In this document: piece by piece, positions 1 to 64,000 of the stretch
Layout: every line of letters starts with the position of its first letter
How positions within the stretch are numbered: position 1 is the stretch's first letter
NCBI RefSeq assembly: GCF_042100115.1
Contig: NC_091272.1
Coordinates: 3,782,001-3,846,000, forward strand
Direction of reading: 5' to 3'
Length of the DNA: 64,000 bases
Source of the DNA: Alternaria dauci
Lineage: Eukaryota; Ascomycota; Dothideomycetes; Pleosporales; Pleosporaceae
Notes under the pieces: model-generated
The model's database searches: none
What the model was told of the DNA's origin: nothing
The model's input: only the letters and a program-made list of their open reading frames with translations
Program-made: the position numbers and the translations under genes

Positions 1-227
1 AGCGATCAAGCAAGGCAGACACGGATTTGAGAGCTGTTTTGAGCGCGCTATATAAGCACGCGCCATTCCAGCAGGCTAGCTTGACGGACCCAGAGTTGGA
101 TGAGCAACTGAAGGCGATGGAGCTCGAGCTTGAGAGCAAGGACCGAGAGTTGCTCGATGCAGAGGGCAGCGAACTGAGCTTGAGCGACCCCAAAGTCCGC
201 GCGTTTATCGCGAAATACGGCAAATAG
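1..227 (+). CDS. 3' end of an unidentified protein gene (truncated by window edge)
   Basis: The frame is open from the left edge and ends at a TAG at 225-227, giving about the last 74 residues of a protein whose start lies outside the window. The visible part is hydrophilic and probably helical: a leucine-containing start (RAVLSALYKHAPF), then an acidic, glutamate-rich stretch with a charged heptad-like run (LDEQLKAMELELESKDREL) that could form a coiled coil, and a short ordered tail ending in AKYGK. No intron is needed in this part. I do not recognise the family. TTG at 27 is not a believable start because the frame continues upstream of it. The next gene starts about 590 bp downstream on the same strand. 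Confidence 0.6.
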   Translation, partial: RSSKADTDLRAVLSALYKHAPFQQASLTDPELDEQLKAMELELESKDRELLDAEGSELSLSDPKVRAFIAKYGK

Positions 228-813
228 AGCAAAGGTTTTGACAATCAGGTTTCCGGGCTGGTCGGTGCGCTGTCGCGGTGGAGCTGACAGGTCGGACTGG
301 GATGATCCACGGCGGGTATCAAAGATGGAGTAAACAAGACGCGGAGATGTTGTTTGTATGTTGTTTACCGCGCAGAGAATGCTCTCTCGACGCCAGGTCC
401 AAGTGTCTCTCTTGACCGCTTTGGAGCGGCCTGGTGAACATGATCAGCTCGCGGGTTGGAAGCGATGGCAGCCACATGTTCGCGGGTGGAGCTATGGGGG
501 AGGAAGGACCTCGGACTGGTCGCGAGGAGTGATGAGCTGCAGCTAGCGGCCCCCCATGTGGCTAGCACCCAGCCCCCGAATAACACTAAACACCGTCGGG
601 CCCTTGTCGAGGCTGCCCTGAGTAGCTGACGGACAACAACTCTGCTCTCCTCACAAACTCACCAAAGCGTCTATCCCCACTTTCGCAGCCGGTTGAACCT
701 GCGCGGGATGCTCGCGCCAGGTACAGGCAGAGACGCAGGCCCTCATTCACTCAATTGAACCATCACCATCACCTTGCCGGTAGCTCCCTGGAGCTATCCT
801 CACACCGCCCGTC
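228..813. other. Intergenic region, 586 bp
   Basis: This holds the 3' flank of the edge gene and the promoter/leader of the gene at 814. Both strands have only short overlapping ORFs that look like chance. The 150 bp before the ATG at 814 are rich in C, T and A (for example TCACTCAATTGAACC), as is usual for fungal leaders. I see no RNA gene or repeat. Confidence 0.5.
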
Positions 814-2034
814 ATGGTTAAAGGAGAGATTCTCACCATCGGCGCTGCCGCTGGTGCCCTCGGAGGGGCGTACAAGCTTGCCGAGTTCCTCAACAAGGCC
901 AAACGCGTCCGCGACGTCGGTCCTTCCAATGCTGTCTACGTGCGCATCATCGGCCGCGTCCAATCCGACCTGGACGAAGTGAGACGTCTGCTCTCCATCC
1001 GCGAGATCCACGACATCCTCGAGGCCAACCCGGAAAAGTCCAAATGGGTCTACGGATGCATGCGCGATGTGCGCGGCGCTCTGGAGAACATCACGCCCCA
1101 CACGGAGCGCGTCGCTGGTGACATCCAAGACGGCCGCCGTGTTGGCGTCAGGCACCGCGTCTACTGGCTGCTCAGCGAGAAGGAGAAGCTGGAGAACCGG
1201 GAGAAGGAGCTCAACATTGCGCAGGCCAGCCTCAGCGCCGTCCTCGGCTACCTGACTGCTCTGGAGCCGTACGAGGAGCCGCACAAGCCAAAGTCCACCA
1301 AGAAGGAAACCCACATCGACATCGACATCCACCAGGAACCTCCCCAGGCTCAGCCCCAGCCCCCGCCTCAGCCTCAGCCGACCCACACGACGCACATCGA
1401 CAGGGAAGTCTGGGTCGAGCGTGACGGTGCGCCGGCTCGTCACGTAGAGGAACACCGCGACGTCTGGGTCGAGCGCGACCGTCAACCTGCAGTCCACTAC
1501 GAGGAGCGTCGCGATGTGTATATTGACGAGCGCGAGCGCGCACACCAACACTTCGATGACCGCGGTCCCGCTCCCGCTCCCCGTCACGACGCCCACTTTG
1601 AACACCATGGCCGTGATGCTCGCTACGAGACTCAGTACGACGAGCGCTTCGAACAGCAAGACCACTACCGCTCGCAGTACCCCATCGAGGTCCAAGGCAA
1701 CTACAACCAGGCCCGTCCCTTCCCTGAGCCCCTCGGCCGTCGCCCCGAATCCTTCGAGGATCGTCTTCCCGAGCGCGACTCCTGGATGCAGGGCAATGCG
1801 CGCGCCAACGAACGCCCAGGTCAGTACGCCCCCCGTGGCGCACAGTACGCCGAGTACGGTGCACCGCAACCCATCGGCGCAGCCCATTATTCGCGTAGGT
1901 TCCAAGGAGACCCGGGCTTTGGCGACGAAGAAATACTAAATCCACAACCAGTGCCTTTGGACAGGCAGTACGCCGAACGCGAGGTGAGTGGTTACCACAC
2001 TGGCTACCCGCCCCGTTACGGTAGCAAGCTCTAG
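814..2034 (+). CDS. Protein with HeLo-like N-terminal helical domain and tandem WVERD repeats
   Basis: A single exon of 406 codons. Residues 1-150 are helical and start with a Gly/Ala-rich hydrophobic segment (ILTIGAAAGALGGAYKLAEF, residues 6-25). They continue through amphipathic helices to about residue 150. This layout resembles the N-terminal HeLo/HeLo-like and related fungal STAND-associated domains, which in known members act on membranes or in signalling; that assignment is by eye only. Residues 160-195 are a Pro/Gln linker. Residues 196-245 carry three imperfect 18-19 residue repeats (DREVWVERD, RDVWVERD, RDVYIDER). The remaining C-terminus is low-complexity, rich in His, Arg, Asp, Pro and Tyr, and probably disordered. 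There is no NACHT, NB-ARC or enzymatic domain. The ATG at 814 is the first in frame and precedes the hydrophobic helix directly. The gene is certain; the function is unknown. Confidence 0.85.
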   Translation: MVKGEILTIGAAAGALGGAYKLAEFLNKAKRVRDVGPSNAVYVRIIGRVQSDLDEVRRLLSIREIHDILEANPEKSKWVYGCMRDVRGALENITPHTERVAGDIQDGRRVGVRHRVYWLLSEKEKLENREKELNIAQASLSAVLGYLTALEPYEEPHKPKSTKKETHIDIDIHQEPPQAQPQPPPQPQPTHTTHIDREVWVERDGAPARHVEEHRDVWVERDRQPAVHYEERRDVYIDERERAHQHFDDRGPAPAPRHDAHFEHHGRDARYETQYDERFEQQDHYRSQYPIEVQGNYNQARPFPEPLGRRPESFEDRLPERDSWMQGNARANERPGQYAPRGAQYAEYGAPQPIGAAHYSRRFQGDPGFGDEEILNPQPVPLDRQYAEREVSGYHTGYPPRYGSKL

Positions 2035-2643
2035 ATGTTAGCATGAGGCTGACATGCGGGCAGATGTGGATTGAACAAAAGGAGGATTACCGGTTCGATC
2101 AGTACGGAAATAGGCTGCCGGACAGGCTTTTCAAGTCGGCTGTGCCTAGGCCGCATCGCAGCCGCATGTAAACTGCAATACCTCTTGGATACGATTAATC
2201 TCCTTTTCACTGTCATGAGCCTTTTTGTCTTTTGTTACCCCACCCCCGAGCCCGATGTTTTTATGTAGCTGCCAATTCAAGTTGATACCTTCCGACCGGT
2301 CGCTCTTTCTCGTGTTCTCACCACGTGGCTCCTTGATCACCTAACCACTGTCGCTGCTTCCTCTCCAAGATGCGACACCTCATAACTGTACAGAGCATGC
2401 GACACAGACACACCTCTCCAGAAAAAGGGAATCGCACCATGGACCCCCCTTCGCTTCCGACCTTGTGCCCACGGAACTCATCAGACCGCTACCAGACAAC
2501 ACTACGACCCTGAGAACCGAAAAGCTGGCCCTGCTTTGGCAGCAGTCCTGCTCTCCTACCATCTTCGCTCATCTCTCGTTCCCATATCTACGACATCGAT
2601 CAGCAGATATAGAACACCGTACAGACATCCCATCCCGGCCAGC
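2035..2643. other. Intergenic region, 609 bp
   Basis: This contains the 3' flank of the repeat protein and the promoter/leader of the membrane protein at 2644. An open frame runs into the 2644 gene from 2536, but the downstream ATG at 2644 gives a cleaner N-terminus. I see nothing else here. Confidence 0.45.
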
Positions 2644-3887
2644 ATGGCACGAACTACCTCGTGGGAGAAGACACGATCATGCTTCTTCCTGTTCTTTCGC
2701 GCAAAATCCACAAAGTGGCCCAACAGTACCAGATCCGCGACCGACGCACTCCTTGCTCTGTCTATACTCATCGGTATAGCGCAGTTCGGCCTCTGCGCCG
2801 CTTTGGCGCGCGGTTTGCTTTTTTCCAACGACAAGGTTGAGTGCTGGAACGTGGGGAGCACTGGAGCTCCTGACTCCAGCGGCTTTGTGCTAGGATCCAG
2901 CCCATCCGACGTGGTACTCCAGACGGTGATCAAGAGCTTGCCGCTTACCTATGCGAACTTGAACAAGACATTGAACGTAGGGGGAGCTCAAGAAAATGGA
3001 GCGAGGTTGTCAGGGCCTGAGTACCTGAGTGTCGGAGCTTTTGAAGGGGTGTTGTAAGTTATCTTGTTCATCCGTTTTCCTGTTGTACGCACGAAGATAT
3101 GCTGATAAAAGTCCCCATAGCACGATAGCAGTGATCCTCGTGATCAACCCTTTCTTGCTGGTTGTTGAACTTTTTATCATGTCTTTAAGCCACTCCCGGT
3201 CCCCGCGCATTTCCAACCGGGCCGCCATGCTCTGGTCCGCATCCCTCGTGATCGGTTCCATCCTGATTCCTCTAGGTGTTGTTTGGCTAGATAGGTTTCC
3301 CAGCAGCAAAATCGACAGTAGCTACGATACATGCTGGCAATATGACGACACAATGGATGCGTTAGAAGGTTGGGGCAGATGGGCAAGAAGTATCATACGA
3401 GCAAGTGAGGTCTTGGGAGTATTGGGAGCATTATGGTAAGTCTGAAACACCACATAAATTGGAACCACTGTGGCCTCGACTTACCAGCAACAGTATGGCT
3501 GCCTACTTTGGATTCGCGCTCGCAGCCGCGTACATGAACCAGCGAGCCGATGCGCAACAGCCGACGAGACTAGACGATCTTAGAAGGCCTTCGTCCACTC
3601 CTCGCAGTGACAACCATCGTAACCTGCCATCTTCTGGCCTCGGCACTCGCTCGGGCACTCGCCCAGGCACCGTTCGAATGAACAACTTCGGCCTCACGTT
3701 CATAGATTGTACCCCGGGGTCAGCCAGCCAGTCCAGAAATGATAGACGCCAGCAAAGACCGGCCGAGGATCGAGGAGTTCAGACGAATCCCTTTGCAGAC
3801 CCGGATGACCCGGAGGACCCGTACAGACGCGGGGAGGGGAGCCAAGAGAATGTAGTACAAGAGCCAGAGGTCAGGCAGGGGAGGTAA
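2644..3887 (+). CDS. Multi-pass membrane protein, fungal family unknown
   Basis: Three exons: 2644-3053, 3121-3435 and 3494-3887. The introns are GTAAGT...CATAG and GTAAGT...ACAG, and frames join exactly (codons split 2+1 at both junctions) to give 372 residues. Hydrophobic segments lie near residues 33-56 (ALLALSILIGIAQFGL), about 137-157 (TIAVILVINPFLLVVELFIM), about 175-195 (ASLVIGSILIPLGVVWL), and a fourth near the second splice junction (VLGVLGALWCMAAYFGFALA). This suggests four membrane spans with a large loop between the first and second. The C-terminal 130 residues are polar, Pro/Arg/Ser-rich and probably cytosolic. The start at 2644 (MARTTSWEK) is preferred to the in-frame 2536 start because the upstream part looks like leader. 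I do not recognise the family. Confidence 0.75.
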
Positions 3888-4128
3888 ACAGCCGTGAGGA
3901 AAGTCCTACTCGATAAGCAGGCAATGAATACTTTAATGATTGGAAAGATGCGCCAACTGATTGGCTGTCTTCAGGTGGTCTTGTAGGAGTGTGTTTGATA
4001 TTTCCCTTTTTTATCAGTCAAGACCTGCGGGTTGAGACTCGCTGTAGTCGTATCTGAAATAGACTCAGGTAAAGTTTTGCCTTAGTGCATCAACATTGAT
4101 TGCTAACTCTATTATTCGCACCGACGCT
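3888..4128. other. Convergent intergenic spacer
   Basis: A 241 bp spacer between the + strand membrane-protein gene and the - strand DUF1989 gene. It presumably holds both 3' ends; no other signal is seen. Confidence 0.4.
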
Positions 4129-4899
4129 TCAGGCCACGACCTGATAGTGAGCATCTACGGGATTCTTTCCGTTGATTGTAAGAACGTCCTGTGGACACGC
4201 ACTCATCACGACGACCACGTCTCTGAGCGCCTCCAAGACTACATAGTCTCCGGGCTTCGTTTTCGGTTCTTCAAAACTGATGCCTCTCTTCGCACCCTCT
4301 CCTTCTTGTGTGATGGGAATGTTCATGAACAGATTGAAAGGGTCTGGAACTCTGCATCCCATCTTTGCTTGTAGGCCCTCTAGCGCCTCCTTTTGGTCGG
4401 CCGATAGAGACGAAGATGCAATCAGCTCTTCCAAAGCGCCCCAGAAGTTGTCTGTACAAGACTCGTGGTACCCGTTGACACCCAGCTCACTGTACCGCCA
4501 CCTATCACATGCTGCGACCAAAGTGTCGTGCACCCCGGGACTTGTGTCTTCCACCACTTTGACCATCGGCGCCCTCTTCTGACTAACCATGATGTCTCCT
4601 ACTGCAGGCGTCACTTTCAGCAGACTCGCCCGGCAATGGCACATGGACATGTATTCGGGTGCGCTGGCGGCAGTATTGGCAGTGGCAGAATACTTGGAGG
4701 GCGAATTGGAAGTCGCGTTTGGGTAGAGGGGCGCTTCGACCTTTGATGATGCAGCCGTGAGGACGGACGACGAGAGCGCGATTGCCCAGGTGTCGACGAC
4801 TTGGTTGCCATGAGTGTTTGTTATCTTTATCTTTTGGCCAGCCTTGACGAAGGTGGCTGCTCCGCGGCGGGCGGGCACGGTTTGAACGGAGGAAGCCAT
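4129..4899 (-). CDS. DUF1989 (urea carboxylase-associated type) family protein
   Basis: A single exon of 256 codons. The sequence has the hallmarks of DUF1989: an N-terminal GQKIKITNTHGNQVVDTWA with the conserved G-x-Q-V-x-D core, a central region with Cys and His (MSMCHCRASL), a DGR-like HDTLVAACDRWRY segment, and a C-terminal GDYVVLEALRDVVVVMSACP followed by D(V/I)xxxNG. In bacteria such proteins sit beside urea carboxylase and in amino-acid-derived nitrogen pathways; the biochemical role of the fungal ones is not settled, so I give no substrate. There is no signal peptide or membrane segment, so it is probably cytosolic. It is transcribed away from GLO3, with 600 bp between the two starts. 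Confidence 0.85.
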   Translation of the reverse strand: MASSVQTVPARRGAATFVKAGQKIKITNTHGNQVVDTWAIALSSSVLTAASSKVEAPLYPNATSNSPSKYSATANTAASAPEYMSMCHCRASLLKVTPAVGDIMVSQKRAPMVKVVEDTSPGVHDTLVAACDRWRYSELGVNGYHESCTDNFWGALEELIASSSLSADQKEALEGLQAKMGCRVPDPFNLFMNIPITQEGEGAKRGISFEEPKTKPGDYVVLEALRDVVVVMSACPQDVLTINGKNPVDAHYQVVA

Positions 4900-5501
4900 G
4901 TCTTGAGGCTTGCGAGGTGTCGCAAGATGTCTGTTTATGGGTTAAGAATCTACAGTAGGAGAAGGCTGATGTATGACGATGAGTGAATACGCCTCCAGAT
5001 ATACATGCATACCCCACTTGTGTTGTCGCATTAGGTCGTGGGACGGGATGATAGGAAGATGGGGTCCATAATCTGCGTCATGTGTGTAGACAAGGTGGGA
5101 ATACGATGAGTAACCTTATCGTAGTCATTAGCAACAGCTCTAGCTGTATCTACAGTTCAGCGAACGAGTCTAGGTACACGAAGTAAGCGCGTGGCATCGT
5201 CAAGCGGTATCCCCAGGCCTCCCTTGCTCATACGGAGAGCCCAGACGCGTGACGAATGCCATGTTAAACAACAAAAGCTTTAGTGACATGTGTAAAGTAT
5301 GTGAAGACCTGGAGAGAGTGAAGGTTTGAAGTTGAAAGCTGCAACATCGAGTTGCCGCCCAGGGCGCAATCGCGCTTATCACGTGTCAAGCGCGGCTTCC
5401 ATAGGACACCCTAGCATTCCCGAGCGCCGCAACCCAAATTATCCCCACCACAGCTCGACTCCTTTACCGCCCACCCGCCCCATTCCTACCCAGCCTTCAC
5501 C
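4900..5501. promoter_or_regulatory. Divergent promoter region between the DUF1989 gene and GLO3
   Basis: About 600 bp between two divergent start codons. The 60 bp before the GLO3 ATG are C/A-rich with little G, typical of a fungal leader. No sharp TATA box or tandem operator stands out. Short ORFs here look like chance. Confidence 0.4.
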
Positions 5502-7139
5502 ATGGCTGCCCTCGCCACCAAGACCGAGTCGCAAAACATCTTTACCAAATTGAAGTCGAAGCCCGCGAACAAAGTACGTCGTCTTTCGAAGAGAGCGAGG
5601 CGAGCAATGCCTAATACATGTCCAGATATGCTTCGACTGCGGCGCAAAGAACCCAACATGGAGCTCCGTGCCGTTTGGCATTTACCTATGTCTCGACTGC
5701 TCGTCCAACCATCGTAACATGGGCGTCCACATCTCCTTCGTACGATCCACCAACCTCGACAGTGCGTTCGCCCAAGGCCCCCAGAGACAGTATACCGTAC
5801 ATTTGCTGACCAGCGACAGTCTGGCAATGGGACCAATTACGGATTATGAAAGTTGGTGGCAACGAAAGCGCTACCAAATACTTCCAGTCGCATGGAGGCT
5901 CTGCCGCCCTTGCGAGCAAAGACCACAAGGCCAAATACACCAGCAATGCTGCCACCAAGTACAAGGAGGAGCTGACGAGGCGCTGTGCTGCGGATGCCAG
6001 ACTGTACGGAACAGCAGCCATGCAGACTGACTTGTGCTAATTTAATTCTACTAGGTACCCTAACGAGGTCGTAATCACAGACGTACCCGAGACTGGCAGC
6101 GACGGCACCAACACTCCAGCGGGCGAAGACGACGACTTTTTCTCCTCATGGGACAAGCCCGCGATTAAGCGACCGTCGAACCCACCCTCGCGTACCGGTA
6201 CACCCAAGGTCGGATCACCCTTCCTGAAGCCTGGTGCGAACGGCAATGGAACCGATCGCCCCAAGTCGCCCCTAGTCGGCGGCTCTGAGTCGAGCACACC
6301 CGCTGCAAAGCCAGCAGCTGTACGAAAGACGACTGCAGGCGCTGCGCCGAAGAAGAACATCCTGGGCGCGAAGAAGAAGGGTCTCGGAGCAAAGAAGGTG
6401 GTTGCTGCAGACGGAGGCCTGGATTTCGAGGAAGCAGAGCGAAAGGCTCGCGAAGAGGCAGAGCGGATCGAGAAGTTAGGCTATGACCCCGAAGCCGAAG
6501 CCGCCGAGGCTGCCGCAGCCACGAAGTCGAAAGCTCCTGAGGCGTCAGCCATTGTCTCTCCCACTCCCGTATCGCCACCACGAGGTGGTTTCGGCTCTAC
6601 TTCCAAGCCCGAGCGCTCCAGTCAAGACCTTGAGAGGTTAGGCATGGGTGTACAACGTCTAGGTTTCGGGCAAGTAGGCGCTGCGAAGAAGCCTGCAGCA
6701 CAGAAAAAGATGGGTGGCTTTGGCAGCGTAGGAAAGCCTGCGCAAGACGACGGGGAGAAGTACGCGCGCGAGAAATTTGGCACACAGAAGGGTATATCGA
6801 GCGACGAGTTTTTCGGACGAAACGCATTCGATCCCACCGCAACCGCGCAGGCCAAGGAGAGGCTATCAGGTATACACCCTCTGCGAGAGCACATGTTTCA
6901 AGTTGCTGACTTCATCTGTAGGCTTCGAAGGCGCAAGCGCCATTTCCTCCAACGCATACTTTGGTCGACCTGAGGACGATGTCGCAGAAGAAGACTATGG
7001 TGACCTCGAAACCGCTGCCAAAGACTTTGTCCGCAAGTTTGGCCTCACGGCTGGCGACGATCTCGAAAACCTGACGAACATGCTTGGCGAGGGCGCTACA
7101 AAGTTACAGGGCGCCGTCCGGAACTACCTCAACTCGTAG
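5502..7139 (+). CDS. GLO3: ADP-ribosylation factor GTPase-activating protein, GLO3 (ArfGAP2/3) type
   Basis: Five exons: 5502-5573, 5626-5761, 5820-6003, 6055-6869 and 6922-7139, joining in frame to 474 residues. The ArfGAP domain has the C4 zinc finger ([11 protein letters not shown]... [12 protein letters not shown]) followed by the arginine-finger region (SFVRSTNLD) and [14 protein letters not shown]. Beyond it come [19 protein letters not shown] and a C-terminal ISSDEFFGR motif with FGS-type repeats. These are features of Glo3/ArfGAP2-3, which act on COPI vesicles, and not of the Gcs1 type. It would stimulate GTP hydrolysis on Arf1 at the Golgi-ER retrograde step. The third intron (6004-6054) is 51 nt with a GCTAAT branch site. 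The gene is convergent with the zinc-finger gene at 7520. Confidence 0.95.
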
Positions 7140-7519
7140 GGTGGTCTTGAGGCTGTGTATTGAACAAATTCAGCTGGCGTACGGAGGACACGATTGACTT
7201 CGTGTGGAAAGCTCGTCGCAAGTGGTGAACAACACGTGGGCGGGCGCTTGGTGCGTTGGACGAAGCGTGGGGAGGAGACACCATGAAGCGTGGAGTTGTT
7301 TTGGTTTCTACTGTGTATTCTTTTGCGCCGAAGACCTGGGCCTGGAAATGGTGTTTGGGAGTGTTAGACAAACGCATACATACGATATTCCTTCAATCCA
7401 ACCTCGTAATCGTATCGAGGTGATCAAAGCTGCAACTGTCCACACGAAAGATTGCTGATAATTGAACAAAGAATGGCAACACATCGTTCAGAACTCGTAC
7501 TACCCCGAAACTATCATGC
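7140..7519. other. Convergent 3' flank
   Basis: 380 bp between the stops of GLO3 (+) and the zinc-finger gene (-). No further gene or repeat is seen. Confidence 0.4.
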
Positions 7520-9391
7520 TCAATCATCCCTATCGCCCCAAACATCAGCTTCCTCCCTCGCCACCGCATCCAGATCAATTAATCCGCCACTTCCTCCATT
7601 TCCTCTACTTTCGCTACCTTCGTCCTCATCATCACTACTATCATGTTCACGGGCCTCCTCTCGGCTCATTGAACCCCACCCAGCATCTTCATCTTCATCG
7701 TCCTTGGGGAAAGTCGATGATACGGGAACAAAGTCATCCATGAGATTACTAGGCAGGCCAGCCGGCGCAGGACGCGGACGGGAAGCAGAAACCGGTGGCG
7801 AAGGAGATAGGGGCATCATTGTCATTTCAGGGTGTTTGGACAATGGGGTTTCTGGTGCATTTTCAACGAGAGTTGGTGGTGTAGTGGCGCCATGACGCAG
7901 ATTGGACGGCTCTGCGTAGGAAGATGTGGGTGGCGAGACTGCTGGCCTCTTTCCTTCTTTTGAAGATGGTCTGGCTTCTTCTTGGTCCACCGTTGCTTGT
8001 TGCGAGGAAGACTGTGTGGCTGGTGATGTATCAACCTGCTGTGTGGGCGGTAGCTTGGCATGGTGCTCTTGTTGCTGCTGCTGCGAGAATGGGAATATGG
8101 AGAACAGACTCGCACTTAGGCTATGTCGGTTTGGCCCCCTAGGTCTTTGTTCTTGCTTCAGCGCTTCTTCCCTGCTCCTTGGTACATTCGGAGGTGGGTG
8201 TGATGCGGAGTGAGAATGTGAAGGCGCCTTTCTGTTGGCAGCCGGACTGGGAGGTTTCTGGATAGGCGTTTCCGGCAAGGGCGCTTCGCAAATCTCGCAG
8301 ATTATGAGACTGGGGTCGTTGAGGAATGTACACCGAGGGCATTGTTTCTTGAGGTTGGGCGTTGATGGTCTTTCCGGTATCTCAGCTTCCAAAGGAGGTT
8401 GAGGTTGTGGTCGAGGGGGTTGACGAGGAGGCGCTGCATCGTTTTGACTGGGCATTTGATAACCTGGGCTGTATCGCTGTGCTGCCCTTGTGTGTGATGG
8501 TGCAGCGTCGCGTTGTCGGCTTGTAGACGACGTACTTGCACTCGCTCCAGCATTGGGATTGGGGTCCACGGAAATTACAACCTGCACATCCCTCTTCGTC
8601 CCACACTTCATACACTGACACTGCCGCACAACGCTCTTTGTATATGTATCCGTCACCTCGGCAGGTGCATCAAACCTGATTTCAAACTTGCCTGGCTCAC
8701 CAAAACCGGGAGTATTTCTGTTGTCTCTTCCTTTGGCATTTGCGTAGCCTGCTCCTTTCGCTACGATTGGTATGATGGGATCAACCGCTCCAAAGACCAG
8801 ATGGTCCACAAAGGGTACCAACATCAGCTTCCCGCTAGTCTTAATGTGGTGGTCGACTTCCGGGCGGAGTTGGAAAGAGTCAAGGGACTGTAGAACACGA
8901 AAGTATTTGTTGAACATGTCGCCGAACCATTGGCGAACTTGAACACCTTGTTGCAAGAGCTCTTTCGCAATATTTCGTGGTGCAGGGCTCGGCCACAGTG
9001 CATCGATCAAGTGCTTCTCTTTCAGCGCCTTCCTCACCATCAAGTCTAGTCTCGCGCATTCGTACAGCCTTTTCTCTAATCTTTCATGCAACTCGTACTT
9101 TGCGAACCTGATGACTAAGCCTCTAACAAAACCAGCATCAAGGTTCCATTTCCTTGTGAAGTAGTCCAACGATTCCAGATCTTTCTGCGCCTGCGCATTT
9201 GCGGGCCGAACCACAAGCGGTGATAATTCGTGGCCCATGGCTATCCATCGTTCGGTTTGGCGGGGAAAGGCAGTTGCTGTAGACCAGAATGAGCGAATAG
9301 GATAGTACTCGGCTTTGAAGTAGTTGTAGACAAAGTCCAAGAAGTCAACTTCTGTAAGAGGCATTGCTGCATGGCCGCGTGGGATGTCCAT
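7520..9391 (-). CDS. RanBP2/NZF-type zinc-finger protein, fungal family
   Basis: A single exon of 623 codons. Residues 1-200 form a conserved-looking, mostly helical N-terminal region (VDFLDFVYNYFKAEYY, WNLDAGFVRGLVIRFAKYEL). Residues about 236-275 hold a small beta-rich segment with a Cys cluster (QCQCMKCGTKRDVQ). A RanBP2/NZF-type zinc finger uses Cys351, Cys354, Cys365 and Cys368 (CPRCTFLNDPSLIICEIC). The Thr-Phe pair right after the second Cys is the ubiquitin-contacting pair in NZF domains, so ubiquitin binding is possible but inferred. The rest is low-complexity (Pro, Ser, Gln run QQQQQ), ending in a very acidic tail with Trp (EDAGWGS, DVWGDRDD). I cannot name an orthologue. Confidence 0.85.
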   Translation of the reverse strand: MDIPRGHAAMPLTEVDFLDFVYNYFKAEYYPIRSFWSTATAFPRQTERWIAMGHELSPLVVRPANAQAQKDLESLDYFTRKWNLDAGFVRGLVIRFAKYELHERLEKRLYECARLDLMVRKALKEKHLIDALWPSPAPRNIAKELLQQGVQVRQWFGDMFNKYFRVLQSLDSFQLRPEVDHHIKTSGKLMLVPFVDHLVFGAVDPIIPIVAKGAGYANAKGRDNRNTPGFGEPGKFEIRFDAPAEVTDTYTKSVVRQCQCMKCGTKRDVQVVISVDPNPNAGASASTSSTSRQRDAAPSHTRAAQRYSPGYQMPSQNDAAPPRQPPRPQPQPPLEAEIPERPSTPNLKKQCPRCTFLNDPSLIICEICEAPLPETPIQKPPSPAANRKAPSHSHSASHPPPNVPRSREEALKQEQRPRGPNRHSLSASLFSIFPFSQQQQQEHHAKLPPTQQVDTSPATQSSSQQATVDQEEARPSSKEGKRPAVSPPTSSYAEPSNLRHGATTPPTLVENAPETPLSKHPEMTMMPLSPSPPVSASRPRPAPAGLPSNLMDDFVPVSSTFPKDDEDEDAGWGSMSREEAREHDSSDDEDEGSESRGNGGSGGLIDLDAVAREEADVWGDRDD

Positions 9392-10597
9392 GGTGGGAGA
9401 TGGGCGGTTGTAGGTGGCGAGTAGGTGAAAACGTCACAATCGCGAAATAATTCGTGACAAAAGGGACGACTGCAATTGCAGACGTGGAGGTATTCGCGAG
9501 ACTGGCGACCTGAATTCTGTAGATGTGAAAAACTGGTGCCTGGAAGGTGAAATAGGTTACGTGTATGAGAGTTGACAAGAGGAACGATGCCTATTCTGAG
9601 CTGCGCCACAGCATGTGATAGCATCACAAGCGCTAGAAAGACTGGTCGCTCTGCTCTGCTCTGTGCTTGTTCTCGTAGCGGAGTTTCCGGGGTATACGTC
9701 ATCGTGTGGCGGTGGCTGTGCTCAGTTCTTCTTCCGCGTTCCACCACCCATTCATCCTCGCCATGTTCAGAACAACACCCACATATGCAGTTCATGCTCA
9801 GTATGCTATCGATATCTACGAAGATCAGAGCTCAAGTTACCGAATAAGAGGAGGACCGGTTAGGCGCTTTAGATGCAGGAAGCGTATACCTAGGTAACAG
9901 CGCAAATCCGTGACGCAGCAAATACGAATATTACTAGCCAGGACGTATGCGATCTTTGTATACCCTTTCCCCTGAGAAATAGCCCTAGACTTCCAGGATA
10001 ACAGCCTTTTGCATGTCGTTGGTGTCTTTGGAATGTGCACTGGGTGATAAACTGACCTCTCATGAGATGCGAAGAGAGCCCTAGGAACAAGATACGTCGT
10101 TATTCCAAAATAACTCTCCTTCCTTCCTGAGGGCTAACCCTATCTGAAGGTGGTGGCATGATGGTTTGGCCAAGCTTTGCGCAAGGGTCGGGATCAGTAG
10201 GGGGTAAGCAAGGGATTTCCTACGAAGACATTGACCTAGCTTATCAGTGTACTTGGTTTTCCCCTCTAATCTCTTCTATACGTGGAACCCGTCAGCAATT
10301 TACGCTGGGAGCTATCTTTCTGCCGAGACAAGATGACTTTCGACATCATCCCGCATATCTACGATGTGTAGAATGCAGCGATCAACCAGGATAGTTCGGC
10401 ACCCCTACGCCATTTTGCTGCAAGCACGTCTGACCTCGACAAGCCAATACGCACGTCTCGATTATCGAACGCCTTTTACAGGGATCATAGACGGCAAACG
10501 AGTACACATATACTCGGCTTGGTCCCTCACTTCGGTTACACGATCGCATTAACCGTCCCCAATCGCAGTCTCAGGCTTGCGGCAAACTACATGTACA
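9392..10597. other. Divergent intergenic region, 1.2 kb
   Basis: The region lies between the - strand zinc-finger gene and the + strand membrane gene at 10598. It has only short overlapping ORFs on both strands, none with protein-like composition. I see no tRNA, repeat or mobile element. Confidence 0.45.
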
Positions 10598-11593
10598 ATG
10601 GACAAATCGGAATCGGAAAAAGGTGAGAGACTGGATATGTCAGATGGTTTGCAGATCGCACAACCTGAGACTTATCCTGAGGCTGTCAACCGCTATTCTG
10701 GACATGGCGACACGAAGCTGCCACAGCTCCACAATGATGACCGCGATGGAGGACGCGATCACTCACAGCGGGATACGGCATCGACGCGTACTGGAAACTC
10801 TCACGACCTCTTGTCGTATCGAAGTGGACGCGGTTTACGGGATCAAGCGCCTCACATTGAGGTTCCCCCTGACATGTGGAGGAAGTTCTTTGCCCACAGA
10901 CGGCGCAAGTACTGGTTTACCATCTCCATGTCGTTTGTCATAGTGGCTGCGCTCGTGGGTACCAGTATAGGAGGAGCGCTGGTTGTGCAGGAGCAAGCCG
11001 ACAAGTATGTCTTTATCCTGCCATCCTTTGACGTTGCCTAATTGTTTGTTAGGAAGGCCGCAGCTCTTGCAGCTGAGCAAGCTGCACAAAGTTCGAGTAT
11101 GATGCTGGGGGCTACGCCCACGTTCAAGAGCACTTCGGCGAGCGCCTCGGACGCTATATCAAATAGCCCAACGAGCAACCCATCGGGCGCATCTGGAAAT
11201 ACAGCAACGGACTACACAGCGCGACCTTTTGGCGCCATCCAGTCGATCAACACAACTTGTCCGTCTACACTCCTCATATCGAGTCAGTTGGAAGGCAAGA
11301 CGTCGGACATCAGTGGCGCTTACAGGTATAGCTGTCTGGACAGCACCAACATACTGGATTCTACCCTCATGAGCTTCACCGCATATACCCTGGAGCAATG
11401 CGTTGATGCGTGTAGTCAGTACAGCGCTATGGACAATAGCTCGAACAATACATGCAAAGCCGCTGTGATCAGCTCCGACTTTGGTCGAAAGTACGAAACT
11501 GCAAACGGAGCAAACTGCTGGTTGAAGAGCGGGGCTGGGAACGCAAGTACAGGACAGAACGGATACACGGCGGCGGTGCTTCGTGAGGCGTAG
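10598..11593 (+). CDS. Single-pass membrane protein with Cys-containing ectodomain
   Basis: Two exons, 10598-11004 and 11053-11593, split AA|G across a 48 nt intron that ends in GTTAG; the product is 315 residues. Residues 1-105 are polar and probably cytosolic. A basic patch (FFAHRRRKYWF) precedes one membrane helix (TISMSFVIVAALVGTSIGGALVV, about 111-133). The remainder is extracellular: a Ser/Thr/Ala-rich stalk, then a domain with five or more cysteines (NTTCPSTL, YSCLDSTN, LEQCVDACSQY, NTCKAAV, ANCWLKSG) ordered like PAN/Apple domains. Several N-glycosylation sequons (NSS, NNT, NAS) are present. The ATG at 10598 (MDKSESEKGE) was chosen. A cell-surface or sensor role is conceivable; I do not recognise the exact family. 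Confidence 0.8.
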
Positions 11594-12228
11594 GGTAGAT
11601 AAAGGCTGGTGGAAAGGAAGAGAGCTGGTCTAGTATTGGACTATTGCGAGGATCATCAGCGTTTGCATTTTATCCAGAGATGGATGGGTTGGGTTTTCTT
11701 ATCTGTAAATTAGCGAGTCTCTGGATCTACTGTCACTATCAGTTCTATACCGATGTCAGTCGTTATGGGTTTTCCCTGTAGTGCGATACTCGATCAAATC
11801 AAAGAAGGATAGTATGACACAAAAGGTTGTTACGGAGTCCATCTTGGGACAAGGCGGTATATGTGAAGATCTGAGCCTTGTTCTATTTGCGTTGATAGGC
11901 TCGTATATGCATGTTCCTGGCCACTCGGCAGTGCTTTGGTTTCTACTCTCACATCGACCTTTCAGTTTTTATTCTAGCTTTACTGCATCCTTCGTACTGA
12001 AGGTGACGTATTCCCAGCTCCTCTGTCAACGAATATGGTTATCATGTCTGGCGGCAACCAACTGCCGAATTATCAAGAGGAAGACTATACTGCTCTCAAG
12101 TCCCGCTAGTGCCGTGTCCTTGAACGAATGTCCTCAGAGTCTTGTGCGTTGGAGGCAAAAAGATATTTTCGTCGAGCAAAAAGAGCAAAAAGGTGCTTTG
12201 ATCATGTAGGAAAAAGGCAAAAAGACGC
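11594..12228. other. Gene-free stretch downstream of the membrane protein
   Basis: Only 3' flank and short ORFs. The longest one (11781-12209 +) has no recognisable domain and unconvincing composition. Near its end the + strand becomes A-rich, which reads as T runs downstream of the minus-strand tRNA. Confidence 0.4.
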
Positions 12229-12232
12229 AAAA
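12229..12232 (-). terminator. RNA polymerase III T-run for tRNA-Glu
   Basis: Four T on the minus strand 8 nt beyond the tRNA 3' end, backed up by further T5 runs around 12211-12223. This is the expected Pol III stop. Confidence 0.6.
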
Positions 12233-12240
12233 GGAGAAAT

Positions 12241-12338
12241 TCCGACACCGGGAATCGAACCCGGGCCTTGCCGGTACTGTATAGTGAACTGACTCTGCAG
12301 ATGAGAGCGGCAAATCCTAGCCACTAGACCATATCGGA
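12241..12338 (-). tRNA. tRNA-Glu (anticodon CTC) with an intron
   Basis: Read on the minus strand it folds as a tRNA. The acceptor stem is TCCGATA with TGTCGGA (one T-G wobble), the D arm is GGTCTAGTGGCTAGGAT, the anticodon stem TGCCG/CGGCA encloses loop CTCTCA, and the T arm is CCCGGGTTCGATTCCCGG. The B box GGTTCGATTCC is perfect. The gene spans 98 nt, while the mature body is 72 nt, so about 26 nt of intron follow the anticodon-loop A in the canonical position. The CTC anticodon reads GAG. CCA is not encoded, as expected in a nuclear gene. Confidence 0.93.
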
Positions 12339-14377
12339 CTTGGATGAAAAGACTGGAACAATATCAATATATGATTAAAATTGAAATTTCCAGCGACGCG
12401 ACGGCCAGGTTGACGGAGTTATCGTGTAAGACTAAGAGAAGGCTAGGAGACCACTTGGGAAGCTTAGCAGCATGTTCGGATATGTCGTGCCTGTTGATGG
12501 GGCACTTTTCCTGCTACCCCTGACTACCCCACTTCAAGAAATTCTCTACCATCAAGCCACTCGGAGGTACTACGGACGTGCTAAAATGCCATTCGAAGCC
12601 ATTGGATAGGCTTCACGGGTGTTGTAACCGGTCTACAGAGCGTTGCTTTTGGTCCAAGCTAGTCTGGCGGGATTTCCAAGACCCCAATGTCTCCTTTCTA
12701 CGTCTTGGCCGAAACCAGTATGTCGTAGCTGGATTTGTCCTTACGTCTTTGCAACGTCATTCAAAGTAAGTCTGCTTAGGGCACTACGATACTTGTGCCA
12801 CTATGCCTTTCTTGCAGTGGTTGTGTGATAGTCCGATTTTGTCGATGCAGACACTGCCGTGTATTACGCCGACGACGCATTGCATTTGGTACATGGAGCT
12901 ACCAGACGATTTTAGGGGCATGCGGGCTACGTGCGTCTAAGCCATCTACTAAAAGATGGTGACTGATGGCAGCACCCCAGTTCTGTTATTAGCGTGAACA
13001 TTGCCAAGGGGCCCAAATCTGAGATCTGAGATGCATGTTCCGCGATTCAGAGTTGGATCACTAATACACGAGCACTTCTCAATTGCATCCATAGATGTGT
13101 CAAGATCCTGTCGACCTGTCGTGCTGACGTACTTCTGTTGAACTAACGAGATGGTCCTCCTACATTACAGGCTCACAGCCGACTAGTTCCACTCATGTTC
13201 TAGAGTCATGCGAAAGTCAGAATACATCAAACCACATCAACTCACCGTTTTGTCTGCATGTCTAAACCTAGATCCTTGAGAATCCAAACTCTCTCCCAGT
13301 GGTGCCCTCATGTGCCGTTGAGACATCTGATCGTATTATCCTTCCCACCAGTGTTTGCCCTATAGCAATCAGGAAAGCTTCCGAAAGCCTACTCCAGCCA
13401 TCCCAGGTCTAGTATAGAGTGGTGTCCAGCTGCCTCTCTGAACTACGTAAGATCGTGATGAAGGTGTTCTAGACCTAAGAAGTTCAGTTCAACAACATTT
13501 GCATGCTTTGTCCACACACCATCGTCTGTACTAGGCTAACACGCTTTGCGCTCTAGGCCTGAAGATAGATATTGACTGTGTGGCCCTTGATTTGTTCCGA
13601 TACAGCATGCGCTATAGAAAGATGGCACGCCATCAGCTAGGCAGAGCAAAGTCATGCAATGATGCGAACAGCAAATGCCGATACCGGGGCAAGTTTATTA
13701 TGGTGGGAGACGTGCTTGCTGTTTCGAACTGGACCAGGTTTTGAGAATGAACGCCACGCCATGGAAAGAGTTTGGGGAAGTGGCCAGAACGAAAGGCAGA
13801 ACGAAGCAAGAGAAGGGCTGATGAATGCGCATCTTAATGTGAATCTTTGACACAAGTCGTAAATGGACAAAGGTACATGCCATGGTCTTAGTTCGAGGAG
13901 GCAACAAGATCGTAGGTATGAATAGACAATGTGATACGACGTAGTCGAGTGCGTAACAGCAATGATGTTTTTTCATGTTTTACGACGCCACACAACGTTA
14001 ATTGTTCATGCCAATCATTTGCCATTTCGTGAGAATGATTCCGAGCTAGATGCCACTTACATCTCGCCTCATGAGCGTTCCAGCTTGATTGGAGTTGCCC
14101 AGCCAAAAGAAACGTGGATAAGCAAACAGCATACTTCATGCACAGCGGGCTGATCATGGAATAGCAATCAAGTGCGCACACAACAGTTGTAAAAAAGACA
14201 AGTAGAGTTCTGGGTTGGTAATTTGCTTTGCCATCAGAGATAAGGGCTTGACCGACCATGTAAGTAGCACCATACTGGCACATATGACGGTAGCAGGTCC
14301 AGTAGAAGAAAAGGAAGACATTGAACGCCGAACTCAGCAGTGAAGTTTGCATTGCTGCCAATGGCATACAAAAATAC
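12339..14377. other. Gene-poor stretch, 2 kb
   Basis: Composition is close to balanced, not AT-rich. I find no ORF with convincing protein character. A 165-codon minus-strand ORF (13888-14385) reads like a decayed membrane protein but starts inside the 5S gene. No transposon ends or long repeats were noticed. Confidence 0.4.
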
Positions 14378-14381
14378 AAAA
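14378..14381 (-). terminator. RNA polymerase III T-run for 5S rRNA
   Basis: The minus strand continues directly from the 5S 3' end (TTGTATGT) into TTTT, then TTTTT again at 14370-14374. These are typical Pol III stops. Confidence 0.65.
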
Positions 14382-14500
14382 ACATACAACAGCAGGGATT
14401 CGCCAGTGGTCACCCACCTGACTACTAATCTGCCGGTCTCAAGCTTGAGTACCGCTGAGCGAACGGGAAGCGCTATGATCTTGAGCCTATGGTCGTATGT
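14382..14500 (-). rRNA. 5S ribosomal RNA (dispersed copy)
   Basis: The minus strand reads ACATACGACCATAG at the 5' end and CTGCTGTTGTATGT at the 3' end, exactly 119 nt, the normal length of ascomycete 5S rRNA. The ends pair as helix I (ACATACGAC with GTTGTATGT). The internal block GTTCGCTCAGCGGTACTCAAG and the block GATTAGTAGTCAGGTGGGTG followed by ACCACTGGCGAATCCC match the layout of known filamentous-fungal 5S. Helix II pairs GGCTCAAG with CTTGAG. Single dispersed 5S genes are the rule in Pezizomycotina. The preserved pairing suggests a working gene and not a pseudogene. Confidence 0.93.
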
Positions 14501-17500
14501 GGAAACAAAGCCAGCGCAGTGTTTTGATATTGTCGATATTTAGGATGGTTGACGAAAGCGAATGCAGTCGCTGTAATATGGTCACGCCTGATGCCAGTAC
14601 GACACGATGATGGTACCCATATAAGTATCTAGCGATCTCGATGATTAGTCCCCACGTAAGACCGAATGTCGTTGCAATGACATGCATGTAACCTACCGGG
14701 ATGGTTGACATGGGTAGCCGACCATTGTCCGACACCGAAGCATCCTTCGGATGCGCCCCGTTCCTGAGGAACCTGCGCACCGGGACCTGGGGATGAAACG
14801 TGCTAGTCGGTAGATCTGACGACAACAAATCGGGGGTTTTGGAAGGAAGCCATGCGCATAAGTGGTAGTGACGGATATTGAGCGCGAGGCAAAAGTGCAA
14901 GCTGGTGGCGTCCGACCGTGGCGTCGGAACCACTTTGCGTTTACCCTGATCAACTGCGCTCATGTAATAACAAGCGGTATATGCTGCGGGCTTTGTTGCG
15001 CTAGTAGAGTCTTGTATACGCTTCCGTCGCAGCGGAGTTGTACCTGCGCAAGGCTTGCAACCCTGGGATAGTTCGTGGGGATCCTGTAGCTGCCACTTGA
15101 GGCAAGTGAGCAAGAAGATGAAGCATGGCGTTTGGACCCTGATATGACAGTTTTTGTGGTGAGCTGTTCGATCAGTTCCTTGTGAATGAAGAGGTTCCAG
15201 AAGGAACTTCGACAACTTCTACCATAACGTCGCAATTCCATCATTATGAATGTTTCGCCTGCTGTATGCAAGACGTGGAAACACAGCGGGTGCATAGTCA
15301 TATATAGCCGGCAGATGTTGTGACCTACTCCAGTGGTTGAGCTTGTACCTGATCGCTTTGTGGAAGTCCTGTCAGATGCCACGGGACTCTTACAGCAATA
15401 GTGATGGTTAAAGAGACTGCCATGCGATTACATCACTTTGGATAGCAAATTTCTTGGTATGCGGCAGCTTCCAACGGATCTCTCTCCATGGCGTGAGGAT
15501 CAGGACGAGACTGCATGTGCTATCGATCGCTGAGTCGCGCGCGCATCCCCCATAACTACCACGTCAGCATCTGGGTGGAGATCACGTGTCGTTCGCAATA
15601 AACGACAGAAAGGCTTAGCGAATGTGGGGAGCGCCTGTCAATCAACTTGTCTAAAATGGCAAACGGATGACAGGCGTAGGTATGGCATCAGCCCATGTAG
15701 AAACCAAGCTTTGGATCTAGGGTCCAGGTCGCTAAGATGCGCCAGTTAGAGTAAAGCTCCATCTCTAGTCGCCGTTCACCTGCCACTATGCGCTCAATGC
15801 TGGTCCGTTGCTTGCGAAAGCCACAACAGAGAACACAATTGACCCCTGTGTTCATTGCAGAATGTGCATTCATCTGATCGTGACGGGTGTAGATTTCTGC
15901 AATCCGTGTCCCGAATCCGGTTGTCCAACCCGCAAGCTCCGTCAAGCTGGCTGCAGCCTGTTATCTTGGGTAGCCTTGTCCACGATTGGCTTTAGAGTTC
16001 GGTCACTTCCGTAAACAGCCCTGATCGGGAGGTACCGATGACTCGGAAAGTGGTCTGCGTTTGCAGCCAAATTGCAAGGTGCAGCATCTCGGGTCCAGAG
16101 GCTTGGTAAACTTGGGCTCAGCCCAGCCCCTTCTTGCATTGTGTCGGGACTTGATGATGCTGCTCGAGGCTATTCCAGTGCTTTTACTGGCACCTGTTTC
16201 TTTTCACATGGTATTTCATCTTCGGAATGAGTATCCGTAGCCGTCGAACCGACGACCCGTTTGACGCAGAGACTAAGATGTGAGAGAACCCGCAGTTGTG
16301 CCGAGCGGACCAGTAGACAGTTCTCCCGGTGAACGTCCGACACAGACTTTGAAAAACAAAACAAGGCAGAATTGTGTCTTTGCCAACCCTGAGCCAGTGC
16401 ATGAGTGCAGCACTAATGCAATCGTGGTGTGAGGATATTGCATTAGCGCTTTGGGTGAGGCTGCTCTGTCGCAACCGCACTTGCAATCTCGAATGCGAAG
16501 TTGAGCGGCCATGACTGGAAATAGAGGTATTCCGAGCCCCATAAAAGTCCACATGATCGTCATTCGGCACCGTGGACTGCTGCTCATCAGCACATGGCAT
16601 CAGGAGGCATAGCGCCGACGCTGACAAGCATCTGACTCTTCAAATTGCGTACGTCGGCAGAGTCTTGGGGTCTGTGAGCGCGGCGATGGGCGATTCATAG
16701 CTTTAAGGTTGTCACAATCAGAGGCTGATGGGTGCCCATTTGCCGGGTCCACGGGCTTCCTGGACGAAAATCACATCTGGCAGTCAGGAGTGCGGGTCCT
16801 CGCGGCAGAGAATCATCATTGCGGAGCTTGGAGTTGGGCTCAGCTTGCCCTGGGCCAGCCACCAGCGCGAAGGATGCTCTGCGGGCGGCCATTCGAGCAA
16901 AAGTTATGCCGGTGACGTCGAAAGATGCCTGGGGTGCTTGGTGAATCAAACGCGCAAGACTGGAACAGAGGGTCTGGTAGGGTGGTTGATGGCATAGGTT
17001 GATTGGCGGAAGCTTGAGCTCGTTGGCCAGCGCAGGTCGCGGCGCATGAGACGACGCCTTCAGTCGATCAGCACCATGCCTCTTTCAGTGAAGCTTCCTT
17101 GGTGACAAAGCCAAGTATCAGAAGCAGTCGGCCTGATGAGAGACCATGGTGGCGATTGCGCGGAGTCGCGGAGGCCTGGCAGCAATAGCGGCTGGCCAGG
17201 TGCAATGTCCACGGCGGTCGGACAGGGCGAGTAGTAATCAGCTTCAGCTGAGGTCAGTCCATGCGGTGAAGTGCGGTGATGTGTGCGTGAAGGAACAGTC
17301 GCGCTCGCACATGAAATGACTTTTGCACGTAGCCAGCACAAACAAGGTTCACATCGTGGAGACGGAAGCATGGCTAGCTGTCCCCGAGTCCCACGTTGCA
17401 CCCAGGTTCTGCTCGTGCGCAGAAACTCGACACGACGGAGGCTGAGGAGGGACAGGGTGCGCAAGTGGCTAGCAGACAAAGCACGCCTTGACGGTGGAGC

Positions 17501-18652
17501 AGAGAGTCAAAGAGGTTGCTTTGCCCGTAGGCAGTGGGTTGGACGAGGCCACAAGGGTGAGGATCCTCGGCAAAGCATCGTGGCTGCTTCCGAACTCGGC
17601 AGCGCACCAGGCGGATCCCAGGTTAGCCTGTCAAGCCGTCATCCCGCCGTCCACCTCCCAACGCTCGCAACCAGAGATCCTCCACCGCTTCGACCGTCGT
17701 GTGTCTATATTGGGCAGACCGGCCAGGAACCCACGTCCTGACCAAAACATCGTAACCCCCCTCATCAGCCTACCCGGCATCAGATCCGCTGATCAGCCGC
17801 CAAATTTCTTCTCCCACTGCCCTAGCGCAAGCCCTTCACCCTCACCCCCCCCGGTCCATTGGCACGCACTCCGACGAGACCTCGCACGACAGCTGCCGAA
17901 TCGAAACCTGACTTCTTACCCTGCTCCTCTAGACAGCTCCAAGTCTGTGTGCACACCCGCTGTTTCTGCATCCGACTTCAGTTGCCCACCCTAACCCAAT
18001 CCCCATGTACCTTGTCGCTCCCCGGAAAAGTATAGTTCCCTTTCTAGTCTAGAACACACATGCTCTATGGTCTTTTCATGCCTGATGTAGGCACCGTGGG
18101 CGCGCTATCATTTTACGTACAGCCTTCCGTCTCTACGAACGGCGGCGGACTTGCCGCTCTCTCCCCTTTAGGCCTTACCAGCAGCCTTTGACACCTGGTG
18201 CGTGCTCCCCACTCCGTTATAACTAACATTGAAGCCCTGGACTCCACATGGCTCCCGCAGGCTGAATGATCGACTTCCCTGAGAAGCTTTGTTCTTGTCT
18301 ACGACCTCTCTCAACTACAACTACAAGACGACGCCGTCACTTGCACTTCCATCACACTTGACCGTGAAGCTCGACTGCCTAGTCGCCGGCGCCCCACAGC
18401 ACTCACCTATCTCAGATCGGCAATTCTGCAAAGTTAATCACTCTTGGCTCAGCCGTACCCGCTTGCAAGCGGACCAACATCGTCCCGCCCATCCTATACC
18501 CCCCATTCTTCGACATCGAAGGTTACCTAGGTATACTATCCAACTAGCCTGGCACCTCGTATTTGTGCCGTTAGTAGACCCATACTAAGTGCTGTACCAG
18601 GCTGGCTTGTCACCTCTCATCTCTCTCTCTCTCATCTCTCCACCTCCAAACC
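14501..18652. other. Gene-poor stretch and long upstream region of the Zn2Cys6 gene
   Basis: 4.1 kb with no supportable protein gene. A minus-strand ORF, 14487-15215, contains a membrane-like stretch (VIATTFGLTWGLIIEIARYL) and may be a relic. From about 17650 onward the + strand becomes C/T-rich, with ACC and TCT runs up to the ATG at 18653. That suggests a long promoter and 5' leader for the regulator, possibly with short upstream ORFs such as the one at ATG 18062. Exact transcript starts cannot be read from sequence. Confidence 0.4.
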
Positions 18653-21600
18653 ATGGCGAGCGTGCCGCCGGCTCCAGTGCCAGGAGCCTCGGGCGACGTT
18701 TCACCAACAGGCGTCTCGGGGTCTGCAGCCAACTCCAAGATGAGGAAGAGGACCAAGACTGGATGTCTCACCTGTCGAAAACGCCGCATAAAGTGTGGCG
18801 AGGAGAGACCTACCTGCGCCAACTGCATCAAGTCCAAACGTCAGTGCGAGGGCTACAACCAGAGAGTCATCTTCAAACCCCCAATCGGAGACTGGCCAAA
18901 TCATCCAGGCGTGGTCAGCACTATCCAATATCACACCTCGATGCTTCCTGGGACACGGAATCAGTCATATCGTGGGCCTGAGCCAGCTACCGCTATGCAA
19001 GAAAACATGCTTGGTTCGATCCAACCCCGTCTGCATGGCAGCTTCGACTTCTCACAAATGGATCCGAGCTCAGGTCCAGGGCCTTCAGAACCCCAGCAAG
19101 GTTTCGCCGAAGGGAACCCCGGCTATACACACGAGCAGGCTTATCAGCAGCCGCAGCCGTCCCCTCTTCACCAACAGCCGCTTCAATCGCCAAACCATCA
19201 AGCACATAACGACACTCCAACCACGTCATATTTCCCGCCGCCTTCGTCAATGCATACAAGTCCACAAACACAGTATAGACACGATTCGCACAGCACCTAC
19301 CAAGCGCCTTTTCAATATACCCAGAGTGCATCATATCCACCCGTCTCGGTCCCGTATAGCCACGATTCCAACCTCAAGGCCCCAGTTCCTCATCCTCCGC
19401 CAATCTACCCACAAGCCTATCGATCTGATAGCCAGCAAGCCGAAGGCACTTATCGGGATCATTCCAGTGTATCCCCTAGAAGCGATCAACACCCCTATCA
19501 CACAGAGGCACTGCCAATGGCGCAAAGATATGACAGTCACGCACAAGCCCCTGTGCACTCTATACAAGCCACTCCGACAAATTTCAGCCAGATCGGACAT
19601 CTTAACTACCCAGCAGTTTCTCACGCTCACGCTGACTTTAGTCATGCAAGTTATCCTTCTGTCCAGATGCCTATTCATGATATAACCCCAGATGTAAAGT
19701 ATATGTCTCAGCCCGTCCTCGGTATGTCTCGTGTCTAGTTAAAACCTCGTATACCCCAATGATTACTATTATTTTCTGTGTCAAAAGCCCTTGTCCACTG
19801 TCACTCGATAAAATCGTGCATGCCTTTGAAACCTGGGTGTTTCCCCAGTCTTTTCCAGCTGCAATAGCACGCTACTCTCCATCACCATGTCGAACCGTAT
19901 GTCATCGAGCTGACAGTTCATGTCTACAGAGCAACCTTTCGCCGTATCGCAAGCGCAGCAACCCCAGTCGCAACTCCTCCTCGATGGCTTTGGTGGTAAT
20001 GACCATGTTAGTCCTACACAAGTTCTCGACGAAGCCGCAATCGAAAACGAAGATGATGATTACTGGGACGTTCAGTCGGACGAAGAGATGTTTGATGCGG
20101 AGACTACGGAGGATGCACAGGCTTTACTTGCAAGCAAAGAATTGGACAGCATCCGTCGCATACACCTTGAGAACTACAACGAGCTGGGTATAAGGCGGTA
20201 TGATGCATTCTTGTATGACGGGTTGCTGTCAGACTATAGACCAGAATATGCAGCCAGCCCTCTGCGCAACCCCAAGACTGCGAGGGTCTTTGCGCACTAC
20301 ATCCACGTGGTAAGTGCGACAGGGACAGCTGCACAATCTGTCTCGTTATCGCAGATGCTGCGTAGCTTCCCGAACCTCCACAATCATACGGTCCACTGAC
20401 TTCCGATAGACCGGTCCAACGTTGTCAATGTACGAACGAAATCCTATACACCCTGCCCTCATTTTCGAAAGTTCTACACGACCCGTCCAGCAGGGTCTTT
20501 GGACATACACATTGCCTTTGAAGGCTCTCACTCATCAGGGATTATTGCACGCCATGTTAGCGCTTGCGAGTTTGCACATTGCAAGATTGCAAGGCGCCTC
20601 AATAACACCATCGTACAAACACTACGCATACTCGTTGAAGCGACTCGTCCGTTCTCTCAGCAATTCCAAGAAACGTTTGTCGACCCTCACGTTAGCCACT
20701 TCCTTGCTTTTGGCGTTCTATGAAGTTTGGACGGCGGAGCATGTCAAATGGGGTACCCATCTCATCGGAGCCCAGCGCCTCATTACTGAACTCGATTTCC
20801 GATCGCTAACGCGCGAGGCGAGGCGTTTGCGAGCGGCCCAAACTGCTATGGAGCGGAATTTTCCATACCAGAACCCTGAGATGCTTATCGATCAGAGCCA
20901 ATTTGATCAGAGGCTCAAAGATAGCGCTTTGATGCCAGACCAGAGTCTTGTAAGCACGATTGTTGGCAAAAATGTCAACTATGACGACTTCGGAATGGTC
21001 TTCGAAGACAACGGCGCAAGGCACGACGCAAGACCTAAGATACCTGCGAAGTTGGATCTGCAAAGCTACGAGACGCTACAGGACATATATTGGTCATACG
21101 CTAGACATGATGCTTATCAAAGCATCGTCAGCGGTAACCGCCTCATGTGAGTATCGTAGGTAGGGCTCCAGAACGTGCGACTGATTGGTGGTAGTAATCC
21201 TTATCGCAAGTGGTCGGATTGCCCTCCAAGAGCACCACTTGGCCGAGCTGACGCTCTCTATGGCTCCCATGACCACATTATCCTTCTTTTGGGTCGTATC
21301 GCAGACTTCACTGTCCGAGACCGCAGTCGCAAACTTCGACAAATAGAAGCTGACGGTGGATGGCGACCTCGCCCTGGTATGCCTGGTTTTGGGAACATGG
21401 GGCCGCCACCAAGCGGTCCACATGGTCAGCAGCAGATGTCCGCGAGCTCTGCAGGACCCCCGCCTCAAATGCATGGTCCGCCACCAGGATGGAAGGGGCC
21501 ACCACCGCCAGGCTGGACAGGTCAGCCTCCACCACAACCTCCATCGGGCTTCAGGCCGCCATCTATGTCGGCTGGGAAATCACCTCAAGGTGGTCCACCT

Positions 21601-22527
21601 AAACCACCAGCTATGCCCAGTTTCTATGGAATGGCACCTTCGGCAGGTCCAGGACCTGTTCTCTCCAGCTACGAAAATCCTAATTACGAACGCTCACCAC
21701 AGACCCCAAACGCACCTCATCCCCAACATGCTGACCTGCCTACCGAATATGAGAATGCCGTATCGGAATGGGAGAGTATCGTCAATGCACACACGACAAT
21801 TGCGCGTATATTGGAACAGACTGATTCCTTCGCACCATTGCCAGAAGACACTTACCCACCAGCGCCAGGAGAACATCCCAATCAACAGGGGAATATGACA
21901 CCCTTTGGCCCAGCTATTCTACACAGAAGCTACGACATATCCATTCTGTGGTTAATGATTCACGTCTCCAGGATCATCCTTCTACGGTCTCACCCAGGTA
22001 TGCCACCCGCTGCTCAAATGGCGGCTGGTGTATGTGCATCCGCTACAGCCCCATATTGCATGCTCATCGGCCGCATATGTGCTGGTTTTCAGATGCCCAT
22101 TGATTCGGACCTTTCTCCCTTTCTTGGCGCAGTCTTGACAGAATCTACATTGTCGCTTTTCTTCGCCGGCATTACGTTTCAGGATCCGCGACAGCGTGAG
22201 TGGCTCATCACCAGGTTATTAGAAACCGACAAGAGGACAGGTTGGGCTAGTGCAGGGATCATCGCAAAAGGGTGTGAGACGGCCTGGGAGAAGGCTGCAG
22301 AGATGGGGAGAGGGCCGCCATACAAGAGGAGAACGACACGGATTCAAGCAGTCAGCGCTGAGGAAGAGGAAGAGGAGGCCGATGGAAGGAACAGACAGCA
22401 AGGAAGAGTACAGGAAATACATGGGGAGACGAGATATGTGGTGAAGACGCGACCGCCGCCGTGGGCTATGAATTTGTTAGGCACCGAGGAGGATCTCCGA
22501 GTTGGGATGGAGAGATTTGGACTGTAA
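18653..22527 (+). CDS. Zn2Cys6 transcription factor, resembling Pro1/NosA-type regulators
   Basis: Four exons: 18653-19721, 19930-20309, 20410-21146 and 21195-22527, frames consistent, 1172 residues. The zinc cluster is CLTCRKRRIKCGEERPTC plus ANCIKSKRQC, with Cys38, 41, 48, 55, 58 and 65 in exact C-x2-C-x6-C-x6-C-x2-C-x6-C spacing, followed by EGYNQRVIFKPPIGDWP. This flank is what I recall for the Pro1/Adv-1/NosA family, which controls fruiting-body development in other ascomycetes. The subfamily is therefore probable, not proven. Next come about 280 residues rich in Pro, Gln, His and Tyr, an acidic block (ENEDDDYWDVQSDEEMF), and a helical Fungal_trans_2-like region (LLHAMLALASLHIARLQG). Inside it is a Pro/Gly-rich insert (residues about 800-880). 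Intron 1 is 208 nt, unusually long here; its splicing is the least certain join. Confidence 0.85.
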
Positions 22528-23701
22528 GGAGTAGAAGGGGGAAGCTAGGGAAAAGAAAGAGCTGGCGACCGGCTGTGTGAAAAGATGGCAGAAAAAGGAA
22601 CGGAGCAACGAACTGCACCACAGTACCTCGTTATTTGAGTTAGCACCGCGAGACTCGAACTGGTCAAAGCGTAAGAAGCCAGCATCAACATTACGGTGGT
22701 GGAAGCATACCCGGGACACATTCTGGAATGAAAGTAGACAAGACCGATATTTACCTTCCGCCACTTACCCCGAGTCAGCACCAGCTGCTGCGCAATTCAG
22801 GAATCCATCATCCACTGCCTCCACTCGAGAGCAATCAGAAAATCAACTCTGGAAGCTCGTTATACGGGTCAAGGCTCTCTCCCTACGCTAAAAACATAAA
22901 TAACGCAAATTCGCAACCACACAGCTGCGAATGCGATCCTTCAGAACTGCAATATCACGACTTCACAACGGACCCCACAAAAAAACTGTACTTACATACT
23001 GCTTTGGGCAGAACTTCCCATTTCCAGCGAGCATCGTCGTGCATAGTGCGTCACCATTTATACGATATACGATACCCCATCATCTAAACGAAGCATTGTT
23101 GCGCTGCTATACTATGGCGTTTTCAGAAAAGTGCAGCGATGAAGATAAGAAGATAGCAGTTATTTCTTCTTTGGGCTAGAGAGCTTAAGGAACGTTGTAG
23201 AGCGGTAGTAAAATCTGTTGGTTGCTAGGGCATCATCTAGTCAGCGCAAACAGAGGGCTAGCGCAATCAGTGTACCAGATGCTGGCCATGCGTTCACATC
23301 GGCCCCATCGGGTGGGGGCATGGGACCCTGTTGTTGAACGATTCGGGGCATGCATGCAATAGCAGACAAACAACAATGGTTTAGAAATGTGTTCGAGCCC
23401 GAACAAGTGTATTGAACTATACATATGGTAATCTGTCTACATATTCTCCAAAGATCAAATTGCGCCCGCTCGCTCGTTAGCTAATGAACATGACGTGTTT
23501 TTTTTAAGGACTCGTGTCTGATGGATACCACCAACGCCTCTTTCCTCGCCCAGCAAACCAATTCGTGTGAACCTAATTACAAGCAAATGCTCCCGTGCCG
23601 TATAATATGCCAAACTCCAATGTACGCCTGATGCAGTCGTGGCATTGCGCAAGTGTCTGCTATTACCACTATTTCTCCATGCCATAGTGTCCACTGCGCT
23701 T
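22528..23701. other. Convergent intergenic region, 1.2 kb
   Basis: Between the stops of the Zn2Cys6 gene (+) and ROT1 (-). Both strands hold only short ORFs. A tRNA-like string around 22650 was examined and rejected. Nothing else is seen. Confidence 0.45.
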
Positions 23702-24628
23702 CTAGAAGAAGTAGTAGAGCACACTGCCACCCGCTGTCATGAACACGCCGAACCACCACCACTGTTCAGCCCTGGCGGCGCCAGGCGTCCTCTTGAACAG
23801 CACCTCGTGGTTCATGGGTAGTTCGCCGCGCTTCGAGTTTTTGGCCGAAGGGGTCTGTGTCACGAGAGGGTTGAGGGTTGTGGTGGAAAGCATTTTTGGC
23901 GTGGACATGGCGAGGTACAAAGGCATCATAGGCGCACCGTCAAATTTGTAGAGCGTGATGCGCGGGATCTTGTGGTAGGCGTCCGAGGCAACGTACTCGT
24001 AGCGCTGTACAGAGTGATTAGTATGATGACTTGAATGCGATTACAGAGGGCTGGTTGATTGGGGTGACGAGAGGAGGCATCTCAACGTACATCGAATAGT
24101 TCAGAGGCATTGTATCGTGTGTAGACGGCGTTGCTGTAAGCGCACGGGTCCGAGTAGAGTTGTCTGCCGTCAACCTTGATAGGCTTGAGGACCAGGGAGC
24201 CGTTTGCGAGTTTCTCGTAGGTTCCGTGTTGCCATTGGATTATGCCCTTGGGACACTTGGGATCCGTTGCTGTGGTGGCTGTTAGCAATGGCTCTGTCCT
24301 AGCGCCTTTTCAACACTGCCAACGTACGATTTGCGACGGCGCGGTAGTAGGCCTCTTCAAAGTGGCCATCCGCAGTAAAGGAGTAGCTGATGCCCGTGTG
24401 CTTGGGCTCGGTGAATTTCTCGTTGACGGGGTCGTAAAAGTCCTATGTGGTGGTTAGTCTCGCGTCGCGGGCACGCATGGACACGTGAGTGCATACAGGT
24501 CCGGTCATGGTCGAGTTCGCCTTGCTCGTCCAGGTGCCGACGAGTTCTGCAGGAAGGGCGGCGGTTTGGGCTTGCGCGCCTAGAATGGCGGCTCCTGAGA
24601 GCAGCAGCGCTGCTATCCGTGACAACAT
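23702..24628 (-). CDS. ROT1: ROT1, ER membrane chaperone for protein folding and cell-wall synthesis
   Basis: Four exons on the minus strand: 24628-24497, 24442-24328, 24269-24091 and 24004-23702, giving 242 residues. The signal peptide is [20 protein letters not shown]. The mature part has the Rot1 hallmarks in order: [86 protein letters not shown], then [22 protein letters not shown]-terminal membrane helix with [19 protein letters not shown] closes it. Length matches yeast Rot1 well. In yeast the protein is essential, ER-resident and needed for beta-1,6-glucan and glycoprotein folding. I chose the ATG at 24628 because the frame upstream runs through microsatellite DNA and the signal peptide starts here. 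Confidence 0.95.
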
Positions 24629-25125
24629 GATTCGTGTAGCGTGGTGTGGTGTGGTGTGGTGTGAGTGAGTGAGTGAGTGAGTGAGTGAGTGAGTGAGTGA
24701 GTGAGTGAGTGTGTGTGTGTGTGTGAACGATTGTGGATGGTCGGTGGCGTGCGAAAGCGAGTGTGGGTGCGCGAGGGCAGGAGGTTGGCGGTAGTCGTGG
24801 TTGTTGAGGGGAGGATGTTTGGCTGTGTTTGAGTGTCGCCGCCTCCTGGCTTGGAACGAATCGACAGGGATCACGCGGCTAGCTGCAGATCATCACCGGC
24901 TTCCGGTGGATAAGTCCGATATCATCGCCCGCACCCGCAGCCGATCTGCTAGCCATTCCCGTCAGCCTTCGCTTTGCTATACCACTCTAGAGACCGTTAT
25001 TGTTGCAACTACGGCCTCTGCCGTTCACTGTTGTCCTCTCGCCACGACACTGCAGCACCAGGTCCGACCTCCGGAGCATCGGTATCCTCGCTGGAACGCC
25101 GTTACGCTTGCAATTAAACGGCGCT
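24629..25125. promoter_or_regulatory. Divergent promoter region between ROT1 and the 5-formyl-THF cyclo-ligase gene
   Basis: 497 bp between two divergent start codons, with a microsatellite at the ROT1 side (separate entry). The side toward 25126 is C/T-rich. No clear box is recognised. Confidence 0.45.
24641..24725. repeat. Compound microsatellite: GTGGT, then GTGA, then GT
   Basis: The + strand reads four GTGGT-like units (24641-24660), about 12 GTGA units (24661-24710) and a short GT run to about 24725. It ends only 13 nt before the ROT1 start codon, on the upstream side, so it probably lies within the ROT1 5' leader, where the mRNA would carry TCAC repeats. Length polymorphism is likely between strains. 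Confidence 0.9.
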
Positions 25126-25921
25126 ATGGCCGCGTCACTAGCAGCTGTCAAGAAGGAATTGCGCAACAGGATTAGGAGCATTCTCAGAGGAATTCCCGAA
25201 GCCGTTGCTGCTGCTCAAAGTACGTCCTGGTTTTTTCGGTTACTGCTGCTTCCACTGATGCTGTAAAGCATCCAATGCTACCAAGACTCTGCTGGCCATG
25301 CCAGAGTACAAAGCTGCACGCAGGATAAGTGTCTACCTGTCTATGCCAGGCGGTGAAATTTCCACGAGAGACATTGTGCGCAATGCACTGGAGGAGGGCA
25401 AGAAGGTCTTCATTCCCTATACCTATAGTTTGGAAGCGCCCAAACCAGGCCAACCAAAATCCATCATGGACATGGTAGAGCTGCGGTCGGTCCAAGACTT
25501 TGAATCGTTGGAACCTGACAATTGGGGCATCCCCACTCCCAGCAAAGAGTCCATATCATCACGTGCAAATTGCTTTGGCGGCACCGGCATCACGAATGGG
25601 GAGACCGACGGCGTGAGTGCTGGTCTGGATCTGATCGTCATGCCGGGCATGGCTTTCGACTCGCACTTTGGCCGCCTGGGGCACGGTAAAGGCTTCTACG
25701 ACTATTTCTTGACGCGTTGTCACCAAGTTTTGCGCATGCCTTTTCGCGGTAAGAACTACTGGTATTGTGTCTTTGGAGGGCTAACTAACCAAGTTGAAGT
25801 TGGCCTCTCGTTAACTGAGCAGTTCCTGCCACCAAACGAGTCGGTTCCCATGGATTCCTCCGATTTCCGTTTGGACGCCCTGATCACCGGTGATGGCGAG
25901 CTCCGTCGCGTGGGAGCTTAA
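25126..25921 (+). CDS. FAU1: 5-formyltetrahydrofolate cyclo-ligase (methenyl-THF synthetase)
   Basis: Three exons: 25126-25219, 25269-25748 and 25800-25921, giving 231 residues. The enzyme turns 5-formyl-THF into 5,10-methenyl-THF using ATP. Visible hallmarks are the N-terminal AAVKKELRNRIRSIL, RRISVYLSMPGGEISTRDIV, KKVFIPYTY, the phosphate/folate loop DLIVMPGMAFDSHFGRLG followed by HGKGFYDYFLTR, and the C-terminal VPMDSSDFRLDALITGDGELRR. Intron 2 (25749-25799) is 51 nt and has no in-frame stop; splicing it out gives RVGLSLTEQFLPP, the conserved sequence, so the spliced form is the main one. The first intron ends in AAAG, a slightly weak acceptor. It is convergent with SmE, 130 bp away. The symbol follows yeast usage. 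Confidence 0.93.
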
Positions 25922-26050
25922 TGTCCTCCCCCGAACCTTTCAAACGAGTTTGTCCGTGTTACACGGCGCCATCTCCCTCCTAGCCTGATGTGTGCGCAGT
26001 GTCCATCGTGTGTCCCTATGATTGTGCGAGGAGTGAATAGGAGGTTGCGC

Positions 26051-26486
26051 TTATTGGAGCTGCTGAATGAGAGAAATGTTGTCGCCCTTCAACAGGATCT
26101 GGCCGACTTTGCGCCTTTCCTCTGGCGCGTCCTTCTTCGCGAGCGTGACCTCGATGGCGTCGTCGATTACGAGGTTCATGAATTCGTCAAAGCCCTGCGC
26201 AGTGGTTAGCAACTTTCGCGATGCGAGATGTTTAGGCAGTCGTACCCTAAGCTTTCCCTCAATGCGCATGCCCAAGTTCTCGTACAACCATACCGAGATG
26301 GTCGCCCGTGACTGTAGAAGCTTGAAAATGAAGTTGATCGGGGGAAGGAGAACTAGAGCGTAATCAGCTGCTGTCGCGTCGCATGCATGTGGTAGCGGGC
26401 GTACCCTTTCCTCCGCCGCGGCCTAGGACGAGTTAGCTGATCCTTCTGCAGCAGTGGCAGGCATACTGACCACCACGTCCAGTCAT
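26051..26486 (-). CDS. SME1: Small nuclear ribonucleoprotein E (SmE), spliceosome core
   Basis: Four exons on the minus strand: 26486-26471 (16 nt), 26422-26405 (18 nt), 26352-26246 and 26194-26051, giving 94 residues, the family's normal size. The Sm1 motif runs from LLPPINFIFKLLQSRATISV through WLYENLGMRIEGKL and GFDEFMNLVIDDA; the Sm2 motif is GQILLKGDNISLI. SmE is one of seven Sm proteins that ring U1, U2, U4 and U5 snRNAs. The first two exons encode only a Gly/Arg-rich start (MTGRGGRGGGK), and the second is an 18-nt micro-exon. The last intron (26195-26245) is 51 nt and stop-free in frame. The start lies 400 bp from the divergent MTR10 gene. Confidence 0.92.
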
Positions 26487-26888
26487 TGTGAGAAGCTGAT
26501 GGCGAGTCTCTGGTAGTGTCTGGTAGCTGTAAGGGTCCGAGTCGGGGCGCAATGTGGGGAGAGGCTCGGGGGAGAAGCTGTGGTGGAAGGAACATTTCTG
26601 GCGCGACCTGAGCGGTCACAAACGCCTTGGCACCGACGTGGGGATCTTCGTGCTACTTTGACTATGCGACCGAACGCAACTGCCCGTCTCCAAACAAACT
26701 CACCACCACCGCCACCGCAACTGCCGCCGCCGTCACCTCCTCACCACTTGCACCTGCCGTCTTCCACGCTCGCCTAACCCGTCAGTTGATGCGCGCAATA
26801 TAACACACGCCCCGCCGCCTTGCTCCGAGCAGTATCCGCGCCCGTCTTCCCCCTCCCTGCCCCCACCACCTCGTCCAATTCCCTCACC
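26487..26888. promoter_or_regulatory. Shared divergent promoter of SmE and MTR10
   Basis: 402 bp between the start codons of two housekeeping RNA/transport genes. The MTR10 side is rich in CCACC and CCGCC blocks (for example CACCACCGCCACCGCAACTG). No other gene fits here, so one bidirectional promoter is likely (inference). Confidence 0.5.
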
Positions 26889-29800
26889 ATGGCTGCCAAC
26901 GGACAGCAAGTCTTCGACCCTGTGCTGGCGGCGCACAACACCATGGCGTCGCAGGCGGACCGCGCACAGAAGGAGCAGGCACATCAGTTTCTGGAACAGT
27001 TCCAGAAGTCGGTAGGTGGCATGGGCACATTTGCACGGGGCGTGAGGGGCTGATATGTCACAGGAAGAGGCATGGACTACCACACTGGCTATGCTCGAGG
27101 CAAACTCAGCAGACGCGGCTGCCAAGCTCTTTGCTGCCACTACACTCAAGGGAAAGGTGGGTCGTTGCTGCTCCTGCAGAGTGTGGGCACATGCTGACTG
27201 TGCCAGATTGTATACGACCTCCACCAAGTGCCTCGCGCACAGCTTCCAGAGCTCCGGGCGTCCATCATGCGCAATCTGGCGATATTCCATGCCGGACCCA
27301 AGCCCATTCGTTTGCAGCTATGCGTGTGTCTGGCGAATCTGGCCATCCAGATGACCGAGTGGAAGGATGTCCTCAAAGACGTTGTCAACACCCTCGGCTC
27401 AGATCCAGCAACGCTACCTTGCGTCCTGGACTTTCTCCGTGTTCTCCCCGAAGAAGTCACACATGGACGCAAGATCGCTCTCACAGTACGTCCGAACGAG
27501 CCGCGCCCCGTCATCAGCCCACGGCAATTCCCCAAGGTGTCGACATATGATAGTAGAGTTGTAGTCTAATATGTGGTGGTCAGGAACACGAGTTGACTAT
27601 GAGGACGACCGAATTGATCGACGACAACGCCCAACAAGCCCTGGAACTCCTCATCCGATACGGCACTTCTTCTCGTACGCTCAAAGTTGCCCTTTACTAA
27701 GCTCGCCCCCTGCTGACCCTCTATAGCCGCTGCTGCCCAGAACCCGCAGTTACTCAACTGCATCACGTCCTGGATACGAGAGATACCACTGGACGCCATC
27801 ATCAACTCGCCGCTTCTCAAAATCATCGTCGAAGACCTGTCCTTAGATGATCCATTCGAAGCCGCTGTTGAGTGCCTGAGCGCCCTTATCGCAGAGACCA
27901 GAGATGTCGACGAGACTCTCAACTCGATAATGGTTCTCTATCCCCAGGTCATCAATCTCCAGACCAAGCTCGCTGAAGCGGCACAAGAGGAGGACTCTGA
28001 GAAGTTCAAGGGTATCGCCAGGATATTTGCTGAAGCAGGAGAATCATGGGTCATTCTCATCGCGCGCCTACCCACCGACTTCCGCGCCCTCGTCCAAGCA
28101 ATACTGGCGACGGCAGCGCTGGACAAGGAGAGGGATGCCATATCTCATACTTTCAAGTTCTGGTACGACCTGAAGCAGTATCTCACCATCGACAAGTACG
28201 CCGAAGCACGCAACCAGTGCTTGGACATCTACTCCAAGTTAGTGGACATTATGATTGGTCATCTCGAGTTCCCCAAGCCAGAAACTGGTGACGAAAAGGA
28301 CCTGTTCGAAGGCGATCGTGATCAGGAAGAAAAGTTCCGCGAGTTCCGTCACCAGATGGGCGACGTGCTGAAGGACTGCTGCGAGGTCATGGGTGTCGTA
28401 GAGTGTCTTCAAAAGCCCTATGACCTCATGCAGCAATGGGTCCAGACTTACGGCGCTCAAGCTGGTCCGAACAATGTGCCCGAGTGGCAGAAACTGGAAG
28501 CGCCCCTGTTCGCTGTCAGAGCCACGGGTCGCATGGTACCTCCAGACGAGAATATAATGCTGCCTCGTCTTATCCCGCTCATCGCGGGCATACCTGACCA
28601 CCACAAGCTGCGATTTCAAGCTGTCATGGCTCTAGGAAGATACACTGAATGGACCGCACAGCATCCCGATACGCTACAGCTGCAATTGGATTACATCATG
28701 GCCGCCTTCGACCATTCTGCCAAGGACGTGATTCGAGCCGCTGCGCTATCATTCAAGTTCTTCTGCAACGACTGCGCGAGCCTGCTGGTAAACTTTGTCG
28801 GCCCCTTGCAACAGTTCTACGCAAAGAATTTGAATAAACTGCCAATCAGCAGCCAAGAGGAGATCACCGAAGGTGTTGCGTCAGTAGTCGCCAAGGTACC
28901 CAACGAACAGCTTTTGGCAACTCTCAAGTTGTATCTCGACCCGGTCATGGCCCACTTGATTGAGATTGCGCGACAAGCAAAGGACGAGGCGGATCAAAAG
29001 CTCATCGCCGACAAGATCAATCTGCTGACCATCTTTTTCGAGATGGTCAGACCAGAGGTTGCGCCTGGGCAGGAACATCCAGCGGTCAAGTATTGCCAAG
29101 AGGTCTTCCCTACTCTTGCCAATATGATTTCACACTTCAACACAAGCATACCTATCCTTGAGCGTGTATGTCGGTGCTGGCGATACATGGTGCTTTCCTA
29201 CCGTACAGCGATGCGCCCGCTCTTGCCCGATCTTGCAACCAAGCTGATTGAGGGCTTTGATAAGTCAAGGCAGGGCTGCTTCCTTTGGGCGACTGCATCC
29301 ATCGTACGAGAATTCTCACAAGGTGTAGATGACGTTGACCCAAGTCTGGCGAATGATGTCTACCAGTTCTATGAGCAGCAAGCGAAGACCTTCCTGCGCA
29401 TATTAAGCGATCTGCCACCTGAAGAGCTTCCGGACCTCATCGAAGATTACTTCCGCCTTGCCGCCGATATGGCACTCTATTTCCCCACAGAGTCGATCAT
29501 GTCGCCACTCATGGACACTGTTCTTCTCGCAGCCTGCAGCTCCCTGACGCTGCTTAAAGAAGACCCTATCATCGCAGTGCTGCACTTCCTGCGTGATTTG
29601 CTCGGTTACGGTCGTAACTCATCGCCCTCATCTACCTTCGACAACACTCGCCACGATGTCCCCGAGCAACTGCGGAACCGCGTCAAGCAACTCGTTGTTG
29701 GTGCTGGCGTTCAGTTAGTCCAGCGCATCATGACTGGAATGATGTACAGCTTCCCCGAAGGCTGCTTCGCGGACTCATCTGGTGTGCTCCTAGACCTCTT

Positions 29801-30047
29801 CGAGCTCATGCCTGAACAAGTCGCTCAATGGGTGGCCAGCACCGTTGGAATGTTACCACAAGGCAGCATCACACCTCAGGAGAGCGAGCGATTCCTCAAC
29901 AACATTCGACAACGTATCCAAACTGGCGATGTCAGAATGATTAGGACCATTCTCCAAGACTTCACTACTAGTTATCGTCGGCGCAATGTGGCCCCCCGTG
30001 AAGGTCTCGGCAGACTGGAAGCTTCGCGGTTCAGGTTCTCTGGTTAG
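26889..30047 (+). CDS. MTR10: Nuclear import receptor MTR10 (transportin-SR/importin-beta family)
   Basis: Five exons: 26889-27011, 27064-27156, 27207-27485, 27584-27674 and 27727-30047; frames join to 968 residues. The N-terminus AAHNTMASQADRAQKEQAH... with QFQKSEEAWTTTLAML is the importin-beta N-terminal repeat that binds Ran-GTP. The body is helical HEAT repeats, for example HKLRFQAVMALGRYTEWTAQ and RVCRCWRYMVLSYRTAM. The C-terminus RTILQDFTTSYRRRNVAPRE followed by GLGRLEASRFRF is the conserved end of Mtr10/TNPO3. Yeast Mtr10 imports the mRNA-binding protein Npl3 and helps tRNA retrograde import; vertebrate TNPO3 imports SR proteins. Length agrees with the family. The last exon holds 80% of the protein. 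Confidence 0.95.
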
Positions 30048-31043
30048 ATGCTGGATTCCGAACCAAGGCCTCTGTTTCAAAACGTCAACGCGTCAGAAAC
30101 CGAAGAGTAGCTAAGATGTGCAGCGCTCCTTCTTGGGATGGACTAGCTGAGCGCCTCCATAGGCCAGTAGGACGATGGTATGTTTGATGCGTGATGTAGT
30201 GTATATCGGATAGCATAATTGTACTTGAAGCGTTTGTGTGTGGGCATTTGCATGGAAGATCGGGACATGAAAGGCAGGATACCATCGATGGGACAAGGTG
30301 TGGGTTATTGTTCAAAGTGCTTAGATACTGTTCATCTCTATACTTCACATTTTTCGTGTTCGTGTATATGTTCAAAGTGATCATTGGCTTGCTTCACTAG
30401 AGCCAACATATCGGTATCGTGACATCAACAGATAATCTATACATGCAAACGACGCTTGACTGAAACATCTGCCGCACTACTGGGTACTTCAGGGTTCCGT
30501 CATTTGTGGATAACGTTGCGCATATATCCAGTTGACGGCAAGATTACACAGAGTATGTTACGAACATACTCATTTCGAAGCGTCGCGATCTGCGACTGCC
30601 GTGGGCTGTGACGACGTCCGTTACTATAGTCTAGCGCAACGTTATCGAGCGCACCTTCTTCTTACCTGGCAGCAAGCGTGCTTGACGTATGGTGAGTTGG
30701 GAAGCCATGAGCTTCTGCTATCCCAGCAAACAACACAAACGCCATAGCAGCTTCCTCACGATTTGGCATACAGGTTCATCGCTGATCGCTTGCCGACAAA
30801 ATCTTGCACTTTGACTCTTACCCGTTACCTCCTACTATATTTTTTTTCCTTTATCCTATTCTTTGATCCACTGCTGTTGACGCTACTTCTCGACCTTGAT
30901 CATCACCTGGAACACCACATTGCTCACAGGCCTGTCTATTCCTACTCTATACAGTGACGGGCCTGCATCTACCTCCAAGGTCTTTTGACCCCAAAGCTGA
31001 TAGCTACACGATAGGTATGCCTTTTGCTCCCGAATAAAGAAGT
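30048..31043. other. Intergenic region, 1 kb
   Basis: 3' flank of MTR10 and upstream region of the next + strand gene. A T-rich stretch lies at 30838-30852 (TATATTTTTTTTCCTT). Only short ORFs, no RNA gene or repeat seen. Confidence 0.45.
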
Positions 31044-32717
31044 ATGCCTGAGACAGAAGCTGACACCAGTTGCTCAGCGGAGTTAATTCGCGAACGTAAC
31101 AACGTTCCCCTTCACCTGTGGCGCCTGCGCACCTCCCGCCTGGTATTGGCAAGAACAATATCGGCAGAACTTAAAATTAGCAACCATCCAGGAAACGAAC
31201 ATCCTGGATCCTCCATACGGGCGGCCCGGCCTCGCGAGAGCTAACTCCACAGGATCCGGTTATAGACCTACTTCTATCAGGTCGAGCACTTCGAGTGCAT
31301 CACAAACGTCCACTAGACCAAGAAGACACTCGCAGCCGGCTCTCCCACCAACACTTGCTGAGAAAATCGCACTGGGTCCTCAGCTCAATCCATACCATAG
31401 CAAGAACCCCCACCGCCTCGACAGATACAGTAGCGTTCGGGACGTTTACCTTGCCAGACAAGAGCAACGCACGAAAGAAGCAGCATATCAGGAAGAGCGA
31501 CTCCAGCAGCTTCGGCTCCACCGGCGGAGGACTTCTCGTCAGCTTGACGGATCAAGATCAGCTGGAGCTTCACCGGCTTTGAGTCGCACAAATTCAGAAA
31601 AGAATCTTCCTCGAACGCCGTCTGTCCAAAGTCTCACTAAAGAACTGACGACGTTGGAGAAATTTGGGCCACTTAGGCGCACAAATACCGGCGACTCCAA
31701 CGCATCCTCATCAGGACAGTCGAACAGGTCCAGGAAGTCAACCCTTTCTCGGGTCTTGACGGTTAACCGCGATGATCGAGACGCTCAAAGAAATGAAGCA
31801 CGGCAAGAGCGGCAGTTACGAGAGCCTGGCGTTGGAGCGAACGGCGAGCCAAATTCTCCATCGCATGGAGGACAAGGACTCGGAAGACTCCTTGGAAAGC
31901 ACGCGGACAAGAGTACTCGGTTGGCAATTCCCTCCGTATCGTGCTGTTGGATGCGTACGACTGACATGATGTAGCGAACGCGCGCGCGATCTATGGACCG
32001 AATCGTTGTCTAGACGTGATAAGTTTCGCCCCGACTTCCTCACGAAAAATTGGAGCTTGCATCGTCGAACACAATCCTTCGAGTAGGTCATACATACATT
32101 GTTGCTCTGCAAAGGAGGACTCGCGTCTCGCTGCCTTGGAGCACCTGCTCGTCATCACCGAAGACCTGCTCCAGCGACTTATGGATGCCGAGGGCATCAC
32201 GAGTAGTGGCTGGTTGCCCGCCACGCCACAGTCACACCATGCAGCAATGTTCGGAAGCGTGGGCGGTAGCACAGCGGGTGGAAACAGCAGTGTAGCGAGC
32301 AGTGTTCAACCAAGTCGTAGAGGCAGTGCTCAACCACAGGAGTAAGACTCTCTTCAGAACATCGGCATCGGTATACTTACATGAAGCAGCCTCCTCATCG
32401 ACTATGCGCAAGGTTCGCCGCAACTGGTGCAGCAGACGCCGCAGTTCCCACCTCCTCCGCATTCAGCACCGTCGCAGACTCCCTTCGTCAACGACTTCAA
32501 TACGCCTTATTCGCACCACCACATCCAAAAGCCCAAGCTTCCTAGAGGCAGCAGCGATACGGTGTTTCAGACAGCTACTACCCCACCGAAAGCGTATGTG
32601 CAGACGGTTCCGAGGACTAACAGCGATATTATTCAGCAACCTAAGCCGACGTCTGTCGGGCAGTTCCAGGGACCTGGAAGAGGCAGGGTGCAATGGAATC
32701 TGGGCTCAGAAGGGTAG
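31044..32717 (+). CDS. Unidentified Ser/Arg/Gln-rich protein, multi-exon (model uncertain)
   Basis: Coding character switches frames several times, so exons exist, but not all joins are clear. One workable first exon is 31044-31095. From 31154 a long open stretch reads DPPYGRPGLARANSTGSG, then a Ser/Thr/Arg-rich region (RPTSIRSSTSSASQTSTRPR), LPPTLAEKIALGPQLNPYHS, and a charged helix (LARQEQRTKEAAYQEERLQQ), up to about 31920. After an intron ending at about 31975 (GATGTAG), a frame running to 32341 contains RLAALEHLLVITEDLLQRLM and DAEGITSSGWLP. The last intron (32342-32389, GTAAGA...GCAG) is clear and leads to a Pro/Gln-rich tail ending in GRVQWNLGSEG. The protein is probably disordered with one helical segment. 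I do not recognise it. Confidence 0.55.
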
Positions 32718-33177
32718 CAGAACTGGGACTGAGTCACCTGCTGGTTAGAGTCAGGGAGTTGATGGATATTGGGTAATCCTAAGCTGTGTCCGGACAATGA
32801 ACCATATCATTACTGCGCTGATGTCTTGATCTTTGGGTAGTGTCATACAAATGGTAGCTTCCAGTCCTAACTGTGACTCATGCGCGTATGTTGTGTGGAA
32901 TCGGAATGGAGCAACCGGCTGGTATCATGATGAATATGCAGGTGCGATCGCAAAGGCCTTTGCATAATGAAGCTTGTTGAGCATCCCATGGTCCATAGAG
33001 GTCAAAGGGAGTGATGAGTCGCAGCTATTAGCGCGAAATCTTGGCGGCGGAGCGCACACATTGAACCGTGGAATTGCCCCACAGGCTACCGCCACTTCTC
33101 GCATTCTGCTATATCATAAGGGACCCCCCGACGACGACCAACCCCAACATACACAACACACAAACACAGCCGCCAAC
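32718..33177. other. Intergenic region, 460 bp
   Basis: Between the unidentified gene and eIF3g, same strand. The 60 bp before the eIF3g ATG are CA-rich (CCAACATACACAACACACAA), a normal leader. Nothing else is seen. Confidence 0.45.
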
Positions 33178-34210
33178 ATGTCCAGACCTGCAGGGTGAGT
33201 CTACGCGCACGCGTTTTCTGCCCATGAGTGCCCGCCGCCCCCACACCACGGCGCACTAGAAAACCGTCTTCCGCATACACAGCAGCCCTATTACAGAACC
33301 TGGTGAGCTGACGTGAATGCTGCAGCCGCACCGACTGGGCGGAAGAAGACGACGAGGAGTCCCTCACCTCCCTCCCACCCAACCAAGTCATCAAGAACAA
33401 GGACGGAACCGAGACCGTCATCTCCTACCGCATCGGCGAAGACGGCAAGAAATACAAGACCACCCGGCGCATCAAGAAGACGGTCGTCAAGCAGATTGTG
33501 AACCCCCGCGTGGCCGAGCGAAAGCAATGGGCAAAGTTTGGAGCAGAGAAGGGCAAGCCCCCGGGCCCGCAAACCGATACCGTCTCGGTCGCTGAGAACA
33601 TCGCCTTCCGACCAGTATCCAACTGGAAAGCCAGCAACGAGGACAAGGGCGACGAGGCGAAGAAGAAGGCCGAGCTCAAGAACGCAAAGATCAAGTGTCG
33701 TATTTGCCAGGGCGACCATTTCACCACAAAATGTCCTTTCAAGGACACCATGGCGCCCGAGGGCGACGTCGCGCCCGCAGACATGCCCGATGACGCACCC
33801 GGCGTCGGAGCAGGAGGAAGCCTGGGTACCGGCTCTGGAGGCTACGTTCCTCCGCATCTGCGTGGACGTGCCGGTGCTGGTGAGAAGATGGGCGGCAAGT
33901 TCGACCGGGACGACAGCGCAACCCTCCGTGTCACCAACGTGTCCGAGTTCGCTGAGGAGCAGGATCTACGCGACATGTTCTCCAGATATGGACATGTCAC
34001 GAGGGTGTTCCTGGCCAAGGACAGGGAAACTGGCCGTGCAAAGGGCTTTGCCTTTGTCAGTTACGCCGACAGATCGGATGCTGCCAAGGCGTGTGAGAAG
34101 ATGGATGGATGTAAGTTTCAGAACGAGTTTGTGATATCGAACGATGCTAACAGATTTCAGTCGGTTTCGGTCATCTTATCTTGCGTGTTGAGTTCGCTAA
34201 GAAGGCTTAA
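33178..34210 (+). CDS. TIF35: Translation initiation factor eIF3 subunit G
   Basis: Three exons: 33178-33194 (17 nt), 33326-34110 and 34161-34210, giving 283 residues. The eIF3g N-terminus reads [37 protein letters not shown] and [20 protein letters not shown] zinc-knuckle-like segment [15 protein letters not shown] follows, then [10 protein letters not shown]. The C-terminal RRM has RNP2 LRVTNV and RNP1 KGFAFVSY and finishes after the last intron with [16 protein letters not shown]. The protein is a subunit of the eIF3 complex and acts in scanning and reinitiation on cytosolic ribosomes. Leaving the last intron unspliced would replace this end with an unrelated tail, so splicing is well supported. 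The first intron (131 nt) comes after only 17 coding bases. Confidence 0.95.
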
Positions 34211-34548
34211 GCTTGAGGGATTTGTGATGGCTCAATGACGTTGCAATTTGGCGTTCGGGGCGGTTTAACGGGCTACGACATCTGTGACATGGACTTCCAT
34301 GCTTGACGATAGCTATCGTTAGTGACTTCAGACGAGGCTGCTTCTCATGAATACCAATGATAAAGTGCTCGGTTTGAACGCATCACTTGACGCCCAGGAT
34401 CAATGCACAGCTTCATGAGGCTGGAGGAACGTTGTGAAAGCGGGGTGCTTGCAGCTTTAATTGCATCGTAGGCGGCGTTTCACAGCCAGCGTTCGCCATC
34501 ACCCGTACTCCCATGATCGTAACTTGGTGGATATCTTTGTAGAGCGCT
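34211..34548. other. Convergent 3' flank, eIF3g and URA5
   Basis: 338 bp between the two stops; no other signal was recognised. Confidence 0.4.
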
Positions 34549-35250
34549 CTAATCGCTCGCCTTGTACTTCTCACGGTACTCGTCTAGCCTCTTGAGGTCC
34601 TCTTCTCCACCGAGACTCCTCAGATACTGAACAACATCATCCAGAGTCAAGATGGCCAGGACGGGAATGCCATATCGCTTCCTGACCTCACCAATCGCAC
34701 TTGGTCCTGGCTTTCCATCGTCGTCATTGGGGGTAGGCGTCTTCTCTTGCCTGTCAAAAGCAACGATGATGCCGACCAGCTCTCCACCCTCCCTCTTGAT
34801 GATGTCGATAGCCTCCCTAATTGCAGTGCCAGCGGTGATGACATCATCAACGATGACAATCTTCTTCCCCTTCAGACTTGCACCAACAATGTTTCCGCCT
34901 TCACCGTGGTCCTTTGCTTCCTTGCGGTTGAAGCTGTAGCTCTTCTGTCCGTACTTGGCGAGATCCAGGTCTGCAAGCTTGTCGACTGATGCTGCAGCAA
35001 GCGGGATGCCCTTGTATGCTGGTCCGAACAGAATGTCCCACTGGAACGAAGGGTCTGACTCGCCATGTGCCTTGAGAGTGTGGGCATACGCTGAGGAGAT
35101 GGAGCGTAGCAAGTCGGCTCTGTGGAACAGTCCCGCATTGAAGAAGTAGGGTGATATGCGCTTGGACTTGAGTGTGAAGGTGCCAAACTTGAGGGCACCG
35201 GCCGACACGCAGTCCTTGAGGAAGTTTTGCTTGAATTCTGGTAGCGACAT
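34549..35250 (-). CDS. URA5: Orotate phosphoribosyltransferase (pyrimidine synthesis)
   Basis: A single exon. Starting at the ATG at 35250 ([20 protein letters not shown]) it gives 233 residues, the normal size; an in-frame ATG at 35313 would add 21 residues that look like leader ([14 protein letters not shown]). The enzyme joins orotate to PRPP to form OMP. Hallmarks are [31 protein letters not shown], the [16 protein letters not shown] flexible catalytic loop (with the Lys-x-x-x-His arrangement [10 protein letters not shown]) and the PRPP-binding loop [18 protein letters not shown]. No intron, signal peptide or membrane segment; cytosolic. It is divergent from TIM23, starts 344 bp apart. 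This locus is a classic counter-selectable marker in fungi. Confidence 0.95.
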
Positions 35251-35593
35251 GGTTGGGTTTTCCGTTACCGTGGATGCTTTTGCGTTCGGAAGTGGGTGAG
35301 TGCATTCAGACATTTCTTTCCGAGCTCGGAAGCACGGACCCTTCTGGAAGCGTCGTCACTGATTTGATGGGTTGCTCAGAACTTTCAACTTTGCGACTTA
35401 TCACCGCAAACGCCCCAGCACACGCCCCTCTTGCTTGCGCACCCCACGACCTGCGTCACCTACTTGTTTGTTTTTAGCTCGGCCTGTCTGGTTTTAGGTT
35501 TTCGGGCGTCTGGGGGAATACCACTTCGGCTGTGGACAGTCAGGCGCAACTCTTGGTTATTTCTTTCCCTCATCACCACCTCGTCCCCTCAAC
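35251..35593. promoter_or_regulatory. Divergent promoter, URA5 and TIM23
   Basis: 343 bp between start codons. The TIM23 side ends in a pyrimidine-rich tract (TTTCTTTCCCTCATCACCACC) just before the ATG. An open frame from 35431 runs toward TIM23 but crosses its first intron in the wrong context and is not coding. Confidence 0.45.
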
Positions 35594-36385
35594 ATGGGCA
35601 TGTATGTCTTGGTCCCAATCCATGCACCCAAACACACAGCCATGCTAATTGGCACTCTAGCTGGGACTCTCTCACCGGACGCAAGTCCAAGGACACGGCA
35701 TCCGCCTCGCCCCAAAATTCCGACTTTGTCAAAGAAGACACTTTCCAGCCCACACCCTTCGACCCCAGCACGGCCATCCAAAACCCTTCAGAATTCCTTC
35801 TCGACCCCTCGCAACTACACCCTCTCGCCGGCCTCAACCAAGACACACTCGACTACCTATCGCTAGAAGATTCCGTCCTATCCGATCTGCCTGGCGCACA
35901 ATCCGCCCTGCCTTCTCGTGGTTGGTCAGACGACTTATGTTACGGCACGGGTGTATCATACCTCACCGCGCTGACGATTGGAGGAGCATGGGGACTTGCT
36001 GAAGGACTGCAAAAGAATCCGCCTAGCATGCCACCACGGTTGCGAATCAACGGTGTGCTCAATGCGATAACACGACGAGGACCTTTCCTGGGAAACAGCG
36101 CAGGTGTGATTGCTATGGTGTACAACGGCCTGAACAGCACCATTGGGTACTACCGGGGCAAGCACGACACGAGCAACAGCGTGGTGGCGGGCGCGTTGAG
36201 CGGCGCGCTGTTCAAGAGCACCAGAGGGACGAGGCAGATGGCCATCAGCTCGGGAATCTGCGCGAGTGTAGCGGGAGGATGGGCGGTAAGTCTACTGAAC
36301 TTCACGTTTTGCGAGCAACTACTAACACCGCACCCAGATAACACGAAAAGTATTCTTCGAGCCCGACCCAAAAGCAGTTGATTAG
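35594..36385 (+). CDS. TIM23: Mitochondrial inner-membrane translocase subunit TIM23
   Basis: Three exons: 35594-35601 (8 nt, ATGGGCAT), 35661-36285 and 36338-36385, giving 226 residues. It begins MGIWDSLTGRKSKD. An intermembrane-space part (about residues 10-100) contains LSLEDSVLSDLPGA. The Tim17/22/23 channel domain follows: LCYGTGVSYLTALTIGGAWG, RINGVLNAITRRGPFLGNSA, IGYYRGKHDTSNSVVAGALS and GALFKSTRGTRQMAIS. Four membrane segments fit. Tim23 forms the import channel for presequence proteins. The last exon (ITRKVFFEPDPKAVD) was recovered by splicing: without it the frame ends in an intron. The 8-nt first exon is supported by a good GTATGT donor and a GCTAAT branch site. It is divergent from URA5. 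Confidence 0.94.
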
Positions 36386-36883
36386 ACTCGTAAACAAAAC
36401 AAAAAGCGATTACCCCAAACAAAGAAACCTCCAATAAATTGCTGCCTCGTCGAGCCTTACTCCGAAAATTGGCATGCGGCCATCTTTTCTCAGCTTCTGC
36501 TACATTCAACGTTTGTCCAGCATTTACACGAGTGCGATCTTGGCGCATCTTCCTCTACCTCCTCCTCCTCCTCATCACCACTCTGCGGGCGCTGCCCAAC
36601 TTGTACAATAAGGCTGGCGTTCATCATATGGAAGAAAGACACGGTTTGCTACGGAGGCTCTAGAAACGGGTTCATGGTGTCGGGCTGTTCAGTTTCTTTC
36701 ACTCTAGGGAGGACTGGGACGGCTAGGCTATGTGCTGTGTATGTTGTGTGTATGTATGTATGTAAGTATGTAAAGACGAAGTGATGGAATGGAATGGAAT
36801 GGAGATTAAGTAATGATATATTTGATCAAACGTCAGGGACGAGATGTAAATACAGGGTACTTGAGCGCTGCGACACTGGGAAT
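36386..36883. other. Convergent intergenic region with short repeats
   Basis: About 500 bp between TIM23 (+) and the LPxEIR-motif gene (-). It holds a short TATG microsatellite and a GGAAT triplet (separate entry); otherwise only 3' flanks. Confidence 0.45.
36749..36802. repeat. Short TATG and GGAAT tandem repeats
   Basis: TATG-like units run at 36749-36773, followed by three GGAAT units (36785-36802). Both are short; they may vary between strains. Confidence 0.75.
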
Positions 36884-38308
36884 CTAATCATCAGTGTCAT
36901 CACTCGGCATGTACGTGTCTCCGACAGAGGAGGCGTAGGTTGCCATCGACTTCGGAGGCACTGGAGGCATGCGGCGGACAGACCGAGGTAGTGGTGGGTC
37001 TATCTTACTCTTCGGCCAAAGCGAAATGCTGATTTCATCTCTGGACCCCAGATCCCGGCGCAGCCTACTCAAATCTGGTAGGGAGATGCCGTATTCGCTT
37101 TCGACGTCTTCTTCACTATCATCTTCTTGTGCTTTCTCGTCATACTCTTGTTCTTCTTCGTCATTTTCGTCACTTCTGTCTTCTTCACTCTCGCTCCCGC
37201 TATACTCAAATCCAGGGCCGAAACCGTACACATCTCCAGAATTTTCACTGCTGTTGTCGTCGTCTTCCGCAGTTACGGTCCGTCCACGATCGTAACCTGG
37301 CTCTTCCTCGTGCCGATAATGGCGGTCACGATCCCGGATATCAGAGCACTACATGAAGGTAAATACGTCAGTCGAGGCAGCGTATAGCACGCAAGGCGAA
37401 TGAAAACCTACCGAGTCGAAGAGTTTGATTGCGTCCTCCTTCCAATTGGAACCAGGGTTCTTGATTGCTTCATTGAGCTCTATTTCATCCATGTCTGCAG
37501 AACACTGTGTATTTCCTTGCCAGTATGAATATTCATAATAGATGCGCACGTGACAGCCTTTTCCACCAAACCGTGTATCTTGAAGAGGGTATTTAATACA
37601 GCCGGGTAGCAAATCGAACCACATTTCCGTAATCTCGCGAGCTACCTGTAAAGATGGGGGAGCGAAGTCAGTGTACATCTCACATGTATTCCGTACAGTG
37701 AAGACCTACGTCGGGTCCCATATACGAAGGTTTGATAAAATGGGGTCCTCGGTGATCAGAACATTCGTCGAGGGTACCAATAACACAACCATGACTCCAA
37801 CAGTCGTCGGCGATCATTGGCTCCATTCTGGGCCACGCATCTTACATTGTACGTTGGTCCCAAATGTGACGATACACCATATTTCGAATCTCGCGTGGTA
37901 GGCCTCCAGGTTGGAGTAGTTTTTTGGCGAAGCCAAAATTCCAGCATCGAGAGTAGAGTTCGGAAATGGATCACGCCCCCCTCGAGAAAATCAGACTGAG
38001 TTGAGATTCATGCGATGCATGCAACAATGTACATACGTCCTTCTTACTTCACGTTGCTCAGCGCAAGCTTTTCGTATATTTTTCTTCATTTCCTCGAATC
38101 GCTTGAGCATATTCTCGAGCCTGTAGGAGTCGTATCAGCAACGATCTATCATTTGATGAGCCTCCTTTGCCTCATACGTGTGCTTGTAGCTTGATACTAT
38201 CAGCATTCAACTTTCGAATAACATGGACGCCACCTACTCCAAGAACTGCGTATACGCTGCGTGAACATTCTCAGGTTTGGAACGCTTCGGGACATCCTGG
38301 AATGACAT
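36884..38308 (-). CDS. Hypothetical protein with LPxEIR motif (F-box/2EXR-like), multi-exon
   Basis: The first exon starts at 38308 (MSFQDVPKRSKPENVHAAYT) with a GTAGGT donor at 38237. A later coiled-coil-like exon reads RLENMLKRFEEMKKNIRKAC. A further exon carries LPREIRNMVYRHIWDQRTM, the motif that starts F-box-like and 2EXR domains in fungal proteins. The next exons read HGCVIGTLDECSDHRGPHF, then (37645 to about 37412) VAREITEMWFDLLPGCIKYP and HVRIYYEYSYWQGNTQCS, then an acidic tail (DENDEEEQEYDEKAQEDD) ending in YMPSDDTDD. The intron at 37646-37709 is 64 nt and nearly repeats an intron of the MFS gene at 59077-60539 (see findings). The middle exon borders are uncertain: at least one join needs an unusual acceptor. 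No function is claimed. Confidence 0.6.
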
Positions 38309-39239
38309 GATCGATTGAGGTTGCAAGTTGCACGCAAAGAGGGTATATTTGTGGTGTTCAAACTGTACTGCTCAGAAGATGCGGAGAAAAGCGTTCTGTT
38401 CCAGGGTTCGCACTGAATTTCGCCGAGGGACTTCCCGTGCAGAACATCCCCACTCCTAAGCGTGCTTGCGGATCGATCGGTTTTATGGTCGATCGAGCCA
38501 GCAACAAGCAGATTTCGATGTCGAGGTTCTGGCTCAAGAGGCAGGACGTTGGTAACGATATAGGTATCTTGGTGTATCGCACTGCGGCCTGCGGCACGGA
38601 GGAAGCACCCTGTCCAAGGGAGAAACTGAACACTTGTCTGCAGGCACAAACGGATAGTGTAGGTACTTGCAACGCGGTTGAGTTTAGCTGGCCTTCTCGT
38701 TATAAGCTAATGTAAACTTAATAGAGGACATATTAACCCTGTACCTGTTTAGGGTTTCCCGTGCAAGCCGTCACAAAGTGCCCAGCCAACACGCACGAGC
38801 GCGTCCCTAGCGCGCTCCGGAACAACTGGACACATGCGCGCCCCTCGATCAATCAAGGTACATGTTGCTTGTGCGCACCTTTGTATATTTCACCGACGCA
38901 CGCGATAGTGACTTCTGGCGCTACGGTTACCGGAAGTGATTCGACGTGTAGCTTCTGTTTGATCGGCATTCGGCCTTGCCTTGGCAGATGGGTCACTGCC
39001 GTTACATCCTTCACGAGAGGTGTCCTGAGCGTCGACTTCGCCATGGCGGTTTCATGAACGACATACTCTCTGGTAGCACTACCACAACTAACATCTTCTT
39101 CTTTACCATTACATGATACCCTGGTTTGAATACTTCGCACACTCACCTATTTGGCGGTGCTGTTTGCTTGTTTCTCGCGCCATCATTTCTCCCATTGTAT
39201 TCTCTATGAGCGAGAATAAGTCGCAGCATTCATCTCACA
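38309..39239. promoter_or_regulatory. Divergent intergenic region between the LPxEIR gene and GH47 mannosidase
   Basis: 930 bp between two start codons; open frames inside (for example 38437-38715 +, 38761-39057 +) have no protein-like composition. No RNA gene or repeat is seen. Confidence 0.45.
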
Positions 39240-41159
39240 ATGCGTAGGATTAAAGTGCCGCGCGGGACCCCATATCGCCGCCCCATGTCGAAGCAACACA
39301 AACGGTCCCTGTTGTATGCGCTTCTCTCGGCCGCCGCATTTGGCGGGTATTACTGGTTGTGCGCGCAGCCCATCGATGTCTTCGCCGTCCCGTTCAGAGA
39401 GCACGAAGCATACATGCACGACGGATCGAGTCTCGCCTTCCTCAAATCAGAGCAATCCTATGATTGGCGGGAAGCGCCCTTTGTGAGCAAGATCGCGTCC
39501 TACATACCCCTACCGACAACCGCTCCCCACAAACTCCCCCGAGTCCAGTCTGACGACTTTCCCGAGACGACTGCGCAAAGAAAACGGAGAGAAACACGCA
39601 GAGTCGCTGTGCGCGACGAATTCAAGCATAGCTGGGACAGCTACAGGGAGTTCGCGTGGGCACAAGATGAGCTCCGGCCAGTCACTGCGGAGGGTGAAGA
39701 GTCATTCGGCGGCTGGGGCGCCACCCTGGTCGACTCACTAGACACGCTCTGGATCATGGGCCTCAGAGACGAGTTCGATGAGGCTGTGGAGGCTGTCGCG
39801 GCCATTGACTTTGGTAAGACCAACCTTACCACTGTTAGCGTCTTCGAAACGACCATCAGATACCTGGGTGGACTGTTGAGTGCATACGACATGAGCGGCA
39901 AGCCCATCTTGCTTAAGAAAGCAATACAACTCGGAGAGATGCTGTATCGAGCGTTCGACACTACCAACAACACGCCTCTTGGCTGGCTGCATGTAGAGAA
40001 CACCAAGGTGATAGGGAGGGCAGCCTTTGCTGCCGAGAGCAACATCTGCTTTGCCTGTCTTGGGAGTTTGACCATGGAGTTCACGCGTCTTGCCCAGGTG
40101 ACGGCAGAGCCAAAGTACTATGATGCAGTCGCGAGGATTACCATCATGCTGGACCACGCGCAGGACAATACTAGGCTACCCGGCTTGTGGCCGACTATGG
40201 TGAACGCCGCGAAACCAGAATTCAATCAATCACGCTTCTTTTCCATCGGTGCGCTTGCTGACAGCACGTACGAATATTTTCCCAAGATGCATGCGTTGCT
40301 CGGCGGCGTAGAACCTGCCTACGAGAAAATGTACCGGGACTCGGCGGAGATGATGGACGCGTATATGCTTTTTCGGCCCATGGTGCCTGACAGCGCCCAC
40401 GGAGAAGACCTACTGTTGTGTGGGGATGTTTTTACACAAGGTGAAGATGCCAAGCTAGACCCAACTATGCAGCACCTGACATGCTTCATTGGCGGTATGT
40501 TTGGCTTAGCAGGTCGCCTCTTCTCTGATCCTGATCATGTGGATCTCGGCGCGAAGCTCACCAAGGGATGTATTTACGCCTATTCCGCCACACCCACAGG
40601 CATCATGCCCGAGACATTCGATATGGTCCCTTGCGATTCTCGCAAGTCCTGTCCCTGGAACCAAACCGCTTGGGAAGTGGGTGCCATGCATCATTACAGC
40701 AGCAAATACGTTCTTACTTTCGACGACGCAGTAGAAAAGTACAAAATTCCACCTGGCTTCACCAACATCCGTGACAAACGATACCTGCTCAGACCCGAAG
40801 CCATCGAGTCTGTCTTCATCATGTATCGCATCACTGGTGACCGTCAATATCTGGACGATGCGTGGGACATGTTTACTAGCGTCGTTGCCGCAACTCGAAC
40901 GCCCTACGCAAATGGACAAGTCAGAGATGTTACGTTTGTGGCGCCAAAAGCTCCAGGCCGAGGTTACAAGTCCGTCCCGGGTGTAGGTGATGTACCCTAC
41001 ACGCGCGAAGACAATATCGAAAATAAGATGGAGAGCTTCTGGACAGCGGAAACATTGAAGTACTTTTATCTCATCTTCAGCACGCCAGATATGATCAGCT
41101 TGGATGACTGGGTTTTCAATACTGAGGCGCATCCTTTCAGGCGGCCCAAATCGAGATAG
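39240..41159 (+). CDS. Class I alpha-1,2-mannosidase (GH47), type II membrane
   Basis: A single exon, 639 codons. A short basic tail (RRPMSKQHKRS) and one membrane helix (LLYALLSAAAFGGYYWL, about residues 24-40) make it a type II protein of the ER/Golgi. The GH47 domain fills residues about 115-630: FKHSWDSYREFAWAQDEL, GGWGATLVDSLDTLWIMGL, ETTIRYLGGLLSAYDMSG, GWLHVENTK, HLTCFIGGMFGLAGRLF, TGIMPETFDMVPC, RYLLRPEAIESVFIMYRITG, and the Ca2+-binding Thr region near the end (FNTEAHPFRRPKSR). It removes alpha-1,2-linked mannose from N-glycans. I cannot tell the ER from the Golgi subgroup by eye, and so leave the symbol empty. The ATG at 39240 precedes the membrane anchor directly. Confidence 0.93.
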   Translation: MRRIKVPRGTPYRRPMSKQHKRSLLYALLSAAAFGGYYWLCAQPIDVFAVPFREHEAYMHDGSSLAFLKSEQSYDWREAPFVSKIASYIPLPTTAPHKLPRVQSDDFPETTAQRKRRETRRVAVRDEFKHSWDSYREFAWAQDELRPVTAEGEESFGGWGATLVDSLDTLWIMGLRDEFDEAVEAVAAIDFGKTNLTTVSVFETTIRYLGGLLSAYDMSGKPILLKKAIQLGEMLYRAFDTTNNTPLGWLHVENTKVIGRAAFAAESNICFACLGSLTMEFTRLAQVTAEPKYYDAVARITIMLDHAQDNTRLPGLWPTMVNAAKPEFNQSRFFSIGALADSTYEYFPKMHALLGGVEPAYEKMYRDSAEMMDAYMLFRPMVPDSAHGEDLLLCGDVFTQGEDAKLDPTMQHLTCFIGGMFGLAGRLFSDPDHVDLGAKLTKGCIYAYSATPTGIMPETFDMVPCDSRKSCPWNQTAWEVGAMHHYSSKYVLTFDDAVEKYKIPPGFTNIRDKRYLLRPEAIESVFIMYRITGDRQYLDDAWDMFTSVVAATRTPYANGQVRDVTFVAPKAPGRGYKSVPGVGDVPYTREDNIENKMESFWTAETLKYFYLIFSTPDMISLDDWVFNTEAHPFRRPKSR

Positions 41160-41488
41160 GAACAGACCAAGGATGACGTTGAAGCTATCAAGCGAGGAAA
41201 AGGAACGAAATGATCAAGGTCACATTACTATTGGTATTGTCATCTTATATGATACCCGGTACAAACGAAGAAACACGCCACCATCGCTATTGCTTTTTGG
41301 ATAGCATAGCCGGAACATGGCATTGATTGACGTTACCACGTAAGCTTAGACGGTCTTTTATGAGATTTTCGTACTGCTGTGTGGAACAAGTAGCCATGTT
41401 TCTCCCTTTTTCGTCTCATTTTGCACTGTTCATTCTGTTCGATCTTTCGGCCGACTCTTCTGGTCAAGATAACGCAAGCGGGACGAGC
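41160..41488. other. Convergent 3' flank
   Basis: 329 bp between the stops of the GH47 gene and the next minus-strand gene; nothing else seen. Confidence 0.4.
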
Positions 41489-42565
41489 TTATTCATCTGA
41501 CATATAGCCACCGGCAATCGACATCATCATACGCTTACTGCGATGCGCATCCTCGCCTTGGTCTTCCTCACAGTCTGCCAATCTCTTGATCTGCTTGCCC
41601 TTTTCATCCGCAATGAAAGTCGTCACTACTGGCTTATCCTCCACAGCACTCCCTAGCATCGTCCCAACGGCTGTCTCAAAGACGACCTGAAACGACGCCG
41701 GCTTGACAAAACGCGAGTCCACAAGCCGATCCCACTCCTGCGCTATGCACTTGAACTTATAGTTGGTGCTCAACCGCGTATTGACGTGTATCTGTGCCCG
41801 AGAAACAGCCAGTAAGATCGGGTTCTGGTACGAAGACATCTGCGGATGATCCTTTAGCATGCCTTTTATGGCACTCCAAGCTTCGTGGTAGATGCGAGTC
41901 CGAGTATGCGTATACTTTCCCTCAACCCCAAGATGCCACTTGCTATCTCTCCAGACGGGCCAGTGGTCTCGCACTGCACCTGGCTTTCCATTGCGCAGGC
42001 GCTCGAGAAAACCGGACGCTGGGTCTGCATCGCGCTGCGTACGCACACCAACTGGAGGTAGGAGCCGGGTGGGAGTGTCCAGAGAAGAGCCGTGAACGAG
42101 TGTGAGCCCGGAGTCGCTCCATGCTCGGTCGAACGCCGGTTTTACGATTTGGTCGTGCCAGATCTTGAGGAATTGCTCGTCAAGGCAAGGGACCTTGGAA
42201 GCGTGTGGGAAGATGACGAAGAGATGGGGATTTATGCCCATCTCTCCTGACATGTTGTCTCCTTCTGGCGTGGGTGCGTATGTGGTTCCAAAAAGCAGCG
42301 CACGCTCAATGTCTTTTTGCGTTACCTTGTGGCCATGTGAAGCCAGATGTTGGGCGATGCGATACGCATCAGCCTCGCCGATCGGATTGACGGATTGGCG
42401 ATTCAGTTTACTTGGAATCCAGGGGGTTTGCTCCCATGTCAAACGCTTTGCAAATGCGAGTGACATCGGGAGGCAAAAAGAGAGCTCGCTGTGACACTGT
42501 TCTGCTTTAGCGATGACGGCGAGGGTGGCTAGCCCGTTGATATCGCGCTCGTGAGTGATGGACAT
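41489..42565 (-). CDS. Hypothetical conserved-looking protein, single exon
   Basis: 358 codons without intron. It is soluble, with no signal peptide and no clear membrane segment. It has well-mixed globular composition (SLAFAKRLTWEQTPWIPSKL, GEMGINPHLFVIFPHASKVP, YHEAWSAIKGMLKDHPQMSS) and a polar, charged C-terminus (DCEEDQGEDAHRSKRMMM). Composition and codon use fit a true gene. I do not recognise a domain. It starts 1.97 kb from the divergent OPT transporter gene. Confidence 0.75.
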   Translation of the reverse strand: MSITHERDINGLATLAVIAKAEQCHSELSFCLPMSLAFAKRLTWEQTPWIPSKLNRQSVNPIGEADAYRIAQHLASHGHKVTQKDIERALLFGTTYAPTPEGDNMSGEMGINPHLFVIFPHASKVPCLDEQFLKIWHDQIVKPAFDRAWSDSGLTLVHGSSLDTPTRLLPPVGVRTQRDADPASGFLERLRNGKPGAVRDHWPVWRDSKWHLGVEGKYTHTRTRIYHEAWSAIKGMLKDHPQMSSYQNPILLAVSRAQIHVNTRLSTNYKFKCIAQEWDRLVDSRFVKPASFQVVFETAVGTMLGSAVEDKPVVTTFIADEKGKQIKRLADCEEDQGEDAHRSKRMMMSIAGGYMSDE

Positions 42566-44533
42566 GGTGATGTTGTGATAGGAACAAGGAAAAGAGGAGG
42601 CAGCGAGAAAGACTTGGAACTATATGTATGAAGGAGGGGTCGGAATTTGGTTGGACTGTATCAAGTGATAAGAATATTGACTGCGGGTGTCTCATGGGTA
42701 AAGACAGTGAAAGCTCGGGGAGAGATCGTTATTGATGACGCACGCATTGAAACATTGGGGGAAATGAATGAAGGCGTCGAGACTGTTTCGCCCAAGCATG
42801 GTAGTCGATATATTTGAGGAGGTTGTCCAAGATACTAAGCACACTTCAAGCACAACAACACTTGTAAATACCATATCTTGGGACAGGTCGAATTCTACGC
42901 GACGCAGAGTAACGGAATATTGACGTGGTGGGTGTGACCAAAGTGACAGATTCGCTGGTGAAGACGACGAATGCCTATAGTGACATTGCGGAAGTCGGAA
43001 CAATATGTTCTTGTTAGGTAGATATAGTATACAACATAGAATTCCGCGTATACAATAAGATATGAGTCTACACAGTAGACAGGCTCATGAGATGTCTTGG
43101 AGAGATGGAAAAAGGCTGATACTAGTAATGCGTTCCATTTACATATCCTCTAGCTCTCTTCGTGGCATTGCCACAAGTATGTGGAGTTGCCTTGAGTCTC
43201 GAGGAGGCCTGGTTTGGCAATGATCATTGGGTTGTGCTTTGTGGAACGGTTGGCGTGGTGCAGGTGGCATTACAAGTACTCGTCCGTTTCGCGCAGTAGT
43301 TTCGATGCACATAGCTGGATTCTCAACCTAGACCATACCCAGGTATGTCACCGTACCGCTAACTTGGTTTTCGTTCTGTCTCCCAGCCACAAAATGTTGG
43401 AAGCGAGCGCGTCTCACCCTGGATGAGTCATGGTGTGATGTGCCAAGCTGTCAGCATAACGTCAGCACAGGTTTTAGGACAGAGCATTAAGCCCACCTAC
43501 CCCCTTGCGCATGTACACTTTGTCTCTTATATACTCACTGGATGATCCTAACCTTTACGTCGACATTGTCAAAAGATTTGTGTTGTGCCGTTGAGGAAAC
43601 CCAGTAACAGGACCTCGGAAGACCGGGAGCCTATCTTTCCCAATCAAGGTGCTAATGCGGCTTTAGCCACGGTATTCGACGAAATGAGTTACGACTCCGC
43701 CGCCCGCGAGAACGCTGCTCACTTGCGTGCCTCAACTCACAAAGGGTTCATCGTGTTGCAGACAAGCTTGACCAAGACGGCGCCACCAACTTGGCAACGC
43801 TTATCGTCGCACGTTCGAGAATATCGGCATATACCCAGCGCCCCGATCGCACGAGATAACGAATTTCTCGTACCATTATCGCCGACGTATTTCCATAGAG
43901 TGCACTACGGTTCGACGACATCAAGTATGGCCGCGATTGGCTTGTCGCGCGGGCATAGGACGACAAATCCTCCGCCCGGGTGCATTCGAAATCGTGTCTG
44001 CGAATGATGCCATCTAGTCTGATCGAACCAACACTCGCTTTTCATGGAACACTATCATACCGTCTTTACAATTGGACCATAGATGATTCCTTTCGGAAAG
44101 GCGTTTCCGATACGGGACAGTACCATCCCTGTTCTACTCGTCGCCTCTCGCCCAAGACACGGCAGTAGACCTCAATCTCGACGTGCCGGGTGTTCTAGAT
44201 CCCGATTGATGGGAAAAGAGTAGATGATAAGGTTTATGGGTTGCACAATCAGTTTGAATTTTGCCCCACCAACACGGTGCCGCATGGCCTTTGGATGCTG
44301 TTTTGATTCCGGCCGCTTCCCGGCATGGCACACCTGCCTTTTTAAACTTAGGAACAGCATTCGTATGGCTTTTAGAACAGGGGCCTTATCTGACGTGCTA
44401 TTGCGCGCCACCCTACTGCGATCACACATGGTAGGACCACGATAACGCGTTTGCACTACGAACATCACATGTATATCTTAGAAGGGGCAACCTCGTTCTG
44501 AGGCAAGAATCAGACGACCTACCACGCGCAACT
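42566..44533. other. Divergent intergenic region, 2 kb
   Basis: Between the hypothetical gene (-) and the OPT transporter (+). The longest frame, 43585-44007 +, starts with TTG and has weak protein character. No tRNA, repeat or transposon end was seen. It is a large upstream region, as is common for regulated transporter genes. Confidence 0.45.
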
Positions 44534-47147
44534 ATGGCTGCAAATCCCCTTGGTGATGTGTTGATTCTCGGCCAGCCCGATGCGGTTGGGGGCACAGCCG
44601 TCAGTCCTCCCAGCCACGAAGCGATTAATGCCTTCAGCGACGAGAAGCATCGCCTTGCTACTAATGACGAGGAACCTGAAAAGAAGGGTGCCCTAGAGCC
44701 AGAGATCAAGGCAGTCCTTCCCGAATACGATGCGGCCGAGAAAGACAAGTACAACGATGGCGAAGACCACATCATCGTTACTGGCGCTGACGCAGCTGCT
44801 CACCTACTGCCGTTGAGAGATGACTTCGTTCCTGCGTTGACCTTTCGAAGTCTCTTCTTGGCCTCGATTCTGTCCGCGTTCCAAGCTGTCGTGTATCAGA
44901 TCTACCAGGTACATCTAGAGCCTTGAGACATGTATCGCAGGAGCTGACACCTACTCTAGTTCAAGCCCACTCTAGTCACCATCCAAGGAACATTCATCGT
45001 CCTCATGGCTTATTTCCTCGGTAGAGGATGGGTCAAGCTGCTTCCACGCGGAGACAAATTCGAGGCGCGATGGAGGGAAAAGGGCGGAGTTGGCAAGGCT
45101 CCCCTCTGGATCACGATAATGTCTTTCTTCAACCACGGCGAGTGGAATCTGAAGGAGCATGCCATCACCTCAATCACTGCGACCTCTGCATCGATCGCAG
45201 CTCCTAGCTCTCAGGTCTTTGCCGCATCAGACCTCTTCTACGATATGAAACTGAGTCCCATCACTGTCATTTTCAGCACTATCTCTATTGGACTCTTCGG
45301 CTACGGTGTCTGCGGTATCATGCGCCCCATTTGCGTTTGGCACGTGGATTCGGTTTACTGGAGTAGTCTTCCCACCGTAAAGGTACTCCAGGGTCTCCAT
45401 TGGCAAACCGTCAAGGACTCGAAGCCACTCCGGTGGTTCTGGATCGCATTCTCTTGCATGTTTGTCTACGAGTTCTTCCCTGCTTACATATTCCCGTGGC
45501 TGAACTCTGTATCGATCCCCTGTTTGGCTGCTATGCATGCGACTGGGTCCAAGGCAGCTATACTAACCAACCTCTTTGGCGGAGCTTCCAACAACGAGGG
45601 TCTAGGTTGGTTTAGCATTTCATTCGATTGGCAATATGTGAGTAGACCTTCTCCAAAATTCGTACTTTGCACAGGCTGACGCTCCATCTAGATCACTTCC
45701 TTCCAATCATCACTCCCGCTCAAGTTCCAGATACATCAGGCCGCCGGATTCGTAGTCTGCTTCTTCGTCATGCTCGGCATCTACTACGGTAATGCCTGGG
45801 GTTCAAGGAGTCTTCCCTTCATGTCGACACGTCTCTTGACCCAGGGCGGCGACGCGTATCCAAGCGAAAACGTCTTCATAGATGGGGTACTAGATGAGAA
45901 AGCTTTGCTACAATACGGTCTACCGAGAATTACAGGCACATTTGCCTATGCCATGTTCATGGCCAATGCTGCAGTAAGTTTTCTACTTCCAACGTACACT
46001 GTTTTGTGCTGATCTGTCCTAGATTGGCGCATTGATTGCCCATATAGTTCTCTTCTGGGGTGGCGATACAGTCAGAGCGTTCAAGGATGCTAAGAAGGGA
46101 AAATTTGATGATCCCCACCACGCGCACATGGCCAAGCATTACAAGGATGCGCCTCAATGGTGGTATCTCATTGTAATCCTTGTCAGCTTCGTGTTGGGTC
46201 TCATTGTTGTGATCAAGGAGAATATTACTCTCCCAGTATGGGCTTATGTCATCGCACTGGCAATGGGGACTATCATTGCGCCCTTTGTGAGTTTACATCC
46301 AGAGCCTGTGGATAGAGGATGTTGGCTAACCACATATCAGAGTACCTTGCTCTACGCTCGCTTCGGTAACGGTATTGCAACGAACAATTTGTCCAAAGTC
46401 ATTGCTGGACTGATTCTCCCTGGACGCCCGATTGGAAACATGTACTTCGCGGCCTGGTCGCACAACGTCATCAACAGTGCTGTTCAGCTCAGTATGGATC
46501 TGAAGCTGGGCGAATATCTCAAGATCCCTCCTCGAGTCATGTTCATGACGCAACTTTACGGCACTGTTTTGGGTGGGTTCATCAACTACGCCGTCATGAT
46601 CTCCATCGTCACAGGCAACAAGCACCTCCTAGCTGACACCGACGGTAACTCATCGTGGAGCGGCGCAACCATCCAGTCGTACAACACCAACGCCTCAACC
46701 TGGGCGCTCGCCGCCTATCTCTACAAGGAAGGCAAGGCTTACTCAATCGTGCCCATTGGTCTTGCCATTGGTGCCGCCATCGTCCTCGCGCACCGTATTT
46801 TGGTCCGATTCGTTCCGCGCATCGGCAACTTTTCCCTACGTGAGATCAACTTTCCCCAGTTTATCCAATTCGCCGGTTACATTCCGTACAACCAAAGTCA
46901 GACATGCGTGCTTCTTAGCTGGGTGATTGTCGGCTTCTTCACCCAATTCTACCTGCGCAATTACCGCCCTCGCATCTTCAAGGACTACTCGTACCTGATT
47001 GCGGGTGCCTTTGATGGCGCAAGTCTGACTTGCTTGTTCATTCTGTCGTTTGCTGTCTTTGGTGCTGGAGGGCCTGCGATTCCGTTCCCGCAGTGGTGGG
47101 GTAATAACAGCGCCGGCAACTATGATTTATGTCCTGTGGCGGAGTGA
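44534..47147 (+). CDS. Oligopeptide transporter (OPT family)
   Basis: Five exons: 44534-44908, 44960-45637, 45692-45973, 46023-46286 and 46341-47147; each is a multiple of three and all introns are phase 0; 801 residues. After a polar cytosolic N-terminus (about 95 residues, acidic) come many membrane helices typical of the OPT family, with the conserved FRSLFLASILSAFQAVVYQI, NHGEWNLKEHAITSITATSA, IMRPICVWHVDSVYWSSLP, GLGWFSISFDWQYIT, DAPQWWYLIVILVSFVLGLI, SNVI-like NMYFAAWSHNVINSAVQLS, and the C-terminal GNYDLCPVAE. OPT proteins import small peptides or siderophore-like ligands with protons; the substrate cannot be read here. Donors are GTACAT, GTGAGT, GTAAGT and GTGAGT. Confidence 0.94.
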
Positions 47148-47399
47148 AAGGCGAGCGTTGTTTGACGGCGCATTGTAGTAGAGATCCAGAGCCAGAAGTT
47201 CATAGTCTACTGTCGCTTCAGATGCAATATGAAGTATGCTTCAAAACATCATTTCTTGTCGTGTTCTGCATCTTCTTTTCACTCATGCCGTACTCTCGAG
47301 TGATATGTGGTTCGCAAGCTATATCTCGAAGTATTCAAGAGTCTATTGTAGGTATCAACTCAGGTACCTTCACAGTTCCGTTCCTCGTAATCTTCTCAT
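47148..47399. other. Convergent 3' flank
   Basis: 252 bp between the OPT (+) and SDR (-) stops; no other feature. Confidence 0.4.
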
Positions 47400-48110
47400 C
47401 TACCACGGCACAGGCGCACCATCGTACCGATAAAACTTCCCACTGTCCGACTCCCTAAGCCCAGCCACCACATCCAGCATACTCTCAACGCTAACCTTGG
47501 CCTCAATCATGGCCCCCTTTCCACCCATTCTCGTCTTCACCCAACCGGGATCCATACAAATGACCTTGACCCCGTTCGCCTTCAAATCCTTCGCTTGGTG
47601 CAATGTCAACATGTTCAACGCCGCCTTGCTCATACTGTAGGTACAACATTTCGTCACGTCCGTCGCTACGGTCAAGCTACCCAAACCTGAGCTCATGTTC
47701 AGCACTGTCGCACCTCTCGCTAGGTACTTTCTCAAGCTCTCGACGATTTTGGCAGGGCCCAGAACGTTGGTCTGCATGTGCTCGTTTACACTCTTTGGGT
47801 CAAGAGTCAAGCTTGTATCAGTACTCGTTGCGTTGATCCCGGCGACGTTGAAGAGGAAGTCCAGACTAGCACCGGTTTTGGAGAGAATCTCTACAACGCG
47901 GAATTCGATACTGGAGAGAGATTCGAGAGAGCTGACGTCGCATTCGATAATGTGGATGTTTGCGTTGCTGTTTAGGCTTTCTAGTTCGGAGATGTCGCCG
48001 GATTTGAAGCGGACACCTGCGATGATGGTGTTTGATGGTTTCGCGGCAAGTTGGCGCACAAATTCCAGGCCAATGCCACGGTTGGCACCCGTCAGGAAGT
48101 AGGTTGCCAT
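47400..48110 (-). CDS. Short-chain dehydrogenase/reductase (SDR)
   Basis: A single exon, 236 residues from the ATG at 48110 (MATYFLTGANRGIGLEFVRQ). The frame is open further upstream, but the upstream part is Ser/Arg/Pro-rich leader-like sequence and the Rossmann strand starts right at MATYFLTG. Hallmarks: cofactor motif TGANRGIG, acidic ECDVSSLES, the NVAGI motif (NAG equivalent, with Val), NMSSGLGSL with the catalytic Ser, and catalytic YSMSK (Tyr-x-x-x-Lys). DPGWVKTRMGG is the typical PG motif. It belongs to the small, single-domain classical type often annotated as C-factor-like. NADP or NAD choice and substrate are unknown. It is soluble. Confidence 0.9.
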   Translation of the reverse strand: MATYFLTGANRGIGLEFVRQLAAKPSNTIIAGVRFKSGDISELESLNSNANIHIIECDVSSLESLSSIEFRVVEILSKTGASLDFLFNVAGINATSTDTSLTLDPKSVNEHMQTNVLGPAKIVESLRKYLARGATVLNMSSGLGSLTVATDVTKCCTYSMSKAALNMLTLHQAKDLKANGVKVICMDPGWVKTRMGGKGAMIEAKVSVESMLDVVAGLRESDSGKFYRYDGAPVPW

Positions 48111-49110
48111 TTTGGGTGGTCTTCTTGAGCAGGATCGTACGGGTAGGTGACCTTTGCTGTTGGCCGAATGCGACTTTGAAGTTACGATGATGGTTTGGTG
48201 CGAGATTGGGGATGAGTTTCTCAGAGGAAGGCTTTCTGGAACTGGTTTTCTGGGTATTGGTTGGAGATGGGGACGAGAGAAATTTTGCGACTTCGAGGAG
48301 TGCCCTGATGAAGTACTTCGCCTCCGCGGACGGGACGATGTGGTGGTGCCGTGCCGTGTACCCTGCAGGCTGTCTACTTCCACCGGGTAAATCATAGTGA
48401 GTGACGTCGTAGTGGAGTAGAGCGGAAGGGGAAGTAGGTATCGTTGACAGGACGTGAACATTACTACACGAATTGTTATACATACTTGTCAGTTCAGTTG
48501 GATATATGTATACGCACGTACCACATGTTCGCCTGAAAAGCGCCGCTCAAGGGACCCGCACTCCCGTTACACAGTGTCAGACCTGTCAACTCTGTTACAT
48601 TTGGTTTCATGCAGCACTCGGCAACAACCAAAACAAGACTGCGCTATTATGCTTTCTTAGAAACGGTTGTCTCATGATTTCCATATTCCATTGCTTGCAC
48701 AACTCGTTGTTCGTAACGAAGGCTGCAGGATGAAGACGACGAGTTGCGCTTGCTGCTTCAGACGAATCCAACGCGAATTCAAAGGACAGAATCGATTTCC
48801 GCATCGTAGCGACTGTTCTACTGGATCGCAGATCGAGAATGGAGTGCGAGTTACAACGTTGCGATTTTGCATAACTACTAGTTTCTGCATGAATCTGAGA
48901 ACCATTACCCTTGTCATTGGGATATGATCAAAGCGAAAGAAAAGCTTCGTCCAAAGAGCAACTACGAAGAACTTCTCTGCCGCGGGTATCCGGCTCGTAC
49001 AGCGCAGCCTTGATGTGGAATCCGACCCGTAATTGGTCTCTCGACCATGTGCATGACACAATTGCCTCCCAAGACCTCCCATATCCGACCGCTCCGCGTC
49101 GAAGTGGTAT
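48111..49110. other. Intergenic region, 1 kb
   Basis: Upstream of the SDR gene and downstream of the Ato-type transporter gene, both on the minus strand. Nothing beyond short ORFs; no RNA genes seen. Confidence 0.4.
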
Positions 49111-50490
49111 CTACTCCAAGTGGTCCACCTTGCGCTTCTCGCTGGCGCCCTTTACTACGGTCGAAAGATCGACAACTGCCTCACATTAGCAAACAAGCAA
49201 ACGATTGAAGGGTGTACGGCCAACTTACGAGGAAGGTCAAAAGGAAAGTCAACACTAGCTAGCATAATGGCCGAGAAGATGTACCAACCGCAGAGGCAGG
49301 TTACGAAGCAGAATGCACCAGAAGCTTCAGCAAGCTTGGTAGAAAGAGCTGCTTGACCGTTTGCAGCCTGGAGATGGCTGCCCGCCAGAAGAGCAAAGGC
49401 AGGCGTGAGAGTAAAGAAGATGAGGAAGAAGATCAAGTTCGTGCGGATGGAGCAGATGAGGAAGACGAAGCATAGAATTCCCATCATGATGAGGAAATAT
49501 GCTACAACGATGGTCAGAATTGAACTTTCGTATCTGTTTTCAGGTGACTTACCAAGACCGACTTGGAAGCCAACAGCGGTCAAGCCTGTGCTTTCTGCGG
49601 CATTTTCTTCGGCATATGCGCCATATGTATGGTAGAAGGGCTGAAGAAGGGCACCGTAACCAAGCCAGAAGGCACCGAAAGAACAGAAAACCACGAATGG
49701 GAAGGTATTGCCGAGAATCCACTGTATCGGATGTCAGAGAAGGTCTCCATGAGCTTTAGGAGCAACGTACCTCGCCGAGACCACCAAGAGTCATGAGCAA
49801 ACCACCCGCGAAGTAGTACCATCCGATGCTTGCCGCTCCACTTTCACCAGCACCACGCCATCCCATAAGAGTCATGCTCAAAGGATGCAGGGACAACAGG
49901 AAGCCGATAAGAGCGCTACCCAAAGTCAGCGTTTGAAGTTTTAGATGTCTAGGTAGGAAGGACGTACAGAGGCGTTGGGTTACCGAATGTCTTGCGAAGT
50001 TCTCCTTTTACTTTGTTCTGTGGTGACAGATATAGTTTCTCAAATAGCTCTGGTGAAATGGAGATGCTACCCGCTGTTCGAATATGATGCAATGCAGTAC
50101 CTGAATCGACCGAGGCATCGAGGTGCGTTGGTCCGCCGTATCCATTGCCGTAGGCTAGAGAGGGTTAATGAAATATGGACACGTATACCACAAAAGAGTC
50201 TTACGTTCATGCCGAGAGAAGTCTTTCTCCAAGGCGTTGGGCCCGTCCATCATTCTTGTTGTCGACTCGTTTCTCGCAGTTGATCCAGCTGATAGGGTCT
50301 CTGCGTCTCGAGCTGTAGTCGCACCGAGGTGAGCGTCGTTTGTTGCGTATTTGTGATCGTGATTGGAAGTCATACAGGCGACGTGGTTGTCGAAGAGACC
50401 GCTTCCGTTAGAGTTGTTATTAGAATTAGAGGTTTCGTAGTGATGATGATCGGCCAAGGACGTGGTAGTAGAAGTCTCGTAACGAGACAT
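49111..50490 (-). CDS. GPR1/FUN34/YaaH (Ato) family transporter, acetate/ammonium type
   Basis: Six exons on the minus strand: 50490-50205, 50154-49968, 49915-49771, 49721-49553, 49501-49229 and 49175-49111; 374 residues. The core has six membrane helices with the family signature NPTPLALIGF near the start of the first, then LMGWRGAGESGAASIGWYYF, GGLLMTLGGLGEWILGNTFP, FWLGYGALLQPFYHTYGAY and CLCGWYIFSAIMLASVDFPF. The N-terminal 100 residues are polar, with Asn/Ser/His runs, longer than in yeast Ato proteins. The intron at 49502-49552 is 51 nt and stop-free in frame. Known members move acetate or ammonium across the plasma membrane and are induced by acetate or starvation; the substrate is inferred from the family only. 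Confidence 0.92.
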
Positions 50491-53040
50491 AAAAGGCTAG
50501 GGGTTTGGAGAGCAGGATTGATATAGGGAGCACACAATTCTCACCGAGGGTGTAGGTGACAGATATGCTCCGCAAACCTTGAGGCACGGATTCCAATTCA
50601 AAGATAGCGTAGCTGCGGACGAAAGCAAGGGATCATCACCGACTGTGTGGCAGGTGCCGCCAGGCCACCCCAGTAGAACAAGAGTTTCAGGGCCAACCGC
50701 TGCGGTTCCGCGTTGGATTTGATGCACGTAGTCGAATTGGCGGGAGGGCAGATCTGCCCAGGCTAGGGCTTGGGAGCATCTGCGTCTTGATTCGCCAGAG
50801 CCATGAGGAGTGTTTCCTTAGCTGCGGACGTGGCTTCCCTGCCGACGCACCTCCAGAAACAGCAGTGACATCTCGTGGAGTTACCATGTACGCCCTTGAC
50901 AGTTGGCCACCGATACCGTCTGAGCGTTTTACAAGGCTGATGACAAACCTGTGGAGGAACGGGTGGAGGAACCAGGTCCGTATCAATGACGCTTCAAGAA
51001 ACACTATGCTCCTTTGTGCAACTCCTCTTCACACACTCTTAGCCTCACCGCATTGACAAGACCTCGGCGACCCCAGTACCCAAAACGGTCGCAATGGAAA
51101 TGGTACGCTTTCGAAGTCACAACGTGATGCTGACCCGGTGCAGTAACGACCACTAAGGGACCAGCGGCTCAGGAAATAAGATGATTCTGCGGAGTCGAGT
51201 GGAGATGAAGCACGCGAATGCTGGGGACATGTGCGGAGCCTAGACTTTGATGATCGTCGGGCCGTCACTAATGGGGTTGGCTTTGCGGGGAAAACGTGCA
51301 AAGAACGCTAAATCCGGATGAGTGATGCAGGCGTTATTTTTCAAACGTCATGTCGCGCACGGCATCTCAAAGATTTGCATGAGATTTCGTTTTGCGATCT
51401 CACGGTAAGTGACCGAGAGAGCGACAAGGTAGCGGCAAGGTTGGACCAATGCCCCTGTAGTGGTCCGGGGTATACCACTACAATCGTGGAGGTTGCAGAT
51501 CTGTGCAACGACGAATATCTGATCGACTGACTCGAGTCATTCCAGGACGTAGATAGTCCGGCCGTATACGGCGAAGCTGTCGTGTGTTGGTCGTATGTTC
51601 AACTCATGATCGATGAGCCACTCCCGTAGCGCCGAGAGGCAAGGGAAGGCCCAGAGTGCTCAACCCCCGCGTTTCACTACCGAGGTGTGCATGATGGCAT
51701 AATAATCAATGTGACCCGCGTTCATGTTTGGGGTATTTGGCGATTAGCTTGCGCTCATCCGACAACGTATCGGTAGGAGTCCAATGGCAGCGACGGATAT
51801 ATTCCGCGTGTAGATATCTAACCCAATTCAATTGACCATAGCAAAGCTTCGACAATTGGGTGCCATTCGCAAGAGCTGGGTTCGTGATAGAAGTGAACAC
51901 GAGTTGACATCTGATACAAGACGTTCCGCTTGTAGAGCTGGGTGCTGCTGGTTCCATTCACGTTCGTGGGTATCATCCGGTGGACCCCGACGTCGCATAG
52001 TCGTTTCCACGTGTCGTTCCGATTAACGCAATGTTCCGACCTCTTAGACGGCAATAGGCAAGTTTGCCAGCTGTCTAAGACGCAGACTGCATGTTCCGTG
52101 GTCCCGAACCATCAGCATTCCTGCAGGACCGCGACCGGCATACTAGCGGCGTATGCCGCATCCCTCTCTAAGATCCGTGTTTTGTAGAAGACGGTATCGC
52201 AGAGAGTCAAGGCTCGCACCCAGATGGAGGATTCTGTTCACTAAGCCCACATCTTCTTGCAAATGCGTCCACTTGCTCCACAAAACATTCTCCCACTGCA
52301 TACAAACTTTCAAAGCCCGATGAATATAATGCAACGTTCCAATCAAACCTCATTTCACGTTCATCTAGGAGGTGAATAAGCATGAGTTTTCAATAGCGTG
52401 GCGCATAAGGCGTTGAAAATTGATGCTGACAGTGCTCGGGGTTTTCGGTGCTTTACAGTGTTGAGATGCCGAAAGCTGACGGACAGGCAAAAGGTGATCC
52501 GGATCGCCGGTGTCTTCGGAGCTTCGATCGCTCAAGATTCTCTCTTCTGTCTTTGGCGTCTCCTGATCTTGGTGAATATCATAGCCCAGCATGGGCACGG
52601 GCATGGCCGCCCCTGCCTAGTGCTGTGTACTGAGTTTGGGATAGTTGATTAGGGTCAAGGGATGCATACATGGTAGCATCGAGTGGGGTGTGTACGACGA
52701 TGATCAGACGACGTTTGTGATCGCGAAGGGCATGCGTTGCACACCAGTCAAGCACGATGCAGCCTCGACGAGGGAGCTGACGATTGAAGAAGTATTGGAC
52801 GTGCTCTTATAGCAGATAGGAAGGCATACTTTGGCGGACAGTACCAATGACGGTACCCGCGGAGGTCGCGCTCTTCATATAGCATGGGCACATGACACAG
52901 TTGGTAGGGATACAGAGGAGATACGTAATCTCTTCCGGCCGTAGCGTTCACTTTGTCGCCCCGTTCCGACTGTGATTCTTCTCCATGCGCAGAAAGAAGC
53001 CGAGAGCTTCAACACGGCAGGTGATGATGCTCCGAGCCCT
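50491..53040. other. Gene-poor region, 2.5 kb
   Basis: Upstream of the Ato-type gene and downstream of the TPI-like gene. ORFs here are short, overlap on both strands and lack protein-like composition. No tRNA, 5S, tandem repeat or transposon end recognised. It may be a large regulatory region for the inducible transporter (inference). Confidence 0.4.
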
Positions 53041-53808
53041 TCAGGCCCCGCCTACTTCTTCAATGACCCTGTTCAGGTTCTTAATGTCATGTGCGAACCG
53101 GCCCAAGAACAAGCCGTCGACGCCTTCGGCAATCTTAGCAAATGTGCCGGGCCCAGCGCTCCCTCCGTAGACAATTCTCGTGGTTCCGGTCCTACCAGCA
53201 GCCAGCTTCCTCAGCTCTTTTGTAACATTCACAACGTGGTCAGGGTCAGCGGGCTCCTTTGCGCCAATGGCCCACACAGGCTCGTAGGCGAGTATCACCT
53301 CAGTGTCGTCGGGTACCGCAGCCAGCACTGACATAACCTGGGGTTTGCACTCTTGTATGGCTGCACCCACAGCAGCCGATGCGACGCTGTGGTGCGTCTT
53401 CTCGCCAATGCACACGAGCGGTATCAGGCCGTTTCTCGCTGCTGCACCAGCCTTTTTCGCCACCGTCTCGTCCGTCTCGCCGAAGACGGCTCTGCGCTCT
53501 GCATGGCCAATCTCGACTATCCGTGCTCCTGCCTGGCGCAGCACCAGTGGGCTGACCTCGCCGGTGTATGCGCCCTTGTCTTCCCAAAAGGCATCTTGGG
53601 CGCCCAGGATGATGGACGAGGGCTCGAGGATGCGGGCAGATTCGGTGAGAGAGACGAAATCGGGGATGACGAAGACATCTATGCGCGCGTTCCAGGCGTC
53701 GCCGTCGAGTTGCAAGACGCCGCGAATGTAGGATAGGGTGCTGGGCAGGTCGAAGTACATCTTCAGCGAGACGCCGACGAGGCGGCGGGGTCGGGCGATG
53801 GGCGGCAT
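53041..53808 (-). CDS. Triosephosphate isomerase-like enzyme (probable non-glycolytic paralogue)
   Basis: A single exon, 255 residues, one TIM barrel. The catalytic residues are present: Lys16 (VSLKMY), His102 (EIGHAERR) and Glu176 (AYEPVWAIG), with the phosphate-binding IVYGGSAGPG. But the N-terminal motif differs from normal TPI: the usual G-N-W-K-M-N is here GVSLKMYFD, so the conserved Asn before the Lys is Ser and the residue after Met is Tyr. The loop after IG is AKEPAD, not the usual TGK. Such changes occur in TPI-related isomerases acting on other aldose/ketose phosphates (for example erythrulose phosphate), so glycolytic function is doubtful; the substrate is inference. Divergent from MTHFR. 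Confidence 0.88.
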   Translation of the reverse strand: MPPIARPRRLVGVSLKMYFDLPSTLSYIRGVLQLDGDAWNARIDVFVIPDFVSLTESARILEPSSIILGAQDAFWEDKGAYTGEVSPLVLRQAGARIVEIGHAERRAVFGETDETVAKKAGAAARNGLIPLVCIGEKTHHSVASAAVGAAIQECKPQVMSVLAAVPDDTEVILAYEPVWAIGAKEPADPDHVVNVTKELRKLAAGRTGTTRIVYGGSAGPGTFAKIAEGVDGLFLGRFAHDIKNLNRVIEEVGGA

Positions 53809-54617
53809 GGCGGCGGAGGCGAAGGCGGTCTGTGTATGTGTATGTAGAGAGGGAGTGGAAGCTGCCAGCAGTCACTCTACAAGTACGCTGTAACAGAACC
53901 TGTCTTGGAGCTGCGCAACAACGATGGTGCGGGGTTGCCGTAAAGGGTAAACCCGGGGAAGGGAAAGCAAACCTGTCTGCCGTCCTGTCATCGGTGGAGG
54001 GGACAGGTGTGGGACGTGGGACGAGGGACGAGGGACGAGGGACGTTTGTGGGGCTTCCATGCCACATGTTCTCACCACCTGCAATGCCACATTATATTAT
54101 GCGCGACTCGCGACTTGCTGCAGCTGCACACTCTCACCGTCCGCTGAGAAGAGATGCGCGTCTGCGACATGTCACGCGTACCCACGCGTTCTTCAATTGG
54201 TCCTCACCTGCAGCGTAGTTATGCCATTGACCGCCGAAAATGCGCCCTACTTGGCGAGCGAGGCGCCGATTGTGCCTCCGTACTGCGCTAACCGCTTTAC
54301 CGTCGACGTTCCGCTAAGGAAAACTGCACATCAACTCGTCACTAACCCTCGTGCTCACGGACTGACAGACAGCAAAGAGCCAACAGTGGTACATGTCGCG
54401 GACACTCGCAGATCGCTGGGCTCGCAAACGATACTTTGGATAGCTCGTGGGGGACCAACACACCGTAGTGCGCAGCCAGCATCCTTGCACGCCCTACCCT
54501 GAGCTCACCGCGGGGTGCTCATTCCTCATACCGTCCTCTCCCTAACGTCGCCAACAATCGCCGCAGATTCTCTTTATCCTTCTTCTCTTCCTTTAGTTTG
54601 TCTCGTCATTTTCCGCC
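53809..54617. promoter_or_regulatory. Divergent promoter, TPI-like gene and MTHFR
   Basis: 809 bp between start codons. Contains a G-rich heptamer repeat 200 bp from the TPI-like start (separate entry). The MTHFR side is C/T-rich (CTTCTTCTCTTCCTTTAG). A 147-codon open frame (54059-54502 +) is not protein-like. Confidence 0.5.
54011..54045. repeat. Five-copy G-rich heptamer repeat (GGGACGA type)
   Basis: The + strand reads GGGACGT, then three GGGACGA units, then GGGACGT without interruption (35 bp). The regular GGG runs spaced by four bases fit the pattern G3N4G3N4G3N4G3 of potential G-quadruplexes. It lies upstream of both divergent genes. The function is unknown. Confidence 0.9.
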
Positions 54618-56762
54618 ATGCACATCTCTCAGAAGCTCGCCCAGGCGAGAGAGGAGGGGAAGCCGACCTTCTCCTTCGAATTCTTTCCGCCCAAGACAGC
54701 CCAGGTAACGATGCCCTCATACCCCCAACACGAGGAGCCCGGCGCTGACTCGATCTAGGGTGTCCAAAACCTCTACGACCGCATGGACCGCATGCATAGC
54801 TTCGGTCCGCAATTCATCGACCTGACCTGGGGCGCTGGTGGCCGCCACTCCAAGCTGACCTGCGAAATGGTCAAGGTTGCACAATCCGTCTACGGCCTCG
54901 AAACCTGCATGCATCTCACATGCACCGATATGGAAAAGTCCAAGCTCGACGACGCCCTCCGAGACGCATACAACGCCGGCTGCACCAACATTCTCGCCTT
55001 GAGGGGAGACCCGCCACGTGAGCGAGAAAAGTGGGAGGCAACAGCGGGCGGCTTCCGCTATGCAAAAGATCTCGTCGTCTACATCAAGGAAAAGTACGGA
55101 AACCATTTCGATATCGGTGTGGCGGGATACTCCGAGGGCAGCGACGACAATGACAACGTCGACGAGCTCATCGACCATCTCAAGGAGAAGGTTGATGCCG
55201 GAGGAACATTCATCGTCACACAGATGTTTTACGATACCGACCTTTTCCTTGAGTGGGTGAGAAAAGTTCGTGCCAAGGGCATCGACGTTCCCATCATTCC
55301 CGGCATCATGCCCATTCACACCCATGCCGCCTTCCTGCGGAGAGCCCAATGGACGAGATGCAACATCCCGAAGCATTGGACTGAGGCTCTAGAGCCTGTC
55401 AAGAATGATGACGTCGAAGTGCGTGAAGTCGGCAAACATCTAGTCGCAGAAATGTGCCGGAAGCTGATCAACGCTGGCATCACGCACCTGCACTTGTGAG
55501 TCATCTTCCCGTCTGGAAAAAAAGATTACCTTTCTAATACCCACATAGCTACACCATGAATCTCGCACAAGCCACCCGCATGGTCCTCGAAGAACTAGAC
55601 CTCCTACCCGACCCCGAGTCACCGCTAGAGAAGCCTCTTCCATGGCGGCCTTCGCTGGCCCTCAACCGACGAGACGAGAACGTACGACCAATCTTCTGGC
55701 GTAACCGCAACCGATCCTACATTGCACGCACACAAGACTGGGACGAGTTCCCCAACGGTCGCTGGGGAGATTCACGTTCACCCGCCTTTGGCGAGTTGGA
55801 CTCTTACGGCATCGGTCTGAAGGGTACCAATGAGCAGAACATTAAGTTATGGGGCACACCAATGTCGATCAGAGATCTGTCCGACCTCTTCGTACGCTAC
55901 ATGGAAGGAAAGCTCGACTCATTGCCGTGGAGCGAACAGCCCATCACGACTGAAGCCGGGTCCATCCAGGATGATCTGATCGATCTGAACCGCCGTGGAT
56001 TCCTGACTATCAACTCTCAGCCTGCTGTCAATGGAGCCAAGTCTTCGGACCCGGTGTTTGGTTGGGGTCCACGTAATGGCTATGTCTACCAAAAGGCATA
56101 CCTGGAAGTCTTCGTGTCTCCGGAATACATTTCTGAGATCATCACGCGTCTCGAGCGCGATCCCGAATTCACCTACTATGCTGTGAACAAGGATGGCGAC
56201 TTGAAGACGAATGCTCCCAATGAGGGACCGAATGCTGTTACATGGGGTGTCTTCCCAGGCAAGGAGATTGTACAGCCGACCATTGTTGAAACAGTCAGCT
56301 TCCTCGCCTGGAAGGACGAGTTTTACCGCCTTGGACAACAATGGGCCAACTGCCATGCAGGCGTCAGCCCATCGCGTTACGTGATCCAGGATGTTGTAGA
56401 CACGTGGTATCTCCTGAACATCGGCAAGTACATTCGCTTATGCTTACGCTTCTTTTACTAACACTTTGTGTGTAGTACACAACGACTTCCACGCAACTCG
56501 CGGCATTTTCCCCATCTTCGACGGCTTAGAAGTCAAGGACATGGACAAACCGCTCGTTGACCCTAACATTGATCTTCCTGGCGCGAATGGGGAAGAAGCG
56601 ACAAAGGTAGTCAACGGTGGTAGCCACACGAATGGCACCAACGGCACCAACGGCGAGCAAGCCAAGCCTCACAAGGAGGAAAACCCAAGCCTAATCGATA
56701 CTGCCAAAGCAGCCGCTGTCGAGGTCACCAACGGTGTAAAAAGCCTAGCAATGTCTAACTAG
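54618..56762 (+). CDS. Methylenetetrahydrofolate reductase (MTHFR)
   Basis: Four exons: 54618-54704, 54759-55495, 55549-56423 and 56476-56762; 661 residues. It reduces 5,10-methylene-THF to 5-methyl-THF for methionine synthesis. The N-terminal TIM barrel has FSFEFFPPK (catalytic Glu21), DLTWGAGGRHSKLTCEMV, CTNILALRGDPPRE, the FAD-loop region FDIGVAGYSEGSDD, and GGTFIVTQMFYDTDLF plus PIIPGIMPIHTHAAF. The regulatory C-terminal domain includes FGWGPRNGYVYQKAYLEVFV and WGVFPGKEIVQPTIVETVSF. The third intron has a GC donor: only cutting at 56424 (GCAAGT) gives the conserved YLLNIVHNDF. The last 70 residues carry an Asn/Gly/Thr-rich low-complexity tail (NGGSHTNGTNGTNGEQ). MET12 versus MET13 type is not assigned. 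Confidence 0.95.
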
Positions 56763-57429
56763 GCTTGCATGGCTCCAGGTCTTACTGCATTCAACACGCC
56801 AAGACCAACTTGAGATGAGTCTTCTTCGAGGAAATCTCCACTCCTAGTTTGGTGTTCAACAAGTTACGCGACAGAGCTCCTGCTTTCAACACAACTCTTG
56901 CATTTCAACAAGCGCGAATCTCTGGGTCTTTTTGTTCTTTGGCGTATATCGGTTATGGTCGGCATTAAAGGAAAAGGTTACGATTTGCACAGCAATCATG
57001 CACAAGCATCTGGGAGGCGTCTATTCAACCCGACGACCGTCACGAAAGATATGGTGCGGGAACCTAAAAAGTTCAATAGCATAGTGTAGGATATGGCTTT
57101 CTAAGATACCCGGTCACTGCCCTCAACGGCAGCGGTCAATTTTTTTCGATACAATCTTTATCTTTAACGTTGAGTAGATACCTTTGAAATAGAACAAGAC
57201 GTACTACTGTTTTTGAGACTCCACAGCTTCACTGTATGTGCAAGGTTTGAGGCAAGCATTTGACATGCATTGTTGTTTCTCTACGTTTTGGTATCAAGTG
57301 TGAGTATAAAAGTTATGTGGAAAGAATTGAAATGTCGCGCCATCAAGACGTCTTACTCATACACACTGCTCCATGCTTTTTCCACCACTTCCCCTTTTTC
57401 CGGGGTAGACGTTAATGGAAGCCCAGACT
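56763..57429. other. Convergent intergenic region, 667 bp
   Basis: 3' flanks of MTHFR (+) and the secreted Pro/Gly-rich gene (-). T-rich around 57135-57165. Nothing else recognised. Confidence 0.4.
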
Positions 57430-58122
57430 CTAAGCGCTCATCTCACTCTTGCCGCCGCCAAACAGGCTGCTGAGCCAATCGAAGAAGCCTCCTGGGGCGT
57501 CACCGCCGGATTCCTCCTCGCCGTTCTCGGAGCCAGGCAGCTCAGGCATGCCCGTGGGTTGAGGACCGCGAGTCAGAGTCTGCATCGTAGTAGGCAGACC
57601 AGGCATGCCGGTACCGGGAAACGGAGAGCCACCAGTGGGCATGGGGAAAGGAAGATCGGTGGGAGCAGGGCCATCGCCAGGTGGGCTGGGAAAGCCGCCG
57701 GTGGGGAAAGGCATTTCAGGCTGGCCGGTGGGGAGTCCAGGGAAGCCTCCCTCTGTTTCTGTGGGCAGAGCAGGAGTACCGTCTGTGGGCTCCGCCAACG
57801 AGAAGCTGGGTAGCGAAGTGCCGGCTCCGGCTCCGGCTCCGGGTCCAGCGTCCTGTCTTGGGGCGAGCTGGTAGTCGATGGCCAGGTTGCGGACGCGGTG
57901 GCGGGCAGGCTGAACAAGACCAGTAGGGAATGCTCCTGTTGCTGTGGGGAAAGGAATGCCAGATGCTGTGCCGGTGCCGATTGGGGCGAAGCCGGGCATC
58001 AGCTCGGGAGGAGGAGGAGCGTGACGGGACTCCTTGGTGCCGAAGATGGCGTCGAGGTAGTCGCTGAATGGGTGGGCGACTGCGGTGCTTGCAAGAGCAG
58101 CGAGGATGATGGTGTTTCTCAT
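57430..58122 (-). CDS. Small secreted Pro/Gly-rich protein
   Basis: A single exon, 230 residues from the ATG at 58122. A clear signal peptide (MRNTIILAALASTAVAHP) with a likely cut after AVA supports this start over the in-frame one at 58263. The mature protein begins FSDYLDAIFGTKESRHA. It is dominated by Pro, Gly and Thr/Phe with loose repeats of the P-F-P-T-G-G type, and has a short GAGAGAGTS run. It ends with an amphipathic aromatic stretch, GGFFDWLSSLFGGGKSEM. There are no cysteines in the mature part, unlike many small secreted effector candidates. I see no enzyme motif. It could be a cell-wall or surface protein; the role is unknown. Confidence 0.8.
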   Translation of the reverse strand: MRNTIILAALASTAVAHPFSDYLDAIFGTKESRHAPPPPELMPGFAPIGTGTASGIPFPTATGAFPTGLVQPARHRVRNLAIDYQLAPRQDAGPGAGAGAGTSLPSFSLAEPTDGTPALPTETEGGFPGLPTGQPEMPFPTGGFPSPPGDGPAPTDLPFPMPTGGSPFPGTGMPGLPTTMQTLTRGPQPTGMPELPGSENGEEESGGDAPGGFFDWLSSLFGGGKSEMSA

Positions 58123-59076
58123 CTTGATGGTGATGTCTGTGATGTGGAATGTAGAAGTGGTGTCTGAGACAGAGCGAGATGGGTGATGTTTGACAACAAG
58201 GATGGTGGCACAGCCAAAAAAGAATGTATGTATACCGCTAGGATATCTAGAGAGTGACAGCAAGAGCGAAGAAAAGGCCTGCCTAAAGAGAGTGTGTGAG
58301 AGACAACTGTCTGTGAAGAACTGGTTGATGGCCGTTCAGCACAAGGCCAGATCCGAGGTATATATCCTCGCCCGGAGATTTCCAGCCACGATCAACAAAC
58401 TCGTTCATCTCAAACCTGGTTCCCGCAAGCCCCAGAAAGCCCAGTCGTTTGACGTTGCTGGAGAACAACGCCCGTGCGACCTGCTAGTTACAGATAAGAT
58501 CGATCAAGCCTTTTGCGAAGACGCGCCGAAGGGTTAGAGGTAATCTCTGCAGGTCAGCGACACACGCCCCGTCTGGGCAGCATGAGACGGAGAGTATAGC
58601 ACGGGGATTCATGTCGATCACTTCTGACAGTTGCGTTCGTGCTCCAATAATTTTATTGTGCAAAGCCATAGGCAGCAAGTGAACAGGTGAGGTAGCATTG
58701 GCCAAGCCGTTAATCTGCATAAAAGCAAGGCTGTGATGGCCATGGATAGATTGCACAGGGAGACCAACATGTTTCGAGAAAAAGGTCGAGATGCTGGTGC
58801 CAGGCGCGGAAGGGTCCATGGCGTTCAGTGGTACTGGTGGGTCCGTTTCAGGCGTACGCGTAACTCGACGCCAACAACCAAATATCGTCAGCTGATTGGC
58901 GCATGGGCCACCAGACCATGTATGCTCTGTAACAGTCACATTGTTTACTCGAGCATCGGGAGACCTGCCCGGTGTTTGGCATGTGGTAAAGGCATGATGC
59001 GTGACGTATGTCCAGCGGTACACAAGAACTGGGATCCAGAATACGTCAGGCATCTTCAGGCATCGAGAGCCTCAGT
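58123..59076. other. Intergenic region with one doubtful ORF
   Basis: 954 bp between two minus-strand genes: downstream of the MFS gene and upstream of the secreted-protein gene. A 111-codon ORF inside it is listed separately as doubtful. No RNA gene or repeat seen. Confidence 0.4.
58484..58819 (-). CDS. Doubtful small ORF, possible gene remnant
   Basis: 111 codons from an ATG at 58819 (MDPSAPGTSISTFFSKHVGL). The text between is rather protein-like (SLAFMQINGLANATSPVHLL, LPLTLRRVFAKGLIDLICN), and no domain is recognised. The frame stays open upstream to 59053 but with poorer composition. It could be the surviving 3' part of a lost gene or a small hypothetical. Low certainty. Confidence 0.25.
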   Translation of the reverse strand: MDPSAPGTSISTFFSKHVGLPVQSIHGHHSLAFMQINGLANATSPVHLLPMALHNKIIGARTQLSEVIDMNPRAILSVSCCPDGACVADLQRLPLTLRRVFAKGLIDLICN

Positions 59077-60539
59077 TCATATCCACCCGATCCTCCTTGC
59101 CGCATAACCCCAGCCACTCAGGAATGCGGTCACGCCTGTGAACGCAATCAGTGCCCCATATCCGCTACCGTAGGCAAATCCCGCACTCCAGTCTCCAGCA
59201 TGTAGCAGAGCTTCTGAGAGCGGGCCACTGCACAAGTTGCCGACGCCTTTTCCAGCCGAGAGGCACGCCCATACAAAGCCAGAATCTGCGCCTCTGCGCT
59301 TCTTCTGGGTTTCTGCGACCATGGCGCTCCAAGCACTCGATTGACAGCCAGCGAAAGCGCCGTAAACTACGCAGAAGATGTATAATGGCGCCAGTGAAGT
59401 GGAGAATCCCCAGAGGAGAAAGATGCCGACTGTTGAGCCCAGGGCTGAGACCATGATGCAGGTGGTAACATGGTACTTGTCGGTCGCAATTCCCATGCAC
59501 AGACAGCCGACAAATGCAGCAGCATTGACGAGAATAATTGTAACAGTGCTCTCAATGCTACCTGCACCGATAGACCGAGCGAAAGTGGGTAGATAGATTG
59601 CTGGTAGAAAGAATCCAAGGCTCTGGATGATGTTGCCGGACTGGAGAATCAGGTAGTTGGAACAGGTCCAGAACGACAGGTCAAAGCCCCTGTTTTGCGA
59701 TGTCTGAGATAACGGAAGGCGAGGTTTGAAGAAGAAGACTATGGGGAAGTTGAGGGCCACGAAGCTGAGTGCGCATACTCGTAGAGTTGTCCGGAACCCG
59801 TAAGTGTGTAGAAGCCACTCGAGGATGAGAGGAAGAATGGCGCCACTCAATCCCAAGCCGGCCATGGCAACCCCATAGGCGAATCCCCTCCTGCGTACCC
59901 ACCACTCTTCGATGTTGAAGAGAATTGGCGTCCACGCGAGACCACCGCCTAGTGCGTACAAGATGCCTTGAGTGATTATGAGGTGCGTTATGCTCGTTGA
60001 AAGAGATCCAAGGCCCAAGGCAAGGCAGACGACTACCAGACCAACTGGTGTTGCCCAGACGCGAAACTTGGGAAAGTACTTTAGTACGACGAACCATAGC
60101 GCAATATCCATGTACATGATACCCTAGTAGGTGTTAGTCTTGGTCTTTGCAAAAATCACTAGGACATACCATTGCACAAGTACCCACAACGGCAACGTTG
60201 CTTTGGCCAGAGAACTCTTCACTAGTAGCATAGTATTCTTGGAAGACGCCGTAAGAGGAAGGAAAGCCCCAGATCATGGCCTCGAGCTGCAGAGGTGAAG
60301 AGACGAAGTCAGTGCATGTCTCACATGCATTTCGTACGGGTACGGCTTACCATGAAGCAGGAAAACAGGCAGAGCCATGCATCTCTGCCACCGTCGGTGG
60401 GCGGAAGAGAGAACCCATTGTCGCTTAATGGTTGGGAATGGTCGTTTTCTTGTAGTAGTTCAATGTCTGTGGTTGCAGCCGAGGAGGGCTGCTGGGGGTA
60501 AGTGGTCAAGTCGACCTGGGTACTCTGAGTCGAAGCCAT
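59077..60539 (-). CDS. MFS transporter, monocarboxylate-transporter-like
   Basis: Three exons on the minus strand: 60539-60351, 60286-60170 and 60123-59077, all joined in phase 0; 450 residues. A polar N-terminus of about 50 residues is followed by twelve likely membrane helices. The start of helix 1 is the MCT motif DGGRDAWLCLFSCFMLEAMIWGFPSSYGVF split by the intron at 60287-60350 (the D-G-G-x-x-W pattern of fungal MCH-type transporters). The motif WWVRRRGFAYGVAMAGLGLS between helices 4 and 5 fits. The central loop is short. Known relatives in yeast (Mch family) do not clearly move monocarboxylates, so the substrate is open. The 64-nt first intron is nearly the same as one in the gene at 36884-38308 (see findings). 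Divergent from ORC4. Confidence 0.92.
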
Positions 60540-61062
60540 TGAGTGCTTTTTCTCAATTGCTGAAGCACCAGACTCATGCTTATGTACATGATTTCTAGCA
60601 CATTGGAGTTAGTAGTGGTGATGTTGACCTAGTCCTCGATTGTACATGTAGGGCGTGTTGGATGCGTAGTTCAGTGGGGCTCGGGAGCCCTGAGCCCTGA
60701 AGCCGTCGGAAAAGCGCAAAAGTCATACATGGTAGCGGTACGGTTGTATAGACGGTAATACTAGGGATCGCACTAGCGCCATCCGATATATCTCATGGGC
60801 AGTGTTGAGTCATAGTCTGGTGTGGTGTTTGATGGTGTTGGTGTTGTATATGGAGAAGCCAGGCTGGAGGGCTGTTGGCATGATGCAGGGGCGCCCGGGA
60901 GCGGAATTCTAGCGCGACGCGACTTTGAGATTGACGCGCCGCCTTGACCAGGGCATCCGCGACCTCGAAACAGTTCACCCACAACACGACTATGATGCAT
61001 TCTCAATAACAGACACCGACCAACTACACAACTGTAATCTATAATCATCCCCCATCGCCGCC
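60540..61062. promoter_or_regulatory. Divergent promoter, MFS transporter and ORC4
   Basis: 523 bp between start codons. A run of TGTTGG/TGGTGTT units lies at about 60820-60850. No recognised regulatory box. Confidence 0.4.
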
Positions 61063-63567
61063 ATGGATGACTCGCCCCGATCTTCTAAGCGGAGAAAGCT
61101 CGATACCTCAGAGGGCACCGGACCGAGCCCGTCAACAAAGCCGTCGACACGGAAAGCCTCTGGTAGGCTTGCGACCCGGTCCGCCGCAAAGACGAACGGC
61201 GACGATATACAAGATGAGGTGAAGAAGCCAGCACCAGTGCGCAAGGGTCGATTGACCAAGGGCGCAACAAACGGCACGGCAGTGAAGCGTGCAGCAGAAC
61301 AAGAGATTGATGTCTACGATGATATCGAAGGCGCATTGAACGTTGCAGCATCCTCGCGACCAGTCCGAGCCCGCAAACCGACACACAAAGCATCCAAAGA
61401 GAACACTCCAATTGCTGCGCAGGGCAAGGAGGAAACACCAACAGCCACTCCGCCCAAGCGAGGAAAGGGGCGACCTACCAAAGCGGAAACCGCAAGTCGG
61501 AATGCTTTGAAAGAGGCCGGCAGTGCAAAAGACGAATCCAAAGATACTGTCATACCTGCGAAGGCTTCGCGAAAGCCAGCTGTGTCCGCGCGCAAACCAG
61601 CAGCTCCACGAGCAAATGCTCGGAAGAAGAAAGAGCCTAGCCCTATTGCCGAAGAAGAGGAGGAGGAGACAAATCAGTTACCAAACAACACCAAGACCAC
61701 TAAGATCTCGAAGCCACGCTCAATACGGAAACCGGCGACCAGTACAAGGAAAAAGGCCGCAGCACTAGAATCAGAATCAGAAGAGGCAGTTGCCGCGACG
61801 CCCTCCAAGTCGGTCAAGCGAAGAAAGCCTGTAGGAGAGCACACAACCATACCAGAGAGCGCCGACGAACTCGGCGACGGCTCTCCCACAACTAACAGGA
61901 AGCTGACTGCTAGTGAACGAAGACGCTTTAACCGCACCGATCACATCGCGAACAATGACGAAGAGCGCTGGTCGGATGCAGAAGACCAGGCCAATGGACA
62001 CGAAGAGGACGAAATGGATGTAGATGGGAACAGTCTCCTGGGCAGTGTGCTGGACCCCACAGAGCCGAGTCCCTTCAATAAGCCTACTTCAGCTCAGAAA
62101 GAGAAGTTAACGCCGTCGGTCATCTACAGCAACCTTGCGCCGGGTCGTGAGCTTGATCTACTCAAGACAATCGTCATGGACCGTATTACTGGCAAACGTC
62201 CTTCGCCTCTGGTTGGGTTGGACGACGAGTACAACTCCGTGTACCAACTCGTCGAACAGACCATCACCGCTGGTGAAGGCAACTCAATGCTTGTCATTGG
62301 AGCTCGAGGCAGTGGAAAGACGGCGCTCGTGAACAAAGTCCTCTCTGAGGTCTCGAAAGATAACGGTGGCCAATACCATGTCGTCCGACTTAATGGCTTC
62401 ATCCACACAGACGATAAGATAGCACTGCGGGAAATCTGGCGTCAGTTGGGCAAAGAGATGGATATCGAAGAGGATGGGAGCGGACCAGGGAAAAACTACG
62501 CAGACACCTTGGCAACGCTGCTCGCTCTACTTTCGCACCCTTCGGAACAGACTGGCGAAGTGACTGACGAGGTCGCCAAAGCTGTCGTCTTCGTAATGGA
62601 CGAGTTTGATCTCTTCGCTCAACACCCTCGCCAGACGTTGCTCTACAATCTCTTCGACATTGCACAATCACGAAAAGCGCCCATTGCGGTGTTGGGACTA
62701 ACGACACGCATCGACGTAACTAACAGTCTCGAGAAGCGAGTCAAGAGTCGCTTCAGCCATCGCTATGTGCATCTCAGGCTAGCGACGACTTTTACTGCGT
62801 TCCAGGAAACATGCAAGGCCTGTTTGTCGATACATCCAGAGCAACTGAGCGTCGAGGAGAGAGGCATACTAGAAGGTGGTACCAAGAGTGCACCGGCAAA
62901 GAAGGCAAAGAAGAGCGACGCGAAACAAGATGCGCTATCACAATGGAACGCCAACATTTCCGTAAGTCCATCAACAGCTCTCCACTGCCATGTCACGATC
63001 AAGCTGACAGTCTACTAGGAACTCTTCTCATCGCGCGCGTTTCTGACCCAGCACCTTGCGCCGTCCTTCTACCTCACGAAATCCGTCCCACAAATCCTAA
63101 CCTCTTTTCTCCTTCCCACCGCGACACTTTCTCCCACCACACCCTTCCAGCCCACCAACCTACTCAACTCTCCAGACTCCAAGCTATCCCTCATTCCCTC
63201 ACTTTCACAGCTATCTCTCTCCCTTCTCATCGCCGCTGCAAGGCTGGACATCATCCACGACTCCGACACATGCAACTTCAACATGGCCTACGACGAGTAC
63301 GTCACTCTCGCATCACGAGCCCGCATCCAGTCGGCCGCCGGCGGACTGAGTTCGAGCAGCGGCGCGAGTAAAGTCTGGGGCAAAGATGTAGCGAGACGGG
63401 AGTGGGAGGGTCTTGTAGACCTAGGTCTGATTATGCCGGTTATACAAGGTCAGGTCGGCGCGTTTGGCATGGTGAGGTGCGATGTTGCTTTGGAAGAGGT
63501 GGGCGAGGTGTTGAAGGGGATCAAGGGTGGTGATAAGGGCTTGGAGAGGTGGTGTCGGAGTATATGA
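61063..63567 (+). CDS. ORC4: Origin recognition complex subunit 4 (ORC4) with basic N-terminal extension
   Basis: Two exons, 61063-62961 and 63019-63567, 815 residues. The AAA+ core starts near residue 365: Walker A GARGSGKT (413-420), Walker B VFVMDEFDLF (about 510-519), sensor I region IAVLGLTTRIDVTNSLEKRV, then the ORC4-type KSRFSHRYVHLRL. The C-terminus has SLLIAAARLDIIHDSDTCNF and a winged-helix-like end (GKDVARREWEGLVDLGLIMP). The first 350 residues are unusual: highly charged, Lys/Arg/Pro/Ser/Thr-rich and disordered. They contain an AT-hook-like PPKRGKGRPTKAE (about residues 130-142) and several looser R-K-G-R / R-K-P patches. ORC4 is part of the complex that marks replication origins and loads the MCM helicase. 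Confidence 0.94.
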
Positions 63568-64000
63568 GTTGGTTGGGTTGTTGTTATTGGATATGAGGAG
63601 CGGTTCCGGCTCTAGCTGGATTGTTGTTAGCATAACATGGCATAGCACAGCATAGCATAGCATAGCGCTTGTGACGAGTGCTCACTTACGACAGCACTCA
63701 TCTCCTCATTGTGAAGTATATGACGCGAAGATTGTCTCATTTCAGGGCGCGTTGACCATTCGAATGATGCAGTGGATTTGCAGGTGCAAAGATTAGGAAA
63801 TAGCAAGGGATTGCATGACGAAAACTGCGATATGGGACGACATTATTCTGGAGAGAGAGAACATAACGGTGCATGACTTTCGTAACATAGATGTATCATA
63901 TCCTCGTATCAACATGAGATTTTCATCTCCTTACAACTCCCATCACATCATATCCTAACAGCCCCAGTACTCGGCCCACTTACTCTTTCCTGCAAGGACT
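63568..64000. other. 3' flank of ORC4 to window edge
   Basis: 433 bp with a short CATAG tandem repeat (63641-63666) and no further gene. Confidence 0.4.
63641..63666. repeat. CATAG pentamer repeat
   Basis: Five tandem units (the second is CACAG) in the 3' flank of ORC4. Short, likely length-polymorphic. Confidence 0.8.

What the first reader, a model, noticed from the sequence alone, without database searches (positions are those of the whole stretch)
37646..37709. Near-identical 64-nt introns in two unrelated genes: likely introner-like elements
The minus-strand intron at 37646-37709 (gene with LPxEIR motif) and the one at 60287-60350 (MFS transporter) are both 64 nt and phase 0. They align end to end without gaps, about 45 of 64 identical by my count, and 30 of 36 in the core (offset 12-47). 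The shared blocks include CATGTGAGA and CACTGACTTCG, the latter holding the branch site. The host proteins are not related and the flanking exons do not match, so gene duplication does not explain it. Introner-like elements that multiply as spliceosomal introns were described in dothideomycete fungi, which fits the inferred lineage. Two copies in 64 kb suggest many more in the genome.
Basis: partly seen in the sequence, partly recalled or inferred. Interest (0 to 1): 0.85.

Follow-up and report, generated by a model that had tools for sequence, protein, structure and literature searches.

The report
Self-multiplying introns in Alternaria dauci
Two near-identical introns in unrelated genes are members of a family of short introns that has copied itself into genes across the genome of a carrot-infecting fungus; introns of this kind are already known, but subfamilies here favour different bases at their insertion sites, which bears on the open question of how new introns arise.

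Summary
The genome is Alternaria dauci. A core pattern with up to 3 mismatches has 163 genome-wide matches against 0 for its reversed control; the matches listed by all pattern searches make 181 distinct copies. Of 90 copies read with flanks, 81 join reading frames of at least 25 codons on both sides after splicing. Paralogues of two hosts run uninterrupted through the intron site, which supports gain. These are introner-like elements. Introners were already reported in Alternaria alternata, one example 64 bp long (PMC9860276), so this is a new member of a known kind, perhaps the same family (sequence not compared). Not found in the papers I could see: subfamilies (A 64, B 61, C 65 nt) with different insertion contexts. 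G precedes the intron in 32/37 A but 4/31 B (p=7e-10), repeated on other copies (15/16 against 6/25); C has G after it in 14/22, with little held-out support. No stable hairpin in the two copies. Likely mechanism, inferred: RNA-linked insertion (about 0.55).

The parts
37646..37709 (-). Intron A: 64-nt introner-like element, divergent member of subfamily A
   Evidence: subfamily A by a margin of only 2; leave-out profile E 1.4e-11
60287..60350 (-). Intron B: 64-nt introner-like element, subfamily A, in an MFS transporter gene
   Evidence: leave-out profile E 1.4e-19; MFS_1 in the following long frame 59077-60117
37663..37695 (-). Conserved 33-nt core of intron A with CACTGACTTCG (branch-site motif, by resemblance) at 37663-37673
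60304..60336 (-). Conserved 33-nt core of intron B with CACTGACTTCG (branch-site motif, by resemblance) at 60304-60314
60351..60539 (-). 5' exon of the MFS host gene of intron B (63 codons from ATG, ends TTC ATG, so G at -1)
60170..60286 (-). Exon of the MFS host gene after intron B, up to a probable next intron that starts GTATGT at 60169
   Evidence: read
37710..37841 (-). Open exon before intron A (44 codons, DAWPRM...GPD); TAA at 37844-37842 separates it from the LPREIR stretch

Best explanation
The two introns are copies of one introner-like element (ILE) family in Alternaria dauci: short spliceosomal introns that carry their own 5' splice site, branch site and 3' splice site and have multiplied by inserting exactly into the coding strand of genes, each insertion making a new intron. 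The family has related subfamilies that share the core TACGAA[A/C]TGCATGTGAGACATA[C/T]ACTGACTTCGTA and differ at the ends: A (64 nt), B (61 nt), C (65 nt). SHOWN: copy number, similarity that stops at the splice sites, position between reading frames, absence from paralogues of two hosts, different flanking bases of the subfamilies. INFERRED, about 0.55 likely: the excised intron RNA is reinserted by reverse splicing or a similar RNA-linked step into single-stranded coding-strand DNA, or into a transcript that is then copied back. INFERRED: the ends of the element help to choose the site (A after G, B often after T, C before G). INFERRED: after insertion the copies drift apart. The confidence of 0.9 is for the identity as introner-like elements, not for the mechanism.
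For: Pattern counts 56 and 163 versus 0 for reversed controls. 181 distinct copies in the union of listed matches; a capture-recapture figure of about 280. 81 of 90 copies have at least 25 open codons on both sides after splicing, versus 55% of 608 sense and 38% of 699 antisense fake introns in the same loci; reading through would shift the frame or meet a stop in 88 of 90. 351 pairs of 64-nt A copies have median identity 77% inside and 27% in 60 flanking bases. A Pfam domain runs across the junction in 7 of 10 host fragments and in 2 of 7 further ones above Pfam's cut-off; the hexokinase host aligns without a break at the junction to solved hexokinase 2nzt. Gain: all 13 permease paralogues found run uninterrupted through the element's site, as do the 7 MFS matches that cover intron B's site. 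No flank duplication beyond chance in 73 of 90 copies tested. Contexts: -1 G in A 32/37, B 4/31, C 9/22; +1 G in C 14/22, A 12/37, B 6/31. Copies outside the 90: -1 G 15/16 in A against 6/25 in B, p=1.4e-5; -1 T 14/25 in B. Same kind in A. alternata (PMC9860276).
Against: Splicing is not shown by RNA reads. The reverse-splicing step is not tested; different flanking preferences of A and B, which share the start GTAAGT, are not what one generic spliceosomal preference would give, and the consensus ends of B and C are partly self-complementary (p 0.006 and 0.001 against shuffles), which a DNA transposon would also show. Nine of 90 copies failed the 25-codon test; they may be in short or terminal exons, or outside coding sequence. 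The fake-intron control is itself often open (55% sense). Paralogue tests cover two hosts and paralogues of only 26-58% identity, and absence from paralogues could in principle be loss. The context of C is weakly supported outside the 90: +1 G 2 of 3, and -1 G 7 of 11, not significantly different from A (p=0.13).
Confidence: 0.9

Rival explanations
1. The elements are non-autonomous DNA transposons with short terminal inverted repeats that end in splice sites (as proposed for most introners outside ascomycetes), moved by a transposase supplied in trans.
For: Ends of consensus B and C are partly self-complementary (local scores 10 and 11, shuffle p 0.006 and 0.001). Subfamily-specific flanking bases resemble target preferences of integrases. 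A one-base G duplication cannot be told from a G preference in A and C.
Against: No duplication of flanks beyond chance in permutation tests on 73 of 90 copies; in B G is rare on both sides (-1 4/31, +1 6/31). The palindrome is not significant in A (p 0.185) and single copies show no excess stability on average (mean z -0.4 to +0.4; 12 of 90 below -1). 81 of 90 copies lie between sense reading frames, whereas neutral intergenic copies would be expected.
Confidence: 0.25
2. Insertion happens by repair of double-strand breaks in transcribed DNA that captures folded intron RNA or its cDNA, as suggested for fungal stwintrons (PMC8469720, passages), not by the spliceosome itself.
For: No target duplication found, partly symmetrical consensus ends in B and C, clusters of copies: 13 adjacent pairs under 2.5 kb against 2.9 expected, 12 of 13 in the same orientation.
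Against: A strong base preference right at the junction is not expected for capture at random breaks.
Confidence: 0.15
3. The similarity is inherited: the introns are ancestral introns of duplicated genes, or a conserved functional RNA inside introns.
For: None found beyond the similarity itself; several hosts are MFS transporters.
Against: Hosts belong to many protein families; flanks of A copies are at chance identity, at most 42%; copies lie in all phases; pair counts over 90 copies show no apparent excess of compensated changes (judged from the counts, no formal test); paralogues lack the intron.
Confidence: 0.02

Closest known systems
Introners of Alternaria alternata, family 1 (Gozashti et al. 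2022, PMC9860276)
   Same: Same genus; the printed example spans 1639687-1639750, i.e. 64 bp, the length of subfamily A; described as having no features of known DNA transposition and inserting directly; introns carrying both splice sites.
   Different: Its sequence is not in the text I saw (parts 1-3 of 7 and passages), so identity of the family is not tested. Subfamily-specific junction bases are not mentioned there.
Introner-like elements of Capnodiales (van der Burgt et al. 2012, not held, known here only as cited; Collemare et al. 2015, PMC4457414, parts 1-3 of 4 read)
   Same: Many near-identical short introns in unrelated genes, several families per species, two ILEs in one gene; according to PMC8469720 (passages) stable structure or inverted repeats, seamless insertion and a preference for AG/GY sites and codon phases were reported.
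   Different: Different order of Dothideomycetes; here A uses a G before the intron, C a G after it, and B neither.
Sister stwintrons and cropped introns of Hypoxylaceae/Xylariaceae (PMC8469720 and PMC12403724, passages)
   Same: Proliferating fungal introns, seamless insertion, functional on the coding strand only, symmetrical ends, no TSD, paralogues without the intron.
   Different: Many are nested twin introns; no base bias in bordering exons (both papers) and no phase bias (PMC8469720) were found there, whereas both are seen here per subfamily.
Transposon-type introners of algae and other protists (as described in PMC9860276)
   Same: Families of similar introns that create new introns.
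   Different: Some of those have TSDs and/or TIRs and some take a splice site from the target; here no TSD is found and both splice sites are carried by the element.

Membership tests
Fungal introner-like elements | Many similar copies in unrelated genes of one genome | tested here: met
   163 matches against 0 control; 181 distinct copies listed; flanks of A copies at chance identity
Fungal introner-like elements | Similarity covers the whole intron and stops at the splice sites | tested here: met
Fungal introner-like elements | Copies are introns: canonical splice sites and frame-restoring removal | tested here: met
   GT start in 89 and GC in 1 of 90, AG end in 90, but boundaries were chosen to have these; 81 of 90 joined frames; domain continuity in 7 of 10 and 2 of 7 fragments
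Fungal introner-like elements | Removed from mRNA in the cell | not testable with these tools
   no RNA reads available
Fungal introner-like elements | Recent gain: absent from orthologues or paralogues | tested here: met
   paralogues of two hosts only; orthologues of other Alternaria could not be searched
Fungal introner-like elements | No target-site duplication | tested here: met
   permutation tests on 73 of 90 copies with the first boundaries; a one-base G duplication in A or C cannot be excluded
Fungal introner-like elements | Stable secondary structure or inverted repeats in young copies | tested here: inconclusive
   consensus B z -2.2 and inverted-repeat p 0.006, C z -1.4 and p 0.001, A z -0.9 and p 0.185; single copies near zero; no apparent covariation
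A. alternata introner family 1 | Sequence identity to that family | not tested
   no A. alternata sequence available here; only genus and length (64) agree
DNA-transposon introners | Target-site duplication | tested here: not met
   (73 of 90 copies)
DNA-transposon introners | Terminal inverted repeats | tested here: inconclusive
   partial, and only in B and C consensus

The most novel reading that the evidence does not exclude
The ends of the element, not a general spliceosomal preference, choose the insertion point: subfamilies with one shared core and the same GTAAG start insert in different contexts (A after G, mostly AG; B often after T; C before G), which would mean that fungal introners carry their own target specificity and that the AG/GY preference reported earlier for pooled elements may be a mixture of family-specific half-sites.
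Probability: 0.35. Interest if true: 0.7.

Novelty: new member of a known kind. Interest (0 to 1): 0.45.

Why it matters
How new spliceosomal introns arise is a long-standing question, and ascomycete introners are described as the outlier that lacks transposon marks (PMC9860276). A genome in 10 contigs with well over a hundred copies in related subfamilies gives a natural experiment on insertion: if the flanking preferences are set by the element ends, generic reversal of splicing is not enough, and candidate mechanisms can be told apart by sequence in related species.

Tried and rejected
1. Stable hairpin in the two window copies: rejected. Stems suggested by RNAalifold (outer stem) and by eye (inner stem) were tallied on 90 copies: no excess of compensated pairs is apparent (judged from the counts; the pair-counting tool with shuffles was not run), and the central pair of the inner stem is mismatched in 59%. 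Structure is at most a property of the consensus.

Replaced by the protein match to Alternaria dauci ACET3X_001200 on a contig of 7,052,283 bases, the length of the window's contig.

3. Target-site duplication and base pairing between the two exon ends: tested, not supported. One search used the first boundaries and left out 17 of 90 copies that fitted no length class.

4. RIP as the main source of divergence: C>T plus G>A are 157 of 506 differences, not dominant.

5. Ordinary introns as a baseline: 122 candidates predicted by rule, -1 G in 39 of 122 (A differs, p=3e-9; B p=0.04). The set is impure (among the 12 printed are element L014, a piece of element L020 and a probable decayed element in L016), so it is only a rough control.

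6. Chromosome differences in copy density are not claimed: of the 163 matches only 100 are listed, and those with 3 mismatches only from contig C1.

7. Boundaries of degenerate copies are uncertain; the first automatic choice was wrong for some (for example L021, L079, L087) and was redone with consensus alignment. The -1/+1 counts use the redone set; the head and tail patterns do not depend on it. The +1 pyrimidine excess of A in tail hits (28 of 35) is not matched in the 90-copy set (19 of 37) and is not claimed. Held-out results against a clean picture: +1 G in C 2 of 3; -1 G in C 7 of 11, not different from A (p=0.13). 'Held out' means not among the 90; one of the 16 A heads (L014) and one of the 23 A tails (L028) had been printed earlier.

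Full report
What was checked. The two introns sit at window 37646-37709 and 60287-60350, both on the minus strand. They are 64 nt each and identical at 45 of 64 positions, 30 of 36 at offsets 12-47. The finding's figures are exact. The shared 24-place core pattern has no third match in the window with up to 3 mismatches, and subfamily profiles find no third copy there above the level of the reversed window. RNA folding of the two copies gives nothing beyond shuffles.

How many copies. A 33-place pattern with up to 3 mismatches has 56 matches in the 34.9-Mb genome and none for the reversed pattern. A 23-place pattern has 163 against none; 100 are listed. Patterns for the heads of A, B and C and the tails of A, B and C, with six flanking bases, gave 28, 33, 15, 35, 20 and 9 matches, controls all zero. 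The union of what these calls list is 181 distinct copies on all 10 contigs, 86 on the plus and 95 on the minus strand. A capture-recapture figure (78 matches with up to 2 mismatches; 61 heads), 17 shared, is about 280; decayed copies escape both samples.

Are they introns. With boundaries set by consensus alignment and open frame, 89 start GT and one (in L067) GC, and all end AG by construction. After splicing, 81 of 90 have at least 25 open codons on both sides; fake GT-AG introns of similar length in the same loci reach this in 55% of 608 sense and 38% of 699 antisense trials, medians 68 against 26.5 and 20 codons. In that call's boundaries 2 of 90 could be read through. Phases are mixed, 33/29/28. 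Of the 20 host fragments with the longest frames, 15 were sent to Pfam with two window fragments: a domain above the cut-off runs across the junction in 7 of 10 (dynamin, phosphoketolase, hexokinase, MFS, alpha/beta hydrolase, amino-acid permease, cytosine/purine permease) and in 2 of 7 (MFS; the two window fragments have no match). The spliced hexokinase aligns without a break at the junction to 2nzt. One beta-galactosidase gene carries two elements of different subfamilies separated by a 10-nt exon; removing both gives a 450-aa frame, removing the first alone, neither, or all as one intron gives 111, 79 or 53 codons (the second alone was not tried), and the GH35 domain runs across the site.

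Are they gained. For the permease host (L083), 13 paralogous genes were found and all 13 run uninterrupted through the site at residue 110; one breaks about six residues further on (C9) and one about 30 residues before it (C8:255704/255993). For the MFS host of intron B, the 7 paralogue matches that cover the site at residue 63 run through it; 3 further pieces do not cover it. The two nearest paralogues break 5 to 10 residues downstream, with 47 and 70 nt between the pieces, which recalls the near-coincident gains described in PMC4457414. Orthologues in other Alternaria could not be searched here.

What genome. An ORC4 protein of the window matches Alternaria dauci ACET3X_001200 at 100% (97% of the query) on a contig of 7,052,283 bases, the length of the window's contig; a named A. 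alternata protein follows at 90%.

Anatomy. Consensus of the copies of modal length: A (27 copies) GTAAGTTGTGACTGTACGAAATGCATGTGAGACATACACTGACTTCGTATCTTCACCTCTGCAG, B (14) GTAAGTGTCCCTGTACGAACTGCATGTGAGACATATACTGACTTCGTACACCCACATTTAG, C (12) GTAAGAAATGTCCCTGTACGAACTGCATGTGAGACATACACTGACTTCGTACACGCACCTTTTAG. Assignment of the 90: A 37, B 31, C 22, some by small margins. Intron B of the window is a clear A; intron A of the window is a divergent A (margin 2), with C, not G, before it. Identity to the consensus runs from 65% to about 89% for most of the 90, a range limited by the search pattern. The closest pair of copies is 97% identical with 18% flank identity; median identity among 64-nt A copies is 77%.

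Insertion context. In A the base before the intron is G in 32 of 37, in B in 4 of 31 (p=7e-10), in C in 9 of 22; the base after the intron is G in 14 of 22 C, 12 of 37 A (p=0.03) and 6 of 31 B (p=0.002). A is common at -2 in A (21/37) and C at -2 in B (18/31); further out only weak deviations appear (for example -5 in B p=0.006, +11 in C p=0.01, uncorrected). Copies outside the 90, found by head patterns, repeat the A-B contrast: 15 of 16 against 6 of 25 (p=1.4e-5), with T before B in 14 of 25. They do not repeat an A-C contrast at -1 (C 7 of 11, p=0.13), and the C tail sample is only 3, 2 with G. Phase distributions differ: A 20/6/6, B 8/14/5, C 4/7/11 among the 81 (p=0.001). A and B have the same first six consensus bases, so selection on the 5' splice site alone does not explain why only A has the G. 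I read this as a difference in insertion preference. I did not find it in print in the parts I saw: papers on proliferating fungal introns report no base bias (PMC12403724, PMC8469720, passages), and the latter says that van der Burgt et al. 2012 saw a preference for AG/GY sites; that 2012 paper is not held, so subfamily contrasts may be in it.

Structure and duplication. Tests for flank duplication show no excess in the 73 copies tested. The consensus ends of B and C are partly self-complementary (p 0.006 and 0.001), A not (0.185); single copies show no excess stability on average (12 of 90 have z below -1, 8 of them in B) and no apparent covariation. Copies cluster: 13 adjacent pairs within 2.5 kb against 2.9 expected, at most 8 in 1000 simulations, 12 of 13 in the same orientation.

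Mechanism. Insertion precise at the splice sites, sense orientation between reading frames, lack of detectable duplication and a complete set of splicing signals fit RNA-linked insertion, as proposed for fungal introners. The junction preferences and the partly symmetrical ends are what a generic reversal of splicing does not explain; a DNA transposon or break-repair route remains possible. I put RNA-linked reinsertion at about 0.55.

What is known. Searches for introner papers led to the A. alternata report: PMC9860276 names an A. alternata family 1 introner at 1639687-1639750, 64 bp, without features of known DNA transposition (parts 1-3 of 7; passages). No listed title in those searches reports introners of A. 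dauci; the supplementary tables of PMC9860276 were not seen. The finding is therefore real and correctly interpreted, but of a known kind and perhaps a known family; its remaining interest is the subfamily contrast.

Noticed in passing
L032 (G000:C7:2724898-2725385, minus): The one ITS match returned by a search with a recalled barcode is a heavily mutated ribosomal DNA copy (52 C>T and 48 G>A of 130 substitutions), as repeat-induced point mutation would leave; the recalled query may be partly wrong.
   Followed up: partly
window 37842-37844, minus strand: An in-frame TAA lies between the LPREIR stretch and the exon that precedes intron A; the gene may be broken or carry an unrecognised intron.
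   Followed up: partly
L029 1487-1624 (C1:1846406-1846543): A beta-galactosidase gene has two elements of different subfamilies separated by a 10-nt micro-exon; a third copy lies about 1.9 kb downstream (same gene not tested).
   Followed up: yes
G000:C10:677046-677092 and C1:2157488-2157557: The two nearest paralogues of the MFS host are uninterrupted at intron B's site but break 5 to 10 residues downstream, a possible near-coincident intron.
   Followed up: no
L016, segment GTGCGTATCTCC...GAACCTAG: A predicted ordinary intron looks like a decayed element, suggesting that more ordinary introns may be old copies.
   Followed up: no
L073 (C2:3969691) and L067 (C2:2014755): Two copies could use a GC 5' splice site; in L073 the final boundary choice preferred a GT, and in L067 the GC start is doubtful.
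   Followed up: no
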